Positions 1 to 56,967 of a stretch of DNA of 56,967 nt are shown here, piece by piece. The first letter of the stretch is position 1, and every line of letters begins with the position of its first letter. Made by a program: the position numbers and the translations under genes. The DNA comes from Nitrososphaera sp. Its GTDB lineage: Archaea > Thermoproteota > Nitrososphaeria > Nitrososphaerales > Nitrososphaeraceae. The notes beneath the pieces are model-generated. The model ran no database searches and was not told where the DNA came from. It was given only the letters and a program-made list of their open reading frames with translations. The stretch is taken from positions 1 through 56,967 of the forward strand of contig NZ_JACAEH010000016.1 of assembly GCF_013388945.1 (NCBI RefSeq). Direction: 5' to 3'.

Positions 1-485
1 AGGTCCTCAAGCGCATCGCAATATGCAAGGCGTACAACTCGAGCCACCTAGAACTGATAGTCAAGTCGATGGGCAAGTACATTGACGATTTCAAGGCCAA
101 AATGATAATAATCGACAGCATCATCTCGCTGCACAGGGCAGAGTTTGCCGGCCGCGGGACGCTTGCGGACCGCCAGCAGCGCCTTAACGGCATCATGCAC
201 AAGCTGGTGAGGATAGCCGAGATCTACAACGTGGCAGTCATTGTCACAAACCAGGTCCAGTCGACGCCGGACACGTTCTTTGGCGACCCGACAAAGCCCG
301 CAGGCGGCCACGTCATAGGCCACGCCTCGACTTACAGGATATACCTGAGGAAGGCCGGCAACGACCGCGTCGCCAAGATGATAGACTCGCCATACCACCC
401 CTACAGCGATGTCAGGTTCACAGTGAACGAGAAGGGCATAGACGACATCGAAGAGTCGGCAAAGAAGAAAAAGTCAGAAGACTAG
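1..485 (+). CDS. radA: DNA repair and recombination protein RadA, C-terminal part
   Basis: RecA/Rad51-family recombinase that forms nucleoprotein filaments on single-stranded DNA and drives strand exchange. The frame is open from base 3 to the stop at 483-485, so the gene enters from outside the window and only about 160 C-terminal residues are visible. They include the Walker B strand MIIIDSI, the segment HRAEFAGRGTLADRQQRLN, the strand VIVTNQV and the GGHVIGHASTYRIYLRK stretch typical of archaeal RadA. It converges on trpD with a 4-base overlap of stop codons. The N-terminal helix-hairpin-helix domain and Walker A cannot be seen. Confidence 0.95.
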   Translation, partial: VLKRIAICKAYNSSHLELIVKSMGKYIDDFKAKMIIIDSIISLHRAEFAGRGTLADRQQRLNGIMHKLVRIAEIYNVAVIVTNQVQSTPDTFFGDPTKPAGGHVIGHASTYRIYLRKAGNDRVAKMIDSPYHPYSDVRFTVNEKGIDDIEESAKKKKSED

Positions 486-1552
486 AGGAATTTCTTTTCT
501 GCCTGCGACAGTTTTTCCAAGTCGCCGCAGTTCTTGATGAGCTGCGCCAGCTTTTCTTTTGCCCTTCCATCCCTTATCGCCTGCCGGGCCATCGCCACGC
601 CGTCTTTCAGGTCGGCTGCAACCTTGCCCACTGCAAGCGCGGCGGCGGCATTCATGACTGCCATGTCCTCTTTTTCAGTTGGCGCCTTGCCGTAGATCAC
701 CTGGAGCGTGGTCTTGACGGAGTCGTCGCGGCTGTTCACGACCAGCTGCTCTGCCCTTGCAGGCGAGATGCCAAGAACCTTGGGGCTCAGGCGCAGGCGT
801 TTCAGCTGGCCGCCTGTGACCCAGATGATGTCGTTTTCGCACGTGTTCGACAGCTCGTCAAAGCCGTCGGCGGCGTGCACTATCATCGCCTCGTTGATGT
901 AGCCGGTGCACACCTCTGCAAGCGTCTCAAGGAGCGATGGTTCGAACACGCCTATGACCTGGCCGCCGATGTTGGTGCACGGGTTGCTAAGGGGCCCGAC
1001 GAGGTTGAAAACAGTCCTTATGCCAATCGCCTTTCTTGCAGGCGCGACGTTTTTCATGGAAGGGTGGAAGGCAGGCGCAAAGAGAAAGCCGATGCCGGTT
1101 TTTTCAATACAGTTTTGGACCTTTTCCGGCGGCGCACCAAGGTCTAGGCCGACGTACTCGAGAAAGTCCGCGCTGCCGCAAGGGCCAGACACCGACCTGT
1201 TGCCGTGCTTGGCTACCTTTGCGCCTGCGGCTGCTGCAATTACAGCGGCGGCCGTGCTGACGTTGAACGTCCTGATAGAATCGCCGCCCGTCCCGCAGGT
1301 GTCAATCAGCAGGCCCGAGACTTTGGGCGTTATCCGGGTCGCGTGGCTTCTCACCGACTGGAGTATCGCCCTTATCTCTGACGGCTTTTCGCCCTTCATC
1401 GCAAGCGCGACAAGGAACGCCGCGATCGCACCCTCGCCTGCCTGGCCGCCAAGTATCGCGTCAAGGGCTCCTGCAACTTCTGCATCGGACAGGTCTGACC
1501 GCGCTACCAGCCTGCGTATCACTGGCCGCAGGTCCGCCGGCGCGTCGGTCAT
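482..1552 (-). CDS. trpD: Anthranilate phosphoribosyltransferase
   Basis: Transfers phosphoribosyl from PRPP to anthranilate, the second step of tryptophan synthesis from chorismate. The 356-residue length is normal. The PRPP-binding motif GTGGDSIRTFNVST and the KHGNRSVSGPCGSAD motif are intact. ATG at 1552 overlaps the trpG stop (ATGA-type overlap), so trpG-trpD are translationally coupled in one minus-strand operon. trpE is about 43 kb away and trpC, F, B and A are not in the window. Confidence 0.95.
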   Translation of the reverse strand: MTDAPADLRPVIRRLVARSDLSDAEVAGALDAILGGQAGEGAIAAFLVALAMKGEKPSEIRAILQSVRSHATRITPKVSGLLIDTCGTGGDSIRTFNVSTAAAVIAAAAGAKVAKHGNRSVSGPCGSADFLEYVGLDLGAPPEKVQNCIEKTGIGFLFAPAFHPSMKNVAPARKAIGIRTVFNLVGPLSNPCTNIGGQVIGVFEPSLLETLAEVCTGYINEAMIVHAADGFDELSNTCENDIIWVTGGQLKRLRLSPKVLGISPARAEQLVVNSRDDSVKTTLQVIYGKAPTEKEDMAVMNAAAALAVGKVAADLKDGVAMARQAIRDGRAKEKLAQLIKNCGDLEKLSQAEKKFL

Positions 1553-2154
1553 TTCTTCACCAACGACATAAAGTTGGCAAGGATCTTGCGGCCCTCGCCT
1601 GTAAGTATCGATTCTGGGTGGAACTGGACTCCCTCGATGGGATATTCCTTGTGCCTGACGCCCATTATCTCGCCGTCGTCTGTAGCCCGGGCAGTCACTT
1701 CAAGGCAGTCCGGGATCGTCTCCTTGTCTGCCACAAGCGAGTGGTAGCGCGTCGCACGGAACGGGTTGCTCACGTTTGAAAAGAGTCTGTCCTTGCCTTC
1801 CTTGTATTCGATCACGCTTGTCTTGCCGTGCCTGACCTTGCCGGCGTTTACCACCTTGCCTCCAAAGGCATGGACGATGCCCTGATGCCCTAGGCAGACG
1901 CCAAGTATCGGCGTCTTGGGGCCCAGCTTTTGAATGACATCCGTGCACACGCCAAAGTACTTGCGGTCTGCGGGGTGGCCCGGCCCTGGCGATATCACGA
2001 TGCCGTCAGGCTTCATCTTCTTTATCTGCGCTAATGTCACCTTGTCATTTCTGACCACGACCGGCTCGGTGTCCATCTCGCCCAAAAGCTGGGCTATGTT
2101 GTAGACAAACGAGTCATAGTTGTCAATCACGAGGATTTTCTTCTTTTTAGCCAA
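1549..2154 (-). CDS. trpG: Anthranilate synthase component II (glutamine amidotransferase)
   Basis: Supplies ammonia from glutamine to TrpE for anthranilate synthesis. It is a class I glutamine amidotransferase of 201 residues with the nucleophile elbow GVCLGHQ and the catalytic His-Glu pair in VQFHPES. Translation most likely starts at TTG 2154, directly before the AKKKKILVIDNYDSF strand. A TATA-like box at 2251-2260 puts the transcript start near 2225-2230, so the mRNA would have a leader of about 70 nt, unusually long for this genome. It could also serve PabB in folate synthesis, but pairing with trpD favours tryptophan. Confidence 0.93.
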   Translation of the reverse strand: MAKKKKILVIDNYDSFVYNIAQLLGEMDTEPVVVRNDKVTLAQIKKMKPDGIVISPGPGHPADRKYFGVCTDVIQKLGPKTPILGVCLGHQGIVHAFGGKVVNAGKVRHGKTSVIEYKEGKDRLFSNVSNPFRATRYHSLVADKETIPDCLEVTARATDDGEIMGVRHKEYPIEGVQFHPESILTGEGRKILANFMSLVKK

Positions 2155-2176
2155 AGGCCTTACCTTCGGTGGAGAA

Positions 2177-2221
2177 TCAGATGCGCGCCGGCTGCTGCCA
2201 AAAGTGACCGCCTCTTTTCAT
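2177..2221 (-). other. Possible 14-residue leader peptide upstream of trpG
   Basis: Inside the roughly 70-nt leader between the trpG TATA box and the trpG start there is an ATG-initiated reading frame reading MKRGGHFWQQPARI and then a TGA stop. It starts within about 10 nt of the predicted transcript start and holds one tryptophan codon. I see no clear antiterminator/terminator hairpin pair, so function in tryptophan sensing is speculation and the frame may be chance. Confidence 0.2.
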
Positions 2222-2250
2222 TGTCCCCAAGACCAAAAGCGCGCTGTTTG

Positions 2251-2260
2251 TATTTAAATC
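2251..2260 (-). promoter_or_regulatory. TATA box for trpG-trpD
   Basis: GATTTAAATA read on the minus strand fits an archaeal TATA element. Transcription should begin about 26 nt downstream, near 2228, leaving an untranslated leader before TTG 2154. The element is nearly palindromic, but the plus-strand gap gene has its own closer box at 2306-2315. Confidence 0.55.
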
Positions 2261-2305
2261 TAGTGTGCTCCTACTGCAAGGAGCCTCTGGTTCCGGATTT
2301 GCGAA

Positions 2306-2315
2306 GATATATAAT
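2306..2315 (+). promoter_or_regulatory. TATA box for the GAPDH gene; decides its start codon
   Basis: GATATATAAT is a strong archaeal TATA element. Its position predicts a transcript start near 2335-2340, downstream of the ATG at 2318. That ATG therefore should not be on the mRNA, and the TTG at 2360, which has GGAG at 2347-2350 in front of it, becomes the likely start. Confidence 0.65.
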
Positions 2316-2359
2316 CCATGGATTATGATGTCAGCTCAACCTCACAGGAGCGATTGGCT

Positions 2360-3400
2360 TTGGTCAGGATTTTCATAAACGGTTACGGCAACATCGGCCG
2401 GCGCCTTGCGTCCGCGCTTTCAGTCGACAAGGAGATCCAGTTCGTAGGAGTTGCAAAATACACTGTGGACGAGAAGGTCAAGGAGGCGCTCGACAACAGG
2501 TACGGCGTCTACGTGCCGCAGGAGATGATGCCTGCATTCAAGGAGAAGGGATACAACGTGACTGGCGCCGTCAAGGACGCAGTTGCCGCATGCGACCTGG
2601 TGGTTGACGCTGCAAAGGAAGGCGGCGGCTTTGCGAACAAAAAGGCGCTCTACGAGCCGATGAAAAAGCCGGCGATATTCCAGGGTGGAGAGGACAGGCA
2701 CGGCGAGCAGGCAGTCGCTGACATGATACACAACTCGCGTGTAAACTATGCAAAGGCAGCAGGCAAGACATACGTGATACAGGGGAGCTGCAACGTCTCC
2801 GGGATGGGCAGGGTTATGCAGCCCCTCATCGAGAAGTTCGGAGCACGCATAAAGCGCTTTGACGTTTCGCTCATCCGCAGGTGGGCGGACCTTGAGGACA
2901 CAAAGCCGGTCAAGGATTCTATCGAGTGGGACAGGCACCCGCACCACCAGGACGACGTCAAGGACTTTATCCCCGACGCCAACCTCTACGTGGACGCGTT
3001 CAAGGTGCCGTCGCGCATGATGCACCTGCACCACATGACGATACGCTTTGACAGGGCGCCTGCAAAGGACGAGATACTGGAATGCTACCGCAAGGAGTTC
3101 GGCGTCGCCATCCTGAATTCTGCCAAAGGCACCGGCGACGTCCGCAAGAAGGCAATCGAGCTTGGATTTGCGCACGGAGACACCAACATGGTGCACATAC
3201 ACGAGGACATTCTGCGCGTGCAGGACGACATCGTGAAACTGGGCTACTCTGACGACCAGACTGGCATGGTGATACCAGAAAACCACATGCTCATACAGTC
3301 GATGGTCTTCAAAAGGCCGAGGGACGAGGCGCTCCAAAGGACGGACAACCTCTTCCAGATGAGCAAGAAGCGCAAGATTCTCGAAGAAGAATTCAAGTAA
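2360..3400 (+). CDS. gap: Type II glyceraldehyde-3-phosphate dehydrogenase (NAD(P)+)
   Basis: Archaeal phosphorylating GAPDH that interconverts glyceraldehyde-3-phosphate and 1,3-bisphosphoglycerate, in this lineage mainly gluconeogenic. The Rossmann motif FINGYGNIGRR begins three residues after TTG 2360, exactly where archaeal type II enzymes begin. The longer frame from ATG 2318 would add 14 residues with no family counterpart and lies too close to the TATA box. The catalytic cysteine sits in GSCNVSGMG (about residue 144 from TTG); the HPHHQDDV segment and the NMVHIHEDILRV region are also typical. Length from TTG is 346 residues. Confidence 0.93.
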   Translation: MVRIFINGYGNIGRRLASALSVDKEIQFVGVAKYTVDEKVKEALDNRYGVYVPQEMMPAFKEKGYNVTGAVKDAVAACDLVVDAAKEGGGFANKKALYEPMKKPAIFQGGEDRHGEQAVADMIHNSRVNYAKAAGKTYVIQGSCNVSGMGRVMQPLIEKFGARIKRFDVSLIRRWADLEDTKPVKDSIEWDRHPHHQDDVKDFIPDANLYVDAFKVPSRMMHLHHMTIRFDRAPAKDEILECYRKEFGVAILNSAKGTGDVRKKAIELGFAHGDTNMVHIHEDILRVQDDIVKLGYSDDQTGMVIPENHMLIQSMVFKRPRDEALQRTDNLFQMSKKRKILEEEFK

Positions 3401-3520
3401 ATGCGAGTCCCGCCCTGCATGTGCGCAGACTAGACAGGGTCAGGACCCGCTTGACTGACTGGTAGATAGCAGAATGCAAAAGCAGACTATAAGCAGGGCG
3501 TGTACAATGCCATGCAGTTT

Positions 3521-3994
3521 TCATTCAGGTTTCAACGCGCAGGACTGGTTGAACCTCTTGTTCACGACATAGAGGGCCCAGACAAGTAGCGCGATGCCGG
3601 CGAGCCTGAGCGGGACCTGGTACTGCGCAAAGATGCTCGTTACAGCCGCGCCGGCAACTCCAAATGTCGTGGCAAAAAAGAAGCCTGCAGACGTGCACCC
3701 TGCACACGCGCTTGAAACAACGCTCAGGGTAGAACCGGAAAAGAGCGACGCGCCCAGCCTTACTCTGGAGTTTCTGAACACATAGACGTTCATGCTGACA
3801 ACGATGCCGAGCAGCATAGAGGTGATGACAGAAAGCGCAAAAGTCGCCGCGGCGTCGCCGGGTATGTAAAACACCAGCACCGGCTCAAAGAACAGGAGCT
3901 GGTCAAGCCAGCTGAAAAGCGTCCAGAATGCTGCCGCAATGGCGGCTGCAAGGGCAACATAAGTCCTGCCTGCAAAGACAGCCCTAAACGCCAT
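3521..3994 (-). CDS. Small multi-pass membrane protein, unknown function
   Basis: A 157-residue hydrophobic protein with about four membrane helices (roughly residues 10-30, 45-70, 90-115 and 125-145). Between helices it carries SSACAGCTSAGFFF, whose two cysteines resemble a CxxC pair facing the membrane. ATG 3994 is preferred over TTG 3997 because a TATA-like TTTTAT near 4021-4027 lies about 27 nt upstream. It is divergent from the zinc-ribbon gene at 4080 with a perfect 16-bp palindrome between them. I do not recognise a named family. Confidence 0.75.
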   Translation of the reverse strand: MAFRAVFAGRTYVALAAAIAAAFWTLFSWLDQLLFFEPVLVFYIPGDAAATFALSVITSMLLGIVVSMNVYVFRNSRVRLGASLFSGSTLSVVSSACAGCTSAGFFFATTFGVAGAAVTSIFAQYQVPLRLAGIALLVWALYVVNKRFNQSCALKPE

Positions 3995-4030
3995 CAAGCC
4001 TTCATTTTGAAGTCCAAAACAGCATAAAAC

Positions 4031-4046
4031 CCTTCTGCGCAGAAGG
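4031..4046. promoter_or_regulatory. Perfect 16-bp palindrome between divergent promoters
   Basis: CCTTCTGCGCAGAAGG is a perfect palindrome. It lies between the minus-strand TATA-like element of the membrane protein (about 4021-4027) and the plus-strand element TTCAAATAC (about 4048-4056) of the zinc-ribbon gene. A dimeric regulator bound here would contact both BRE/TATA regions. Confidence 0.45.
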
Positions 4047-4079
4047 ATTCAAATACCGCAAAAGCCAATTCTGCACTGC

Positions 4080-4217
4080 TTGAGCTCCAAACTGCAGTCA
4101 CGCAAGGAATGCGCCCTGTGCGGCACAACGCTGCCAGTAGGCACCGTGGTCAGCCTGTGCGGCGAGTGCATGAAGATAGCCGACTGCGCGTGCGGGCTTG
4201 AAAAGCTCCACGAATAA
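4080..4217 (+). CDS. Tiny zinc-ribbon protein (45 residues)
   Basis: Too short for usual gene callers. The frame starts at TTG 4080 and reads SSKLQSRKECALCGTTL, with CALC, CGEC and CAC cysteine motifs expected to bind zinc. A TATA-like TTCAAATAC about 27 nt upstream makes the TTG a leaderless start. Codon use matches neighbouring genes. Function is unknown; two or three other tiny cysteine-rich genes occur in the window (6876, 10635, 35023). Confidence 0.6.
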   Translation: MSSKLQSRKECALCGTTLPVGTVVSLCGECMKIADCACGLEKLHE

Positions 4218-4223
4218 TTATTC

Positions 4224-4323
4224 ACAAGTTGCACCGCATTTCCACTGCAAGTTCCCACCACCCCGTGTTTTGAAATTGCACCATTTTTTCGTGCTTAAAA
4301 TGGTACAAGTTGCACCATTTTTC
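4224..4323. repeat. Cluster of direct and inverted repeats between convergent genes
   Basis: ACAAGTTGCACC occurs at 4224-4235 and again at 4305-4316. TTGCACCATTTT occurs at 4276-4287 and at 4310-4321. Between them AAAATGGTACAA (4297-4308) is the reverse complement of TTGCACCATTTT with one mismatch, giving a 12-bp stem with a 9-nt loop followed by a T-run. It lies between the converging 3' ends of the zinc-ribbon gene and the HTH-CBS gene. A bidirectional terminator is the simplest reading. Confidence 0.5.
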
Positions 4324-4364
4324 ATTGGAAAATGCATGCAGATGCGATACATCACAGACACTAA

Positions 4365-4919
4365 CTATTCTACCATTTTCAGCGTGTCAGTTATAGTCAC
4401 AATCCCGATGACGTTTGCCTTTTCGCTCACAAGCACACACCTTGTAAAGCGCACGAGCGGAATCAGCGCCTTTGCCGGCGTCGAGACGTCGACCTGGGGC
4501 GGTGGCGACTCCATCACCTGGGAAACCCTGACGTCCTTCAGCTCCATTTCGTCTTTTTCAACCATTATTTTGGCAAGGCCGTCTTCTGTCAGTATGCCGA
4601 CGACTTTTGACGCGTCGAACACCGGTATCTGGCTGATAGAGTTCTTGCGCATCAGTTCAATGGCCCTGTGCAGCCGCTCGTCCTTTTGCACGTAGATGAG
4701 GTGCCTGCTGCAGATGTCGCCGGCCTTCATCGACGTCTTGCCCTCAAGCGAGCCGAGCACTTCAAAGATCTTGCGCGCCGTGTCGTAGCTGGGCTTGCAC
4801 CTTCCAGACTCTATCTGGTTAATCATCGACGTGCTCACGCCTGTAAGGGATGCCAGCTTGCGCTGCGTTATGCCGAGCCTGACGCGGGCCTGCTTGATGT
4901 ATTCGAGCCTTGGAAGCAA
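4365..4919 (-). CDS. HTH-CBS transcriptional regulator
   Basis: A 184-residue protein with an N-terminal Cro/C1-type helix-turn-helix (about residues 8-55, LGITQRKLASLTGVSTSMINQ) followed by two CBS domains (about 65-125 and 130-184) that usually sense adenine nucleotides or related ligands. The architecture is widespread in archaea. ATG 4919 is 27-28 nt downstream of an ATATTTAAG TATA box, so the mRNA is probably leaderless. The regulated genes are unknown; it is divergent from the exonuclease gene. Confidence 0.88.
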   Translation of the reverse strand: MLPRLEYIKQARVRLGITQRKLASLTGVSTSMINQIESGRCKPSYDTARKIFEVLGSLEGKTSMKAGDICSRHLIYVQKDERLHRAIELMRKNSISQIPVFDASKVVGILTEDGLAKIMVEKDEMELKDVRVSQVMESPPPQVDVSTPAKALIPLVRFTRCVLVSEKANVIGIVTITDTLKMVE

Positions 4920-4942
4920 GCATGTTTCTTTTGCGGTCAGAA

Positions 4943-4950
4943 CTTAAATA
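4943..4950 (-). promoter_or_regulatory. TATA box of the HTH-CBS gene
   Basis: Read on the minus strand this is TATTTAAG, centred about 28 nt before ATG 4919, the spacing expected for leaderless transcription. Confidence 0.6.
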
Positions 4951-5006
4951 TGCTTGCGAAACGCCGGCGCCAAGGATAAGTACCAAGCAGCGCCCACTAG
5001 GTGCAG

Positions 5007-5561
5007 ATGGGGAACTTTTACCTGGACCTCGAGACCACCGGTCTTGACCCTCTCAAGGACAAGATAATCACGATTCAGTTCATGGAAATAGACAGGACGA
5101 CTGCGACCAAAAAGGGCGAGCTCCGCATCCTGAAAGAGTGGGAGTCAGGCGAGAAGGACATATTGCTTGCGTTCATTTCAGAGTCCAAGATAGCCGACCC
5201 GTACCCCTTTACGTTTGTGCCGGTGGGGTACAACCTCGGCTTTGAGCACAAGTTCCTGCTTGAGCGCTGCAGGGCAAACGGCCTGCCGCCCGTGGACATA
5301 CTCAACAAGCCGTTCATAGACCTGCGGCCGTTTGGCGTGCTCATGAACGGCGGCGAGTTCAAGGGGTCGGGCCTTGACAAGATAACCGGCAAGCCGCACG
5401 ACGGAAGCGTCGTCCCGGGCTGGTATGCCGACAGGAAATACGCCGAAATTGAAAATTACGTGAGGGTGGAGGCCGACGAGTTTGTGCGCGTCTGCTCGTG
5501 GCTGTACAGGGAGCTTCCCGGTATGCTTGCGCGCTTTAAACTGGAAAACAACCTGCAGTAG
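5007..5561 (+). CDS. RNase H-like 3'-5' exonuclease domain protein
   Basis: A 184-residue protein with the DEDD exonuclease motif I, DLETTG, at residues 7-12, a possible Exo II region in VGYNLGFEHKFL, and a C-terminal helical region where the last acidic residue is expected. It probably hydrolyses single-stranded DNA or RNA from the 3' end with two divalent metal ions. ATG 5007 places DxE at its usual distance from the N terminus; a GTG at 5001 is an alternative. No partner domain is visible, so its substrate is unknown. Confidence 0.75.
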   Translation: MGNFYLDLETTGLDPLKDKIITIQFMEIDRTTATKKGELRILKEWESGEKDILLAFISESKIADPYPFTFVPVGYNLGFEHKFLLERCRANGLPPVDILNKPFIDLRPFGVLMNGGEFKGSGLDKITGKPHDGSVVPGWYADRKYAEIENYVRVEADEFVRVCSWLYRELPGMLARFKLENNLQ

Positions 5562-5616
5562 GCCCCAAGTCGCGTAAGGTTATATTATCTGCTTGCGGCG
5601 TTTTGCCGGTACTCGC

Positions 5617-6891
5617 ATGGGCGGCGGAAACGGCGACAGCACGTGGGACTCGGTCAAGCGCTACAAGCTGACCAAGATGATAAACGAGCTGTCCAACATA
5701 TCGGGCCACGGCACGGAGCTTGTCACGGTATACGTCCCGCCGAGGAGGCCGATATTTGACGTCATTGGGCAATTGCGAAACGAGGCTGGAACCGCGTCCA
5801 ACATCAAGTCGGATTTGACAAGGACGCACGTGCAGGACGCACTGAGCAGGACCATGGAGCATTTGAAACTCTTCAAGACGACCCCTGAAAACGGGCTTGT
5901 GATATTCTGTGGAGCCATTCCAAACGACAAGGGGATTGGCAAGGAGAAGATAGAGCTGTTCTCTGTCATACCTCCAAAGCCCATCCAGATAAGCCTCTAC
6001 CGGTGCGACGACCATTTCTGGACCGACCACCTGAAAGACATGCTAAAGGACGAAAAGGTGATTGGAATCCTTGCAATAGACACGACTGAAGCCGGCCTCG
6101 GAATACTCACAGGCGACAGGTGGGAGACAGTCGACACGCTCACTTCGGGTGTTTCTGGCAAGCACCGGCAGGGCGGACAGTCGGCGCGGCGTTTTGAGCG
6201 CCTGCGCGAAAACGAGCTCAACGAATACTACCACCGCGTGGCAGACCACGCAAAGGCCGTTTTTATCGACCAGTATAACGTCAAGGGCCTGATAGTCGGC
6301 GGCCCCGGGCCCACAAAGGACAATTTCCTGAAAGAAGAGTACCTTGACTACAGGCTGCAGAAGAACATCCTCGTCACGCTTGACACCTCCTACTCTGGCG
6401 ACGAGGGGGTGCGCGAGATAATCGACAAGGCGCAGAAGGACGGGATACTTGCCGAGTTCCGTGTGATGGAAGAAAAGCAGCTGGTGAAAAAGTTCATGAG
6501 CGAGGTGCACTCTGGCAAGGGACTTGGCATCTATGGCATTTTTGATGTCATCAAAATGATGCAGGGAGGCGTCGCTGACCTAGTCCTTGTGGCAAGCGAC
6601 ATATCGTATGTAAAGCTGGATTTCACATGCAAGTCCTGCGGCAACGTCCAGGAAAGGATAGTCGACAGGTCTGCACTTGTAGAGACAAAGCAGGACGTGA
6701 CATCCAAGCCCTGCCCCAAGTGCAAGGCCGCCGACTTTGACGTTTCAGAAAAGGATATCGTAGACTATATGCAAGAGCTTGCAACCATGTCCGGCACGCG
6801 CCTTGAGGTGATATCTGCCCAGATGGAAGAAGGCGCGCAGCTGGTGGCACTTGGCAGGGTGGGCGCCATATTGCGCTACAAGCCGGCTTGA
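5617..6891 (+). CDS. prf1: Peptide chain release factor aRF1
   Basis: Recognises all three stop codons and triggers peptidyl-tRNA hydrolysis. The stop-codon recognition motif NIKS is at residues 62-65 and the catalytic GGQ at 186-188 (KHRQGGQSARRF). A zinc ribbon with CKSCGN and CPKC lies in the C-terminal domain, as in many archaeal aRF1. Start choice: a TATA element TTATATTA at 5580-5587 sets the transcript start near 5610, which supports ATG 5617 rather than the in-frame TTG at 5593. Length is 424 residues, normal for aRF1. Confidence 0.95.
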   Translation: MGGGNGDSTWDSVKRYKLTKMINELSNISGHGTELVTVYVPPRRPIFDVIGQLRNEAGTASNIKSDLTRTHVQDALSRTMEHLKLFKTTPENGLVIFCGAIPNDKGIGKEKIELFSVIPPKPIQISLYRCDDHFWTDHLKDMLKDEKVIGILAIDTTEAGLGILTGDRWETVDTLTSGVSGKHRQGGQSARRFERLRENELNEYYHRVADHAKAVFIDQYNVKGLIVGGPGPTKDNFLKEEYLDYRLQKNILVTLDTSYSGDEGVREIIDKAQKDGILAEFRVMEEKQLVKKFMSEVHSGKGLGIYGIFDVIKMMQGGVADLVLVASDISYVKLDFTCKSCGNVQERIVDRSALVETKQDVTSKPCPKCKAADFDVSEKDIVDYMQELATMSGTRLEVISAQMEEGAQLVALGRVGAILRYKPA

Positions 6892-7001
6892 GGCTCGCAT
6901 GTGCAAATGGCGGTTTCTTTAAAGCACCCGGTGAAAGTATTGCAGCCAAGGGGCGAGCAGGCTTCAAACGATTTTACGTCCCTGCCGCAGGTGCACTTCA
7001 T
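6876..7001 (-). CDS. Possible 41-residue cysteine-rich protein
   Basis: On the minus strand, ATG 7001 opens a frame of 41 residues with seven cysteines, including CTC near the start, CSPLGC in the middle and CTC near the end. The pattern suggests metal binding. Its 3' end overlaps the 3' end of prf1 by 16 bases in antisense. No strong TATA box is seen, so it may be chance, but the cysteine density is high for a random frame. Confidence 0.4.
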   Translation of the reverse strand: MKCTCGRDVKSFEACSPLGCNTFTGCFKETAICTCEPQAGL

Positions 7002-7051
7002 GATACCTTTTTGGCCGCCAGCTGATTTCTAGCTTGCGCCTGCCCTCTCAC

Positions 7052-7090
7052 TGACAAACTTGTCAACAAATTCTTGACATGACTTAAATA
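7052..7090 (+). promoter_or_regulatory. Palindrome plus TATA box upstream of the GHKL ATPase gene
   Basis: TGACAAACTTGTCA (7052-7065) has perfect 6-bp arms around AC and sits about 17 nt upstream of the TATA element CTTAAATA (7083-7090). The predicted transcript start is near 7112-7115, so the ATG at 7120 has a very short leader. The palindrome is placed like an activator or repressor operator. Confidence 0.5.
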
Positions 7091-7119
7091 AAGGCAGACA
7101 GGTACACCTCATCGAGAAA

Positions 7120-8727
7120 ATGGCTACGCAGCTTAAGGTTCACCCGTCGTTTTTCAAGGAATTCGCAACAAAGACATGGGTCTCGCCCACCGAGATAGTC
7201 AAGGAGCTTGTGGAAAACGCCTTTGACGAGGACGCCACGAAGGTGCTGGTAACAGTCCTCAAGGGTGGCTCTATTGCGATAGAGGACGACGCCGGTATGG
7301 ACCAGAAGAGCATGGAAAAGTTTTTGCTCCTAGGCTCGCCGCACAAGAGGGTCGAGTCCATATCGCCGAAACTGAAGAGGATAAGGACCGGGCGATACGG
7401 GACGGGCAGGCTGTCATTTCTCACCTCTTTTGAAAGCATGAAGATTAGGACAAAGCGCGGCAGCTTCCACAAGGCGTTCATGATAGACGGCGCAGTGCTT
7501 GACAAGCTGTTCAAGGGCAACGCGACCCTTGGCGAGCTCAGGGCGCCTGCGCTAAAGCGCGACGGCACAGAGCTTGTAATGTCAGGTTCCAAGGCAGAAG
7601 CAGATGTCCCAAAGCTCATCAAAGAAATCCGCAAGCTTGCAATCCTCAGGCAGCCGATGTTCGAGGTGTTCATCAAGACTGCCGACAGGTTCAAGGAATG
7701 GGACCTGAAAGACGCACAAAAGATAACGGCGCCGGACATCCAGGGCCACAGGATACCTGTCAGCCTGCAGGGAGGCAAGATAACCGGCGAGATAGTGATA
7801 GCAAGGAGGCCGCTTTCAGACGAGGAGCGCGGGATAGCAGTCATGGTCGGAAACCACATCGTCACGCGCAGCAACTTTGGCTTTGACACCAAGCTTGCTA
7901 GGGTGACAGGGTTTGTCAGGTGCGACTCGCTCACGTCTAGGTTTGCTGACAAGTCTGCCCTGATTGAAGACGACGAGTACGCCAAGTTCAATCAGGCCAT
8001 GAAGACCTTTGTCATTGACACTGTAATCCCGGGCCTGACAGAGTACGAGGACGTGCTCATCACAAGGGAGGAGTCCAAGATATACAGGCAGATAGACAAG
8101 GTGCTGGGGCAGGCCATCATAGACACGCTCGAGCCACAGGAGATAGTGCAGGGGTACGAAATGGTGGACGTCAAGGAAGTGGTAAGGACTACAAGCAAGG
8201 AAGAAAAGAAGTCCAAGCACGCCGCGCAGGTCCAAGAGTACGAGGAATCCAAGCCGCTTGCGCCTGAAAGCGGCGGCATGGCAAAGGCCGGACGCCACGC
8301 CGAGCCCCAGTCGTACAGGTCCGTGCCTGTGGAAGAGGCGGCGCCTGTGGAAGGCGAGGTGGTAAACGTCATCGACGAGAGGCAGGCCGACGGTACAGTC
8401 ATCAGGACAAAGAAGGTGAGAAGGCCCATCTTGAAAAAGACGTTTGCACTTCGCAGGGTCGGCTTCAAGGTCATACCGTACGAGGACGAGTCTGACTCGC
8501 GCTACAGCTTTACAAACGAGAACGTCGTGTTCGTCAACAAGGCCAACTCGACGTACAAGGCAGAGGCAACGAGGGGCGACGAGTTCCTGCTCAGGCACAT
8601 CATAAACATGGTCGCAGAATCGATAGCCAAAGCCAAGCACCCGGAGGGCAAGGACGCTCTGGAGCTGCAGAACAAGCTGGTGTCTGAGGCAATCAGGATA
8701 CACGACTACTCCGTCATGAAGCGATAG
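7120..8727 (+). CDS. GHKL-type ATPase (HSP90/MutL/histidine-kinase fold)
   Basis: A 535-residue protein. Its N-terminal Bergerat fold has the N box ELVENAFDEDAT (residues 29-40, with catalytic Glu and Asn), the G1 box EDDAGMD (55-61) and the G2 loop GRYGTGRLS (91-99). The middle resembles the transducer region of GHKL proteins; residues about 355-440 are charged and low-complexity, followed by a conserved-looking C-terminal domain. No histidine-kinase H box or topoisomerase VI motif is seen. Conserved archaeal role unknown; DNA repair or chaperone-like function is possible. Start at ATG 7120 fits the TATA box at 7083. Confidence 0.8.
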   Translation: MATQLKVHPSFFKEFATKTWVSPTEIVKELVENAFDEDATKVLVTVLKGGSIAIEDDAGMDQKSMEKFLLLGSPHKRVESISPKLKRIRTGRYGTGRLSFLTSFESMKIRTKRGSFHKAFMIDGAVLDKLFKGNATLGELRAPALKRDGTELVMSGSKAEADVPKLIKEIRKLAILRQPMFEVFIKTADRFKEWDLKDAQKITAPDIQGHRIPVSLQGGKITGEIVIARRPLSDEERGIAVMVGNHIVTRSNFGFDTKLARVTGFVRCDSLTSRFADKSALIEDDEYAKFNQAMKTFVIDTVIPGLTEYEDVLITREESKIYRQIDKVLGQAIIDTLEPQEIVQGYEMVDVKEVVRTTSKEEKKSKHAAQVQEYEESKPLAPESGGMAKAGRHAEPQSYRSVPVEEAAPVEGEVVNVIDERQADGTVIRTKKVRRPILKKTFALRRVGFKVIPYEDESDSRYSFTNENVVFVNKANSTYKAEATRGDEFLLRHIINMVAESIAKAKHPEGKDALELQNKLVSEAIRIHDYSVMKR

Positions 8728-8770
8728 AAACGACTAAATCTAACTGCGGACGCGAGATACAGCGATAGAT

Positions 8771-9370
8771 ATGGCGTTTGAATTCATGCCGGGCGCAACC
8801 GTCGTCGGCATCTCGTACGACAACGGCGTAATTCTGGCGGCCGAAAAGAGGGTGTCTTTTGGCCACTTTGTCGTCAACAAGAACATCAAAAAGACTTTTA
8901 CGGTGACCCACCAGGTGGGCGCTGCCTGCGCGGGCATGGTCGCAGACATGCAGGTGCTCGTAAGGCAGGTCGAGGCTCTTGCCAAGATCCGCAAGCTCGA
9001 GACAAGGCGTGAAGTCGCGCCAAACTCTGTCGCCAAGCTGATGTCAGTCATAATGTTTGAGCGCCGCTACTTCCCGCTTTTGACGCAGGTAATAGTCGGA
9101 GGCGTAAACGACAAGCCCGAAATATACACGCTTGACCCGCTGGGTTCCGTTCTGCCAGACGAGTATGCGGCAGTCGGCACGGGCGCGGAGATGGCCCTTG
9201 GCATCATGGATGCAGAATTCAAGGCAGGCATGACCGAGGCAAAGGCAAAGGAGCTTGCCGTGAGGGCTATAAAGTCGGCAATCCAGCGCGACTCTGCTTC
9301 AGGCGACGGAATCGACGTGCTGTTTGTCACAAGGGACGGCACGCGCGAAGAAACGATAAAGCTGAACTAG
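8771..9370 (+). CDS. psmB: Proteasome beta subunit lacking the catalytic Thr1
   Basis: 20S proteasome beta-type subunit of 199 residues. The propeptide is at most eight residues (MAFEFMPG). Where active subunits have TTTVGI, this reads ATVVGI, so the nucleophile Thr1 is Ala. Other active-site positions are kept: Glu17 and Lys33 (in AAEKRV and NKNIKK) and the Asp166/Ser169 pair in RDSASGDGID. It is therefore probably a structural, non-hydrolytic subunit paired with another, active beta subunit encoded elsewhere. The alpha subunit gene is at 20.7 kb. Confidence 0.9.
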   Translation: MAFEFMPGATVVGISYDNGVILAAEKRVSFGHFVVNKNIKKTFTVTHQVGAACAGMVADMQVLVRQVEALAKIRKLETRREVAPNSVAKLMSVIMFERRYFPLLTQVIVGGVNDKPEIYTLDPLGSVLPDEYAAVGTGAEMALGIMDAEFKAGMTEAKAKELAVRAIKSAIQRDSASGDGIDVLFVTRDGTREETIKLN

Positions 9371-9840
9371 ATCTCCTTGTGTGCTTCCCATATTTTGTCG
9401 CTGATGTAATGTAAATTGTCGACGACGTAGCCCTTGGGCATCGCCTTTGCGGCCTCGCTGTCTTCAAGCGCGACGCCAACTGCAAGCATCTTGCCGTGCG
9501 ACTGGTCCTTGACCACTACAATGTCGCCTTTTTTGAACTGTCCGAATTCGACTATGCCGGGCCTGAGCACTTTTGCGCCGTTGCACACAAACTTGACCGC
9601 GCCCATGTCTACTGTGACTGCGGGAAACTTGGCAAGCACGTCGGGCTTGCCAAGGAACGGCACTATGGCGTCTTTGACCTGCACGGCGGTGAGCTCGTCT
9701 GAAACCAAGATCTTTTTCTCGGCGTCCACCTCGTAGACCTTGAACGTCTTGACCCTTGGCACCGCGCCTGCAGGCCACCTTGCCGTGATTTTTTCAATGA
9801 TGTCTGCAGTCTCGCTTTTGGAAATGACTGATATTTTCAG
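9367..9840 (-). CDS. PUA-domain RNA-binding protein with uncertain start
   Basis: C-terminal PUA domain (about the last 80 residues: GAVKFVCNGAKVLRPGI, FKKGDIVVV, GKMLAVG) with a pre-PUA region, as in archaeal proteins related to MCT-1/Tma20. The first usual start, GTG at 9762, would cut off a clearly coded pre-PUA segment reading KISVISKSETADIIEKITA. In that frame the only upstream start-like codon is CTG 9840, six bases after an in-frame TGA. An ATG at 9850 is one base out of frame; removing one base of the GGG run at 9840-9842 would join it. Either a CTG start or an indel is required. Stops of this gene and psmB overlap by 4 bases. Confidence 0.8.
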   Translation of the reverse strand: MKISVISKSETADIIEKITARWPAGAVPRVKTFKVYEVDAEKKILVSDELTAVQVKDAIVPFLGKPDVLAKFPAVTVDMGAVKFVCNGAKVLRPGIVEFGQFKKGDIVVVKDQSHGKMLAVGVALEDSEAAKAMPKGYVVDNLHYISDKIWEAHKEI

Positions 9841-9921
9841 GGTGTATCATCGACGCTACGCACGCGTTCGTTATTATCGTTTTCCAGACAACTTTATACG
9901 CACAGCCGGCAACAATTGACT

Positions 9922-10638
9922 ATGCACTACAGGATAGTCAAGGAGCCAATGGCGCTCCTGGAAGTTGACATGTCTGCAGGCGAAAAGATAACCGCCGAGT
10001 CCGGCGCCATGGTGTACATGAAAGGCGACATCGAAATAAAGACGCGCACGCGCGAAGGCGGCTTTTTGAAGAAACTGAAGGTGACGGCGCTTGGAGGCGA
10101 GTCGTTCTTTGTTAACGACTTTATGGCAAAAGGCGACTGCTCGGTAGGCCTCACTGGCCCTCCGATTGGCGACATCATACGCCTCGATGTCAAACCCGGC
10201 GCGGGTTTTATCGTCCAGTCAGGCTCGTACGTCGCGTCCTCCTCAGGAGTCATGCTCGACACGCAGTGGCAGGGCTTTACAAAGGGGCTTTTTGGCTCTG
10301 AATTTTTCATGCTCAAGGTGACGGGGCAGGGCGAGCTTTTCGCCAATGCGTACGGCGGCATAGTGCAGAAAGACCTTGCTCCCGGCGAAAAGATGACAGT
10401 CGACAACTACCACCTGGTCGCGCTTGGCGAAAGCGTCCGGTACAACGTCATAAAGGTGGGCGGCATGAAGACGACCATACTTGGCGGCGAGGGCCTTGCG
10501 ACAGAATGTACCGGGCCGGGACCTGTCTACTTCCAGACAAAGAACCTGCGCGAGCTGGTGGACCTGCTTGGAATAAACCAGCGCGCAGAAACTACTTCAA
10601 ACACCGGCGTGTCGTTTGGCGGGTTCAGGATAGGCTAG
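9922..10638 (+). CDS. AIM24 / TIGR00266 family protein
   Basis: A 238-residue beta-rich protein of the AIM24 family, recognised by LLEVDMSAGEKITAESGAMV near the N terminus, VTALGGESFFVNDF and FMLKVTGQGELFANAYG. Mitochondrial AIM24 affects membrane organisation; in prokaryotes the role is unknown. A TATA element CTTTATA at about 9891-9898 is 27 nt upstream of ATG 9922, so this ATG, not the TTG at 9916, is the likely leaderless start. Confidence 0.85.
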   Translation: MHYRIVKEPMALLEVDMSAGEKITAESGAMVYMKGDIEIKTRTREGGFLKKLKVTALGGESFFVNDFMAKGDCSVGLTGPPIGDIIRLDVKPGAGFIVQSGSYVASSSGVMLDTQWQGFTKGLFGSEFFMLKVTGQGELFANAYGGIVQKDLAPGEKMTVDNYHLVALGESVRYNVIKVGGMKTTILGGEGLATECTGPGPVYFQTKNLRELVDLLGINQRAETTSNTGVSFGGFRIG

Positions 10639-10784
10639 GCGTTGGTGTGTGTCAGCGCCTGCCAGCACTCTATGCAATAGTCGCCTGTGACCTGGAATAT
10701 CTCGGCGGGCCTCTCTTTGCACTGGTTGCAGAGTATGTCTGCAATTTCCCCCGATTTCGGCTCTTTCGATTCAAATATTTGCAC
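10635..10784 (-). CDS. Tiny zinc-ribbon protein (49 residues)
   Basis: GTG 10784 opens a 49-residue frame with two CxxC knuckles, CNQC and CIEC, about 15 residues apart, followed by WQALTH. Its stop overlaps the AIM24 stop by 3 bases. A TATA-like ATATAAATA (about 10815-10823, minus strand) lies 36 nt upstream. The TGDYCIECWQ end resembles TGDREVCTECYQ of the tiny gene at 35023, suggesting one small family. Function unknown, perhaps an adaptor or nucleic-acid-binding ribbon. Confidence 0.6.
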   Translation of the reverse strand: MQIFESKEPKSGEIADILCNQCKERPAEIFQVTGDYCIECWQALTHTNA

Positions 10785-10874
10785 AGTAGATTATAGGAAT
10801 TCTAATGTGAATCCGATATTTATATGTAATTTGTTACTCTCGCTTCACAAGACACGGCGCGGCAGTCAACAAAG

Positions 10875-11885
10875 CTAGCGCTCAAAGACGGTGTCGCGGA
10901 TCTCTATGAGGTCCCGCAGTACGGCGCTTGCAGTCTCCATGCCGCCGGCGCCCCTGCCTATGATTGTCTGCTGGCCCGAGTGCTCTGACGAAAACGTTAC
11001 TGCGTTGAGCGTGCCGTTTACGCATATAGGGTCCTTCTTGGATACTTCCGTAGGCCTTACTTCAAGAATCCTGCTGTCGCAGGCGGCTATCAGTTTGATG
11101 GCATTGCCGCGGGACTGCGCGCTCTTTACGTCCGACACCTTGACGCCGGATATCCCCGTCCTTGCGACGTCTTTCATGGTCACCTTCATGCCCATCACCC
11201 AGTTTGCCATGATGACAAGTTTTGCCGCCGCGTCGTAGCCGTCCGTGTCAAGCGACGGCACTGCCTCCGCGTAGCCCTTTTCCTTGGCGTCTGCAAGCGC
11301 GCTCTCGTACGTCAGGCCTTCTTCCATCTTGCTCAGGATGTAGTTTGTGGTGCCGTTAAGGATACCCTGGAACGACACTATCCTGTCGCCTTTCAGGCAG
11401 CGCTTGGCAAACTCTAGAATCGGCGTCCCTCCTCCGACGGTGCCGGAGAACCTGAGCATGACGCCGTTGTAGTTTGCAAGCTCTATCAGTGACGGGAATG
11501 CAAGCGCAAGCGGCCCCTTGTTGACGCTTATAACGTGCTTGCCAGTCCTCATGGCAGATATGATGTGCGACGTCCCCGGCTCGCCCGTTGTCAGATCGGT
11601 AGGCGTTGCCTCTATCACCACTTCTGCGTCGACGTTTTCAATGATGTGCAGCGGGTCAAACTTGGCCGCGCCTTTTTCGTACATGCCAACTGTGCCCTTC
11701 TTTTTTGCCATGAGCAGGCGCTCAAGGTCAAGGCCGGCCGGCGAAATGGCCGAGCCCTTGTTGTCCACGCAGGCAACTATCCTCGGCTTGACGCCGTGCT
11801 GGCTGTACAGGTCCGCCGAGCGTGAGAGCAGGAGCTTTGCAAAACTCTGCCCGACCACGCCAAAGCCTACCAGGACTATTCGCAA
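10875..11885 (-). CDS. hom: Homoserine dehydrogenase
   Basis: Reduces aspartate semialdehyde to homoserine for threonine and methionine synthesis. The 336-residue protein has the Rossmann motif VGFGVVGQSF, the VNKGPLAL segment, FSGTVGGGTPILEF and the GILNGTTNYIL signature. No C-terminal ACT domain is present, so threonine feedback through ACT is not expected. The start is TTG 11885, with a minus-strand TATA-like ATATTAAC at 11914-11921. It is divergent from the Lrp-type regulator, which may control it; threonine synthase is at 43 kb. Confidence 0.93.
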   Translation of the reverse strand: MRIVLVGFGVVGQSFAKLLLSRSADLYSQHGVKPRIVACVDNKGSAISPAGLDLERLLMAKKKGTVGMYEKGAAKFDPLHIIENVDAEVVIEATPTDLTTGEPGTSHIISAMRTGKHVISVNKGPLALAFPSLIELANYNGVMLRFSGTVGGGTPILEFAKRCLKGDRIVSFQGILNGTTNYILSKMEEGLTYESALADAKEKGYAEAVPSLDTDGYDAAAKLVIMANWVMGMKVTMKDVARTGISGVKVSDVKSAQSRGNAIKLIAACDSRILEVRPTEVSKKDPICVNGTLNAVTFSSEHSGQQTIIGRGAGGMETASAVLRDLIEIRDTVFER

Positions 11886-11931
11886 TTTCTACCCAATTGC
11901 TTAAAGGTGTCTGGTTAATATGTTAAACGAG

Positions 11932-12375
11932 ATGAAGGCCGACCTCGACGCGCTCGACCTCCGGCTTGTCGAGACGCTGCAGAAAGACAGCTCGATGCCG
12001 TTTGTTGACATTGCGGACAGGCTGGGCGTGACAGAAGGCACGGTCAGGAACAGGGTGCGCCGGCTGCGCAGGCTTGGAGTCATACGCAGGTTCACGGTGT
12101 CTGTCGACCCTCTCGTTCTCGGGCAGTCCGTGGTCGCGTTCGTGCTTCTCAACGCGGTGAACGGCAGGCTCAACGAGGTTGCGAAAAAGCTCTCGTCGCT
12201 GGACGCAGTAGCCGAGGTGCACGAGACGCACACGTACGGCGACCTCTTGCTCAAGGTCAGGGCAAAGAGCGCAAGCGACCTTGCAGGCATCATCTCAAAC
12301 GACATCAAGGGTGTGCCCGGCGTGGCAGGGACGCAGGTGCTTTCGGTCCTCAACGTGTGGAAGGACTCGCCATAG
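11932..12375 (+). CDS. Lrp/AsnC family transcriptional regulator
   Basis: N-terminal winged helix-turn-helix (LVETLQKDSSMPFVDIADRL, then GVTEGTVRNRVRRLRRLGVI) and a C-terminal RAM (ACT-like) ligand-binding domain. About 147 residues from ATG 11932. A TATA-like CTTAAAG at 11900-11905 lies 29 nt before this ATG, which is why it is preferred to ATG 11920. The divergent promoters of hom and this gene overlap, so amino-acid-responsive control of hom is a reasonable inference. Confidence 0.88.
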   Translation: MKADLDALDLRLVETLQKDSSMPFVDIADRLGVTEGTVRNRVRRLRRLGVIRRFTVSVDPLVLGQSVVAFVLLNAVNGRLNEVAKKLSSLDAVAEVHETHTYGDLLLKVRAKSASDLAGIISNDIKGVPGVAGTQVLSVLNVWKDSP

Positions 12376-12394
12376 CAAACGATTTATCCCCTGA

Positions 12395-13189
12395 ATGGAT
12401 ACTGACAGATTCTACGTATTGCTTGACATTGTAACGACTGTGATAATACTGGTTGCCGTCGGGCTTGGCGCAGGGACGCTCGGCTCTATGATAGGCGTCG
12501 GAGGCGGCATCATGATGGTGCCGGCACTCGCATTTTTGGGCCTGCCGCCGACCCAGATAGCGAGCACCAGCCTGTTTGCGGTCACGTCGACCAGCGTTTC
12601 TTCGACGATAGCGTACTCGCGGCAAAAGCGCATAGACTACAGGCTCGGCGTGGAAATGGCGGCTTTTGCTGTGCCCGGCGCAGTCGTCGGCGCGCTCTTG
12701 TCAGGCCAGCTGAGCGCACAGGACTTTAGGCTCTACTTTGGGATATTGCTCTCGCTTGTCGGGCTGTACGTAGCGTTTCGAAGCTCCATCCTGAAGGAAA
12801 AGGGCGAGAAGAGGTCGCCTGCAAGGCGCGTCGCCGTTTACGCCATCACGTTTGGCGCGGGCATAATATCGAGCCTATTTGGAGTGGGCGGCGGCATAAT
12901 ATTCGTGCCAGCGATGCTGCTGGTGCTTGGCATGGCCGTGCAAAAGGCCGCGCCGACTTCGCAGCTCACGCTCATGATAACCGCACTGGTCGGCGTTTTC
13001 ACGCATTCTGCGCTTGGACACCCTGACTATGTCTATGCCCTTGCGCTTTCTGCAGGCGCGTTTGTGGGCGCGCAGCTGGGCGCAAGGTGGTCCAGAAAGG
13101 CAAAGGAAGTGCTCCTGCAGCGCATGCTCGGCGCGGTGCTGATTGCGGTTGCCGGCAAGTTCATCTTTGACTGGTTTTCAGGAAGGTAG
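12395..13189 (+). CDS. TauE/SafE family membrane exporter
   Basis: A 264-residue permease with about eight predicted membrane helices arranged as two similar halves. Each half has the family motif: GSMIGVGGGIMMVPAL near residue 30 and SSLFGVGGGIIFVPAML near residue 160. Family members move sulfite, sulfoacetate or other organosulfur anions; the substrate here cannot be told. It follows the Lrp gene by 19 bases on the same strand. Confidence 0.9.
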   Translation: MDTDRFYVLLDIVTTVIILVAVGLGAGTLGSMIGVGGGIMMVPALAFLGLPPTQIASTSLFAVTSTSVSSTIAYSRQKRIDYRLGVEMAAFAVPGAVVGALLSGQLSAQDFRLYFGILLSLVGLYVAFRSSILKEKGEKRSPARRVAVYAITFGAGIISSLFGVGGGIIFVPAMLLVLGMAVQKAAPTSQLTLMITALVGVFTHSALGHPDYVYALALSAGAFVGAQLGARWSRKAKEVLLQRMLGAVLIAVAGKFIFDWFSGR

Positions 13190-14983
13190 TTACGCCCGCG
13201 CCTCGTCGACGTAGAATATGGCCTCGTTGCGCCTGAGCGCAGCGCCTGCTGCAAGGCTCAGTATCGAGGCGTGAAGGCGGTCTGCGGCGGGCTCGGCGCC
13301 CTCGCTGTTGCCTGCAAGCACAAGGTGCAGTTTTATCGCAGAGCCAAGGACGTCTGCAAGCTCCTGGTTGACTGTCGCCGTATACGGCCTGAGCGCCCCC
13401 CTGAAAACGTCCGCCCTTGAGCGCAAGAGCCCGGATATCTTTTTGCCGACAGGCGCGTCCGGTCCTACCACCACAACCGTGCCCTTTGTGCCCTTGAACT
13501 TGGCAGGCTGCTCTAGCGCGCCCTCTGGCGCCATCGCAATGACTGCCTCCTTGACCACGAGTCCGGGGATGTACAGGTAGTTGTCGACAAGTGCGTCCCA
13601 CTGCTTCCTTGCCATGGCGCTGAATGCCGCGTTGTAGTCGTAGTCGCCGGTAAAGTGTATCACAGAGTCTATCGGTCCAAAATGCGTCTTGGCGGTGTTG
13701 AATATGCGCCTGACTGCCGCCTCGTCGAGAAAGTCGATTGCGTGGCTGTGGAACTCCTTGAAGTGGGCCTGGTCGGCAGGGTTTCGGTAAAGCACTATTA
13801 CCTGCTTGGCGCCTGACACCTGCGCTATTCCTGCCACCTTTTTGACCCGCTCGATGTCTTTTGGAGCAGACGATGTCGTCGTGAGCACGATGACCTTGTC
13901 CTTCAGTTCAGAGCCGGGAAGTATGTCCACGCCGGTGCCGACTATGGGCTTGACAGGGTAAAAGACGCGGTCGTTTGGTATCACCCTGCCGTTTATCAGC
14001 TTGCTTATCTTCTCGTCTGAAAGGTTCAGGACCATCTCGGCCACCTCGTCCTGCGCCAGAAACTCGCCGTCCACTATCATCTTGCTCGTGTTGCCCTGGA
14101 TCTTTTCAGCTATTTGCTGCATCTTGTCAAGTGCGCCCTTGACTGTTGCTGCAATCTTGGCTACCGTCGCGTCGTCGCCCTTGCCACGTTTTGCCGCTAT
14201 TTCTGTTGCGGCATCCCTGCACGCCTTTGCCACCACGTCGTCGGCGTCGCCAAGGAACGGAAGTGCCTTTGCAGTGACTACTTCTATTTCTGTTGCCGAA
14301 AGTTCAGGGTAGCCGCCGACGCGCAGAAACTCTGCCGCGGCCTTTGGGTAGACTGTCTTGTATATCCTGTCAGAGTGGACGGGCCCCGGGTTTGTGGCAA
14401 CCGAGCGGATGCCCCTTTCGGCAAGCTCCCAGGCAAGGCACTCTGCCAGCCTGTTCTTGGCGCCCTGAGAGGCGGTGTAGGGCGTCCTGAAGCGGTACGG
14501 CCTCTGCTCGTAGCGGTTCTCCTCTGAAAAGAACGTCGATATCGTTATCACCTTGCCTCCCTTTTCCATGGCCTTCAGGCCGGCGGCAGAGGTCCAGAAC
14601 GTGCCGGTGAGGTGTATGGCGACGCACTCTCGAAACTCCTTGACGCTTGCGTTTGTGAACGTCTTGACAGGCCCGGACACGCCGGCGTTGTTGACGATGA
14701 TGTCGACTCTTCCAAACTGGCTCTTTATGCCGTCAAACATGGAGTTGATGCCGTCTTCGTCTGACACGTCGACTCCTGGAAAAGTGGCGACCCTGCCCCT
14801 TGAGCCGGCCTTCTTTATGATGTCGTTCAGGATGGCGGCTGTCTGGTCGAGCGGCTCCTTGCGCCTGCCCATGATGGCGATGTTGGCGCTGTTTTCGGCA
14901 AACCTCTTTGCGATGGCCTGGCCGATTCCGGTGCCGCTACCGGTAACAACTACTGTCTTGCCCTCAAATTTCAAGCCGCTCAT
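13190..14983 (-). CDS. Tandem SDR protein resembling a malonyl-CoA reductase half
   Basis: 597 residues made of two short-chain dehydrogenase units. Unit 1 (about 1-260) has the dinucleotide motif TGSGTGIG and NNAG, then STFFSEENRYEQRPY, YTASQ and NPGPVHSDRI. The catalytic YxxxK is YTASQ, with Gln in place of Lys. A helical insert follows (about 260-335). Unit 2 (about 350-597) has no GxxxGxG or YxxxK and looks degenerate. Two-SDR halves with ST-F-S and GP-SDRI segments are, from memory, characteristic of Chloroflexus-type malonyl-CoA reductase. Possible role: malonyl-CoA or malonic semialdehyde reduction in the 3-hydroxypropionate/4-hydroxybutyrate cycle; this is inference. Confidence 0.75.
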   Translation of the reverse strand: MSGLKFEGKTVVVTGSGTGIGQAIAKRFAENSANIAIMGRRKEPLDQTAAILNDIIKKAGSRGRVATFPGVDVSDEDGINSMFDGIKSQFGRVDIIVNNAGVSGPVKTFTNASVKEFRECVAIHLTGTFWTSAAGLKAMEKGGKVITISTFFSEENRYEQRPYRFRTPYTASQGAKNRLAECLAWELAERGIRSVATNPGPVHSDRIYKTVYPKAAAEFLRVGGYPELSATEIEVVTAKALPFLGDADDVVAKACRDAATEIAAKRGKGDDATVAKIAATVKGALDKMQQIAEKIQGNTSKMIVDGEFLAQDEVAEMVLNLSDEKISKLINGRVIPNDRVFYPVKPIVGTGVDILPGSELKDKVIVLTTTSSAPKDIERVKKVAGIAQVSGAKQVIVLYRNPADQAHFKEFHSHAIDFLDEAAVRRIFNTAKTHFGPIDSVIHFTGDYDYNAAFSAMARKQWDALVDNYLYIPGLVVKEAVIAMAPEGALEQPAKFKGTKGTVVVVGPDAPVGKKISGLLRSRADVFRGALRPYTATVNQELADVLGSAIKLHLVLAGNSEGAEPAADRLHASILSLAAGAALRRNEAIFYVDEARA

Positions 14984-15092
14984 GATTCAGGTTGGAAAGG
15001 CGCGCTGGACGATTATTAAAGGTATTTGCGCACCGGCACGCCGAGTATTTTCCAAGCTTGATTAATCAGCAAGCAATGGTAACCCGGCAGAC

Positions 15093-15476
15093 TTAGTGCA
15101 GCGCGGCCCTTACGTGGCCCGCTATCAGGTCTGCGGCCTCTACCATCGCCTGGTTTGCCTGCAGGTTTTCTTCGTGGTTCCACCCGCCGTATATCCTGAC
15201 GTGGCCGTCAAGCGGGTCGACCCTTATCTCGCCCTCGTGCAGGAGCACTTCCTTTAAAAGTTCCGTCAGGCGCGAGTCGTTCTGGAGCCGCTCTGCAAAT
15301 GCAGGGTAGCCGGTCCAGCGCACTGCGACGACGCGCTTTTCAGAGAAGTGGCCCTTTGTCATGGGCTCGCACCTTGCAAGCACCTGCTCGGTGTTTGCAT
15401 TGCCCGTGTCGACGATGTAGTGGACCTGGTAGTATCCCAAAGTCCCGTATGGGAGCGGCGACGCGTCCTGCCTCAT
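15093..15476 (-). CDS. Conserved hypothetical protein (127 residues)
   Basis: A soluble protein with no recognised domain. The start is taken as ATG 15476, one base after the stop of the upstream gene, rather than an overlapping start 33 bases earlier. Visible features are VHYIVDTGNANTEQVLARC and the C-terminal GGWNHEENLQANQAMVEAA helix. It forms a two-gene unit with the histidine-rich gene upstream, so both probably act together. Confidence 0.65.
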   Translation of the reverse strand: MRQDASPLPYGTLGYYQVHYIVDTGNANTEQVLARCEPMTKGHFSEKRVVAVRWTGYPAFAERLQNDSRLTELLKEVLLHEGEIRVDPLDGHVRIYGGWNHEENLQANQAMVEAADLIAGHVRAALH

Positions 15477-15477
15477 C

Positions 15478-15753
15478 TCAGTTCCTCTCCAGCACCTGCA
15501 CCAGGTCAAAGTTCTTGCCGCTTACCCGGATTACGCCCCTGTTTGTGACAAACTTGGAGTTCAGGCCGAACTTGTGGCTGTAGTATTCCTGCTTTTCAAG
15601 AGAGTGCGTTCCAACAGCGACAGCCTCTGCCACTATGCCGTGGTCGTTCAGGTCTGCTGCAAGCATCTGGTTTGGCGACAACTTTTTGACTATGACAGGC
15701 TCCTCGTCGGAGTGCCCGTGCTCTTCGTGTGAGTGCGAATGCTCGTGCTCCAC
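15478..15753 (-). CDS. Hypothetical protein with histidine-rich N terminus
   Basis: 91 residues. The first 16 residues hold six His and several Glu (MEHEHSHSHEEHGHSDEE), a likely metal-binding tail. The remainder (VIVKKLSPNQMLAADLNDHGIVAEAV) has no recognised family. A TATA-like AATTTATTT near 15780-15790 lies about 30 nt upstream of ATG 15753. It is followed after one base by the 127-residue hypothetical gene. Confidence 0.65.
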   Translation of the reverse strand: MEHEHSHSHEEHGHSDEEPVIVKKLSPNQMLAADLNDHGIVAEAVAVGTHSLEKQEYYSHKFGLNSKFVTNRGVIRVSGKNFDLVQVLERN

Positions 15754-15946
15754 GGCTAGAGTAGCAGAAAGGCTGCCAAATAAATTCTACTGCCGCAGGG
15801 CAGGGTGGGGGGTCGTTTCCAGTGGAAAAGCGGCCAGAAAAACAGTTCTTTTATGCAGGTTCAGGCGCGGCTGAACAGCCTACAAGCAGTGCACTGCGCT
15901 GCAGAGAATTCCTGCAGCTATTATACGTTCACTGTGAAGTCTAGGC

Positions 15947-16450
15947 ATGACTTCAGAACCGAGTCATGAAAGCCTACCGCCGCAAAAGCCCGAGCTGGTG
16001 CTGGCAAAGTGGAGCACGAGATTCTGGGCGTGGCTTCTGGACTTTATCATAGTGATGACGGCAGCCGAGATAATATTCTCAATAGCGTATGCGCCCCTTG
16101 CGTTCAACCAGGGCATGCAGGAAAACCCGGCGCTTGGCGCCATAAAATACGCGGTGCAGAGCCTGATGTTCTTTGGCTACTGGACTTATTTCGAGTCGAC
16201 AAGCGGCCAGTCGATAGGCAAGAAACTCCTCAAGATAAAGACCGCGAACCTTGCTGGCAACATTGCCGACGCAAAGAGCGTGGCGATATCGAGCTTTGGC
16301 AAGGCGTTCATCCTCCCGATAGACGTGTTCTTTGGCTGGATATTCACAAACGACAAGAGGCAGAGGCTGCTTGGCAGGGCAAGCAACACCATAGTGGTAA
16401 AGGCTGCCGAGTCAAACGGCTCGCAGTCCGTGTCTTACAGAAAGGACTGA
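15947..16450 (+). CDS. RDD family membrane protein
   Basis: 167 residues with about three membrane helices (roughly 30-52, 70-90 and 125-140). The RDD signature is seen as RFWAWLLDFIIV near residue 27 and as SIGKKLLKIKT after the second helix. Function is unknown in archaea; some bacterial RDD proteins are transport-related. ATG 15947 lies 25 nt after a TATTATAC promoter element. It converges on purE with a 12-base gap. Confidence 0.82.
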   Translation: MTSEPSHESLPPQKPELVLAKWSTRFWAWLLDFIIVMTAAEIIFSIAYAPLAFNQGMQENPALGAIKYAVQSLMFFGYWTYFESTSGQSIGKKLLKIKTANLAGNIADAKSVAISSFGKAFILPIDVFFGWIFTNDKRQRLLGRASNTIVVKAAESNGSQSVSYRKD

Positions 16451-16462
16451 CGGCTGCAAGAA

Positions 16463-16984
16463 TCACTTTTCTTTCTGCAGGTAGCGCCTGACGCCCACGT
16501 CTTCAAGTGCCCGGGCCTTGTCAAGCACTGCCTTTTCTAGGCCGTCTTTGAATCGCTCGACTTTTTTTGCTATCCTGTCGTCTGAAAGCGCGAGTATCTG
16601 CGACGCAAGTATGCCCGCGTTCTTGGCGCCGTTTATCGCCACCGTTGCCACCGGGACGCCTGGCGGCATCTGGGCTATCGAGAGGAGCGAGTCCATGCCG
16701 TCGAGGCTCTTTGTCTTTATCGGCACGCCTATCACGGGAAGCGGCGTAAGCGCAGCGACCATGCCTGGCAGGTGCGCGGCGCCGCCTGCTCCTGCTATTA
16801 TGACTTTAATTCCGCGTTTTCTGGCGCCCTGGGCGTAGTCGACCATTCGTTTTGCAGTCCTGTGCGCAGACACGACTGTCACCTCGCAGGGTATGCCGAG
16901 CGATTCCAGAAACTCGGACGCTTCCTTCATGACAGGCAGGTCCGAGTCGCTTCCCATTATCACGCCTACAACCGGCTTTTTCAT
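16463..16984 (-). CDS. purE: N5-carboxyaminoimidazole ribonucleotide mutase
   Basis: Moves the carboxyl group of N5-CAIR to C4, giving CAIR in purine synthesis. The 173-residue class I PurE has [17 protein letters not shown] and [11 protein letters not shown] in order. Its ATG overlaps the purK stop by 4 bases (ATGA), so the two steps are translationally coupled. PurC, the next enzyme, is encoded at 18.6 kb on the other strand. Confidence 0.95.
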
Positions 16985-18165
16985 GCGCTCCCGCCTGTGT
17001 TAGAGGGGACCAGCTTTATTGACTTTCTTGCCTTTGTGGCCCGCGCTATTGCTTCGGCGGCCGTCCTGCCTGTTGCGGTGATGTGGCCCAGCTTGCGCCG
17101 GGGCTTGGACGACTGCTTGCCGTATATGTAAAGCGCGACGCCGGGAACCTTCATGGCGCTCTTTAGCCCTTCAACCGCATACATGCCCTCAAAGCCCTCA
17201 GGGCCCAGGATGTTTACCATGCAAGCAGGCGAGAGTAGCTCCGGCTTTACAAGTGGCAGGTCCAGCACCGCGCGCAGGTGCTGCTCAAACTGCGAGACAG
17301 AGCACGCCTCGTTTGTGTAGTGGCCCGAGTTGTGTACCCTCGGCGCTATCTCGTTTACCATCACGTCGCCTCTTTTTGTGACAAACATCTCTATCCCAAA
17401 TATGCCTGCGCCGTGGAGCACCTTCATCGCCTTTTCTGCATGCCTTTTTGCCTTTGCCTCCACCGCGCGGCTGACGCGGGCAGGCGCTATGGTCATGACA
17501 AGTATCCCCTGCTCGTGCACGTTTTCGGCCACCGGGAAGGACTCTATCTGGCCCGACGGGTTGCGGGCCACCATTATGGAAAGCTCGTGCGAGAACCTGA
17601 CGTACTTTTCAAGCATGGTCTCACGCCCTGCAAAGTAGATGTATGCTTTTCCAACGTCTGCCTTTGACCTTATCACGAAATTCCCCCGGCCGTCGTACGA
17701 GTCCTCCGTCGCCTTCAATACCGCAGGGTAGCCGAATTTGTCGCACAGCGTTTGCAGGTGTGCTTCCGATTCTACAAGCGCAAACTCGGGCACCGCCACG
17801 CCGTGCTTTTTCAGAAACGACTTTTGCCTGTACTTGTTCTGGATTATCCGCAGGGTTTCCGGCGCCGGCCTCACTGGGTAGTTGCGCTCCTCAAGCTGCT
17901 TGAGCGCAGTCGAGTTGGCAAGCTCTATCTCATAAGTCAGCACGTCGCACTTTTCTGCAAGTCTCATTATGGCCTGCTCGTCCTTAAAGTCGGCGACTAT
18001 CTGCTCGTCGGCTATCTTGGAAGCAGGGCACCCCGGCGTCGGGTCGAGCACGATGACCTTGAACGACATGCGGCAGGCCTCGTGCGCAAGCATCTTGCCG
18101 AGCTGCCCTCCGCCGATGATGCCGATGCAAACTGGCCGGTCAAGGGCTAGCGAGAACTCTGCCAT
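16981..18165 (-). CDS. purK: N5-carboxyaminoimidazole ribonucleotide synthase
   Basis: ATP-grasp ligase that joins AIR and bicarbonate to give N5-CAIR. 394 residues: N-terminal Rossmann-like [13 protein letters not shown], central ATP-grasp with [13 protein letters not shown] and [16 protein letters not shown], and [24 protein letters not shown] containing the metal/ATP residues. It is the first gene of purK-purE. Confidence 0.95.
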
Positions 18166-18263
18166 CCGACAGAGGCAATGAATTTCGCGCCGTTAAAAAG
18201 TCTTTCAACAGGGTTCTGTACAGCTCACGGGCGATATGAAGCCTGTAAGGTGATGGATGATGG

Positions 18264-18491
18264 TCAAGTCCTTGGAAAGAACCTGCAAATCTCAAAACGA
18301 GGATGGAACCAGTCTTCCGGATGGTCAAACTTGAGATAAATGAAACCTCCAAGAACCAATACCTTGAGTGCGTCAATACAATGATCATGGGCGAAACCCG
18401 TCTCTATCATAATTACTCTGCCATTAACTCCGGGATGCCGTCTAATCATAGATAAGAGGTATGCAGAATCCTCTGGCAGCGGTTCGACCAT
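18264..18491 (-). CDS. Hypothetical protein (75 residues), atypical codon use
   Basis: ATG 18491 opens a 75-residue frame in the 420-bp gap between purK and purC. Its codons (TTA, AGA, GTT, ATT, GGT) are more AT-rich than those of its neighbours, which hints at transfer or weak selection. The C-terminal half is rich in aromatic residues and His (LKFDHPEDWFHPRFEICRFF). No family is recognised. It could be a chance frame. Confidence 0.35.
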   Translation of the reverse strand: MVEPLPEDSAYLLSMIRRHPGVNGRVIMIETGFAHDHCIDALKVLVLGGFIYLKFDHPEDWFHPRFEICRFFPRT

Positions 18492-18587
18492 TGTGTTCTA
18501 GCTTTGATGCTGACCCAAAAGGATTGTCTATAGTTATGACACCTTCAACAGATAAGCAGATATTCTCTGGGCGCAGTCTCAAGCCCG

Positions 18588-19421
18588 TTGAGGCTCATCC
18601 GCAAGGGCAAGGTCAAGGACATATACGAGCTTGAAGACGGCAACGTCCTGTTCCACTTTTCCGACCGCGTGTCTGCCTTTGACGTCAAGATGGCAACGCC
18701 CATCCCCAGGAAGGGCGAGGTGCTCTGCAGGTTCGGCGAGTTCTGGTTCAACGCCCTTGGCACGCCGCACCACATGCTCAGGATACAGGACAAAGACAAA
18801 ATGGTAGTAAAAAAACTGCAGATGATACCGCTAGAATGCGTGGTCAGGGGCTACTTTTACGGCTCGTTCCAGGAAAGGTACAAGGACCACCTTGGAAAAA
18901 GCCTGCCGGCAGACTACAAGCCTGTCCTTGCAGGCAAGCTGCCAAGGCCTATTTTTGACCCGACGACAAAATCAGAGGAGCACGACATGCCCGTTGACAA
19001 AAAGCAGGCAATAGGGATGGGCCTTGTCAGCGAAAAGGATTACGACTACCTGGAGAAGACGTCGATATCTCTGTATGAAAAGATGAGCGAGATTGCAGGC
19101 AGGGGCGGCTTTATCATAGCCGACGTCAAGTTCGAGTTTGGCCGTGATTCGACAGGCAAGATAGTGCTTGGCGACTCGCTTGGGCCTGACGAATACCGGC
19201 TGTGGCTAGAGAAGGACTACCAGCCCGGCAAGATGCAGGAGGCCTACGACAAGCAGCACCTGCGCGACTGGCTGATAAAGACGGGCTTCAAGGCCGAAAT
19301 CGACAGGCTTGCAAAGGAGGGGAAAAAGCCGGACCCGCCTGAAGTGGCGCCGGAAATAGTCAGCGAGCTTGCGCGCCGCTATATTTTCGCGTACGAAAAG
19401 ATAAGCGGGAAAAGGCTCTGA
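18588..19421 (+). CDS. purC: SAICAR synthetase
   Basis: Ligates CAIR and aspartate to give SAICAR in purine synthesis. 277 residues, with the N-terminal LIRKGKVKDIYEL loop, FSDRVSAFDVKM, PLECVVRGYFYGSF and IIADVKFEFGRD followed by LGDSLGPDEYRLW, all in family order. The start is TTG 18588, since the family begins only a few residues before GK-KD-Y. It is on the opposite strand from purK-purE. Confidence 0.94.
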   Translation: MRLIRKGKVKDIYELEDGNVLFHFSDRVSAFDVKMATPIPRKGEVLCRFGEFWFNALGTPHHMLRIQDKDKMVVKKLQMIPLECVVRGYFYGSFQERYKDHLGKSLPADYKPVLAGKLPRPIFDPTTKSEEHDMPVDKKQAIGMGLVSEKDYDYLEKTSISLYEKMSEIAGRGGFIIADVKFEFGRDSTGKIVLGDSLGPDEYRLWLEKDYQPGKMQEAYDKQHLRDWLIKTGFKAEIDRLAKEGKKPDPPEVAPEIVSELARRYIFAYEKISGKRL

Positions 19422-19701
19422 TCCGCTCAATCTGGCAGGCCGTCTAGGGGCGTTTTTGCCACCCTGTCGTGCTTGTACGGCTTTCTTGGCTGGCAAATGA
19501 TACCCGTCCCTGCCGCCTGCCAATCAGCGTCGTAGCGCTATCATGTCTGTCGTAGTCATGTCATCTACATAGATGCGCTACCATTCCGCCTGTTTGATGT
19601 CATGTCTGCAATAGCGAAACTACGGCTGCGATTGCAGTTGACAAGCTGGGCAAAACTAGTTGATACAGGCTTTTTCATTCTTTTGCAGAACTGGATAGGA
19701 A
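19422..19701. other. Intergenic region with CATGTC repeats upstream of the ArsR-type gene
   Basis: No convincing gene. CATGTC occurs at 19542-19547, 19557-19562 and 19601-19606, and GTAGCGC / GCGCTAC form 7-bp inverted arms at about 19532-19538 and 19574-19580 with CATCTA-CA-TAGATG (19562-19575) between them. On the minus strand at about 19428-19540 a 37-codon frame looks coding (RYDADWQAAGTGIICQPRK) but has no start codon. The repeats could be an operator for the regulator at 19702. Confidence 0.35.
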
Positions 19702-20208
19702 ATGTCAGAGACACTGCTCCAGAAGGAAGTGAAAGTCAAGAGGATAACGACTTTGAGCCACCAGGCGGCACAAGGCATCGGCGACCCTGCAAGGCTTCGG
19801 ATTTTAGAAGTTCTGGCGCACAAGCCCATGACTGCAGAGGAGATTGCAAAGGCGCTTGCAGGCTCGGGCATGAAGAAGGCCACGACGACTATCAGGCACC
19901 ACCTTGACACGCTAAAACGGGCAGGGCTTGTGGAAACGGCCAAGATGGTCGAGGTGAGGGGCGCGGTGATGAAATACTACTCTGCGACGGTAAGGGCATA
20001 CAGCTGCAGCGCGCCAGCAGACCTTGACGCAAAGGCGGCCAAGACGATAAGCGACGCAAGCGCAAGGATGGCAAAAGTGTTGAACAGCATCTACGCAGAC
20101 AAGAGGTTCGTCGCGCTTGCAGAGAAAGAGGGCAAGTGCAAAGAGTTTCTGGCTGCAGAGATAATGAACGCCGCGCTTGCAAGGGCGCTTGAGACTACTC
20201 GACAGTGA
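19702..20208 (+). CDS. ArsR-like winged-helix transcriptional regulator
   Basis: 168 residues. A winged helix-turn-helix spans about 20-90: GDPARLRILEVLAHKPMTAE, then ATTTIRHHLDTLKRAGLVE. A C-terminal helical region with two isolated Cys (YSCSAPADL and KEGKCKEF) follows; no compact metal site is evident. It likely binds DNA as a dimer. Its 3' end overlaps the DUF371 gene by 14 bases in convergent orientation. Confidence 0.82.
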   Translation: MSETLLQKEVKVKRITTLSHQAAQGIGDPARLRILEVLAHKPMTAEEIAKALAGSGMKKATTTIRHHLDTLKRAGLVETAKMVEVRGAVMKYYSATVRAYSCSAPADLDAKAAKTISDASARMAKVLNSIYADKRFVALAEKEGKCKEFLAAEIMNAALARALETTRQ

Positions 20209-20611
20209 TGCGGAAAAGCCCCTTTGTGGCAGGGTCCTTGAGTACTTGGACCATCCTTCTTGGTATGTCAGACGACGCCCTGTCGCACCTTACTGACAGC
20301 GTGCGCGGGCAGACAAAGTTTGTCTTGCGTATCACGATGTCGTGCGTGTTTTTGAGCGTCAGACGCTCGTCGCCGCTGCCAGATATAGCGTAGACATCGT
20401 TTCCGACCACGATCTCTATCTTGACGTGCGAGTCGCTTTTCATCAGCCTGTTTCTGATTGCAGGTTCGAGATCCGCGCACGCCTTTGTCGCCCTGACGCC
20501 GATTATGCAGTCGCCCCTTAGCGTGAGGTGCTCCTCCTTTGTTATTTCCACAGTCCGGGCGTGGAACGACTGGACATTTGGGTGTCCAAAGAACGCTATC
20601 TCTTCCTGCAC
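20195..20611 (-). CDS. DUF371 family protein
   Basis: 138 residues matching the archaeal DUF371 pattern: FFGHPNVQSFHARTVEITKE at the N terminus, LRGDCIIGVRATKAC, a central strand-rich part and SDIPRRMVQVLKDP near the end. Function is unknown. It is divergent from the proteasome alpha gene with about 90 bases between starts. Confidence 0.82.
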   Translation of the reverse strand: MQEEIAFFGHPNVQSFHARTVEITKEEHLTLRGDCIIGVRATKACADLEPAIRNRLMKSDSHVKIEIVVGNDVYAISGSGDERLTLKNTHDIVIRKTNFVCPRTLSVRCDRASSDIPRRMVQVLKDPATKGLFRITVE

Positions 20612-20666
20612 GCCTTGTCTGACTGCGAAACGATATTAAAATCAAGCGTGCGCAAAAACGAGGTAA

Positions 20667-20676
20667 ACTTAAATTA
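20667..20676 (+). promoter_or_regulatory. TATA box of the proteasome alpha gene
   Basis: ACTTAAATTA centred 30 nt before TTG 20702. The spacing supports TTG as the true, nearly leaderless start of psmA. Confidence 0.6.
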
Positions 20677-20701
20677 AACGGTGGGGGCAAAGTAGCTCGA
20701 A

Positions 20702-21439
20702 TTGTTACCCGCAGCAGCAGGATATGACCGGGCGATCACCGTATTTTCGCCGGACGGAAGGCTTTACCAGGTAGAATACGCTATTGAAACCGTAAGGCGC
20801 GGAACCCTTGCGATTGGCGTCAAGTCAAAGGACGGCGTCGTCCTTGCGGTTGAGGAAAAGACAAGAAAGCTCCAGATTTCAAACGTCACACAAAAGATAT
20901 TCCAGGTCGACGATCACATCGGCGTCGCTGCGGCAGGCTACATCCCGGACGCAAGGACGCAGGTTGACCACGCAAGGTTCTTTGCGCAGAGCAACAGGCT
21001 CATCTACGACGAGCCGGTCGACGTGGAAGGCGTCGCCAAGAACATCGCCGACATGGCCCAGCAATTTACGCAGTACGCAGGCGTCAGGCCGTTTGGCGTG
21101 GCACTCATACTAGCAGGCGTCGACAAGAACGGCGCAAACCTGTTTTTGACCGACCCGTCTGGCACCTACATCGGCTACGACGCGGTGGCGATAGGCGCCG
21201 GAAGCGACCAGGTCACAGACTTCCTCGAAAAGTCCTACAAGCCAGACGTCTCGCTTGAAGAGGCGGCAGCGCTTGCAGTCGAGGGCATCTTCATCGTGAG
21301 CGAGGACAAGTCGAGCACCAAGAGCCTGAAGATGGCCATCATCGACACCAAGACCCGCGCCATGCGCAAGGTCGAGGACGAGGAGCTCGAAAAGTACGCC
21401 GCGATGGCAAAGGAACGCTCCGGCAGAAGAGCGGCCTGA
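20702..21439 (+). CDS. psmA: Proteasome alpha subunit
   Basis: Alpha-type 20S proteasome subunit, 245 residues, forming the outer rings that gate the chamber. It has the alpha signature GYDRAITVFSPDGRLYQVEYA at residues 7-27, the conserved RGTLAIGVKSKDGVVLA strand and a charged C-terminal tail. The N-terminal H0 gating segment is present from TTG 20702. The beta subunit at 8.8 kb lacks Thr1, so this ring must pair with another active beta subunit elsewhere. Confidence 0.95.
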   Translation: MLPAAAGYDRAITVFSPDGRLYQVEYAIETVRRGTLAIGVKSKDGVVLAVEEKTRKLQISNVTQKIFQVDDHIGVAAAGYIPDARTQVDHARFFAQSNRLIYDEPVDVEGVAKNIADMAQQFTQYAGVRPFGVALILAGVDKNGANLFLTDPSGTYIGYDAVAIGAGSDQVTDFLEKSYKPDVSLEEAAALAVEGIFIVSEDKSSTKSLKMAIIDTKTRAMRKVEDEELEKYAAMAKERSGRRAA

Positions 21440-21486
21440 GAATCAAGGCAAGGTTAATTTAACGAGAGCGCAGCCTCTGGTACGTT

Positions 21487-22146
21487 ATGGCCAGAATCGG
21501 TGCAAAGGCCCCTAACCTGCAGGTGTCGACTTGGGTGCAAGGGAGGCCGACTAACATAGACAAGGAAAAGGGCAATGTAATAGTCGTTGAAGTTTTCCAG
21601 GTAAACTGCCCGGGCTGCTTTATGTACGGGCTGCCGGAGGCAATCGACCTTTACGAAAAGTACCACGACAAGGGCGTGACCGTGCTTGGCATGGCGACTG
21701 CCTTTGAAGACTATGACAAGAACACGCTTGAAAACCTGCAAAAACTCCTGACCACCGGCGAGGTCATTGGCGAGACGCACAAGGCGCTTGCGCAGTACGG
21801 CCAGCTGAAAAACGGCGGCAAATTGCCATACAAGATCCCGTTCCCAGTCGCCATGGACCTGCTCAAGAAGGAGACCGGCGAGCTGACAGAGAGCAAGGTC
21901 ATGGACTTTATCGAGGCAAACGTGCCTGACTTCAAGTCATACAGCGAAAAGGACAGGCAGGTTCTGATTGCGCGCGTCAAAGAATACCTGAAGCACAAAG
22001 AGTATTCAGCCAAGACGTTTGAGGAATACGCGATGCGCGGGACGCCGACCTCGCTTGTGATAGACAAAAAGGGCAACCTGCGGCACAACCTCTTTGGCGC
22101 AACTGGCTACCTTGAAAACGTCGTCCAAGAGCTCCTGAGCGAATAG
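21487..22146 (+). CDS. Thioredoxin-fold (TlpA/peroxiredoxin-like) redox protein
   Basis: 219 residues, cytoplasmic (no signal peptide). An N-terminal AhpC/TSA-like strand (AKAPNLQVSTW) leads to the active-site motif VNCPGCFMYGLP with a CPGC pair near residue 42-45. The cis-proline loop is RGTPTSLVIDKKGN near residue 185. An insertion of about 60 helical residues separates the halves. It probably acts as a thiol-disulfide oxidoreductase. Followed after 2 bases by the SPOUT methyltransferase gene. Confidence 0.82.
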   Translation: MARIGAKAPNLQVSTWVQGRPTNIDKEKGNVIVVEVFQVNCPGCFMYGLPEAIDLYEKYHDKGVTVLGMATAFEDYDKNTLENLQKLLTTGEVIGETHKALAQYGQLKNGGKLPYKIPFPVAMDLLKKETGELTESKVMDFIEANVPDFKSYSEKDRQVLIARVKEYLKHKEYSAKTFEEYAMRGTPTSLVIDKKGNLRHNLFGATGYLENVVQELLSE

Positions 22147-22148
22147 AC

Positions 22149-22988
22149 ATGCCAAACCTCTGGGTCGCAATACCCGACTCGTCGCTTTCAGACGAGCAGA
22201 CAAAGCGCGACAAGAGCACCAAGATAGCCCAGTTTGCCCGCGCGTGCTCCATCTTCAGGGTCAAGCGCATCTACATCTACCACGACCCGCTCTCGCAGTT
22301 TGAGCAGGACGACCCCGTGCTTTTGCGCACAATCCTGCGCTACCTTGACACGCCTCAGTATTTGCGGAAAATCCTGTACCCGAAGATGAGCCACCTGGAG
22401 TTTGCAGGCATCCTTCACCCCATCAAGGCGCCGCACCACAAGCCGGCGCAGGACATCAAGACCATCAAGGCCGGCGACGTGCGCACCGGCGTGATTGCAA
22501 AGGTGAAGGGCCAGCTGTTCGTCGAGGCCGGCCTCGGGTCGCTCGTGCCCTTTGACGGCGAGGGCTTTGAGGGCAAGAAGGTGAACGTCAAGTTCACGTC
22601 GCCTTTTCCAAAGCTGCGCGCGATGGAGGCAACCGACCTTGACATATTCGAGTACTGGGGCTACGAGGTGAAAGAGGTGCCGTCGGTGGTGAAACTGCTG
22701 GCAGGTGTGGAAAACACCGCAGTCATTGTGGCTTCGCGCAAGGGCACGTATTTCAAGAACACAGAAGTCAAGCTCGCAGAGCGGGTCAAGACTGCTGAAA
22801 ACGTGCTCGTTATTTTCGGCTCGCCAAAGCACGGCGTGCAGGAGATACTTGCGAGGGAAAAGAGCGGCGCCAGGCCGGAGTTCGTGATAAACATGTTTCC
22901 GGGCCAGGCCACCGAGACCGTCAGGCTTGAAGAGGCAGTGCTTGGCACGCTTGCGATACTCAACAGCTCGATTTTGTCAAAGAACTAG
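22149..22988 (+). CDS. SPOUT-superfamily RNA methyltransferase (COG2106)
   Basis: 279 residues of the archaeal/eukaryotic SPOUT family that includes human SPOUT1/C9orf114. N-terminal LWVAIPDSSLSDEQTKRDKS and RVKRIYIYHDP, an inserted OB-like domain (about 95-150: GDVRTGVIAKVKGQLFVEAG) and a C-terminal knot region with VLVIFGSPKHGVQEIL and INMFPGQATETVRLEEAV. It likely methylates rRNA. It sits just upstream of the ribosomal operon, as in other archaea, separated by a promoter. Confidence 0.88.
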   Translation: MPNLWVAIPDSSLSDEQTKRDKSTKIAQFARACSIFRVKRIYIYHDPLSQFEQDDPVLLRTILRYLDTPQYLRKILYPKMSHLEFAGILHPIKAPHHKPAQDIKTIKAGDVRTGVIAKVKGQLFVEAGLGSLVPFDGEGFEGKKVNVKFTSPFPKLRAMEATDLDIFEYWGYEVKEVPSVVKLLAGVENTAVIVASRKGTYFKNTEVKLAERVKTAENVLVIFGSPKHGVQEILAREKSGARPEFVINMFPGQATETVRLEEAVLGTLAILNSSILSKN

Positions 22989-23005
22989 CTTTTGACACTG
23001 CATAA

Positions 23006-23013
23006 TTTATAAA
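23006..23013 (+). promoter_or_regulatory. TATA box of the ribosomal protein operon
   Basis: TTTATAAA with flanking A-rich bases, centred about 31 nt before ATG 23041. The predicted transcript start near 23036 leaves a leader of only a few bases before rpl3. Confidence 0.7.
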
Positions 23014-23040
23014 AGGATTGGGCGGACTGATGCAGTATCT

Positions 23041-24033
23041 ATGGGTCATCGCAAGTACAGCGCGCCCAGAAGGGGCAGTGTCGCCTTCAGGCCGAGGGCC
23101 AGAGCCAAGAGCCTCGAAGCAAAGGTGAGGACTTGGCCGCAAGCGGCAGGCGAAAAGAGCACTCTTTTGGGTTTTGCTGGTTTCAAGGTTGGCAGTATAC
23201 ACGTTCTGACTATTGACGACAGGGAAAAGACACCGAACTTTGGCAAGCAGCTGATGAATGCCGCGACGGTCATCGCGACGCCGCCGATCAAAATTATCGG
23301 CGTACGCGGATACAAGACGGACAACTTTGGCCAGCACGCCATCTTTGACGCCTATGCAAAAGACCTTCCAAAAGAGATGTCGCGCAAAGTCGAGATAAAG
23401 CAGGCCGACGACTCCCTTGCCAAGGCAGAGGCAAAGGTCGCCGGCGCAAGCTCTGTCGTTGCGATTGCTTCCATAACTCCAAGCGCGGTCGGCATAGCAC
23501 AGAAAAAGCCGTTTGTTTTCGAGCTCGCAGTATCTGGCAAGGACGCCAAGGCACAGTTTGAATACGTCAAGAGCGTTCTTGGCAAGGAGATAAAGGCAAG
23601 CGACATTTTGCAGCTGGGACAGAACGTCGACGTTTTTGGCATAACAAGGGGCAAGGGAATAGAAGGCCCGGTCACAAGGTTTGGAATAAAGCGCAAGCAG
23701 CACAAGTCAAGAAAGAGCGTTCGCGCTGTAGGAACGCTGGGTCCAATCTCGCCTGCGGTAGTCATGTACACAGTCGCCAGGCAGGGCCAGCACGGCTTCC
23801 ACCAGCGCACCGAATACAATAAGCGCATACTGATAATGTCAAACACCGAGAAGGACGGCGCGATTAACCCCAAGGGCGGGTTCAAGCACTTTGGCCTCGT
23901 AAAAGGCGACTATATCGTGGTCAGGGGCTCAATCCCTGGCGTTCCAAAGCGCCTGATAAAGATGCGCCACCCGATACGCAACGTGCCCAAGAAGGTGGCA
24001 GAGCCCAAGGTTCTGGAGGTAATAGTGGAATGA
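23041..24033 (+). CDS. rpl3: Large ribosomal subunit protein uL3
   Basis: 330 residues, archaeal/eukaryotic type with a basic N terminus (GHRKYSAPRRGSVAFRPRAR) and the long finger ending near the peptidyl transferase centre (QGQHGFHQRTEYNKR). First gene of a tightly packed operon; its TGA overlaps the uL4 ATG by 4 bases. Confidence 0.96.
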   Translation: MGHRKYSAPRRGSVAFRPRARAKSLEAKVRTWPQAAGEKSTLLGFAGFKVGSIHVLTIDDREKTPNFGKQLMNAATVIATPPIKIIGVRGYKTDNFGQHAIFDAYAKDLPKEMSRKVEIKQADDSLAKAEAKVAGASSVVAIASITPSAVGIAQKKPFVFELAVSGKDAKAQFEYVKSVLGKEIKASDILQLGQNVDVFGITRGKGIEGPVTRFGIKRKQHKSRKSVRAVGTLGPISPAVVMYTVARQGQHGFHQRTEYNKRILIMSNTEKDGAINPKGGFKHFGLVKGDYIVVRGSIPGVPKRLIKMRHPIRNVPKKVAEPKVLEVIVE

Positions 24034-24833
24034 AGGCAGCATTAAGAGGCATCGACGGCAAGGACGCAGGAAGTGTCGAGCTCCCAGTAGTCTTTGACAC
24101 GCCGTACAGGCCAGAGGTAATCCACAAGGTCTACGTGAACGTCGCGTCGCACGGCTACCAGAGGCAGGGACGCTACCCCGGCGCAGGCGAGAACGTGAGC
24201 GCCGAGTCCAGGAACACGGGCCTTGGCATCGCAAGGCTCGCAAGGGCGAGGGGCGAAGGGTTCCCCCGCGCAGGCCAGGCAGCAGGCGTGGCAGGCGTCA
24301 GGCACGGCAGGGTCGCACACCCTCCAGAGTCGTGGAAGCACATTTACAAAAAGATAAACCAGAAGGAAAAGCAGCTCGGACTTTGCTCTGCAATAGCTGC
24401 GACTTCAAGGCGCGACCTGGTTGAAGGGCGCGGCCACAAGGTTGCAAAAGACGTGAAACTCCCAATAGTCGTCTCAAACGACATCGAGTCGATTGCAAAG
24501 GCAAAGGACCTGAAAAGCGCGCTCGTGGCGCTCGGGCTTGCAGACGACCTTGCGCGCGCTGCAGTCAGAAAGGCGCGCTCAGGCACTGCGCGCAGGCGCG
24601 GAAGAAAGGCGCGAACCGGCACCAGCGCACTTGTCGTCGTCGGCGACGGAGCCAAGGCGACTGCAATCAAGTCCCTCCCGGGCGTTTCTGTCAAGACGGC
24701 AAAGGAGATAAGCGTGCTTGACCTTGCGCCGGGCTCAAAACCTGCAAGGCTTACGATATTTTCGCAGAACGCAATCGAGCACCTGAAGGAAGTAAAGGCG
24801 CCGTTGCACAGGATTATGGAGATGGTGAAATGA
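24030..24833 (+). CDS. rpl4: Large ribosomal subunit protein uL4
   Basis: 267 residues. The extended arginine/glycine-rich loop RARGEGFPRAGQAAGV that lines the exit tunnel is present, as are TSRRDLVEGRGHKV and the C-terminal FSQNAIEHLKEV. ATGA overlaps on both sides couple it to rpl3 and rpl23. Confidence 0.96.
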   Translation: MKAALRGIDGKDAGSVELPVVFDTPYRPEVIHKVYVNVASHGYQRQGRYPGAGENVSAESRNTGLGIARLARARGEGFPRAGQAAGVAGVRHGRVAHPPESWKHIYKKINQKEKQLGLCSAIAATSRRDLVEGRGHKVAKDVKLPIVVSNDIESIAKAKDLKSALVALGLADDLARAAVRKARSGTARRRGRKARTGTSALVVVGDGAKATAIKSLPGVSVKTAKEISVLDLAPGSKPARLTIFSQNAIEHLKEVKAPLHRIMEMVK

Positions 24834-25108
24834 GCGAGGAAATGTCTGCAGAGAAGGCAAGCACGATAATCATCGCCCCTTACGTTACAGAAAAGACGTT
24901 CAACCAAATAGAGCGCGAGAACAAGCTCTCGTTCAAGGTGTCAGAGCACGCAAGCAAGAAGCAGATAGTCGATGCAATCCGCATCCTGTACGAGGCAGAG
25001 GCAGCAGAGGTCAACACGGCGCGCACGATACAGGGCAAGAAGGCGTTTGTCACTTTCAAGGCGCCGGAAGGCGCGCGCGAGCTTGCGACAAAGCTGGGGC
25101 TGGTATAG
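24830..25108 (+). CDS. rpl23: Large ribosomal subunit protein uL23
   Basis: 92 residues with the family core APYVTEKTFNQIERENKLSF, ASKKQIVDAIRILYEAE and the KKAFVTFKAP strand. It forms part of the exit-tunnel rim that docks SRP. In most archaea rpl2 follows immediately; here the next gene is rps19. Confidence 0.94.
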   Translation: MSEEMSAEKASTIIIAPYVTEKTFNQIERENKLSFKVSEHASKKQIVDAIRILYEAEAAEVNTARTIQGKKAFVTFKAPEGARELATKLGLV

Positions 25109-25109
25109 C

Positions 25110-25163
25110 ATGACGCTCGCTAGGTTTAAAAATGGAAAACTTGCGGAGGAGAGAATGATCTAA
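25110..25163 (+). other. Possible 17-residue upstream frame coupled to rps19
   Basis: In the gap where rpl2 would normally be, ATG 25110 opens a frame reading MTLARFKNGKLAEERMI that stops at TAA 25161-25163, overlapping the rps19 ATG by one base. A TATA-like GGTTTAAAAAT (25121-25131) and a strong Shine-Dalgarno GGAGGAG (25146-25152) lie inside. The sequence is better explained as the ribosome-binding region of rps19; translation of the peptide is speculative. Confidence 0.25.
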
Positions 25164-25570
25164 TGGTACGCGAATTCAAGTTCAAGGGTTACACGCCTGA
25201 ACAGCTACAGTCAATGTCTGTCGAGAGCGTGCTCCCGCTTCTCAATGCAAGGCAGCGCAGGTCTCTTTCAAAGCGCGTCGGCACCTACATGAACGACGAA
25301 AAGAGAAAGCTGCGCGAAAAGATAAAGCTGGCCCGCGAAGGCAAGCTGAAGGGTCAGCTCAGGACACACGTCCGGGACATGATTATACTTCCAGACATGA
25401 TTGGCCTAACCATCAACGTTCACAACGGCAAAGAGTTTGCGGCAGTCGCAATCAAGCCCGAGATGGTCGGCCACTACCTAGGCGAATATGCGATAACAAA
25501 CAAGAGGGTACAGCACGGCGCACCGGGTGTCGGCGCATCCAGGTCCAGCCTGTACGTCCCGCTGAAGTGA
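25163..25570 (+). CDS. rps19: Small ribosomal subunit protein uS19
   Basis: 135 residues, archaeal type. Contains REFKFKGYTPEQLQSMSVES, RTHVRDMIILPDMIGLTINV and GEYAITNKRVQHGAPGVGAS. A near-perfect Shine-Dalgarno GGAGGAG about 10 bases upstream fixes ATG 25163. Confidence 0.96.
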   Translation: MVREFKFKGYTPEQLQSMSVESVLPLLNARQRRSLSKRVGTYMNDEKRKLREKIKLAREGKLKGQLRTHVRDMIILPDMIGLTINVHNGKEFAAVAIKPEMVGHYLGEYAITNKRVQHGAPGVGASRSSLYVPLK

Positions 25571-25575
25571 TAGTC

Positions 25576-26049
25576 ATGCCACAATACTCCTACGCTTTCC
25601 ACAACTTTGACAAGGCCCGCCACGTGCGCGCCTCTGTCCGCGAGAAAAGCATCTCGCACAAGCACTCGCGCGAAATAGCAGTCGCCATCTCTGGCAAGTC
25701 CATCGAAAAGGCACGCGAGTTCCTTGAAAACGTCGTCGCCAAGAAAGAGGCGGTTCCGTACCGGCGCTACCACAACGAGGTCGCACACAGGAGCAACATC
25801 CGCGACGGCTTTTCTGCAGGCAGGTTCCCGCAAAAGGCAGCCAAAGAATTCTTGAAACTTCTCGACAACCTGGAATCAAACGCAGAATACAAGGGCATGG
25901 ACCTTGACAGGCTTCGCATCGTCAGCGCGGTCGTGCACAAGGGCACCAAGCTGAAGAGGTTCCAGCCAAGGGCGATGGGAAGGTCAAGCCCGAAATACGA
26001 CACGCTTGTCCACGTGGAACTGGTCGCACAGGAGGGCACCACAGAATGA
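25576..26049 (+). CDS. rpl22: Large ribosomal subunit protein uL22
   Basis: 157 residues from ATG 25576 (a GTG at 25567 overlapping the rps19 stop is less likely). It has SISHKHSREIAVAISGKSI, RRYHNEVAHRSNI and the tunnel-lining beta hairpin VHKGTKLKRFQPRAMGRSSP. Its stop overlaps the rps3 start. Confidence 0.95.
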   Translation: MPQYSYAFHNFDKARHVRASVREKSISHKHSREIAVAISGKSIEKAREFLENVVAKKEAVPYRRYHNEVAHRSNIRDGFSAGRFPQKAAKEFLKLLDNLESNAEYKGMDLDRLRIVSAVVHKGTKLKRFQPRAMGRSSPKYDTLVHVELVAQEGTTE

Positions 26050-26738
26050 GCGCAGTCAAGAACGTCATGAAGAACAGCTACCGCAACATGGAGATAAACG
26101 AGTTTTTGAGGCGCGAGCTCAAAGACGCCGGCTTTGGTGGCGTAGAGATCCAAAAGACGCCCGTCGGCGCAAGGATAACCGTTTTTGTCACAAGGCCGGG
26201 CCTCGTCATCGGCCGCAAGGGGACAGGCATCAAGGACCTGATGGCAAAACTTGAGCAAAAGTTTGGCCTGCAGAACCCGCAAATATCGGTCCTTGAAGTC
26301 ACGTCGCCGGAGCTGAACCCGGAGATAATGTGCAACAGGATCGCGCAGCTCATAGAGCGCGGGACTGCATTTCGGCGCGCCTCGATGTGGACTCTCAACA
26401 CGATAATGAGCGCAGGCGCGCTTGGCGTTGAAGTGGTTATTTCGGGCAAACTCCGCACAGAGCGCGCCCACTTTGAAAAGCACACGGTTGGCGTCGTCCC
26501 GAAGAGTGGCGACATCGCAGGCCACATTGTAAAGACGGGCATCACGCACGTACTTACAAAGATGGGCCTCATGGGCATCCAGCTCCGCATAGCGACAAAG
26601 GCAGAGCTCCCGCAAGAGTTCCAGCTGGTCGACGGCACCGCGCCTGCGGCGCCGCAGCCCGCAGAAACCCCGGCGGCAGATGCAGTTCAAGAAGCGCCGG
26701 CCGAACAAAAGGAGGAGACAGTAAATGGCACGAATTAA
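26046..26738 (+). CDS. rps3: Small ribosomal subunit protein uS3
   Basis: 230 residues. N-terminal KH domain with VFVTRPGLVIGRKGTGIKDL, then RGTAFRRASMWTLNTIMSAG and GVEVVISGKLRTERA. The C-terminal 35 residues are Ala/Pro/Glu-rich and probably disordered. The last 14 bases overlap rpl29. Confidence 0.96.
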   Translation: MSAVKNVMKNSYRNMEINEFLRRELKDAGFGGVEIQKTPVGARITVFVTRPGLVIGRKGTGIKDLMAKLEQKFGLQNPQISVLEVTSPELNPEIMCNRIAQLIERGTAFRRASMWTLNTIMSAGALGVEVVISGKLRTERAHFEKHTVGVVPKSGDIAGHIVKTGITHVLTKMGLMGIQLRIATKAELPQEFQLVDGTAPAAPQPAETPAADAVQEAPAEQKEETVNGTN

Positions 26739-26937
26739 GCTAAAGACTTTTCGTGAAATGAACGACACAGACCTTGCAGGCAAGCTGTCAGAGATGAAGG
26801 CAGACCTTGCAAAGATGAGGTCCGAGCAGTCCAAGGGAACGCTGAAGAAGCACTCGGGAGAGATAAGGTACGTGAGGCGCGACATTGCGCGCATCATGAC
26901 CATCCTGAACGAAAGGAAGGCAAAGGCGTCGGCATGA
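26725..26937 (+). CDS. rpl29: Large ribosomal subunit protein uL29
   Basis: 70 residues, a two-helix protein: KLKTFREMNDTDLAGKLSEM and EIRYVRRDIARIMTILNERK are the expected helices. Starts inside the end of rps3 and overlaps the Rpp29 start by 4 bases. Confidence 0.93.
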   Translation: MARIKLKTFREMNDTDLAGKLSEMKADLAKMRSEQSKGTLKKHSGEIRYVRRDIARIMTILNERKAKASA

Positions 26938-27200
26938 TAACTCCTGGAAATATTCTGGCGCACGAGCTCGTAGGCCTTGGCGCAAAAATCGCCGAGTCGA
27001 CAGACCCGTCGCTTGCAGGCGTCAGTGGCACGATAGTGTTTGAAACCAAAAACACGATTTCATTAAGAACGAGCAGCGGGACAAAGCAGGTTGCAAAATC
27101 TGCTGCAAAAAAGATCGAAATCGAAACGCAGACCGGCGCTTGCTTTATAAGTGGTTCGTCGTTGATAGCAAGACCTGAGGACCGCGTATCGCGATTATAG
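26934..27200 (+). CDS. rnp1: RNase P protein component 1 (Rpp29/Pop4)
   Basis: 88 residues with the Sm-like beta-barrel of archaeal Rpp29: NILAHELVGLGAKIAESTDP, GVSGTIVFETKNTISLRT and the C-terminal FISGSSLIARPEDR. It binds the specificity domain of RNase P RNA with Rpp21. Its place between uL29 and uS17 is conserved in archaea. Pop5 and Rpp30 are at 52.6-53.4 kb. Confidence 0.92.
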   Translation: MITPGNILAHELVGLGAKIAESTDPSLAGVSGTIVFETKNTISLRTSSGTKQVAKSAAKKIEIETQTGACFISGSSLIARPEDRVSRL

Positions 27201-27208
27201 GTGATAGT

Positions 27209-27550
27209 ATGACAAGAAATATCGGTGTTTCAGTTGTTGCGCCCCGCAAAGAATGTGCAGACGATCTCTGCCCGTTCCACGGCACGCTCTCCATCAGGGG
27301 CAAGCTGCTGAGGGGCACGGTCACAAGTGCCAAGGCAAAGAAGATGGTGGTAGTCGCAAGGGAGTACCCGAGGCCAGTTCCAAAGTACAAGAGGTACGTC
27401 AGGTCCAGGTCAAAGGTGCACGCCTACCTGCCAGAGTGCGTCGAGACAAAGGAGGGCGACGAGGTAATGATAGCAGAGTGCAGGCCACTTTCAAAGACGA
27501 TATCTTTCGTTGTAATTGAGGTGAACACAAAGGATGGCGGCAGGAGCTAA
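27209..27550 (+). CDS. rps17: Small ribosomal subunit protein uS17
   Basis: 113 residues, archaeal type: CADDLCPFHGTLSIRGKLLR with two cysteines, YPRPVPKYKRYVRSRSKVHA and ECRPLSKTISFVVIE. The 3' end overlaps rpl14 by 17 bases. Confidence 0.95.
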   Translation: MTRNIGVSVVAPRKECADDLCPFHGTLSIRGKLLRGTVTSAKAKKMVVVAREYPRPVPKYKRYVRSRSKVHAYLPECVETKEGDEVMIAECRPLSKTISFVVIEVNTKDGGRS

Positions 27551-27974
27551 GTCAAGAGCAGTTTCAGCCAAGGGCGTAGAGGAGTTCCGCCCGTACATCA
27601 CGAGGGCGCTGCCGGTAACGGCAGAGCTCGTGTGCGCCGACAACACCGGCGCAAAGGTGCTGCGCATCGCGCAGGTCACAAGGTACAAGGGAAGGCACTC
27701 GCGCCAGCCGGCAGCGGCGGTCGGAGACTTTGTCACGGTGACAGTAAAGAAGGGCCCGGCCGAGCTCCGCAAGCAGGTTTTCGGCGCAGTAATCGTGAGG
27801 CAGAAATACCCGATAAGGCGCCCCAACGGCACGCGCATATCCTTTGAAGACAATGCTGCAGTGCTCGTGACACCTGAAGGCGAGATAAAGGGCACGGACA
27901 TCAAGGGGCCGGTCGCAAGCGAGGCCGCAGAAAAGTGGCCGAGGATAGCAAACCTGGCGGGGATGATAGTCTAA
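27534..27974 (+). CDS. rpl14: Large ribosomal subunit protein uL14
   Basis: 146 residues. ELVCADNTGAKVLRIAQV, GDFVTVTVKKG and SFEDNAAVLVTPEGEIKGTD are the family signatures. The stop TAA overlaps the rpl24 ATG by one base (TAATG). Confidence 0.96.
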   Translation: MAAGAKSRAVSAKGVEEFRPYITRALPVTAELVCADNTGAKVLRIAQVTRYKGRHSRQPAAAVGDFVTVTVKKGPAELRKQVFGAVIVRQKYPIRRPNGTRISFEDNAAVLVTPEGEIKGTDIKGPVASEAAEKWPRIANLAGMIV

Positions 27975-28474
27975 TGACACAGATGAATCCAAAACTGTTG
28001 CACGTTCCAAAGCACCAGCTCGACAAGATGGTCGGCTCGACGCTGTCAGACAGCCTGCGCCAGCAGTACGGCCGCAGGAGCGCGCGTGTCATAAAGGGCG
28101 ACTCGGTGCGCGTGATGCGCGGCGAGTACAAGGGCGTGGAGGGCAAGGTCGACCGCGTCAACGTCAAGTTCGGCACCCTGATAATCGAAGGCATACAGCA
28201 CGAAAAGGTCAAGGGCGGTCAGGTCAAGGTACCAATCCACGCCTCAAAGGTTATGATAACAAGCGTCAAGACAGACGACAAGCTGCGCTTTGCGGGTACA
28301 AGCCCCAAGGAGCAGCCGGCTGCAGAGTCAAAGGCCGAAGCGGCAACAGAGGCTAAAGCGGCACCCAAGCCTGCAAAGGTCAAGGCAAAGGCAAAGCCAA
28401 AGAAGACAGCCAAAAAGGCAAAGAAGGTCGCCAAGAAAGCAAAGGCGGCAAAGAAAAAGGGGGCGTCAAAGTAA
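27974..28474 (+). CDS. rpl24: Large ribosomal subunit protein uL24 with Lys/Ala-rich tail
   Basis: 166 residues from ATG 27974, chosen because it overlaps the rpl14 stop. The uL24 core is clear (RRSARVIKGDSVRVMRGEY, KGVEGKVDRVNVK). The last 50 or so residues are almost only Ala, Lys, Pro and Glu, with histone H1-like runs such as KKTAKKAKKVAKKAK. This tail is much longer than the family needs and may contact rRNA or act as a nonspecific nucleic-acid binder. Confidence 0.94.
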   Translation: MTQMNPKLLHVPKHQLDKMVGSTLSDSLRQQYGRRSARVIKGDSVRVMRGEYKGVEGKVDRVNVKFGTLIIEGIQHEKVKGGQVKVPIHASKVMITSVKTDDKLRFAGTSPKEQPAAESKAEAATEAKAAPKPAKVKAKAKPKKTAKKAKKVAKKAKAAKKKGASK

Positions 28475-29188
28475 ATGGGTAAGAAAGGCGGAGATACGCG
28501 CGTAAAGAGGCAGATGGCCCCGACGTTCTGGGACATCAAGAGGAAGGAAAGCCAGTTCGTGATGCGCGTCAAGCCGGGCCCGCACCCCAAGAGCAGGGCG
28601 TACCCGCTTGGCATGGTGCTTCGCGACGCCATCAAGGCAACCAAGACTGCGCGCGAGTCGCAGGTGGTACTCAACGAGGGCAAGATCAAAGTCGACGGCA
28701 TTGTCAGGCGCGACCCCAACCTCGCAGTCGGCCTCATGGATGTCGTGGAGCTTTCAAACGGCCAGGCCTACAGGCTAGTTCCCAAGGACTCGGAGCTTTT
28801 GGCGCCAGTCGCAGTCGACGGCTCTGAAAAGAACGTGAAGCTTGCCAAGGTGACAAGCAAGGTCATGATAAAGGGCAAAAAGATCCAGTATGGCTTCCAC
28901 GACGGCAAGACGCTGATAAGCGACGCCAAGCTCAAGGTCGGCGACACGTGCGTCATGCAGCTGCCAGAGTCAAAGATAAAGGACCACATCAAGTTTGAAA
29001 AGGGCGCGACCGCGCTCATCATAACAGGCGACAACGCCGGCAAGATAGGCAAGATAGAGGACCTCCGCGAGGGGGTCTTCTCGCTTCCTACGAGGGCGCT
29101 TGTCGCGTTCGAGGACAGGTCAGTCGAGCTTCCGGTCGAGATGGTCATGGTGGTCGGCTCTGACAAACCGGTGATAAAGGTGAACTAG
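28475..29188 (+). CDS. rps4e: Small ribosomal subunit protein eS4
   Basis: 237 residues. N-terminal S4 RNA-binding region (VVLNEGKIKVDGIVRRDPNL) and a KOW motif (TALIITGDNAGKIGKIEDLR). Starts directly after the rpl24 stop. Present only in archaea and eukaryotes, which supports the domain assignment. Confidence 0.95.
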   Translation: MGKKGGDTRVKRQMAPTFWDIKRKESQFVMRVKPGPHPKSRAYPLGMVLRDAIKATKTARESQVVLNEGKIKVDGIVRRDPNLAVGLMDVVELSNGQAYRLVPKDSELLAPVAVDGSEKNVKLAKVTSKVMIKGKKIQYGFHDGKTLISDAKLKVGDTCVMQLPESKIKDHIKFEKGATALIITGDNAGKIGKIEDLREGVFSLPTRALVAFEDRSVELPVEMVMVVGSDKPVIKVN

Positions 29189-29206
29189 AAAATAAGCGAG
29201 CAAGTC

Positions 29207-29716
29207 ATGGAAAAAAGCATGAAAAGGATTGCGGTGGACAAGGTAGTTATCAACATCGGCGTCGGCAAGTCCGGCGAGCCGATGGAAAAGGCCAAGAAAG
29301 CCTTGACTGAATTGACAGGTCACACGCCGGCAGTCAGGGGCGCGAAAAAGACCGTGCGCGACTTTGGCATCCACCAGGGCGAGCCGATAGGCGCGATGGT
29401 GACTTTGAGGCGCGAAGAGGCCCTGGAGTTTCTAAAGCGCGCACTTGCGGCGAAAAAGAACGTGCTCAAAGAGTCCTCGTTTGACAACTTTGGCAACTTT
29501 TCTCTGGGCGTGCACGAGCACATCGACATCCCCGGCACAAAGTACAACCCGGAGATAGGCATTTTCGGTATGGACATAAACGTCGTTCTTGTGAGGCCAG
29601 GATACAGGATAGCAAGGAAGAGCCGCAAGCGGGCGAAAATAGGCAAGACCCACAGGATAAACAAGCAGGAAGCTATCGAGTTTTTCAAGCAGCAGTTTGG
29701 AGTGGAGGTAGCCTAG
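29207..29716 (+). CDS. rpl5: Large ribosomal subunit protein uL5
   Basis: 169 residues: KVVINIGVGKSGEPMEKAKK, VTLRREEALEFLKRAL, FGNFSLGVHEHIDIPG and FGMDINVVLVRPGYR. Binds 5S rRNA. Followed directly by rps14 (TAG then ATG). Confidence 0.95.
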   Translation: MEKSMKRIAVDKVVINIGVGKSGEPMEKAKKALTELTGHTPAVRGAKKTVRDFGIHQGEPIGAMVTLRREEALEFLKRALAAKKNVLKESSFDNFGNFSLGVHEHIDIPGTKYNPEIGIFGMDINVVLVRPGYRIARKSRKRAKIGKTHRINKQEAIEFFKQQFGVEVA

Positions 29717-29896
29717 ATGCCAAAGCCGAGAGACTACGAAACAACCGGAAGGAAAAAGCTGGCGCACGGCAGGGGAACCCGCTGGTGCAAAAGGTGCGGT
29801 TCATATAACGGCCTCGTCAGAAGTTACAACCTGATGCTTTGCAGGCAGTGTTTCAGGGAAGTGGCAAACAGCCTGGGGTTCGTCAAGTACGAGTAG
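29717..29896 (+). CDS. rps14: Small ribosomal subunit protein uS14 (zinc-binding type)
   Basis: 59 residues, short enough to be missed by gene callers. It has the four-cysteine zinc site CKRC and CRQC with [16 protein letters not shown]. Start ATG 29717 follows the rpl5 TAG with no gap. Confidence 0.94.
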
Positions 29897-29905
29897 GTGT
29901 ATGGG

Positions 29906-30298
29906 ATGCCGGCGCTAAACGTCCTTTCAAACATGTTCACGACGATATACAACAACGAGACCAGGAGGAAGAGGGAGTGCATGGTACTTCCTGCGTCCAA
30001 GTTCTCAAGCGAGGTCCTGAAGGTGATGCAAAAGCACCACTACATCGGAGAATTTGAGCAGATTGACGACGGCAGGGCGGGCAAGTTCCGCGTGCAGCTT
30101 TTGGCGAAAATAAACAAGTGCGGCATAATCACGCCGCGCTTTTCGGTGAAAAAGGACAAGTACTTTGACTGGGAGAGGCAGTTCCTTCCTGCGTACAGCA
30201 TGGGCATACTGCTTGTCTCGACCAGCAAGGGCATAATGTCGCACCACGAGGCGCAGGCGCAGGGTCTGGGAGGAGTCCTAGTTGGCTACGTCTACTGA
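29906..30298 (+). CDS. rps8: Small ribosomal subunit protein uS8
   Basis: 130 residues from ATG 29906 (an in-frame GTG at 29897, directly after the rps14 stop, is an alternative). LSNMFTTIYNNETRRKRECM, ASKFSSEVLKVMQKHHYIGE and GGVLVGYVY fit archaeal S8. Confidence 0.94.
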   Translation: MPALNVLSNMFTTIYNNETRRKRECMVLPASKFSSEVLKVMQKHHYIGEFEQIDDGRAGKFRVQLLAKINKCGIITPRFSVKKDKYFDWERQFLPAYSMGILLVSTSKGIMSHHEAQAQGLGGVLVGYVY

Positions 30299-30308
30299 GC
30301 AAGAGATA

Positions 30309-30836
30309 ATGGCAGAGGTCAAGATCCCCGCCGGCGTCAAGGTGACAAAGGAAGGGTCATACCTGGTAGCCAAGGGCAAGCTCGGCACGGTCAAGAAAGA
30401 CCTGCTCAAGGTCCCGGTCACTATAACGATAGAAAACGACAAGGTCACGATAAAGCCGTACGGCAAGAGAAAGCGCGACCTTGCAGTGACAAACACCGTC
30501 AGGAGCATCGTCCAGAGCATGATAAAGGGCGTCGAGAAGGGCTACACTTACAAGGTCAAGGTTATCTTTGCGCACTTTCCGATATCTGTCAAGGTAAAGG
30601 GCAAGGAAGTGCACGTGGAGAACTTTTTCGGCGAAAGGTCCGCCCGCGTGGCCAGGATCCAGGGCGACGCGACGAAGGTAGAGGTCCAGGGAGAAGACGT
30701 GGTCATCAAGGGCCCGAGCCTTGAAGACGTCTCGCAGACTGCGGCCAACATCGAGCAGTCCACCAAGATAAAGGACAAGGACCAGCGCGTCTTCCTAGAC
30801 GGGCTGTACGTCTACTCTCGCGAAGAGGGCATGTAA
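30309..30836 (+). CDS. rpl6: Large ribosomal subunit protein uL6
   Basis: 175 residues from ATG 30309. VKIPAGVKVTKEGSYLVAKG at the N terminus, KVIFAHFPISVKVKG and FFGERSARVARI are typical. It is the last gene of the operon here; the usual archaeal continuation (eL32, eL19, uL18, uS5, uL30, uL15) is absent, and a T-rich stretch (about 30848-30853) plus a tRNA promoter follow. Confidence 0.95.
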   Translation: MAEVKIPAGVKVTKEGSYLVAKGKLGTVKKDLLKVPVTITIENDKVTIKPYGKRKRDLAVTNTVRSIVQSMIKGVEKGYTYKVKVIFAHFPISVKVKGKEVHVENFFGERSARVARIQGDATKVEVQGEDVVIKGPSLEDVSQTAANIEQSTKIKDKDQRVFLDGLYVYSREEGM

Positions 30837-30870
30837 GGGCCCCCTCCATTTTTGCGCCTGCTCAAAAACA

Positions 30871-30877
30871 TTATATT
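30871..30877 (+). promoter_or_regulatory. TATA box of tRNA-Asn
   Basis: TTATATT centred about 29 nt before the first base of the tRNA (30903), the expected box A spacing. Confidence 0.6.
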
Positions 30878-30902
30878 GTGCATGGAATTTGCGTATATCT
30901 GC

Positions 30903-31012
30903 GCCGCTGTAGCTCAGCATGGTAGAGCAAATTCAAAGCGCAATATTGTGCTTCGGAGCTTAACTGGCTGTTAACCAGTGGGTCACCAGTTCGAGTCTGG
31001 TCAGCGGCGCCA
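30903..31012 (+). tRNA. tRNA-Asn (GTT) with non-canonical intron and encoded CCA
   Basis: Acceptor arms GCCGCTG (30903-30909) and CAGCGGC (31002-31008) pair fully. The D arm is GCTC/GAGC, the anticodon arm ACTGG-CTGTTAA-CCAGT with anticodon GTT at 30970-30972, and the T arm ACCAG-TTCGAGT-CTGGT. The discriminator G and CCA are encoded. Between the D arm and anticodon arm there are 34 bases instead of one, so about 33 are an intron. GAGC (30925-30928) can pair with GCTT (30958-30961) with AAA and AAC as 3-base bulges, a bulge-helix-bulge that predicts removal of 30931-30963. The final A of CCA is the A of an ATG for the next frame. Confidence 0.92.
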
Positions 31013-31065
31013 TGTATTTTCCATACGATAGCTTTATAGCATTTCCAAATCACGCGTACTGGTTA

Positions 31066-31509
31066 TTGAGCAAGGACGACTTGCCGGCTGACAGGGTGGA
31101 GGACCAGCTGAAGGGCAAGACCCTGCAGGTCTACATGTACATGATAAGGCGCAAGGAGCCGGTCGGCGTGAGAGAGGTGCAGCGCGACCTGTCGTTTTCA
31201 AGCCCAAGTGTTGCACAGTACCACATAGACAAGCTGGTTGAGCTTGTCCTGGTAGAACAGGACGAGCACGGCAGGTATTACGTCATCCAGAAGGTGCAGG
31301 TGGGCGTGCTGCAGGCGTTTGTCAACGTCGGCGGCAGGGCAGTCCCGCGGCTCCTCTTTTTTGCCGCGTTTTTCACAACCATGCTTGCCGCGTACCTTGT
31401 CGTCAACTTTGAAAGGCTCGACGTCTTTGCGCTTGGCTTTGCAGTCGCAGGCGCAGTGGCGTTCTGGGCAGAAACGATAAGGGTGTGGCTCAAGCGGCCT
31501 ATTTCATAA
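31066..31509 (+). CDS. Winged-helix protein with two C-terminal membrane helices
   Basis: About 147 residues. A winged helix (about 10-75: GKTLQVYMYMIRRKEPVGVR, then SPSVAQYHIDKLVELVLVEQ) is followed by two membrane helices (about 95-115 and 120-138). It looks like a membrane-anchored transcriptional regulator, a type common in Thaumarchaeota. Start choice: TTTATAG at 31033-31039 predicts transcription from about 31061, so TTG 31066 is preferred over the ATG at 31012, which overlaps the tRNA CCA end. Confidence 0.75.
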   Translation: MSKDDLPADRVEDQLKGKTLQVYMYMIRRKEPVGVREVQRDLSFSSPSVAQYHIDKLVELVLVEQDEHGRYYVIQKVQVGVLQAFVNVGGRAVPRLLFFAAFFTTMLAAYLVVNFERLDVFALGFAVAGAVAFWAETIRVWLKRPIS

Positions 31510-31535
31510 TATTTCAGAACTCGAATTTTGAAATA
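31510..31535. repeat. 26-bp palindrome copy 1
   Basis: Two 13-base arms, TATTTCAGAACTC and GAATTTTGAAATA, complementary at 11 of 13 positions. It fills the gap between the convergent genes ending at 31509 and 31537 and matches the palindromes at 39349 and 41557. In this position it could act as a bidirectional terminator hairpin. Confidence 0.55.
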
Positions 31536-31536
31536 C

Positions 31537-31932
31537 TTAGACCTTGATGATGTCAAGGGCCACCGCGTCTGCAAGAAGGTCCACGTGTTTTGCAGCCACT
31601 ACGTAGCCGTTCTTGATGTCAGTCGATGCGACCCACCTGTTAGTTGAACTGAACAGTCTTTCTTTTTTCATCCTCTTTTCAATCTCTTCGATGTCAAGCT
31701 CGCGCTCTTCGACTTCCTGTGTCGCGGTGTACTTTATCGTGAGCAGGACTTTTTTCACAAGCACCCTGTTTCCAAACCGGCGCGACAGGTCCCTTGCGCC
31801 CTCGTCTATCTCGACTAGTTTTATCTTTATCTGCATGTGGTTGAGCGCGTCCCTGCTTGTCAGGAGCCTCTCGTCGACAAACCGGTCATAACTCATGTAC
31901 AGAGTTGATGTCTCACTAGCATTAATAAGCAT
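31537..31932 (-). CDS. Hypothetical protein (119-131 residues)
   Basis: No recognised domain. Basic/acidic alternating sequence with RDALNHMQIKIKLVEIDEGA and a helix DIEEIEKRMKKERLF; the end is HVDLLADAVALDIIKV. It is the last gene of a packed minus-strand unit: its ATG 31932 directly follows the DUF35 stop. A TATA-like TTATTAAT 30 nt before the in-frame ATG 31896 suggests an additional internal leaderless start. Confidence 0.65.
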   Translation of the reverse strand: MLINASETSTLYMSYDRFVDERLLTSRDALNHMQIKIKLVEIDEGARDLSRRFGNRVLVKKVLLTIKYTATQEVEERELDIEEIEKRMKKERLFSSTNRWVASTDIKNGYVVAAKHVDLLADAVALDIIKV

Positions 31933-32268
31933 TCATTTTTCAGGCGCAAAGAGATAGTACGGCGTACCATCCTTCATACCACATTCTATCATGCGCACGT
32001 CCATGCCTTCGGAGAGATCCGCGCTTTCAAACGAGCCGACCAGCCTGAACCCATCCATCTGCACGATGCCAAACACGCCTTCATGCCCGCGCAGATGCGA
32101 CGTGGCAAACTCGACAAGCACGCCCCTGTTGCTGACTTTTTTCAGTGCGGTCCGGGAATAGCATTCCGAGCATGTCGAAGAAGGAGGCCATGCTTTTTTC
32201 CCGCACTTTGTGCACACAGGGATCCTGAACTCTCCCTGCTTGAGGTGCTGCGTGAATTCAGACTCCAA
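31933..32268 (-). CDS. DUF35 OB-fold/zinc-ribbon acyl-CoA-associated protein
   Basis: 111 residues. Rubredoxin-like zinc knuckle CTKCGKKAWPPSSTCSEC (about 19-36) followed by the OB-fold DUF35 domain. Such proteins pair with thiolases or HMG-CoA synthase and are thought to hold or channel acyl-CoA. The start is TTG 32268, inside the 3' end of the thiolase gene (11-base overlap), which supports a complex. Confidence 0.9.
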   Translation of the reverse strand: MESEFTQHLKQGEFRIPVCTKCGKKAWPPSSTCSECYSRTALKKVSNRGVLVEFATSHLRGHEGVFGIVQMDGFRLVGSFESADLSEGMDVRMIECGMKDGTPYYLFAPEK

Positions 32269-33349
32269 GCACCATCACCGTCGCAGAAGACCCTGCGGCT
32301 GCAAGGTTGTGCACAATGCCGGTCCTGCATCCGCCGACCTGCCTCTTGCCTGCGCGCCCCTGAAGTTGTAACGCGACTTCTGTTACTTGTGCTACGCCGG
32401 TTGCGCCGACTGGATGGCCGCAGCCGAGTATGCCGCCGCGTGTGTTGATGGCAATTTCGTCCTGATCGACGAACCTGCCCCCCTTGCCCCTTGGAGCAAA
32501 CCCGACATCCTCGTAGGCGATTATCTCAAGTATCGTAAACGCGTCGTGCAGCTCGGCAATGTCGACCTGTGACGGCTTTATCCCGGCCATCGAATACGCT
32601 TCTTTTGCCGCCTTTCTTGCGGTGTCAAGCTCCGTAAGGTCGCCGGCGCTTGCAAAGCTGGCCCCGTTTGTCTGCTGGCCTATCCCGTTTATCCAGACAG
32701 GTTCCTCTGTTTTTTTTGCCTTTTTTTCTGAAAACAAAAGCACTGCAGACGCCCCGTCGCACGGGGCAGAGCAGTCTAGCAGTTTTATGGGGTCGGCTAT
32801 TTTTTTTGAATTCATGACGTCGTGCAGGCTCACGGGCTTGCGGAACAGCGCGTTAGGGTTTTTTGCTGCATTTTTGTGGTTCTTGACAGACACCTGCGCC
32901 ATCTGTTCCTCAGTCGTGCCGTACCGTCTCATGTGTGCCCGGGCAAACATGGACGCCCAGTGGACTGGAAAGTTGAACGAACCCCTGGTAAGGTCCCAGA
33001 CGAGCCTGTTTCCCGCGCTTGTCGCCTTTTCAACGCCAACAACAAGCGCCGATTCGCACAGGCCAGACGCTATGAGCGAGTACGCGGACGCGATGGCGTT
33101 TGTGCCGGAATTGCAGAGGTTGTCGACCCTGTGCGATACTTTTGGTTTTATGCCAAGCATTTCAGAGACGATGGTCGAGCTGTACTGGTCGGTAGCACAG
33201 GTGGACACCAGAACCGCGTCCACCTGTTTGCCTATCCCGCTTTCCAGGAGAACTTTGATAGAAGGCTCGCAGGCAAGCTCGAATATGGATTTGCCCGACT
33301 CTTTTGTGAACTGAGACGAGGAGGCCGAGGCGATAGCTACCCTTGGCAA
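32258..33349 (-). CDS. Thiolase (acetyl-CoA C-acetyltransferase-like)
   Basis: 363 residues, archaeal SCP-x-like thiolase. The nucleophile Cys79 is in VDNLCNSGTNAIASA; the catalytic His pair is in AELHDAFT and GCGHPVGATG. The second cysteine region is VGGCRTGIVHN. With DUF35 it may make or cleave acetoacetyl-CoA, serving the last step of the 3-hydroxypropionate/4-hydroxybutyrate cycle or the mevalonate pathway; HMG-CoA synthase is not adjacent, so the role is open. The start is TTG 33349, one base after the LLM gene stop. Confidence 0.9.
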   Translation of the reverse strand: MPRVAIASASSSQFTKESGKSIFELACEPSIKVLLESGIGKQVDAVLVSTCATDQYSSTIVSEMLGIKPKVSHRVDNLCNSGTNAIASAYSLIASGLCESALVVGVEKATSAGNRLVWDLTRGSFNFPVHWASMFARAHMRRYGTTEEQMAQVSVKNHKNAAKNPNALFRKPVSLHDVMNSKKIADPIKLLDCSAPCDGASAVLLFSEKKAKKTEEPVWINGIGQQTNGASFASAGDLTELDTARKAAKEAYSMAGIKPSQVDIAELHDAFTILEIIAYEDVGFAPRGKGGRFVDQDEIAINTRGGILGCGHPVGATGVAQVTEVALQLQGRAGKRQVGGCRTGIVHNLAAAGSSATVMVLGV

Positions 33350-33350
33350 T

Positions 33351-34316
33351 CTAAAAGGTTGACAACATTTCCCTAAATGAACCTTCTGCGTCCTTTACAG
33401 GGTTGACCTGCATTATGGGCAGGGTGACGCCTGCTTCAACAAACCTTGACAGTGCCTTTCTGCAGTCCTGGCGCGTCCCGCACACGGAAAGCGAGTCGAG
33501 CATCCTGTCTGTCACAGCATTTGTTCCGTTGCCTCCCTTGCCGTACTCTTGCTTTATTTTTTCCACTTCGGCGGCAAAGCCGTTTTCTGCGAGAAACTTG
33601 CTGTAGTATTTTCCGACTGCGACGTAGAACGCAAGAGTCTTTGCCGCGCGCCTGCGCGCGTCTTCCGGATCATCATCAGACACGGCGCAGATGAGAGAAA
33701 GCGCTATCTCAAACTGCCTGCCGGCACTGGCCCGCCTTATTTCTGCAACGGTCTTTTTCAGCTCGTCAAGAGGCCGCAAGTAAAGTATGACGCCGTCTGC
33801 AAGCTCGCACGCAAGCGATACCATTTTCTTGTTCACCGCAGCCATGAAGACGGGTACGTGCTTTCTTGTTGGCGAATTCAGCATCTTGAAATTGCTTGCC
33901 CTGAAGAATTTTCCATCATAGTTGACCCTTTCGCCGGAGGTCATGAGGTTGAGGCACTCTACAAACTCGCGCATCCTGCTGACAGGCTTTTCAAACTTGG
34001 CGCCGTGCCAGTTCTCCACAATTGCCTCCGTACTCGAGCCTACGCCAATAACTGCCCTGTTGCCAGAAAGCATGTCAAGCGTGGCTGCGCCCATCGCAAC
34101 AGTCGCAGGCGTCCTCGAAAATATGCTGACTATGGATGTCCCCAGCCTGACTCTTTTTGTTATCTGCGAAATAGCGCCAAGTGTCGCAAACGACTCGCGG
34201 CCCCACGATTCTGGAACCCACACAGAATCGACATCGTCCTTTGCGTCGGCAAGCCTTGCACAGGTGAGCACCTCGCTGGCAGAAAGCAGTGGCCCGAGGC
34301 TGTATCCTACCCTCAT
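33351..34316 (-). CDS. LLM-class (F420/FMN-dependent) oxidoreductase
   Basis: 321 residues of the luciferase-like TIM-barrel family, closest in look to methylene-tetrahydromethanopterin reductase-type proteins: DVDSVWVPESWGRESFATLG, RVRLGTSIVSIFSRTPATVAM, NRAVIGVGSSTEAIVENWHG. Likely uses F420, which Thaumarchaeota make. Its substrate is unknown. ATGA overlap with the nucleotidyltransferase gene upstream and one base to the thiolase downstream. Confidence 0.87.
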   Translation of the reverse strand: MRVGYSLGPLLSASEVLTCARLADAKDDVDSVWVPESWGRESFATLGAISQITKRVRLGTSIVSIFSRTPATVAMGAATLDMLSGNRAVIGVGSSTEAIVENWHGAKFEKPVSRMREFVECLNLMTSGERVNYDGKFFRASNFKMLNSPTRKHVPVFMAAVNKKMVSLACELADGVILYLRPLDELKKTVAEIRRASAGRQFEIALSLICAVSDDDPEDARRRAAKTLAFYVAVGKYYSKFLAENGFAAEVEKIKQEYGKGGNGTNAVTDRMLDSLSVCGTRQDCRKALSRFVEAGVTLPIMQVNPVKDAEGSFREMLSTF

Positions 34317-35008
34317 GAGATGTGCGCAGCCTGCATTTCCTTGGCGGCCTCTTCGATGTCCTTGTGCGAGTCAATCGAGCGCCAGAAGACGTCCTCGTAG
34401 AGGGCAGACTTGAGCTTGCCCTCCTTTGCCAGCGCGGGCAATGCCGTTACTTCTATGTTGCCGCTGTCTGGCAGGTACGAAAAGATCTCGCTTTCAAAAT
34501 GGTAGACGCCGGCGTTTATCCACTTGTCCTTTATCCTAGGCTTTTCAACAAAGCCTAATACCTTGGCGTTCTTGTCCACCTCGACCACGCCGTAGGGGCT
34601 CCTGAGCGGCACCAGCGCAAGCGAGTGCGAGCTTCCGCTGTCTCGCAGCATCTTGGGGTCTAGGTTTGTCAGTATGTCGCCGTTTACCATGAAAAACTCT
34701 TTCTGGCCTGACAGCAACCCTTCCGCGTTCTTGAGCGCGCCGCCAGTACCGAGCGGTTCTTCCTCAACCGCGTACCCCACTTTAACTCCAAGCCTGCTTC
34801 CGCTGCCTATGTGGTTTATGATGTGTTCTTTCAGGTAGCCTACGCAGATGATGAATTCCTTGATGCCGTTGCTTGCAAGCCACTTTATCTGCCACTCTAT
34901 TATCGGGAGGTTGAGGACCTCTATCATGGGTTTTGGCATCTCGTCGGTCAATGGCCTCAGACGCTTGCCAAAGCCTCCTGCAAGAATAACTGCCTTCACG
35001 GTTTTCAT
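34313..35008 (-). CDS. Sugar-1-phosphate nucleotidyltransferase
   Basis: 231 residues with the signature AVILAGGFGKRLRPLTDEMP, KPMIEVLNLPIIEWQI, GTGGALKNAEGLL and NGDILTNLD. It resembles mannose-1-phosphate or heptose-1-phosphate guanylyltransferases and probably makes an NDP-sugar for surface glycans. No left-handed beta-helix acyltransferase tail. Its place in an operon with LLM and thiolase genes has no clear metabolic logic. Confidence 0.87.
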   Translation of the reverse strand: MKTVKAVILAGGFGKRLRPLTDEMPKPMIEVLNLPIIEWQIKWLASNGIKEFIICVGYLKEHIINHIGSGSRLGVKVGYAVEEEPLGTGGALKNAEGLLSGQKEFFMVNGDILTNLDPKMLRDSGSSHSLALVPLRSPYGVVEVDKNAKVLGFVEKPRIKDKWINAGVYHFESEIFSYLPDSGNIEVTALPALAKEGKLKSALYEDVFWRSIDSHKDIEEAAKEMQAAHIS

Positions 35009-35022
35009 TTGACGCTTGTTTG

Positions 35023-35157
35023 TTATAAAACATTATCTGGCTCGGTCAGGAGCCAGTGGATCTGCTGGTAGCACTCGGTGCACACTTCTCTGTCGCCGGT
35101 GTGGACGCAGCTGTGGATCCTGTCAACTTTTGCGCCACAGCGCGAGCAGGAAGGCAA
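35023..35157 (-). CDS. Tiny zinc-ribbon protein (44 residues)
   Basis: TTG 35157 directly follows the stop of the membrane protein gene and opens a 44-residue frame with CSRC near the start and CTEC about 20 residues later, then YQQIHWLL. Coupled translation with the upstream gene is likely. It resembles the tiny gene at 10635 (TGD-x-CxECxQ-x-H). Function unknown. Confidence 0.65.
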   Translation of the reverse strand: MPSCSRCGAKVDRIHSCVHTGDREVCTECYQQIHWLLTEPDNVL

Positions 35158-35583
35158 CTACCTCGTTGCCTGCTCTTTTCTGCCGGCTACGCGCCTGTCA
35201 GTTGCAGCCTTCCATCCGCCGAGGCCCACCAGTATTGCGCCCATAGCAATAGTGGAACTGATGGTGCGCATGGCGCCTTCGGCATTCTCGGAGGCAAGCG
35301 CGCCCTGTCCGATGAGCACGAGCATACCTGCTATTATGAGTCCGCCGTTCACGAACAAAAGTGCTGTTATTATGCCGGACGGTTCTTTTCGTGCAATCAC
35401 AAACGCCGCTATGGACATTATGACAGCGCCTCCGCCCAGGCCCGCTCCGCGCGTCGCCTCGTCAAGCGGAAGAAATCCTGTGCCACTTGGGCTTGAGGCA
35501 GCGGCGGCTGCGTCTGCGCCGTATATTATCAAGAGGGCCAGAGAAACTGCAAGGAGCCCTACTGAAACCTGCACCTTGGACAT
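35158..35583 (-). CDS. Small integral membrane protein, unknown function
   Basis: 141 residues with about four hydrophobic helices (roughly 5-22, 45-65, 70-92 and 102-120) and a basic C-terminal tail. ATG 35583 is 25 nt from a TATA element shared with the divergent gene at 35636, so it is leaderless. First gene of the minus-strand unit that runs to 31537. Confidence 0.75.
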   Translation of the reverse strand: MSKVQVSVGLLAVSLALLIIYGADAAAAASSPSGTGFLPLDEATRGAGLGGGAVIMSIAAFVIARKEPSGIITALLFVNGGLIIAGMLVLIGQGALASENAEGAMRTISSTIAMGAILVGLGGWKAATDRRVAGRKEQATR

Positions 35584-35603
35584 TACAAAATTATCGCAAT
35601 CAG

Positions 35604-35612
35604 ATTTAATAA
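35604..35612. promoter_or_regulatory. Bidirectional TATA core between two leaderless genes
   Basis: ATTTAATAA reads as a TATA box on both strands. Its centre (about 35608) is 25 nt from ATG 35583 on the minus strand and 28 nt from TTG 35636 on the plus strand. Only about 52 bp separate the two start codons, so one core element may serve both genes, which would exclude simultaneous initiation. Confidence 0.55.
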
Positions 35613-35635
35613 ACCTACTCTGTTCCAAGAGAGCG

Positions 35636-36163
35636 TTGTCTGCAGATGTCAAGGAAGTGCTGTATTCTGTCATAGACGGAATCGGGCGTGGCAAGATAAG
35701 GGCAGAGGTGTCTGCAGACGTTTCCGCGTCCAAGAGGTACTGCGAGGAAATTACTGAAAAATGCGTCAGGGCGCTTGGCAGCCAGACAGACGACGAGACT
35801 CTGGGTACCCTTTGCGAGGCGCTCCTGCACTTCATGCTCACCGCGTCGCTTTTGCCTTCCGAAAGAAAGGTGACGGTAAACGGCGTCGAGATAAGCGTCG
35901 TCGTCCCATCTGTGAAAAGCCTTGCAAAAGACCCTTCAAAGTCTCTGGTAATCCAGGTGGTCAAGGACGGCACTTTACAGCGCGTGAGGGAGGCAGAAAA
36001 GGTACAGCCAGTCCCGGACAACCTGTGGGTCGTTTCCGCAAGACCCATCGACACGGATCACAAAAACTATGCGCTAAATGGCAAATATTCTTCCATAATA
36101 TCTGACATCCGCGCGTTCTTGCAGGACAAGGGAGTCAGCAGCTTGAAGATGCTGCACGGCTAG
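35636..36163 (+). CDS. Hypothetical protein (175 residues)
   Basis: Soluble protein without a recognised domain. Start TTG 35636 (SADVKEVLYSVIDGIGRGK) is fixed by the TATA element 28 nt upstream. Segments: RYCEEITEKCVRALGSQTDD, VTVNGVEISVVVPSVKSLAK and DNLWVVSARPIDTDHKNYA. The middle part looks like a mixed alpha/beta fold, perhaps nuclease-like, but no catalytic motif is certain. Its stop overlaps the bioD stop by 4 bases in convergent orientation. Confidence 0.7.
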   Translation: MSADVKEVLYSVIDGIGRGKIRAEVSADVSASKRYCEEITEKCVRALGSQTDDETLGTLCEALLHFMLTASLLPSERKVTVNGVEISVVVPSVKSLAKDPSKSLVIQVVKDGTLQRVREAEKVQPVPDNLWVVSARPIDTDHKNYALNGKYSSIISDIRAFLQDKGVSSLKMLHG

Positions 36164-36855
36164 CCAAGTATCCTGTCGACTGCGCCCTGCCTTTCAAGCG
36201 CGCCTGCGGCCTGCTTGTAGTTCGGCTTTTTCATGAGAGGCACGGTGGCAAGGAGCGGAACAGACGCAAGGCGCTGCAGCATCTGGGGCGTATTTTTCTC
36301 TACCGCATCCGGTTTTTGCGGCATCATGTTGACTATCAGGCCGGCGATGTCAAGGCCAAACTCCCTGCACACCCTGACAGTGAGAAGGGTGTGGTTCATG
36401 GTTCCGAGCTTTGGCGTCGTGACTATGACTACAGGCAGGCCCAGAAGCCGGGCAAAATCCGCGACAAACTCGCTTTCTGTCAGGGGCACCATTATGCCAC
36501 CTATGCCCTCCACCACCACAAAGCCATGCTTTATGCCGAGCTTTTTCAGAGGGAAAAGCGCGCCGTGTACGTCGGCTGCAGGTTTTTTCAGGACCTGCGC
36601 GGCCATGAGCGGTGCGGCAGGGACCTTGAAAAAGAAGGGGTTCAGCTCCTCGTCAGATTCCGTCGCGCCTGACGCCTCTGCAAGCATCGCGGTGTCGTGC
36701 GATTTGTATTTTGATGAATACACCTTCTTTCCAGTTGCAAAGGGCTTGGTTGCCGCAACGTCCACGTTGCGCTTTCTCAGCGCCCAGGCAAGCCCTGCAG
36801 AGACAAGCGTCTTGCCGACCCCTGTCCCTGTCCCAGTCACAAACACGCCTTTCAT
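36160..36855 (-). CDS. bioD: Dethiobiotin synthetase
   Basis: Closes the ureido ring of dethiobiotin from DAPA, CO2 and ATP. 231 residues from ATG 36855. P-loop GTGTGVGKTLVSAGLAWALR at residues 7-26, KPFATGK, and VVVEGIGGIMVPLTE. Upstream in-frame starts at 36864 and 36927 would add sequence that runs into bioA. Divergent from bioA with 16 bases between starts, so control is probably shared. Confidence 0.93.
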   Translation of the reverse strand: MKGVFVTGTGTGVGKTLVSAGLAWALRKRNVDVAATKPFATGKKVYSSKYKSHDTAMLAEASGATESDEELNPFFFKVPAAPLMAAQVLKKPAADVHGALFPLKKLGIKHGFVVVEGIGGIMVPLTESEFVADFARLLGLPVVIVTTPKLGTMNHTLLTVRVCREFGLDIAGLIVNMMPQKPDAVEKNTPQMLQRLASVPLLATVPLMKKPNYKQAAGALERQGAVDRILG

Positions 36856-36871
36856 GGAAATCATTAGATAG

Positions 36872-38230
36872 ATGGCACGGTTGGATTTAACTGAATTGAG
36901 CGGCCCACGCCTCGACGAGGCAGACAAGCGGTTTGTGTGGCACCCCTATACCCAGATGAGCGAGTGGGAGAGGAGCGACAACAGGGTGATAGTGAGGGGA
37001 GAGGGCTTTTACCTGGTAGACAGCGAGGGGCGGCGCTACCTCGACGGGACAGCCAGCATGTGGTGCAACGTATGGGGCCACGGGCCAAACGAGGTCGTAG
37101 ACGCAATGCGCGACCAGCTGAGCAAGCTGCAGCACTCGACGCTTTTCGGGCTTGCAAGCGGGCCCTCGACTGCGCTTGCAGAGAAGCTGGTGAAACTTGC
37201 AAAGGGGATGGACCGCGTGTTTTACACGGACAACGGCTCGACTGCAATAGAGGCGGCGATGAAGATGGCGCTGCAGTACTGGCGCAACAGGGGAAAGCCG
37301 AGAAAAGAGTTTGTCTCGCTTGAGCGAGGCTATCACGGCGACACTGCAGGTGCCATGTCGGTAGGCTACATCGAGCAGTTTTTTGGCGCGTACAGGCCGA
37401 TTCTGAAAAAAGTGCACAGGGTCCCAGGCCCGCTCCTGTACAAAAGCGGGTTTGAAGACGAGCGCGACCTGGTGGAGCACTGCCTCGAACAGACCGAGAA
37501 GACGTTGAGGAAATTGCGAGGCAAATGTGCGGCGCTTGTGATGGAATCTGGCGCGCAGATAGCCGGCGGTGTGGTCATTTACCCTGACAGATACCAGAAG
37601 AAAATGTCGGAGCTGTGCGAAAAGCACGACACGCTTTTGATACTTGACGAGATTGCCACCGGCTTTGGGAGGCTCGGCAACATGACAGAGTACACGGCGC
37701 AAAGGTCAAAGCCCGACATCGTCTGCTTTGGAAAGGCGCTCACTGCAGGGTATTTCCCTCTGGCAGTCGCGCTTGCAAGAAAAGAAGTCTACGACGCGTT
37801 CTTGGGGAAATATTCTGAGAACAAACATCTCTACCACGGCCACACGTTCACCGGCCACCCTGTCGGCTGCGCGGCCGCGCTTGCAAACCTTGAACTCTAC
37901 GAAAAGCGCAACCTGATGCAACAGATTAAGGATAATTCGCAGTACCTGCAGTCAAGGATGCGCGAATTCGAAGAAATAGGCATAGTGGCAGACGTCAGGC
38001 ATAAGGGCCTGCTTGCAGGCATAGAGCTGGCAAGAAACGGCAAGCCGCTCTACCTCAAGAAGGAGAGGTTCGGGCAGTTCGTCGCACGAGAGTCGCTCAG
38101 GATGGGTGTGCACCTCAGGACGCTTGGCAACATCATGGTCGTAATACCGCCGCTTGCAATCGACAGGAACAGCCTGGAAAAGCTGGTGGACACCCACCTG
38201 GAACTGGCAAAAAAGGCCGAAAAACTGTAG
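36872..38230 (+). CDS. bioA: Adenosylmethionine-8-amino-7-oxononanoate aminotransferase
   Basis: PLP enzyme making DAPA from KAPA with SAM as amino donor. 452 residues: FVWHPYTQMSEWERSDN, WCNVWGHGPNEVVDAMRDQL, TDNGSTAIEAAMKMALQYW, LLILDEIATGFGR and the PLP lysine in CFGKALTAGYFPLAV. Ends one base before the stop of the converging recombinase gene. Confidence 0.94.
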   Translation: MARLDLTELSGPRLDEADKRFVWHPYTQMSEWERSDNRVIVRGEGFYLVDSEGRRYLDGTASMWCNVWGHGPNEVVDAMRDQLSKLQHSTLFGLASGPSTALAEKLVKLAKGMDRVFYTDNGSTAIEAAMKMALQYWRNRGKPRKEFVSLERGYHGDTAGAMSVGYIEQFFGAYRPILKKVHRVPGPLLYKSGFEDERDLVEHCLEQTEKTLRKLRGKCAALVMESGAQIAGGVVIYPDRYQKKMSELCEKHDTLLILDEIATGFGRLGNMTEYTAQRSKPDIVCFGKALTAGYFPLAVALARKEVYDAFLGKYSENKHLYHGHTFTGHPVGCAAALANLELYEKRNLMQQIKDNSQYLQSRMREFEEIGIVADVRHKGLLAGIELARNGKPLYLKKERFGQFVARESLRMGVHLRTLGNIMVVIPPLAIDRNSLEKLVDTHLELAKKAEKL

Positions 38231-38830
38231 CTACTTTTGGCTTATCTGGCGCAGTTCCTTGTACAGCGTCGCCTTTGAAACGCCAAGCGACCGGGCAATC
38301 GTCGCCTTTGACTGGTTTTCTGCAAGCATCGCTATGAGCCTGTCCTTGTCAAGGATTTTCTGCGGCCGGCCTATGCCTTTTCCTGCAGCACGCGCGCGCT
38401 CCATGCCGTCTTTCGTCCTCTGCACAAGCATCTCTCGCTCCCTCTCTGCGACCCACGTGAGTATTCCTATCATCAGCTTTCTCACGCTTGGCTCCGTCGT
38501 CTGCAGGAACGACTCCCTTGGAGAGCATGAGATGAGCGGCGCATACTGCTCGATGGCCTTTATGGCGTCAAGCGTGTCCCAGAATGTCCTGCCCACCCTC
38601 GACAGCTCGTAGACCAGCACGGCGTCCACCTGCGCCGATTTAACAAGTTCAAGCATGTCGCGGAAACCCCTCCTCTGGGTCGCCGGAACCCTGCCGGAAA
38701 CGGCAGAATCTTCGAAAAAGTCAAGGATCTGGTAGCCGCCGTCCTGCGCCCACTTATCAAGGACAAGTCTCTGGTTCTGCACCGTCTGCTCCTCGGTGCT
38801 CACCCGGAGGTATGCAAACGCGTATTTCAT
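38231..38830 (-). CDS. Serine site-specific recombinase (resolvase/invertase family)
   Basis: 199 residues. N-terminal catalytic domain with the nucleophile serine in YLRVSTEEQ (residue 11), the arginine-rich active site in SRVGRTFWDTLDAI, and the long E helix (RKLMIGILTWVAEREREMLV). A C-terminal Hin-like helix-turn-helix follows (ENQSKATIARSLGVSKATLY). The catalytic-then-HTH order excludes IS607 TnpA, which has the reverse. No transposase or tnpB is adjacent. It sits between bioA and bioB, followed by a 600-bp non-coding stretch, so it may be a remnant or a DNA-inversion/resolution module. Confidence 0.9.
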   Translation of the reverse strand: MKYAFAYLRVSTEEQTVQNQRLVLDKWAQDGGYQILDFFEDSAVSGRVPATQRRGFRDMLELVKSAQVDAVLVYELSRVGRTFWDTLDAIKAIEQYAPLISCSPRESFLQTTEPSVRKLMIGILTWVAEREREMLVQRTKDGMERARAAGKGIGRPQKILDKDRLIAMLAENQSKATIARSLGVSKATLYKELRQISQK

Positions 38831-39392
38831 GGCGTTTCTTGCAAGGATGCCTTAACAGAGGGTTTGTCAAAAAAGGACGATAAACTGTTCAAAAAGGGCA
38901 GCTGGAGTTATTGAACGGCAAAGATGACGGCGCCCTGAAATCAAGAGTAAAAAAACGGGGATGGTTTTCAGCCAATATAGAAAAGGACCGCTTTTTAGCC
39001 GCTTCTGGCCGGCTGCCCGCGGCGCCGATTTTCGGTTTTTCCGCATTTTGTCGTATTTGCCAGCAAGGACGCTAGCAGCAAGAAACGCCGCGGCCGTAAA
39101 CGGCAGAAAATCGCTACCAAACCCCCGCCCCGGACGGCCAAAAATGCAGGATGGCGACAAGTGTCGGGTCCCCCACCTTGCAATCATTTTGCAGCACCTA
39201 CCAGACTTTTGTTAATTGCAAGTTTTGCCATGCCGCGCCAGGAGCCAGACCAGGCTGCACCAACTGCCAGAAACAGACGCCGGGACCCCACCTTGACATC
39301 CAAAACCGCCATTTGTCAATAGACGATTTTACGCGTGTTTTTGCCCCATATTTCTAAATTCGAGTTTTGAAATATTGCCGTTTTTGGCCCAG
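38831..39392. other. Non-coding stretch upstream of bioB, next to the recombinase
   Basis: No convincing gene in about 560 bp. GTTCAA (38887-38892) and TTGAAC (38911-38916) form 6-bp inverted arms about 60 bp before the recombinase start, possibly a crossover or operator site. GGGTCCCCCACCTTG (about 39166-39180) and GGGACCCCACCTTG (about 39282-39294) form an imperfect direct repeat. A 68-codon frame at 39151-39357 has CKFC and CTNC but no other support. The 26-bp palindrome at 39349 lies at its end. Confidence 0.4.
39349..39374. repeat. 26-bp palindrome copy 2, upstream of bioB
   Basis: Arms TATTTCTAAATTC and GAGTTTTGAAATA, complementary at 11 of 13 positions. It is 19 bp upstream of the BirA-type box at bioB and closely matches the perfect copy at 41557. 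Confidence 0.6.
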
Positions 39393-39425
39393 TTGTAAAC
39401 CAAACTTTTAATTACGAGTTTACAA
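39393..39425 (+). promoter_or_regulatory. BirA-type biotin operator overlapping the bioB promoter
   Basis: TTGTAAACC, 15 bases, then AGTTTACAA. The known BirA box in bacteria and some archaea is TTGTAAACC-N14/15-GGTTTACAA, so only one base differs. The spacer holds the TATA-like TTTTAATTA, centred 30 nt before the bioB ATG, so a bound BirA-biotinyl-AMP dimer would block TBP. A BirA with an N-terminal HTH must be encoded elsewhere. Confidence 0.8.
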
Positions 39426-39438
39426 CATCGTTTCAAAA

Positions 39439-40413
39439 ATGTCAGATTCTGCTTTTATCGCTGCCTGCATGGAAAAAGTGCTTGCGGGCGGCAGAATAAC
39501 ATTTGCAGAAGCCGAGCGACTGCTTGCGACAGACGACGTAATGACGCTTGCAGAATGCGCCAACGCCATTACAAGGAAATTCAACGGCGACGTAGTCGAC
39601 GTCGAAGCTCTGATAAACGCCAAGTCCGGCAGGTGCCCGGAGGACTGCAGCTTTTGTGCCCAGTCGACCTTTTACGAAACCGGCATCAACAAGTACCCGC
39701 TCCTGTCAACCGAGCAGCTGGTGCAAAACGCCAGGATGGCCCGAGACGGCGGCGCTACAAGTTTCTGCCTCGTATGCGCGTACAGGTCGCCGCCGGAAAA
39801 GGATTTTGAGCAGATCTGCGACGCGATTGTCGAGATAAAGAAGCAGGTCGGGACCGAGGTCAACGTCTCCCTCGGGTTTATGACGCCAGAGAGGGCAAGG
39901 CGCCTCAAAGAGCTTGGGGTGAAACGCTACAACCACAACCTGGAAGCGGCAGAGAGCTACTTTTCAAAGATATGCACGACCCATGACTTTGCAGACCGCG
40001 TAAATACGGCAAAGATAGTCAAAGAGGCGGGCCTAGAGCTTTGCTGCGGAGGCATTATAGGCATGGGCGAGTCTGCAAGGCAGAGGATAGAACTTGCGTT
40101 TTCCATTGCAGGTCTGAACCCCGACGAGGTGCCGATGAACATACTCATCGGCAGGGAAGGCACGCCGATGGAAGGCATGGGGACTATAGACCCGCTTGAC
40201 GCCATAAAGACGATAGCGGTGTGGCGGTTTGTCATGCCAAAGACGATACTCAAGATTGGCGGCGGGCGAGAGGTCCACCTCAAGGACAAGGAGCGGATGG
40301 CACTGAAGGCCGGCGCCAATGGGATTATCACTGGCGGTTACCTCACCACTGGCGGCAACGAGCCCAACAAGGACATCGCGATGATAAGAGAGATTGGTCT
40401 CAAGGCAAAGTGA
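39439..40413 (+). CDS. bioB: Biotin synthase
   Basis: Radical SAM enzyme that inserts sulfur into dethiobiotin. 324 residues with the cluster motif CPEDCSFCAQS (CxxxCxxC) around residue 63, NVSLGFMTPERARRLKELGV, YNHNLEAAESYFSKICTTH and GGIIGMGESARQR. Probably biotin-repressed through the operator at 39393. Overlaps the bioF start by 20 bases. Confidence 0.95.
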   Translation: MSDSAFIAACMEKVLAGGRITFAEAERLLATDDVMTLAECANAITRKFNGDVVDVEALINAKSGRCPEDCSFCAQSTFYETGINKYPLLSTEQLVQNARMARDGGATSFCLVCAYRSPPEKDFEQICDAIVEIKKQVGTEVNVSLGFMTPERARRLKELGVKRYNHNLEAAESYFSKICTTHDFADRVNTAKIVKEAGLELCCGGIIGMGESARQRIELAFSIAGLNPDEVPMNILIGREGTPMEGMGTIDPLDAIKTIAVWRFVMPKTILKIGGGREVHLKDKERMALKAGANGIITGGYLTTGGNEPNKDIAMIREIGLKAK

Positions 40414-41551
40414 CGATTTTACCGACGAAAGGCTGGACTCGATAAAAGCAGACAACCTGTACCGGACTTTGAAGAGCGTCGTTGTCAAAGGTCCAGTCGC
40501 CGTCGTTAACGCCAAAAAGGCAATACACCTGTGCTCTAACGACTACCTCGGGCTGTCCCAGGACAGGCGCGTGGTAAAGGCCGCCGCCAGGGCGTTAAAG
40601 CACGTCTCGCAGGCCAGCTCCCGCCTCATAGCCGGAAACGACCCTGCCATCGAAAAACTGGAAGAAATCCTTGCCCGGCACCGCCGGACAGAGGCGGCGC
40701 TTGTATACCCCACAGGATACATGGCAAACCTTGGCGCAGTCACGGCCCTTGCCGACAGTAAAACGACCATCTTTAGCGACGAGCTGAACCATGCAAGCAT
40801 AATCGACGCGTGCAGGCTGAGCGGGGCGCGCGTGCAGGTGTTCAGGCACAACGACGCGGCGCACCTTGACAGGCTCATGCGCGTGCAAGGGAGAAAAGTC
40901 GTGATAACAGAAGGCGTGTTCAGCATGGATGGAGATACCGCGGACCTCAGGCAGATCTGCGAGGTCGCGCAGGAACACGGTGCGATGACGATTGTCGACG
41001 ACGCCCACGGCGACTTTGTCTTTGGGCCAGGGTTTTCAGGCATCCCTGCAAGCCTCGGCGTCGATGTTGACGTGCACATCAGCAGCCTCAGCAAGGGGCT
41101 TGGCTGCTTTGGCGGATACGTTGCCTCAAGCGAAAGGGTCAGGGACGTCCTCATAAACACGTCGAGGCAGTTCATCTACACATCTGCGCTGCCCGACCAC
41201 CTCTGCGCCGCTGCAACGACTGCAGTCCCGATAGCGAAAAAAGGCCTGCTGCAAAAAAGGCTCTATGCAAACATCAGGTTTTTTGCATCCGGCCTGAAAA
41301 AGAAAGGGTTCACGCTAGGCAACTCGTCAAGCCAGATAATCCCTGTCATAATTGGCGACGAAAAAAAGGCGCTTGCGTTTTCGCAGGAGCTGCTAAGGTA
41401 CGGTGCCTTTGCCCAGGCCGTGCGCTACCCTACAGTCAAGAAAGGCTCTGCCAGGCTGCGCGTCTCCCTTACTGCCATGCACGAAAAGGGCCACCTGGAA
41501 TCTGCGCTTGACGCATTTGCATCTGCAGGCAGGAAAACAGGTCTTGTCTGA
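40394..41551 (+). CDS. bioF: 8-amino-7-oxononanoate synthase
   Basis: PLP enzyme condensing pimeloyl-CoA and alanine. About 385 residues from TTG 40394, inside the end of bioB; no later ATG or GTG precedes the conserved NDYLGLS region. Signatures: SSRLIAGNDPAIEKLEEIL, DELNHASIIDACRLSGA, VITEGVFSMDGD, VDDAHGDF and the PLP lysine in SSLSKGLGCFGGY. With bioB, A and D it completes biotin synthesis from pimeloyl-CoA; the pimelate source is not here. Confidence 0.92.
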   Translation: MVSRQSDDFTDERLDSIKADNLYRTLKSVVVKGPVAVVNAKKAIHLCSNDYLGLSQDRRVVKAAARALKHVSQASSRLIAGNDPAIEKLEEILARHRRTEAALVYPTGYMANLGAVTALADSKTTIFSDELNHASIIDACRLSGARVQVFRHNDAAHLDRLMRVQGRKVVITEGVFSMDGDTADLRQICEVAQEHGAMTIVDDAHGDFVFGPGFSGIPASLGVDVDVHISSLSKGLGCFGGYVASSERVRDVLINTSRQFIYTSALPDHLCAAATTAVPIAKKGLLQKRLYANIRFFASGLKKKGFTLGNSSSQIIPVIIGDEKKALAFSQELLRYGAFAQAVRYPTVKKGSARLRVSLTAMHEKGHLESALDAFASAGRKTGLV

Positions 41552-41556
41552 GCACA

Positions 41557-41582
41557 TATTTCTAAACTCGAGTTTAGAAATA
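41557..41582. repeat. 26-bp perfect palindrome copy 3, downstream of bioF
   Basis: TATTTCTAAACTC followed directly by its exact reverse complement, with no spacer. It starts 5 bp after the bioF stop and ends just before the TATA-like GTTAATTAAC of the gene at 41615. Copies at 31510 and 39349 are imperfect. It could be an operator for the gene at 41615, a terminator for bioF, or both. Confidence 0.65.
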
Positions 41583-41614
41583 AAGTTAATTAACAAGTAT
41601 TTTCAAAGAATACC

Positions 41615-41947
41615 GTGCCTGCGAAGGACTTTACGTTCAAGATCAAGGTGACAGACGAGCAGGCAAAAGAGCTTGCCACATACATCAACACTCTGCCTGC
41701 GCAGGACCTGCTGTTTGGACTCCGCTTTGCGTTTAACAGGTATTCTGCTGCTGCAGGCGGATACCTTATGCCGGGAAGAAAGAGCATGGTAAAGAGGGAG
41801 ACCCACCTTCTTAGCGCGGATCAGGCAAAGTGGAGGCTCCACAACTGGAAGGTGATGATACGCACGTACCGCGAGAAAGGCTACAGCTACCCCACGATAT
41901 CAAGGATAAAAAAGCAGTTGCAAAAAATTGCAGGGATAAAAAAGTAG
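41615..41947 (+). CDS. Hypothetical basic protein (110 residues)
   Basis: Start GTG 41615, 26-30 nt after a GTTAATTAAC promoter element. Lysine- and arginine-rich, with FTFKIKVTDEQAKELATYIN at the N terminus and YPTISRIKKQLQKIAGIKK at the end, which looks like a nucleic-acid-binding helix. No named family. Controlled perhaps through the palindrome at 41557. Confidence 0.65.
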   Translation: MPAKDFTFKIKVTDEQAKELATYINTLPAQDLLFGLRFAFNRYSAAAGGYLMPGRKSMVKRETHLLSADQAKWRLHNWKVMIRTYREKGYSYPTISRIKKQLQKIAGIKK

Positions 41948-41953
41948 AGGGAC

Positions 41954-42604
41954 TTAAAAGCCCGCTGCTTCCTCGGCGGACTTTTGCGAGCTCGTGGTCG
42001 AGGGCAGGTCGGGGAACTTGCTCTTCATGTTCATTTCCACGATTGCGCTTGCCTCTTCCATTATCCTCGCCGTGTCCTCGTTGACCGCCGTGAAGCTACC
42101 TATCTCGCCTGCAGGTATCTGGCCCGAGTCGGTCATGATGCTGCCAAGCAGGTCCGAAATCTGCGAGAACGACTGGTCGGCCTCTGGCATCATGCCCGTG
42201 AGCCCGCCCTGGAGCCCCTTGATGACAGACATTGCCGGGCTGAGCGTGACTACAACGTCGCCAAGTTCTGTTATCGTGTTCAGCCTGAGCTGTATCTGTT
42301 CCAGCGCGAGTTTTGCCGAGCTTATCATCTTGCCCATCTTGCGGACCTGCGAAAGCTCGCCTGAAAGGACGCGCGCGTGCTGTGCGTCGTGGCTCTGCAT
42401 CGCAATGACTATGCGCTTGAAGATAAGTTGGTCCTTCTCGTTTATCCTGCCAGATATCGAGTCTAGTTTTGATATCTGCATCTGCAGCTTCTTCTGTGCC
42501 TCCTCTATTCTTGGCTTGAGCGGGGCCTGCGGCTTGATCCCCTCTATCAGCCTGTGTCCTACGCCTGCGCCTTCGGTTTTGACCCATTTGTTACCAAATG
42601 ACAT
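41954..42604 (-). CDS. cdvB: ESCRT-III-like cell division protein, CdvB family
   Basis: 216 residues of the Snf7/CdvB fold: a basic first helix (KPRIEEAQKKLQMQISKLDS, then DQLIFKRIVIAMQSHDAQHA) and several coiled-coil helices (ALEQIQLRLNTITELGDVVV). The C-terminal part is short and has no winged helix, so it is a CdvB paralogue (CdvB1/2-like) rather than the full CdvB with a CdvA-binding domain. It polymerises on the membrane at division. The upstream gap holds an 18-bp palindrome. Confidence 0.9.
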   Translation of the reverse strand: MSFGNKWVKTEGAGVGHRLIEGIKPQAPLKPRIEEAQKKLQMQISKLDSISGRINEKDQLIFKRIVIAMQSHDAQHARVLSGELSQVRKMGKMISSAKLALEQIQLRLNTITELGDVVVTLSPAMSVIKGLQGGLTGMMPEADQSFSQISDLLGSIMTDSGQIPAGEIGSFTAVNEDTARIMEEASAIVEMNMKSKFPDLPSTTSSQKSAEEAAGF

Positions 42605-42666
42605 TCTAACTGGTACCTAGCCAGTCTTGCTGGGTGCGACTAAAAGGCCCGCTGTACTGCCATGCG

Positions 42667-42684
42667 GTGTAACCACGGTTACAC
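42667..42684. promoter_or_regulatory. 18-bp palindrome between cdvB and a small hypothetical gene
   Basis: GTGTAACC-AC-GGTTACAC has perfect 8-bp arms. It lies in the 163-bp divergent region, upstream of a minus-strand TATA-like CCTTTTAG (about 42642-42650) and a plus-strand TATTTTAAAC (42734-42743). A regulator here could couple cdvB to cell-cycle or stress signals. Confidence 0.5.
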
Positions 42685-42767
42685 AGACTCGCGGTGACAG
42701 CCGCTCTCATGCGGCAGAAAAATGTGGCAACAAGTATTTTAAACACCCAAAACCCCGGTAAGCGCGG

Positions 42768-43031
42768 ATGATAAAGGAGAAGATAAAGGTGAACAACCGC
42801 AGCTACAGCGTCACCATAAACGAGCAGACGCAGATGTACGCGATGAAGCTGCGCAGGCTTTACCAGCAAAGCTACAGCGACGTCGACAGTTTCGACGAGG
42901 TCAGCTCCGAGATATCATCCACGATAAGCAACCTCCTAAAGCACGCAGTCTCGCCCGAAGTGCGCGAGGACGACATGGATGGCGTCGTCCAGCAGTTGCT
43001 AAAGATGTATGAAAAGAACGCCAAAAAGTAA
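42768..43031 (+). CDS. Hypothetical protein (87 residues)
   Basis: A small mainly helical protein: VNNRSYSVTINEQTQMYAMK then KLRRLYQQSYSDVDSFDEVS, ending in a charged helix. ATG 42768 is 30 nt after TATTTTAAAC. It is divergent from cdvB and precedes threonine synthase by 36 bases. Function unknown. Confidence 0.68.
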   Translation: MIKEKIKVNNRSYSVTINEQTQMYAMKLRRLYQQSYSDVDSFDEVSSEISSTISNLLKHAVSPEVREDDMDGVVQQLLKMYEKNAKK

Positions 43032-43067
43032 AAACACCTAAATAGCAACCAAGAACGTCTCAACTTC

Positions 43068-44408
43068 ATGGCGCAAAGCGCCGTCAAAAAATGCATCAAC
43101 CCGGATTGCGGCAAGACATACGGCATCGCAAACGACACGTACAGGTGCACCTGCGGCTCGCTGCTTGACATAAAATACGACAAAAAGCCCAGCCGCGACC
43201 TCGTCAACGTGTTCTACCAGAGGCGCAACCACGGCACCAACATATACAACGAGTCGGGCGTCTGGCGCTTCCGGGACCTGATAAATTTCGCCGGCATGGA
43301 CACTGAAAACTTTGACGAATGTGCGCGTGTAATCGTGTCGCTTGACGGCGCAGAAGGTAGGCTGTCCAAGCCCTACAAGATGAGCAAAGCCGCCGACTAT
43401 GCCGACATGGGCCACGACAACTTTTTCCTGCAGCCTGAAGGCTACAACCCGTCCGGCTCGTTCAAGGACAACGGCATGTCAACAGCTGTCACGCACGCCA
43501 AGATGCTAGGGGTCAAAAAGATAATCTGCGCCTCAACTGGCAACACGTCGGCGTCTGCTGCCATGTATGCGGCAAACGAGAACATGGAGTGCGACGTGTA
43601 TATCCCAAAGGGCGAGATAGCGCCGGGCAAGCTCGGGCAGGCCTTCCAGTTTGGAGCCCAGGTCATACAGGTGCCCGGCAACTTTGACGACGCGCTCGCA
43701 ACGTCGCTGAAAAACGCGGCTGCAACAGGCGGTTATACTGTCAATTCTGTAAACCCGTTCCGCATAGAGGGCCAGAAGACAATCGTCTACAGGGTCATGG
43801 AGCACCTTGACTGGAACCCGCCTGACTGGATAGTGTACCCCGGCGGCGCGCTCGGCAACACTTCAAGCTGCGGAAAGGCCCTCATGGAGCTCTACGAGTG
43901 GGGATGGATAAAGAAGGTCCCAAGGATAGCTGTTGTTAACGCAGAGGGCGCCAACACGCTGTACGAGCTTTACAACGGCAAGTTTGAGGACAAGAAACTG
44001 GCCTGGAACGGCGGGAGGCCAGACCTTGCGATGGTGGACCGCTACTACGCCTACCAGGACAAGAAGGGCATAAGGCCAAAGACGCACGCAACTGCCATAC
44101 AGATAGGGAGGCCGGCCAACATCGCAAAGGCGCTTCGCGCGCTTGACTTTACAAAAGGAGTCGTCGTGCAGGTGAGCGACAAGGAGATGAGCGACGGCAT
44201 GTCGATTGTGGGGCTCAACGGCTTTGACTGTGAGATGGCCTCAGGCGCCGTGCCGGCAGGAGTGAGAAAGCTCCGCAAGGAAGGAGTCGTCAAGAAAGAC
44301 GATGTGGTCGTTGGCATACTCACAGGCAGGCAGAAGGATCCGTCGCTTGCAGTCAACTACCACACTGACGCGACGAACATGTTTGCAAGGCCGCCTACAA
44401 GCCACTGA
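43068..44408 (+). CDS. thrC: Threonine synthase
   Basis: PLP enzyme converting O-phosphohomoserine to threonine. 446 residues with an N-terminal zinc-ribbon-like part (CINPDCGKTYG and CTCG), the PLP lysine in NPSGSFKDNGM, STGNTSASAAMYAA and VYPGGALGNTSSCGKALMEL. Works downstream of hom at 10.9 kb; the homoserine kinase gene is not seen. Confidence 0.93.
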   Translation: MAQSAVKKCINPDCGKTYGIANDTYRCTCGSLLDIKYDKKPSRDLVNVFYQRRNHGTNIYNESGVWRFRDLINFAGMDTENFDECARVIVSLDGAEGRLSKPYKMSKAADYADMGHDNFFLQPEGYNPSGSFKDNGMSTAVTHAKMLGVKKIICASTGNTSASAAMYAANENMECDVYIPKGEIAPGKLGQAFQFGAQVIQVPGNFDDALATSLKNAAATGGYTVNSVNPFRIEGQKTIVYRVMEHLDWNPPDWIVYPGGALGNTSSCGKALMELYEWGWIKKVPRIAVVNAEGANTLYELYNGKFEDKKLAWNGGRPDLAMVDRYYAYQDKKGIRPKTHATAIQIGRPANIAKALRALDFTKGVVVQVSDKEMSDGMSIVGLNGFDCEMASGAVPAGVRKLRKEGVVKKDDVVVGILTGRQKDPSLAVNYHTDATNMFARPPTSH

Positions 44409-44646
44409 TTTTTCATTTGCACCAGTCTACGTCGCTACATTATCAACTATTCCATATTGCAACGATGTTTATAGTATCATATCATTTCTATCATTACAAT
44501 TGCAATAACCAGATAGCATTATGATTTTTCTGGTTTTGCCAGCCGCGTTTGCCGCCGGCGCATGCCGGCATACGGTTTTGGGCGCCCGGCATGCACGGTA
44601 GGGGTGCAAAATGGTGGTTACGGCGCAGGTGAAATTGAGCGAAAAG
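44409..44646. other. AT-rich then GC-rich intergenic region with a 9-bp inverted repeat
   Basis: No gene found. The first 130 bases are clearly AT-richer than surrounding DNA. GCATGCCGG (44560-44568) and CCGGCATGC (44586-44594) form a perfect 9-bp stem with a 17-base loop, downstream of both thrC and trpE, which converge here; a transcription-end or RNA-stability hairpin is likely. Confidence 0.45.
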
Positions 44647-46029
44647 CTAGCCGCTGGCCTTTTTCAGTGCAGACAGCATGGCGCCGGCCTTGTGCTCGGT
44701 CTCGTCCCACTCGCGCTCAGGGTCAGAGTCCATGACTATTCCGGCACCCGACTGGATGTATGCCTTCTTGCCGTCGACAAAGAGCGAGCGTATGGTTATC
44801 GCAAAGTCGCACGAGCCGTTGAACGAGAAATAGCCAAGCGCGCCGGCATACGGACCTCTCAGGTCTGGCTCGAGCTCGTCTATGACTTCCATTGCCCTCA
44901 CCTTGGGCGCCCCGGAGACCGTGCCGGCCGGAAATACAGCTTTCAGCGCGTCGTACGAGTCAAAGGACTTTTTCAGGTCACCTGTCACGTGCGAAACTAT
45001 GTGCTGGACGTGGCTGAAGCGCTTGACTGTCATGAGTTCGTCGACCTTGACCGTGCCAAAGTCGCAGACGCGGCCCACGTCGTTCCGTGCAAGGTCAACA
45101 AGCATCGTGTGCTCGGCAAGCTCTTTTTCGTCCTTGAGCAGGTCCTTGCGCATCTCCTCGTTTTTGGCCTCGTCGCCGGTTATAGGCCGCGTGCCTGCTA
45201 TCGGGAAGGTCTCGACGTGGCTTCCAGTCACGCGGAGGAGCATCTCCGGGCTTGAGCCGATTATGCAGCGCCTGCCGGACTTTAGAAGGTACATGTAGGG
45301 CGAGGGGTTGACTTCCCGGAGGGCCTCGTAAAAGCGCAAGAGATCGCCTTCCACCTCGAACTTCATGTTCTTGGCAAGCACCACCTGGAACACGTCGCCG
45401 TCGTAGACGTATTTCTTGGCCTTCTTGACAATGTCGACAAAGTGTTCCTCTGTCATGTTCCTAGCCGGCTCTGTGTGCGAAAAGTGCGTCGGGCTTGCAG
45501 TAGCCTTGGCTATCTTGCGCTCTATCTCTTCAAGGCGCGACTTTCCAAGGTAAAAGTAGTAGGCCTGGTTCTCCTTGTGGTTGTACAGTATGCCGTCGTG
45601 GTAGACGCCAAACTCCATCACGGGAAAACTGTTCTTGCCCTTTTTCCTGTCTACAGGCAGGCGCTCCCAGAACCTGACGGCGTCGTAGCTGATGTAGCCT
45701 ACCGCGCCGCCGATGTAGCGCGAGCTTGCGTCGCTGACGCGCGGAACGAGCTTGCGCAGCTGCGAAAGTGGCTCTGTCACCTTGTACTTTTTTGTCCGGC
45801 CCCGCCGGTCCCTGACTACAAAAGAGCGAAAGTCGCACGTGACTGTGACTTCGGGGTCAAAGCCAATGACTGACATCTCGGCAAGTTCCTTGGGGCCTAT
45901 GAGAGACTCGAGTATGAAGGCGTGGTCGTAGAGCGAGTAGATCTTTTTGAAAAGGGAGAACTGGTCGTCAGCGGTGGCTAGCTTGCGTACCTTGACCCTG
46001 CCAAGCCGCTGCCGGCCAAAAGCTACCAC
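44647..46029 (-). CDS. trpE: Anthranilate synthase component I
   Basis: Makes anthranilate from chorismate with ammonia from TrpG. 460 residues with the chorismate-binding core: YEALREVNPSPYMYLLKSG, ETFPIAGTRPITGDEAKNEE, LVDLARNDVGRVCDFG, PAGTVSGAPKVRAMEVIDEL and AGIVMDSDPEREWDETEHKA. It is separated from trpG-trpD by about 43 kb, an unusual split. Followed upstream by ilvD. Confidence 0.92.
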   Translation of the reverse strand: MVAFGRQRLGRVKVRKLATADDQFSLFKKIYSLYDHAFILESLIGPKELAEMSVIGFDPEVTVTCDFRSFVVRDRRGRTKKYKVTEPLSQLRKLVPRVSDASSRYIGGAVGYISYDAVRFWERLPVDRKKGKNSFPVMEFGVYHDGILYNHKENQAYYFYLGKSRLEEIERKIAKATASPTHFSHTEPARNMTEEHFVDIVKKAKKYVYDGDVFQVVLAKNMKFEVEGDLLRFYEALREVNPSPYMYLLKSGRRCIIGSSPEMLLRVTGSHVETFPIAGTRPITGDEAKNEEMRKDLLKDEKELAEHTMLVDLARNDVGRVCDFGTVKVDELMTVKRFSHVQHIVSHVTGDLKKSFDSYDALKAVFPAGTVSGAPKVRAMEVIDELEPDLRGPYAGALGYFSFNGSCDFAITIRSLFVDGKKAYIQSGAGIVMDSDPEREWDETEHKAGAMLSALKKASG

Positions 46030-46076
46030 CTTTGTTCATTCTCTCCTGCTACTCTGCCTGATTGCCATTTAAAGGT

Positions 46077-47759
46077 TCAGCTGCCGACAGGCGTCGTTAT
46101 AGCGCCGACGGTGGCCGACTGGACAAGCGATGCGTATTTTGCAAGCGCGCCCGTCGTGTACCTTGGCTTTATCGGCTTCCACTTTTTGGCGCGCCTTGCA
46201 AGCTCGGCCTTTGAAACGAGCAGGTCTATCTTGCTTTTTGCGGTGTCTATCACAATCTGGTCGCCTTCCTTTACAAGTGCTATCGGGCCTCCGACCATCG
46301 CCTCCGGCGCCACGTGGCCTATCATGAATCCGCGCGTGGCTCCGGAGAACCTGCCGTCGGTCACCATCGCCACCTTCTCGCCAAGTCCCTGGCCGACTAT
46401 AGCAGCGGTCGTGGATAGCATCTCGCGCATTCCCGGCCCGCCCTTTGGCCCCTCGTAGCGGATGACCACGACGTCGCCTTCCACAATCTTGCGCTTTGAC
46501 ACGGCGTCAAACGCCTCCTCTTCGCTGTTAAAGACGCGCGCGCGGCCGGCAAACTTTTTGCTCTTTACGCCTGCCACCTTTACCACCGCGCCGCCGGGCG
46601 CAAGCGAGCCCCGCAGTATCTTGAGCGTGCCTTCTGAGCTTATCGGCTCTTCCAATCGCCTGACCACCTTTTCCTTGCCCTGGCTCAGGTCAAAAGTCAT
46701 CGACTCTATGTTCTGCTTCATCGTCTTGCCGGTGACTGTCATCACGTCGCCGTTGAGCAGGCCCTTTTTCAAGAGCGCGTTCAGTATCACTGGAACTCCG
46801 CCTATCTTGTCAAGGTCCAGCATGACGTACATGCCGCCCGGCCTCATGTCTGCGATGTGGGGCGTGCGCTTGCGTATCCGCTCAAAGTCGTTGAGTGTCA
46901 GCTTTACGCGCGCTTCCTTTGCTATCGCAAGCAGGTGCAGGACAGCGTTTGTAGAGCCTCCGATGGCGTTTGCCATCATTATCGCGTTTTCAAACGCTTC
47001 GTAGGTCATGATGTCCCGGGGCCTGATGTTTGCGTCGATAAGGCTCATGACAGACTTGCCGGTGTTGTAGCATATCTCGTGGCGCCTTTCGCTTTCTGCC
47101 GGAGGCGACGCGCTCCCCGGAAGTGACATGCCTATTGCCTCGCTCACCGACGCCATCGTGTTTGCGGTGTACATGCCTGCGCACGAGCCTGCGGCAGGAC
47201 ACGCCACGTTTTCAAGGCTCAAGAGCTCCTGTAATGTCATTTTACCAGAGTCGTAGGCGCCTACCGCCTCGTACACGTCCTGGACTGTCACCTGCTTGCC
47301 GTTCCACTCGCCAGGCATTATGGTTCCGCCGTAGACAAATATCGACGGCAGGTTAAGGCGAGCCATTGCAATCAGGGTTCCGGGCAGGCTCTTGTCGCAC
47401 CCCGATATCCCCACGAGGCCGTCGTAGCCGTGCGCCCTCATCATGACTTCAATAGAATCGGCGATGATCTCCCTGCTTACAAGCGAGGCCTTCATGCCCT
47501 CGTGGCCCATGGCTATGCCGTCTGACACTGCAATAGCGGTAAACTCGCGCGGGGTCGCGCCCGAGTCGCTGACCCCCCTCTTGGCGCTCTGTGCCAGCTG
47601 GCCCAGGTGTATGTTGCAGGGCGTTGCCTCGTTGCAAGTCGAAGAGACGCCTATCATCGGCCTGTTCAGGTCTTCGTCGGTCAGGCCCATCGCCTTGTAC
47701 ATCGCCCTGTGAGGCGCCCTTGCAGTGCCCTCCAGAACCTTTCTGCTTGGAAGCTCCAT
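46077..47759 (-). CDS. ilvD: Dihydroxy-acid dehydratase
   Basis: Iron-sulfur enzyme of valine, leucine and isoleucine synthesis. 560 residues. Cluster cysteines in [24 protein letters not shown] and [30 protein letters not shown] and [20 protein letters not shown] near the C terminus. Upstream of trpE in the same orientation with 47 bases between. Confidence 0.95.
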
Positions 47760-47803
47760 GATGGTGTGGGCTCGCAGAGCATATTTTAAGATTCTCGACT
47801 TTC

Positions 47804-47992
47804 TCAGTCAAGAGTCGCAGTGACCTTGACGGCGTCGAGGCCCTCGACCCTGAAAATGGTCTCGCACATGCCGCACTCGGCGTTTCCTGACGACATGTCC
47901 CGGGCAGAGACCTCCTCGTTCAGGTAGTCGCACTTGGGGCACTTGAACGTGAAGGTCAGGTCAAAATCCTCAAGTTCCACGGTCTCTGCCAT
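47804..47992 (-). CDS. Small zinc-ribbon protein (62 residues)
   Basis: Two CxxC knuckles, CPKC and CGMC, about 28 residues apart, in an acidic context. ATG 47992 is 28 nt after a CTTAAATAC TATA element, so the longer frame from 48082 (which overlaps the HIT gene start) is not used. Possibly an adaptor or transcription-related ribbon; function unknown. Confidence 0.7.
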
Positions 47993-48075
47993 GATAAAAG
48001 TCGGGGAGCTGGGGTATTTAAGAATTGGTCTTTTGCAGCAAGGAATAAACGTGCACGCATGGTCATCAACGACAA

Positions 48076-48504
48076 ATGCCAAACTCGTGCATATTCTGCT
48101 CTATAATAGCCGGCGAGATCCCAAGCGCGCAGGTCTACCGCGACCAGGATTTCGTGGTGATAATGGACAAGTATCCGATAAACAAGGGGCACACGCTTGT
48201 TATCCCGGTAAAGCACTATGACACGCTCCTGCATATGCCGCCGGCAGAAGTGGGCAGGCTGTATGCAGCCGTTCCTGCCGTGGCAAAGGCCGTCGTGTCG
48301 GCAGTTGGTGCAGACGGCTTTAACATAGGCCAGAACAACGGCATTGCGGCAAACCAGATAGTGCCACACGTCCACGTTCACGTAATCCCGCGCTTTGCAG
48401 ACGACAGCCCCGACGGCAAGTGGCCCGCAAGGCGGGTCGCCGAGATGAGAGAGCTCGCCGCGCTTGCTGAAAAGATAGGGAAAAAGGTAAACGGTCTGGG
48501 CTAG
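48076..48504 (+). CDS. HIT family hydrolase
   Basis: 142-residue histidine-triad protein: zinc-binding CIFCSIIAGEI at the N terminus, NKGHTLVIPVKHYDTLL and the catalytic HVHVHVIPRF. Likely hydrolyses nucleotide phosphoramidates or dinucleoside polyphosphates. Its stop overlaps the next gene (convergent) by 4 bases. Confidence 0.92.
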   Translation: MPNSCIFCSIIAGEIPSAQVYRDQDFVVIMDKYPINKGHTLVIPVKHYDTLLHMPPAEVGRLYAAVPAVAKAVVSAVGADGFNIGQNNGIAANQIVPHVHVHVIPRFADDSPDGKWPARRVAEMRELAALAEKIGKKVNGLG

Positions 48505-48734
48505 CGCTTTTTGTGCGCTTTTGGCTTTGGCTCGGGCTCAGGCGCAGGTTCCGGCGAGTCGTCAAAGACCTTGACCTCTACCGGCTTTTTCATCCTCTGC
48601 TTGTATATCTTCATGTACTCTTCGGCTTCCTTGCGGGTCTCAAACTTTGCCTCGCCCCTGAACGACCCGTTCTGGTCTATCAGGCTGACCGTCCCCCACA
48701 TGCCGTTTTTGCCAAGTTTTTTTACCGAAAACAT
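48501..48734 (-). CDS. Hypothetical protein with Pro/Glu-rich tail (77 residues)
   Basis: An N-terminal beta-rich segment (GMWGTVSLIDQNGSFRGEAK) and a helix (RKEAEEYMKIYKQRMKKPVE) precede a tail of Pro, Glu and Lys. A TCTTAAATAC promoter element lies about 32 nt upstream of ATG 48734. No named family. Confidence 0.65.
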   Translation of the reverse strand: MFSVKKLGKNGMWGTVSLIDQNGSFRGEAKFETRKEAEEYMKIYKQRMKKPVEVKVFDDSPEPAPEPEPKPKAHKKR

Positions 48735-48859
48735 TCCAGCGCATCTAATTGACGGCGCGTGTATTTAAGAGAGCCGGAACCAAGTTCGCATTTTTTAACA
48801 TCAGGGTTGCTCGGTTGCACCACCAAATTAATTAAAAACCTCGGCACAGCTAGTGCGGG

Positions 48860-49465
48860 ATGAGCTCGGGAACTTCAGAGGCAAGGTTTACCATAAACGT
48901 CAAGGAAGGGATTGTGGAACTTGAGGGCAAGGAGAGCTTTGTGGACAAGCACCTCGACAGGTTCGAGGAGATATTCAAGGCGGCGGTCAGGGAGGCAATC
49001 GCAAGCGGCCTCCAGGTCCAGGTCGCGCTAAAGGCGCAGGCTCAGGCGGCGCTTCCCGAGGTGCAGGAAGTCCCTGCAGCGCCAGAGCAAAAGGCCGCCC
49101 CTGCCAAGCACGCCCCGCGCATCGCCGCGACCATCCCGCCGATACCGGTCGACCTGAAACCGTCCAAGGACAAGCCCGGCCTGCGCGAGTTCTACGCAGA
49201 GAAAAAGCCTGCAAACCACTATGAAAAGGCCGCCGTGTTTGCCTACTATATTACAAAGTTCAACAAGCAGCCGGAAGTGAAATACGGCGAGGTCCTCTCG
49301 TGCTACGAGGAGGTCAACGAGAAAAAGCCCAGCGTGACTGACATCGTGAAAAACTCGATACGCTACAAGGGCTGGCTCGAGCAAGGTTCCGACAAGCTCT
49401 CAGCCAAGTTGACGATATCTGGCGAGAATTTCGTCAAGTTCGACCTGCCAAGAAAAGAAGGCTAG
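48860..49465 (+). CDS. Hypothetical protein (201 residues)
   Basis: N-terminal 45 residues carry a strand-turn motif (RFTINVKEGIVELEGKESFV) then a helix, followed by an Ala/Pro-rich linker (about 60-95) and a C-terminal domain with AVFAYYITKFNKQPEVKYGE and IVKNSIRYKGWLEQG. The last domain resembles a winged-helix-like fold. Start ATG 48860 follows TAATTAAAAAC by about 25-30 nt. Converges on endA with 4 overlapping bases. Confidence 0.7.
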   Translation: MSSGTSEARFTINVKEGIVELEGKESFVDKHLDRFEEIFKAAVREAIASGLQVQVALKAQAQAALPEVQEVPAAPEQKAAPAKHAPRIAATIPPIPVDLKPSKDKPGLREFYAEKKPANHYEKAAVFAYYITKFNKQPEVKYGEVLSCYEEVNEKKPSVTDIVKNSIRYKGWLEQGSDKLSAKLTISGENFVKFDLPRKEG

Positions 49466-50004
49466 GCGCGCCACCAGTCAAAGCCGACATAGTCGACTGC
49501 CTTGCCTGCCTTCGGGATTGCAAGTATGAACTGCTTTTTGACAGTCGTCGCAAGCCTGCCGGCAAGCACCACGCCCGTGGCGGTAAGTTCGTCGGTTGGC
49601 CTGAACACCTGTACAAGGTACGGCGCGTGGTCTATTCCCGGGCCCCTTTCATAGACAGCAAAGTCGCAGCCAAATTTTATCCCCGGAGTCACGACGTAGC
49701 CTTTCCCGCGAAGGTCCAGAAAAACTAGGTATTTGTCGTCAAAGTCCACGTACTGTTTTTTGCAGATCTTTTTTATCTCTGCCGGCGTGACAGCTTTGCC
49801 GTCTGGCTGCGATATTTTCAGCCTTCCCTTTTCTGCGAGGTAGCACCCTTCCATGAGGTCAAGGACAAGCGGCGCGTCAAACTCGGTCCCCTTTGGCTTT
49901 GGGACGCCAATCGGCTTGCCGTAGTAGCCCGAGCCGTACAGCTGCCGTGAATCGTTTATGTCCCAGACGACTATTCTGCTGCCGACGAGCCTTCCCTTTA
50001 TCAT
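49462..50004 (-). CDS. endA: tRNA-splicing endonuclease
   Basis: Cuts bulge-helix-bulge junctions of intron-containing tRNAs. 180 residues with the catalytic triad: Tyr in AVYERGPG, His in GIDHAPYLVQV and Lys in TVKKQFILA. Adjacent, with no gap, to the DUF47 gene. The window also holds a tRNA-Asn with a non-canonical intron, which needs an enzyme with relaxed specificity, as in archaeal heterotetrameric types. Confidence 0.93.
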   Translation of the reverse strand: MIKGRLVGSRIVVWDINDSRQLYGSGYYGKPIGVPKPKGTEFDAPLVLDLMEGCYLAEKGRLKISQPDGKAVTPAEIKKICKKQYVDFDDKYLVFLDLRGKGYVVTPGIKFGCDFAVYERGPGIDHAPYLVQVFRPTDELTATGVVLAGRLATTVKKQFILAIPKAGKAVDYVGFDWWRA

Positions 50005-50658
50005 TTACATTCCAAGCGCAAGTATGGTGAACGAGTCTGAGGCTTCCTGGCACTTGTCCACCACGCCCTCTATGCCTTCGACAGCGTCCTTGAAAAGCAG
50101 CAGGTCCTTGGTGTCAGGTATGTTGCCAAGGGCCTTGATTATCATCGCCCTGTACTTGGCGTCGACCTGGCGCTCGAGCCTCTGCACTTCCTGGGCAAGC
50201 TCTATCGTGGTCGCAGGGTTTATCGAAAGCGCCCTGCCCATCTCGTTCAGCTTGAAAATCGCTTCAACCACCATTCCCACGAGGTGCTCGAGGTCGGCGT
50301 CGCACTGGGCCTTCTTGAGGGCCGCGCCCTTCATGTTTGCTATCCTGAAAGCGATGCCGCTGATATAGCCGGCGATGTCGTCTACAAGGTAGGCGGTCCT
50401 CAGTATGTCCTCGCGGTGGGCCATGAGCCCGCCTATCTCTGCGACTTCGCGTGTGATGTTGCGCCGGAGGTTTTCCACCTCTTCTTCGGTGTTGCGCATG
50501 CGCTCAAGGCAGACCTGCATGTCCTTGTCGTCGCCCCTGACAAGCGAGGTTGTCAGTGCGGAAAGGTCGCGGGAAGAGTTCAGTATCTTGCTTATTTCGT
50601 CCTGCAAAACGGCCAGGGCCTTTCTTTTGGCCTGGACTTCAAGTTCCCCGCTGTACAT
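50005..50658 (-). CDS. DUF47 / PhoU-like protein
   Basis: 217 residues, all-helical, of the DUF47 family that resembles PhoU. Helices include ALAVLQDEISKILNSSRDLS and AAYL-like DILRTAYLVDDIAGYISGI; the C-terminal motif EGVVDKCQEASDSFTILALG is typical. Often linked to phosphate transport, but no pit or pst gene is adjacent. ATG 50658 is preferred, about 30 nt after a GGATTATTAG element; GTG 50664 is an alternative. Confidence 0.82.
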   Translation of the reverse strand: MYSGELEVQAKRKALAVLQDEISKILNSSRDLSALTTSLVRGDDKDMQVCLERMRNTEEEVENLRRNITREVAEIGGLMAHREDILRTAYLVDDIAGYISGIAFRIANMKGAALKKAQCDADLEHLVGMVVEAIFKLNEMGRALSINPATTIELAQEVQRLERQVDAKYRAMIIKALGNIPDTKDLLLFKDAVEGIEGVVDKCQEASDSFTILALGM

Positions 50659-50798
50659 TTGCACACTGACAAGTCCGGCTGGCTAATAATCCTTTTGATA
50701 ACGCTCTATAATGAGAGCGCAGTGCAATATTTTGGAACGAGCCTCTAGAAATTACGTGCACAACAGATTACTTTGCCGGCACGCAGAGCAGCGGCGGG

Positions 50799-51623
50799 TT
50801 GAAACGTGCCGCTGCCGGCTGCGCGGTGCTGCTGTTGCTCACGATGGGCGCCGCGCCAAGCTTCAACGCGCAGCCTGCAGGCGAAAAGTGCAGGTGTGTA
50901 GCGTTCAGGCTCGACGACATACAGGACTATTACCTGCGCGACGTGCAGATAGAGATGATGGACACTTTTGAGCGGCGCGACCTGGACCTGACTGTCGGCG
51001 TCATTGGCAATTACTTTGGACAAGACCAGGTGATGGTGTCCTACATCAAGGAGAGGCTCAAGGGCGAGCCAAGGCTAGAGATAGCAAACCACGGCTGGAA
51101 CCACGAGAGGTTTGTGCTGCTCGACAGTTACGGGCAGTCCCGCCTCATGGGGATGACAAACGACAAGCTGAGCCAGATCTTTGGCTTCAAGCCGCTTGTG
51201 TTCATTGCGCCCTACAACGCCATCAACAACAACACGTTCTGGGCGGCCAGGCAAAACAGCATCCTCTATGTCAGCGCCAACATGACTGTTGACCCGCCGC
51301 CTTACAGCGGGCCGGACCTCTTCCGGTACCACGAGACGGCGCTCACAGGCGACCTGAGCGCAGGGGGCACGAGCTGGCCGGGATACCCGCACACAAAGAC
51401 CATGGATGCCATAAGAAAGAGCGTCGACAGGCACGGGTTTGCGGTAGTCACTATGCACCCGATGGAGTTCTCTGTCAGGTCGGGCCTGAATTTTGAGGAC
51501 CGCGTCGACAGGCAGCAGATGGCAGAGCTGGAGCTCTTGCTCAATGCAATCGACGCAGAAGGATACGAGGTAGTTACGGTGGGCGAGCTTTCCAGGAGGG
51601 CGCTCCAGGCAGGGTTGAACTAA
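50799..51623 (+). CDS. Polysaccharide deacetylase-like protein (DUF2334 type)
   Basis: 274 residues from TTG 50799. An N-terminal hydrophobic segment (residues 5-22) looks like a signal peptide, so it is secreted or anchored. Metal-site motifs: FRLDDIQDYY (Asp pair) and the NHGWNHE zinc histidines, then THGM-like VTMHPMEFSVR. Likely removes acetyl groups from surface glycans. Stop overlaps the convergent radical SAM gene by 4 bases. Confidence 0.82.
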   Translation: MKRAAAGCAVLLLLTMGAAPSFNAQPAGEKCRCVAFRLDDIQDYYLRDVQIEMMDTFERRDLDLTVGVIGNYFGQDQVMVSYIKERLKGEPRLEIANHGWNHERFVLLDSYGQSRLMGMTNDKLSQIFGFKPLVFIAPYNAINNNTFWAARQNSILYVSANMTVDPPPYSGPDLFRYHETALTGDLSAGGTSWPGYPHTKTMDAIRKSVDRHGFAVVTMHPMEFSVRSGLNFEDRVDRQQMAELELLLNAIDAEGYEVVTVGELSRRALQAGLN

Positions 51624-52501
51624 AAGCCGCGCATAAACTTTGGTTTTAGCATCTCCGGGTGCGACTTCAGCTTCTTTACCAGCTCTAGCATCTTTTCCCG
51701 GTCGGCAGGCATCGTGCCCTTTACCGAATACACGTTTGACGCGTGGTTTGCACGGAATACTACCGGCGCTGCGGGGTTGAAATCATGGATGAGTCTTTCA
51801 AGCTCGTCTAACACTTCCATGTCGTCGATGAACTCAAACGGCTCGGCGTACTTGCTCATGAACTCGTCGTGCAGGCTCGGGTCAAGGTGCAAAGTCAGCG
51901 CGCCAACGTAATCCGGTGCCACCTCGCTCAGTACCCTGGCGGTGTCGGCGATGTGCTCTTGGCTGTACTTTTTGCCGCCAAGCCCCAGGATTATCATGCA
52001 AGACAGGACATAGCCGTGTTTTTTGGCCTTGTTGCAGGCCTGGACTATGGACTTTCCCGTGGCCCCCTTTGTGACCTTTTTCAGGACCACATCATTGCCG
52101 CTTTCTATGCCAACGTAGAACATGTGCAGGCCGGCTTTGCGGAGTTCCGCAAGTTCAGCATCTGTCTTTTGCAGCAGGTTCTTTGGCATGGCATAGCACG
52201 ACACGCGCTCTATCTTGGGGAATTTATGGTACAAGTATTGCAGTATCTGCACAAGCCTGTCCTTTGACATGTTGAGCGCGTCGCCGTCTGCAAGGAATAT
52301 CCTTGCCGAGTCAGGGTAGAGCCGGGCCATCAGGTCTATCTCTGACTTGATCTCTTCCCACGGCCTTTCCGCGTACTCTTTTGTCCTGTACATGTCGCAG
52401 AACGAGCACTTGTTGAAGGAGCAGCCCAGAGTCACCTGGAATATCAGCGAGTTTGCCTCTGACGGCGGCCTGTACAGAGGGTAGTCGTAGGCCAGCTCCA
52501 T
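51620..52501 (-). CDS. Radical SAM protein
   Basis: 293 residues. The iron-sulfur motif is GCSFNKCSFCDMY, a Cx4CxxC variant seen in some radical SAM proteins rather than CxxxCxxC. IFLADGDALNMSKDRL and FYVGIESGNDVVLKKVTKGA follow, then GLGG. No MiaB-type TRAM domain or B12 domain. Substrate unknown. ATG 52501 is 28 nt downstream of a GATATAATTATT promoter, so it is leaderless. Confidence 0.85.
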   Translation of the reverse strand: MELAYDYPLYRPPSEANSLIFQVTLGCSFNKCSFCDMYRTKEYAERPWEEIKSEIDLMARLYPDSARIFLADGDALNMSKDRLVQILQYLYHKFPKIERVSCYAMPKNLLQKTDAELAELRKAGLHMFYVGIESGNDVVLKKVTKGATGKSIVQACNKAKKHGYVLSCMIILGLGGKKYSQEHIADTARVLSEVAPDYVGALTLHLDPSLHDEFMSKYAEPFEFIDDMEVLDELERLIHDFNPAAPVVFRANHASNVYSVKGTMPADREKMLELVKKLKSHPEMLKPKFMRGF

Positions 52502-52596
52502 GCGTGCGAATAGCCATTTCTAATAATTATATCTTGGGTCAGTTCGTCGCGAGATCTTCATCGCTTTTGACTCAGTCTGGAGCAGCGAAACTCACC

Positions 52597-52920
52597 TCAT
52601 CCCCGGCTCTTTTCGGCCAGTAGAGCGGTATTAACCTTTGTCAGCCTCCTTTTCAGGCGCTTTGCGCTTGACGACATGTCAAGCGTAGTTACAGGCGGAC
52701 TGGCAAGCGCGATTGCGACGAGCACCTTTTCTTCAGAGCCCAGGCTGCAGCGAAGCACCGAAACGCCCTCTCCGGGCCGGACAACCTTGAGCGACGCGCG
52801 CTCGGCTGCGATTGCGCCATACAATTCTTGCAGGCGCTTTTCTATTGCAGCCGACGCTTCTGATGCAGAGCAGCCGTGCATCACCGAAATGTAGCGCCTC
52901 TTTTCGCGCCTCTTCAGCAA
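52597..52920 (-). CDS. rnp2: RNase P protein component 2 (Pop5)
   Basis: 107 residues with the Pop5 N-terminal strand KRRYISVMHG, then KRLQELYGAIAAERASLKVV and GEGVSVLRCSLGSEEKVLVA. Partner of Rpp30 in the catalytic half of RNase P. TTG 52920 overlaps the Rpp30 stop by 7 bases, so the two partners are translated together. Confidence 0.87.
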   Translation of the reverse strand: MLKRREKRRYISVMHGCSASEASAAIEKRLQELYGAIAAERASLKVVRPGEGVSVLRCSLGSEEKVLVAIALASPPVTTLDMSSSAKRLKRRLTKVNTALLAEKSRG

Positions 52921-53429
52921 GCCGTGACCCTCCGCGCAAGCCTCGATTCAAGCCAGCGTTCAAGCTCCTGCCAGTACCGCAGAGGCTCTATCCCGCATTC
53001 CTGCAGCAGGGCGTCAAAGCTCCGGCCGGACACCATGCCCCATTGAGAGGTGGCGCCGCTTGTCAAGACAAGCTGGCAGCGCGCTAGTTTGCAAAAGCGG
53101 TAAAGGTCTCCGACCTGCCCAAGCCATTTCGCCGCATTTTTTGCGTCCATCGCCCTTGCCTGCAAAACCTGCACTTCCAATCCCGCGCCGGCCCGGACCT
53201 TTTTCTTTAGCTTTTCCTTTGCCTTTTCAAAGTTCTGGACAAGTACCAGGTCTGCGCGCTGCACATCCTCTATCCTGTCAGACACCACAAGGTACTGGTA
53301 TTTCACCGGCGCAGGAGGCTCGACTGCGACCCGCCTTATCGCGCCGGCAAATTCCCCGGTCGTCGCTATCCTGTCTATGCCGAGCTCATTTGCAAGCGCC
53401 GGCGCGTCAAAACCGCCTCCGACACACAG
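52914..53429 (-). CDS. rnp3: RNase P protein component 3 (Rpp30), apparent CTG start
   Basis: TIM-barrel Rpp30 protein. The coding signal begins well before the first usual start (GTG 53306): upstream residues CVGGGFDAPALANELGID and RIATTGEFAGAIRRVAVEP clearly belong to the first strands and helix. The only start-like codon is CTG 53429, three bases after the stop codon of the upstream gene (53432-53434), consistent with termination-reinitiation. Otherwise an indel must be assumed. KYQYLVVSDRIEDVQRADLV and QLVLTSGATSQWGM are further family regions. About 171 residues from CTG. Confidence 0.85.
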   Translation of the reverse strand: MCVGGGFDAPALANELGIDRIATTGEFAGAIRRVAVEPPAPVKYQYLVVSDRIEDVQRADLVLVQNFEKAKEKLKKKVRAGAGLEVQVLQARAMDAKNAAKWLGQVGDLYRFCKLARCQLVLTSGATSQWGMVSGRSFDALLQECGIEPLRYWQELERWLESRLARRVTAC

Positions 53430-53431
53430 GT

Positions 53432-53872
53432 CTAGCCTGAAGAGAGAAGCCCCCTGTAAGCCTCGACGTTGCCAGAGGGCCGGTAGCGCCTCACGGGCTT
53501 GAACCTGACCCTTACGGCGTCAGACTCTGCAAGCGAGACCTTGCCCTGGCATATCCTCTGCTTGTCAAGCCGGAGGTAGAGGTTGCCCTTTTCGTCAGAG
53601 TATTCCCCGACGTGGTCGGCAAGCTCTTGCCTGTCAGGGCTGTTGAGCGACGACATTATCTTTGCCGCAAGCGCGCCTGCCTCCCTGCTTGCGACAGTAG
53701 CCTTTACGAGCACAATCTTGTTGCCAAAATGCCCCTCCGACGGCTCGCCTGTAAAACTTGCGGCAGGCACGCCAAGCGCCTTTTCCACCGCGGCAAGCAC
53801 TTTTTCGCGGTCCTCGGTCGCGTGCAGCACGACGTCTACTTCTGCAGCAGAGAATCTGGGCTCGTCGGACAT
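53432..53872 (-). CDS. COG1325 RNA-binding protein (exosome-associated type)
   Basis: 146 residues of the archaeal COG1325/DUF54 family, often encoded with exosome, RNase P and ribosomal genes. VDVVLHATEDREKVLAAVEK, FGNKIVLVKATVASREAGAL and GNLYLRLDKQRICQGKVSLA are the conserved strands. Probably an RNA-processing cofactor; direct partner unknown. Confidence 0.82.
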   Translation of the reverse strand: MSDEPRFSAAEVDVVLHATEDREKVLAAVEKALGVPAASFTGEPSEGHFGNKIVLVKATVASREAGALAAKIMSSLNSPDRQELADHVGEYSDEKGNLYLRLDKQRICQGKVSLAESDAVRVRFKPVRRYRPSGNVEAYRGLLSSG

Positions 53873-53903
53873 GGAAAAGAAGAAAGAAAGAGGGCCTAAA
53901 AAG

Positions 53904-54608
53904 TTATTGCGGGGCCGGCTCGGCCGCCGCCACTTCCACCGGCTTGGCTTCAGTCAGCGCCCTTGACTCTGGCGTCGATATCAGCTTTGTCTTTTTGATG
54001 CCGATGTGTCTTATCGTGGCAATCTTGCGCGCCTCTTCGTATATGGCTGCTCCAAGCAGGCTGTTTGTCTCCCTAGGGATGCTGCCAGACTTGCTGCCAG
54101 TCACGTTCTGCACGAACTGCTCGACTGTCATCTGCGGTATCTTTTCAGAGAGCATCCTGTGCGCAATCATGCGTATCTCGTGCTTCTTTGAAGAATTGAC
54201 GCGCCTCTGTGTGAACGCCACAAACGCGACGCGGAACTTGTAGCCGTCCTGTGTGGTATAGTCGTGCACGAAGCTGACCATAGAGCTTCCGCGCCTGACG
54301 AGGCTTCTGAGGAACTCCTTGGCGTACTCGTGGCCCTTGAACCGGGTGTTTGCGCTGCCGTCGGCTATGTTTTCTATCTGTATGAAGACCTTTATCTGGT
54401 GCTGGTCCATCGTCTGGTCCGGGTTTCCCTTCATCATGTCATGCAGAGTATTTTCAATGACCCTCCCCTTTGCCTGCTCGGCCTCGGTTACGGGAACGTA
54501 GTTAACGGATCCGGGTGGCTCAAATCCGGCCGGCTTGTTGACGATGACCCATTGCTTGTCTCGCCACTTGTCGCGGACGCGGCCTCCCTTCTTTGCTCCT
54601 TTGGCCAT
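53904..54608 (-). CDS. rps3ae: Small ribosomal subunit protein eS1
   Basis: 234 residues: RVRDKWRDKQWVIVNKPAGF at the N terminus, FKGHEYAKEFLRSLVRRGSS and YKFRVAFVAFTQRRVNSSKK, EIRMIAHRMLSEKIPQM. Archaeal/eukaryotic-specific. A C-terminal Ala/Glu/Pro tail is present. Confidence 0.95.
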   Translation of the reverse strand: MAKGAKKGGRVRDKWRDKQWVIVNKPAGFEPPGSVNYVPVTEAEQAKGRVIENTLHDMMKGNPDQTMDQHQIKVFIQIENIADGSANTRFKGHEYAKEFLRSLVRRGSSMVSFVHDYTTQDGYKFRVAFVAFTQRRVNSSKKHEIRMIAHRMLSEKIPQMTVEQFVQNVTGSKSGSIPRETNSLLGAAIYEEARKIATIRHIGIKKTKLISTPESRALTEAKPVEVAAAEPAPQ

Positions 54609-54646
54609 TATTTTTCACGGTTGTCATCCAGAATATATATTGTGCG

Positions 54647-55921
54647 TCAGCTTCTCGGCGCTATTTCCTTCATGCCGCCCATGTAGGGCTGGAGCACGCC
54701 CGGCACTTCCACGGCCCCCGAAGGCGTCTGGTAGTTCTCCAGTATTGCCACAAGCGTGCGCTGGACAGCTACTAGCGTGCTGTTGAGTGTGTGTACAAGC
54801 TCGGTGTCCTCGTTTGTCCTGTCCCTGTAACGTATGCCAAGTCGCCGGGCCTGGTAGTCGAGGCAGTTTGAGCACGAGACAAGCTCACGGTAGGCGTTCT
54901 GGCCGGGCATCCAGGCCTCTATGTCGTAGGTCTTGGCAGAAATCTTGCCCGTGTCGCCGGAGCACAGGAGCATGACGCGGTACGGTATGCCAAGCATGTC
55001 CAAAAACTCCTGCGATATAGCAAGCATCCTTTCGTGCTCCTTTTCCGAGTCTTCGGGCCGGCAGTAGACAAACTGCTCGACCTTGTCAAACTGGTGGACC
55101 CGGAAAATGCCTTTCATGTCCTTTCCGTGCGCGCCGGCTTCTTTGCGGAAGCACGGGCTGACGCCGGCGTAGCGCAGCGGCAGTTTCTTGCCTTCCAGTA
55201 TCTCGTCCATGTGCATCCCTGCGATGGCGTGCTCGGACGTCCCTATCATGTACAGGTCCTCGCCTTCTATCTTGTAGATGACGTCCTCAAAGTCGCCAAG
55301 TATCACTGCGCCTTCCATCGGCTGGCGGTGCATCATGAAAGGCGGCTGGACCGGCGTGTAGCCCTTCTGCGCAAGGAAATCAAGCGCAAACGAGATGAGC
55401 GCGGTGTTCATCCTGACAAGCTCGTTTTTGAGAAAGAAAAAGCGCGCGCCTGAAATCTTGGCGGCCCTTTCAAGGTCAAGCAGGTCAAGAGAAATGGCGA
55501 TGTCGACGTGGTCCTTCGGGCTTGGCATCTTGCGGATGTTGCCGGCGGTCCTGACCACGACATTGTCCTTCTCGTCCTTGCCCTCCGGCACCGACTCGTG
55601 TAAAAGGTTTGGGACAAGCATCGCAAGCCGCTTGAAGTTTTCCTCTGCCGCAAGCCTATCCTGCTCGGCTTTTTCCATGCCGGCGCTCACCTGCTTCATC
55701 TCTGCAAGCTCGGCGCCGGCGTCCTTGCCCGACTTTTTCTTTGCCGCTATCGCCTCTGACAGCCTGTTTTTCTTTTGCCGCAGTTCCTGCGTTTCTGCAA
55801 TGAGCTCGCGCCTGCGCCTGTCAAAACCTACAAGTTCGTCAAGCGGAAAGTCCACGTTGCGCTTTTTCAGCATCTTGCGCACGGCGTCCGGGTTTTCCTT
55901 GAAAAGTTTTGGGTCAAGCAT
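54647..55921 (-). CDS. serS: Seryl-tRNA synthetase
   Basis: Class II synthetase, 424 residues. N-terminal coiled-coil arm (about 25-105) that holds the long variable arm of tRNA-Ser; motif 2 in SPCFRKEAGAHGKDMKGIFR, then HQFDKVEQFVY, and motif 3 in NSTLVAVQRTLVAILENYQ. This is the common type, not the rare methanogen SerRS. Confidence 0.95.
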   Translation of the reverse strand: MLDPKLFKENPDAVRKMLKKRNVDFPLDELVGFDRRRRELIAETQELRQKKNRLSEAIAAKKKSGKDAGAELAEMKQVSAGMEKAEQDRLAAEENFKRLAMLVPNLLHESVPEGKDEKDNVVVRTAGNIRKMPSPKDHVDIAISLDLLDLERAAKISGARFFFLKNELVRMNTALISFALDFLAQKGYTPVQPPFMMHRQPMEGAVILGDFEDVIYKIEGEDLYMIGTSEHAIAGMHMDEILEGKKLPLRYAGVSPCFRKEAGAHGKDMKGIFRVHQFDKVEQFVYCRPEDSEKEHERMLAISQEFLDMLGIPYRVMLLCSGDTGKISAKTYDIEAWMPGQNAYRELVSCSNCLDYQARRLGIRYRDRTNEDTELVHTLNSTLVAVQRTLVAILENYQTPSGAVEVPGVLQPYMGGMKEIAPRS

Positions 55922-55931
55922 CGTACATCAG

Positions 55932-56198
55932 CTAACCCTGCGCCATCACTTGCCGCGAAACAGAGATGTGCTCAAGTATCTCGTCAAGCGTGCTAGCAGC
56001 CGTTGCCATCATCGACAGCCTGCTCCCGATTGCGACGTGGACGGTCTTTCCCCGGAAGAACATTGAAAGCGTCAAGCCTTCCGGCAGGTTAACATTGTCT
56101 GGTATTAATGCCTTAACAGCCGCCCTTGCCTGCGACGCAGAGGGAAATGTCACCTCCACTGCTATTTCCACTTCAGGACGTCGCGAATTTTTCGTCAT
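55932..56198 (-). CDS. pcc1: KEOPS complex subunit Pcc1
   Basis: 88 residues. Small alpha/beta dimerisation protein of the KEOPS complex that makes the t6A modification of tRNA. AVEVTFPSASQARAAVKALI, DNVNLPEGLTLSMFF and GSRLSMMATAASTLDEILEH fit archaeal Pcc1. Starts inside the end of the RecJ-like gene (26-base overlap), a conserved archaeal pairing. Confidence 0.87.
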   Translation of the reverse strand: MTKNSRRPEVEIAVEVTFPSASQARAAVKALIPDNVNLPEGLTLSMFFRGKTVHVAIGSRLSMMATAASTLDEILEHISVSRQVMAQG

Positions 56199-56967
56199 TT
56201 ACAGCAGCCTTCAGGCACGACAGGAAGGAGTCAAGCGAAGAAGATGGTATCCTGCAGCCGGCGGCAGCCGCGTGGCCGCCCCCGGTCCCCTTGACCGACT
56301 CGGCGCAGTGGCGCATGACAAGCCCGAGGTTGGCCCTCGACGCGCAGCCGAGGCTCTTTCTCGAGGAGAACTTGTAGGTCCCGTCCGGCGCAAGTGTCCT
56401 TACAAACACCAGCCTGCCGGCAAGCGTGGGCGAGCCGCTCAGAAGCGACGATACGGCGCCCAGCATGTCCTGCACGACCAGCCCGTCGCCATTTACAAAG
56501 GCGTTTGCGCCGTCGTCTGTAACACGCCACTTTTCAGAAAATATCGCTGATATGTAGTTGCGAAGAGTCGTCCGGTACTGGGCGTTTATCTCCTCGCCTG
56601 CTGTCAGCATGGCGTTCCTGTCGCCCATGCAAATCGCGACCCCGACACCGGGCTTGCCTATCCTGCCGCACGCGTTGAGAAGCGTCGCAAACTCGCGGGC
56701 GTCGCGCAGCTGGCTGCGCTTGTCCTCGCCGGCAAGCGTATAGACATAGCCGATAAGGTCGTCAATTACGCCTGGGGAGGTCTTGTTCGAAGTGGCGACA
56801 AACTTTGCAATCGCGTCCAGGATGGCGCTTTTTTCTTCCTGCGAAAATTCGGCAGGCACGCGCCACCGGCCGTTTTCCTTGAGCTTTATACCTGCATTCT
56901 TGAAGATGGAGTAGCAGTTGTCCCGGTTCCAGGTCAGGCCGTCTATGAAAGGGAACGACGTGAACGC
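56173..56967 (-). CDS. RecJ-like DHH-family phosphoesterase, C-terminal part
   Basis: The frame is open to the window edge, so the N terminus with the DHH motif lies outside. About 264 residues are visible: PFIDGLTWNRDNCYSIFKNA at the start, ATLLNACGRIGKPGVGVAIC in the middle and the DHHA1 signature GTGGGHAAAAGCRI near the end. It is the archaeal single-stranded nucleic acid exonuclease type (RecJ/GAN relatives) commonly encoded beside Pcc1, uS15 and eS1. Confidence 0.88.
   Translation of the reverse strand, partial: AFTSFPFIDGLTWNRDNCYSIFKNAGIKLKENGRWRVPAEFSQEEKSAILDAIAKFVATSNKTSPGVIDDLIGYVYTLAGEDKRSQLRDAREFATLLNACGRIGKPGVGVAICMGDRNAMLTAGEEINAQYRTTLRNYISAIFSEKWRVTDDGANAFVNGDGLVVQDMLGAVSSLLSGSPTLAGRLVFVRTLAPDGTYKFSSRKSLGCASRANLGLVMRHCAESVKGTGGGHAAAAGCRIPSSSLDSFLSCLKAAVNDEKFATS

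Follow-up and report, generated by a model that had tools for sequence, protein, structure and literature searches.

A stand-alone two-SDR protein of ammonia-oxidizing archaea that resembles one half of Chloroflexus-type malonyl-CoA reductase and is a candidate for malonyl-CoA reduction

In the Sulfolobales, a single enzyme reduces both malonyl-CoA and succinyl-CoA. The malonyl-CoA reductase (MCR) of the Chloroflexus type is a bifunctional chain with four SDR units (SDR1 to SDR4), of which the N-terminal half (MCR-N) is the one that reduces malonic semialdehyde. In the MCR of Roseiflexus, the YXXRXXY motif present in SDR1 and SDR3 serves to bind the malonyl group, the catalytic triads are Thr165-Tyr178-Lys182 (SDR1) and Ser731-Tyr749-Lys753 (SDR3), activity was lost when Lys753 was mutated, Arg785 is important for activity, and the CoA is held by Arg799, Lys807, Lys919, and Arg1164 (PMC10470521). 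For the ammonia-oxidizing archaea (AOA), malonyl-CoA reductase was listed in 2018 among the enzymes without an identified gene (PMC6038301), its gene was again not detected in 2020 (PMC6964070), and a marker set of 2026 contains no malonyl-CoA reductase for variant II, the AOA variant of the cycle (PMC12894919). A proteome study of N. viennensis from 2025 proposed Asd and GabD as unproven candidates (PMC12542715), which we read as meant for the malonyl-CoA and succinyl-CoA steps, respectively. In that study, which dealt with carbon limitation (proteome PXD060602), Asd behaved like the known cycle proteins, and cluster V held 15 of 17 cycle proteins. The cluster with this pattern was likewise enriched in amino acid metabolism (PMC12542715), so that the pattern does not separate a role in carbon fixation from one in amino acid metabolism. 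In the genomes that we compared, AOA carry two PF02774 proteins each, as do most of their AmoA-negative relatives, so that there is no AOA-specific Asd duplicate; we therefore disfavor Asd as a dedicated AOA malonyl-CoA reductase, a bifunctional Asd being possible. In the open literature we found no paper that names the protein described below; subscription papers and preprints were beyond our reach, and an earlier identification is possible.

The window, that is, the whole 56,967-nt stretch of a Nitrososphaera sp. genome that was analyzed (contig NZ_JACAEH010000016.1), contains an open reading frame with an ATG start and zero internal stops (coordinates of all features are given in Table 1). 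Its full-length orthologs across four families show that it is not a chance reading frame. A preliminary description, which gave no strand, had read the product as two SDR units within 597 residues, the second of them degenerate, and both points are borne out by the predicted structure. Pfam recovers a single SDR domain (PF00106, E = 3.8e-43, residues 9 to 205) and has no match in the second half of the protein. An AlphaFold model computed with 41 sequences (pLDDT 88.4, pTM 0.90) places the first SDR unit, a helical insertion (residues ~207 to 310), and a second, Rossmann-like SDR unit (residues ~357 to 597) in this order, and the second unit gives a weak profile match to SDR2 and SDR4 of MCR that lies above shuffles.

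Table 1. Positions in the window of the reductase gene and of its features
Feature	Coordinates	Strand	Basis
Whole gene, two-SDR MCR-like reductase, 597 aa	13190..14983	minus	ORF reading, Pfam, model, Foldseek
First (catalytic) SDR unit, residues 6-206	14366..14968	minus	PF00106 match at 9-205, model
TGSGTGIG, dinucleotide-binding glycine motif, residues 14-21	14921..14944	minus	Translation; glycines invariant
NNAG motif, residues 98-101	14681..14692	minus	Translation, alignment
STFFS, residues 149-153; T150 aligns with catalytic Thr165 of Roseiflexus MCR-N	14525..14539	minus	Alignment; roles from PMC10470521
YXXRXXY, malonate-binding motif by homology, Y163-R166-Y169; Y169 is also the catalytic Tyr	14477..14497	minus	Alignment; motif from PMC10470521
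Q173 (Tyr+4, usual Lys position) to K176 (Tyr+7), both invariant	14456..14467	minus	Alignments
NPGPVHSDRIYKTVYPKAA, residues 198-216; R206 aligns with Chloroflexus R773 / Roseiflexus R785	14336..14392	minus	Alignments; Arg785 role from PMC10470521
Helical insertion, residues ~207-310, in place of the MCR-C extra domain	14054..14365	minus	Predicted models
AEKIQxNT, residues 292-299; K294 aligns with Chloroflexus K908	14087..14110	minus	hhalign; local similarity not significant alone
Second, degenerate SDR unit, residues 357-597	13193..13915	minus	Model; without Pfam match
FRGALRPYTATVNQEL, residues 527-542, best-conserved stretch of the second unit	13358..13405	minus	Alignment
Possible archaeal TATA box TTTAATAA, ~30 nt before the ATG	15013..15020	minus	Read by eye

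When this model was compared with the PDB by Foldseek, ranks 1 to 24 were all MCR, aligned over the whole length with E values from 1.6e-26 to 9.7e-20 (1.6e-26 to 7e-24 for the C half), and MCR appeared again at rank 26. Rank 25 was the tandem SDR 2et6, which superposes poorly (TM 0.55, 17.8 Å), and single SDRs reached E values of ~5e-14 over ~245 columns, corresponding to one unit only; ordinary SDRs were about 10 orders of magnitude worse than MCR. A separate model of the Nitrosocaldus ortholog (L122; pLDDT 86.8) had MCR at ranks 1 to 25, followed by E values of 5e-13. Both predicted models display a tandem SDR half in the MCR arrangement, with one catalytic and one degenerate unit. TM-scores against MCR were 0.65 to 0.72 by query length and, for the N half, 0.71 to 0.77 by target length (0.76 for the window protein); taken with an rmsd of 5 to 9 Å, the range of 0.65 to 0.77 amounts to a moderate likeness. 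The models thus predict that the protein folds like half of a Chloroflexus-type MCR. The semialdehyde dehydrogenase fold (PF02774/PF01118) was not found in it, its Pfam matches being only to SDR and other Rossmann-type families. Because we looked for the bifunctional four-SDR chain of ~1,220 aa and for the YxxxK motif and found instead two SDR units in 597 aa and a glutamine, we call the protein MCR-like and do not file it as a member of that family.

Sequence alone does not decide between MCR and ordinary SDRs, since the scores are about equal domain by domain (84 bits for SDR3 of MCR and 92 bits for a glucose dehydrogenase); structure does better. The best PDB chains in phmmer searches were the full-length bifunctional MCRs 8hi4 and 8hjw, with scores that add up the two halves; single-domain HMMER scores were rejected as proof of MCR kinship, as a glucose dehydrogenase scores equally well. 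On the question, raised in the preliminary description, of whether the protein is closer to ordinary SDR families, structure and motifs clearly favor MCR, which single-domain sequence scores fail to do. When catalytic SDR units were placed in a tree, the AOA proteins joined SDR1 and SDR3 of MCR against 26 competing SDRs (support 94/91). This grouping leans on the active-site columns: once they were left out, it dropped to 44% of bootstraps (AU 0.54), being neither established nor contradicted by the other columns. When Chloroflexus MCR-N was the query, the ortholog came out on top in 14 of 15 AOA genomes, and in one genome of the Nitrosocaldus family (f2) the two were 39% identical across 209 residues; with MCR-C as the query, it often tied with other SDRs (the query sequences were matched against PDB 8hjw, the C half being identical). 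The helical insertion showed no significant sequence similarity to the extra domain of MCR-C, ranking within the top few of 200 shuffles, and we do not claim kinship between the two. Searches of plasmids, made for MCR relatives that would enlarge the MCR profile and for full-length relatives of the window protein, found none of either.

All of the motifs named in the preliminary description (TGSGTGIG, NNAG, STFFS, YTASQ, and NPGPVHSDRI) are present in the translation, and its statement that the first MCR half has ST-F-S and GP-SDRI arrangements agrees with the STIFS and PGPIESDRI of PDB 8hjw; it had missed two features, namely, YXXRXXY at residues 163 to 169 and an invariant Lys176 at Tyr+7. 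YXXRXXY occurs at the same place in 13 of 13 AOA proteins, 4 of 4 MCRs, and 1 of 26 other SDRs, and PGP[IV]..[DE]R[IL] is found in 13 of 13, 4 of 4, and 0 of 26, respectively. Conservation peaks at these two motifs (0.93 for residues 161 to 180 and 0.97 for residues 201 to 220), and T150, Y163, R166, Y169, R206, K176, and K294 are invariant in the AOA alignment. Chloroflexus K908 would correspond to Roseiflexus Lys919 by a counted numbering offset, which gives a hint that K294 may occupy this CoA-contacting position; in the Roseiflexus enzyme, Arg799 and Lys919 belong to the extra domain, a feature of the C half only. The YxxxK of classical SDRs and of the Ser/Thr-Tyr-Lys triad of MCR is absent: residues 169 to 173 read YTASQ (NPGPVHSDRI lies at 198 to 207), and the translation confirms Gln173 where the lysine would be expected. 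The caution that the preliminary description attached to this Lys-to-Gln change stands; yet the glutamine is invariant in 40 orthologs and in a separate alignment, with YT[AS][AS]Q in every ortholog inspected, which is unlike decay. Equally invariant among the orthologs inspected is the YX6K spacing from Y169 to K176. Since Tyr, Tyr+4, and Tyr+7 share one face of a helix and FabI and InhA use a lysine at Tyr+7, Lys176 may, by analogy, serve in place of the YxxxK lysine.

The genome of the window encodes an archaeal AmoA together with an HpaB_N protein that we interpret as 4-hydroxybutyryl-CoA dehydratase and hence belongs to an ammonia-oxidizing archaeon. Among 61 relatives, the ortholog is present in every genome of four families (f1, f2, f3, and f9), full length in all 43 genomes except for two incomplete assemblies in which it is fragmented; in the other 13 families of the order it was not found, and at most ordinary SDRs match there. 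AmoA, in 26 of the 44 genomes tested, marks those that bear the ortholog. Across 398 genomes of the phylum, the ortholog was recovered in 73 and AmoA in 73, these being the same genomes as listed and including Nitrosocaldaceae; one of the 73 orthologs is a fragment at a contig end. The preliminary description had held that absence from autotrophic AOA would count against its proposal, and the reverse was observed, with the ortholog in 73 of 73 AmoA-positive and 0 of 325 AmoA-negative genomes. Scanning named genomes yielded 262 loci; the 80 highest-ranking ones all belong to records of Thaumarchaeota/Nitrososphaeria (Nitrososphaera, Nitrosocosmicus, Nitrosotalea devanaterra, and Nitrosocaldus are represented), and identity to the window protein goes down to 46 to 50% in the most distant lineages. 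As AOA are one clade, the co-occurrence with AmoA is roughly one evolutionary event and not 73, and many other core genes of AOA would be expected to show such clade-level co-occurrence as well.

The AmoA of the window genome is found as two pieces covering 1-171 and two covering 136-183 on four contigs, at least one of them at a contig end (G000:C12:2695-3207, C15:158794-159306, C27:59368-59511, and C29:1-144), which suggests more than one amoA copy, broken in the assembly. HpaB_N proteins resembling 4-hydroxybutyryl-CoA dehydratase are also encoded in genomes of the order that have neither AmoA nor the reductase (G039, G043, G045, G047, G059, and G060), and genomes of family f2 have a tandem HpaB_N gene pair (G037:C1:116294-118702 and G053:C22:19347-21744), as reported for Nitrosocaldus cavascurensis.

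The reductase gene is surrounded by genes for a proteasome beta subunit, a PUA protein, AIM24, homoserine dehydrogenase, and an AsnC regulator and, further, for a TauE permease, two short ORFs of no known family, an RDD protein, and PurE. Parts of this gene order are kept in Nitrosotalea and Nitrosocaldus, and none of the neighborhoods examined has genes of the 3-hydroxypropionate/4-hydroxybutyrate (HP/HB) cycle beside the reductase gene. We rejected the neighborhood as operon evidence for function, the neighbors being conserved yet unrelated (homoserine dehydrogenase, TauE permease, PUA protein, and proteasome beta); its retention is consistent with vertical inheritance and offers no clue to function. 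The two short minus-strand ORFs (15096-15509 and 15481-15753) share 29 nt and lie immediately upstream of the reductase gene; they have no Pfam match and recur next to the reductase in several AOA, including Nitrosotalea; the upstream one opens with a His-rich stretch, MEHEHSHSHEEHGHSDEE.

We propose the protein as a stand-alone two-SDR reductase that is homologous to one half of Chloroflexus-type MCR and reduces malonyl-CoA, a reading to which we give an even chance. The preliminary description had offered the gene as a candidate for malonyl-CoA or malonic semialdehyde reduction; this reading is supported in part, in that the likeness to an MCR half holds and the gene is a candidate for reduction of malonyl-CoA, malonic semialdehyde, or succinyl-CoA. 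An Fe-ADH-type malonic semialdehyde reductase (~320 aa) is present in families f1 and f9 and was not seen in the AmoA-positive genomes of f2 (G037 and G053) and f3 (G038 and G054), so the ortholog occurs also in AOA families without that enzyme. In N. cavascurensis the Fe-ADH is likewise reported as missing, and SDRs ~30% identical to Caur_2614, the Chloroflexus MCR, have been proposed for semialdehyde reduction (PMC5797428). A universal gene suits a universal gap, malonyl-CoA reduction, better than it suits the semialdehyde step.

The protein could instead be an AOA-specific two-SDR enzyme outside carbon fixation, acting, for example, on another carboxylated carbonyl substrate, with its MCR-like arrangement inherited or convergent. 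This is unlikely: the dependence of the tree on active-site columns, the neighborhood devoid of HP/HB genes, the clade-level co-occurrence, and the Gln for Lys would all suit it, and against it stand the union of two MCR-specific substrate motifs with the architecture of an MCR half and the extreme conservation of the active site in AOA. Reduction of malonic semialdehyde to 3-hydroxypropionate, as in MCR-N and either alone or beside malonyl-CoA reduction, is also unlikely. By sequence, the catalytic unit is nearer to MCR-N (hhalign score of 179, against 155 for SDR3, and up to 39% identity in Nitrosocaldaceae), and this role would match the Fe-ADH-less families f2 and f3 and the SDRs proposed for N. 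cavascurensis (PMC5797428). However, most AOA have the characterized and unrelated reductase Nmar_1110, as cited in PMC5797428, so that a semialdehyde role alone would be redundant in most AOA and would leave the malonyl-CoA step without an enzyme; further, the insertion of ~100 residues is intermediate between those of MCR-N (~43) and MCR-C (~150), and the best Foldseek E value is to the C half of MCR. A role as the cycle's succinyl-CoA reductase, or as one enzyme for malonyl-CoA and succinyl-CoA alike, is improbable. Succinyl-CoA reductase likewise has no assigned gene in AOA (PMC6038301), and the carboxylate-binding motif would suit either dicarboxylyl-CoA, but the match is to enzymes of malonyl-CoA and malonic semialdehyde, and GabD is already a published, if unproven, candidate that we read as meant for the succinyl-CoA step (PMC12542715). 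A catalytically dead SDR with a structural or regulatory role, to which the missing YxxxK lysine might point, is scarcely credible for a protein whose catalytic and substrate regions are its best conserved (0.93 to 0.97) and in which Tyr169, Thr150, the glycine motif, and the alternative Lys176 are all invariant.

For a malonyl-CoA reductase of this kind, we infer the following mechanism. The first SDR unit would bind NADPH, and the malonyl carboxylate would be held by Y163, R166, and Y169 of YXXRXXY, aided by R206. The carbonyl that reacts would be positioned and protonated by T150 and Y169; K176, located a helical turn past the usual place, would stand in for the missing YxxxK lysine; and the degenerate second SDR, together with the helical insertion, would close the pocket and hold the CoA. 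A more specific version, in which this is the AOA form of a stand-alone half-MCR whose lysine moved from Tyr+4 to Tyr+7 and in which, in Nitrosocaldaceae and family f3, one site would carry malonyl-CoA through to 3-hydroxypropionate, is in our estimation decidedly unlikely.

The gene is a strong candidate for a CO2-fixation enzyme that has no assigned gene in AOA, which are among the most abundant microbes on Earth, and a single MCR-half gene that is universal in AOA and restricted to them makes the gap testable with one purified protein. If the proposal is true, the archaeal cycle and the 3-hydroxypropionate bi-cycle of Chloroflexus would be linked at the level of an enzyme, the AOA cycle variant would gain a marker gene, and the SDRs would gain a member whose catalytic lysine sits at an unusual position; for engineers of 3-hydroxypropionate production, a stand-alone MCR would likewise be of interest.

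Among known systems, the Nmar_1110-type Fe-ADH, which catalyzes the next step of the AOA cycle as cited in PMC5797428, belongs to an unrelated family, and two of the AOA families with the reductase gene showed no sign of it. With the C-terminal half of MCR (PDB codes 8a30, 8j29, 8hi5, and 6k8s), the window protein shares the tandem SDR with a degenerate second unit, the helical insertion after PGP..R, YXXRXXY, PGPVxxDR, and the best full-length Foldseek E value. It differs in being a separate protein of 597 aa instead of part of a four-SDR enzyme of ~1,220 aa, in having Gln for the YxxxK Lys, and in an insertion of ~100 versus 150 residues, and the identity in the structural alignment is ~18%. 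With the N-terminal half (PDB codes 8aew, 8hi6, and 6k8v), it shares the tandem SDR, STxFS, YXXRXXY, PGPxxSDRI, and the highest sequence identity of the catalytic unit (33 to 39%), whereas the insertion of MCR-N is much shorter and its YxxxK is present. The malonyl-CoA/succinyl-CoA reductase of Sulfolobales, of the Asd family, carries out the reaction proposed here in the same kind of cycle, but its fold is unrelated, the window protein having no Semialdhyde_dh domain. With the divergent SDRs of the FabI/InhA type, the window protein has in common a lysine at Tyr+7.
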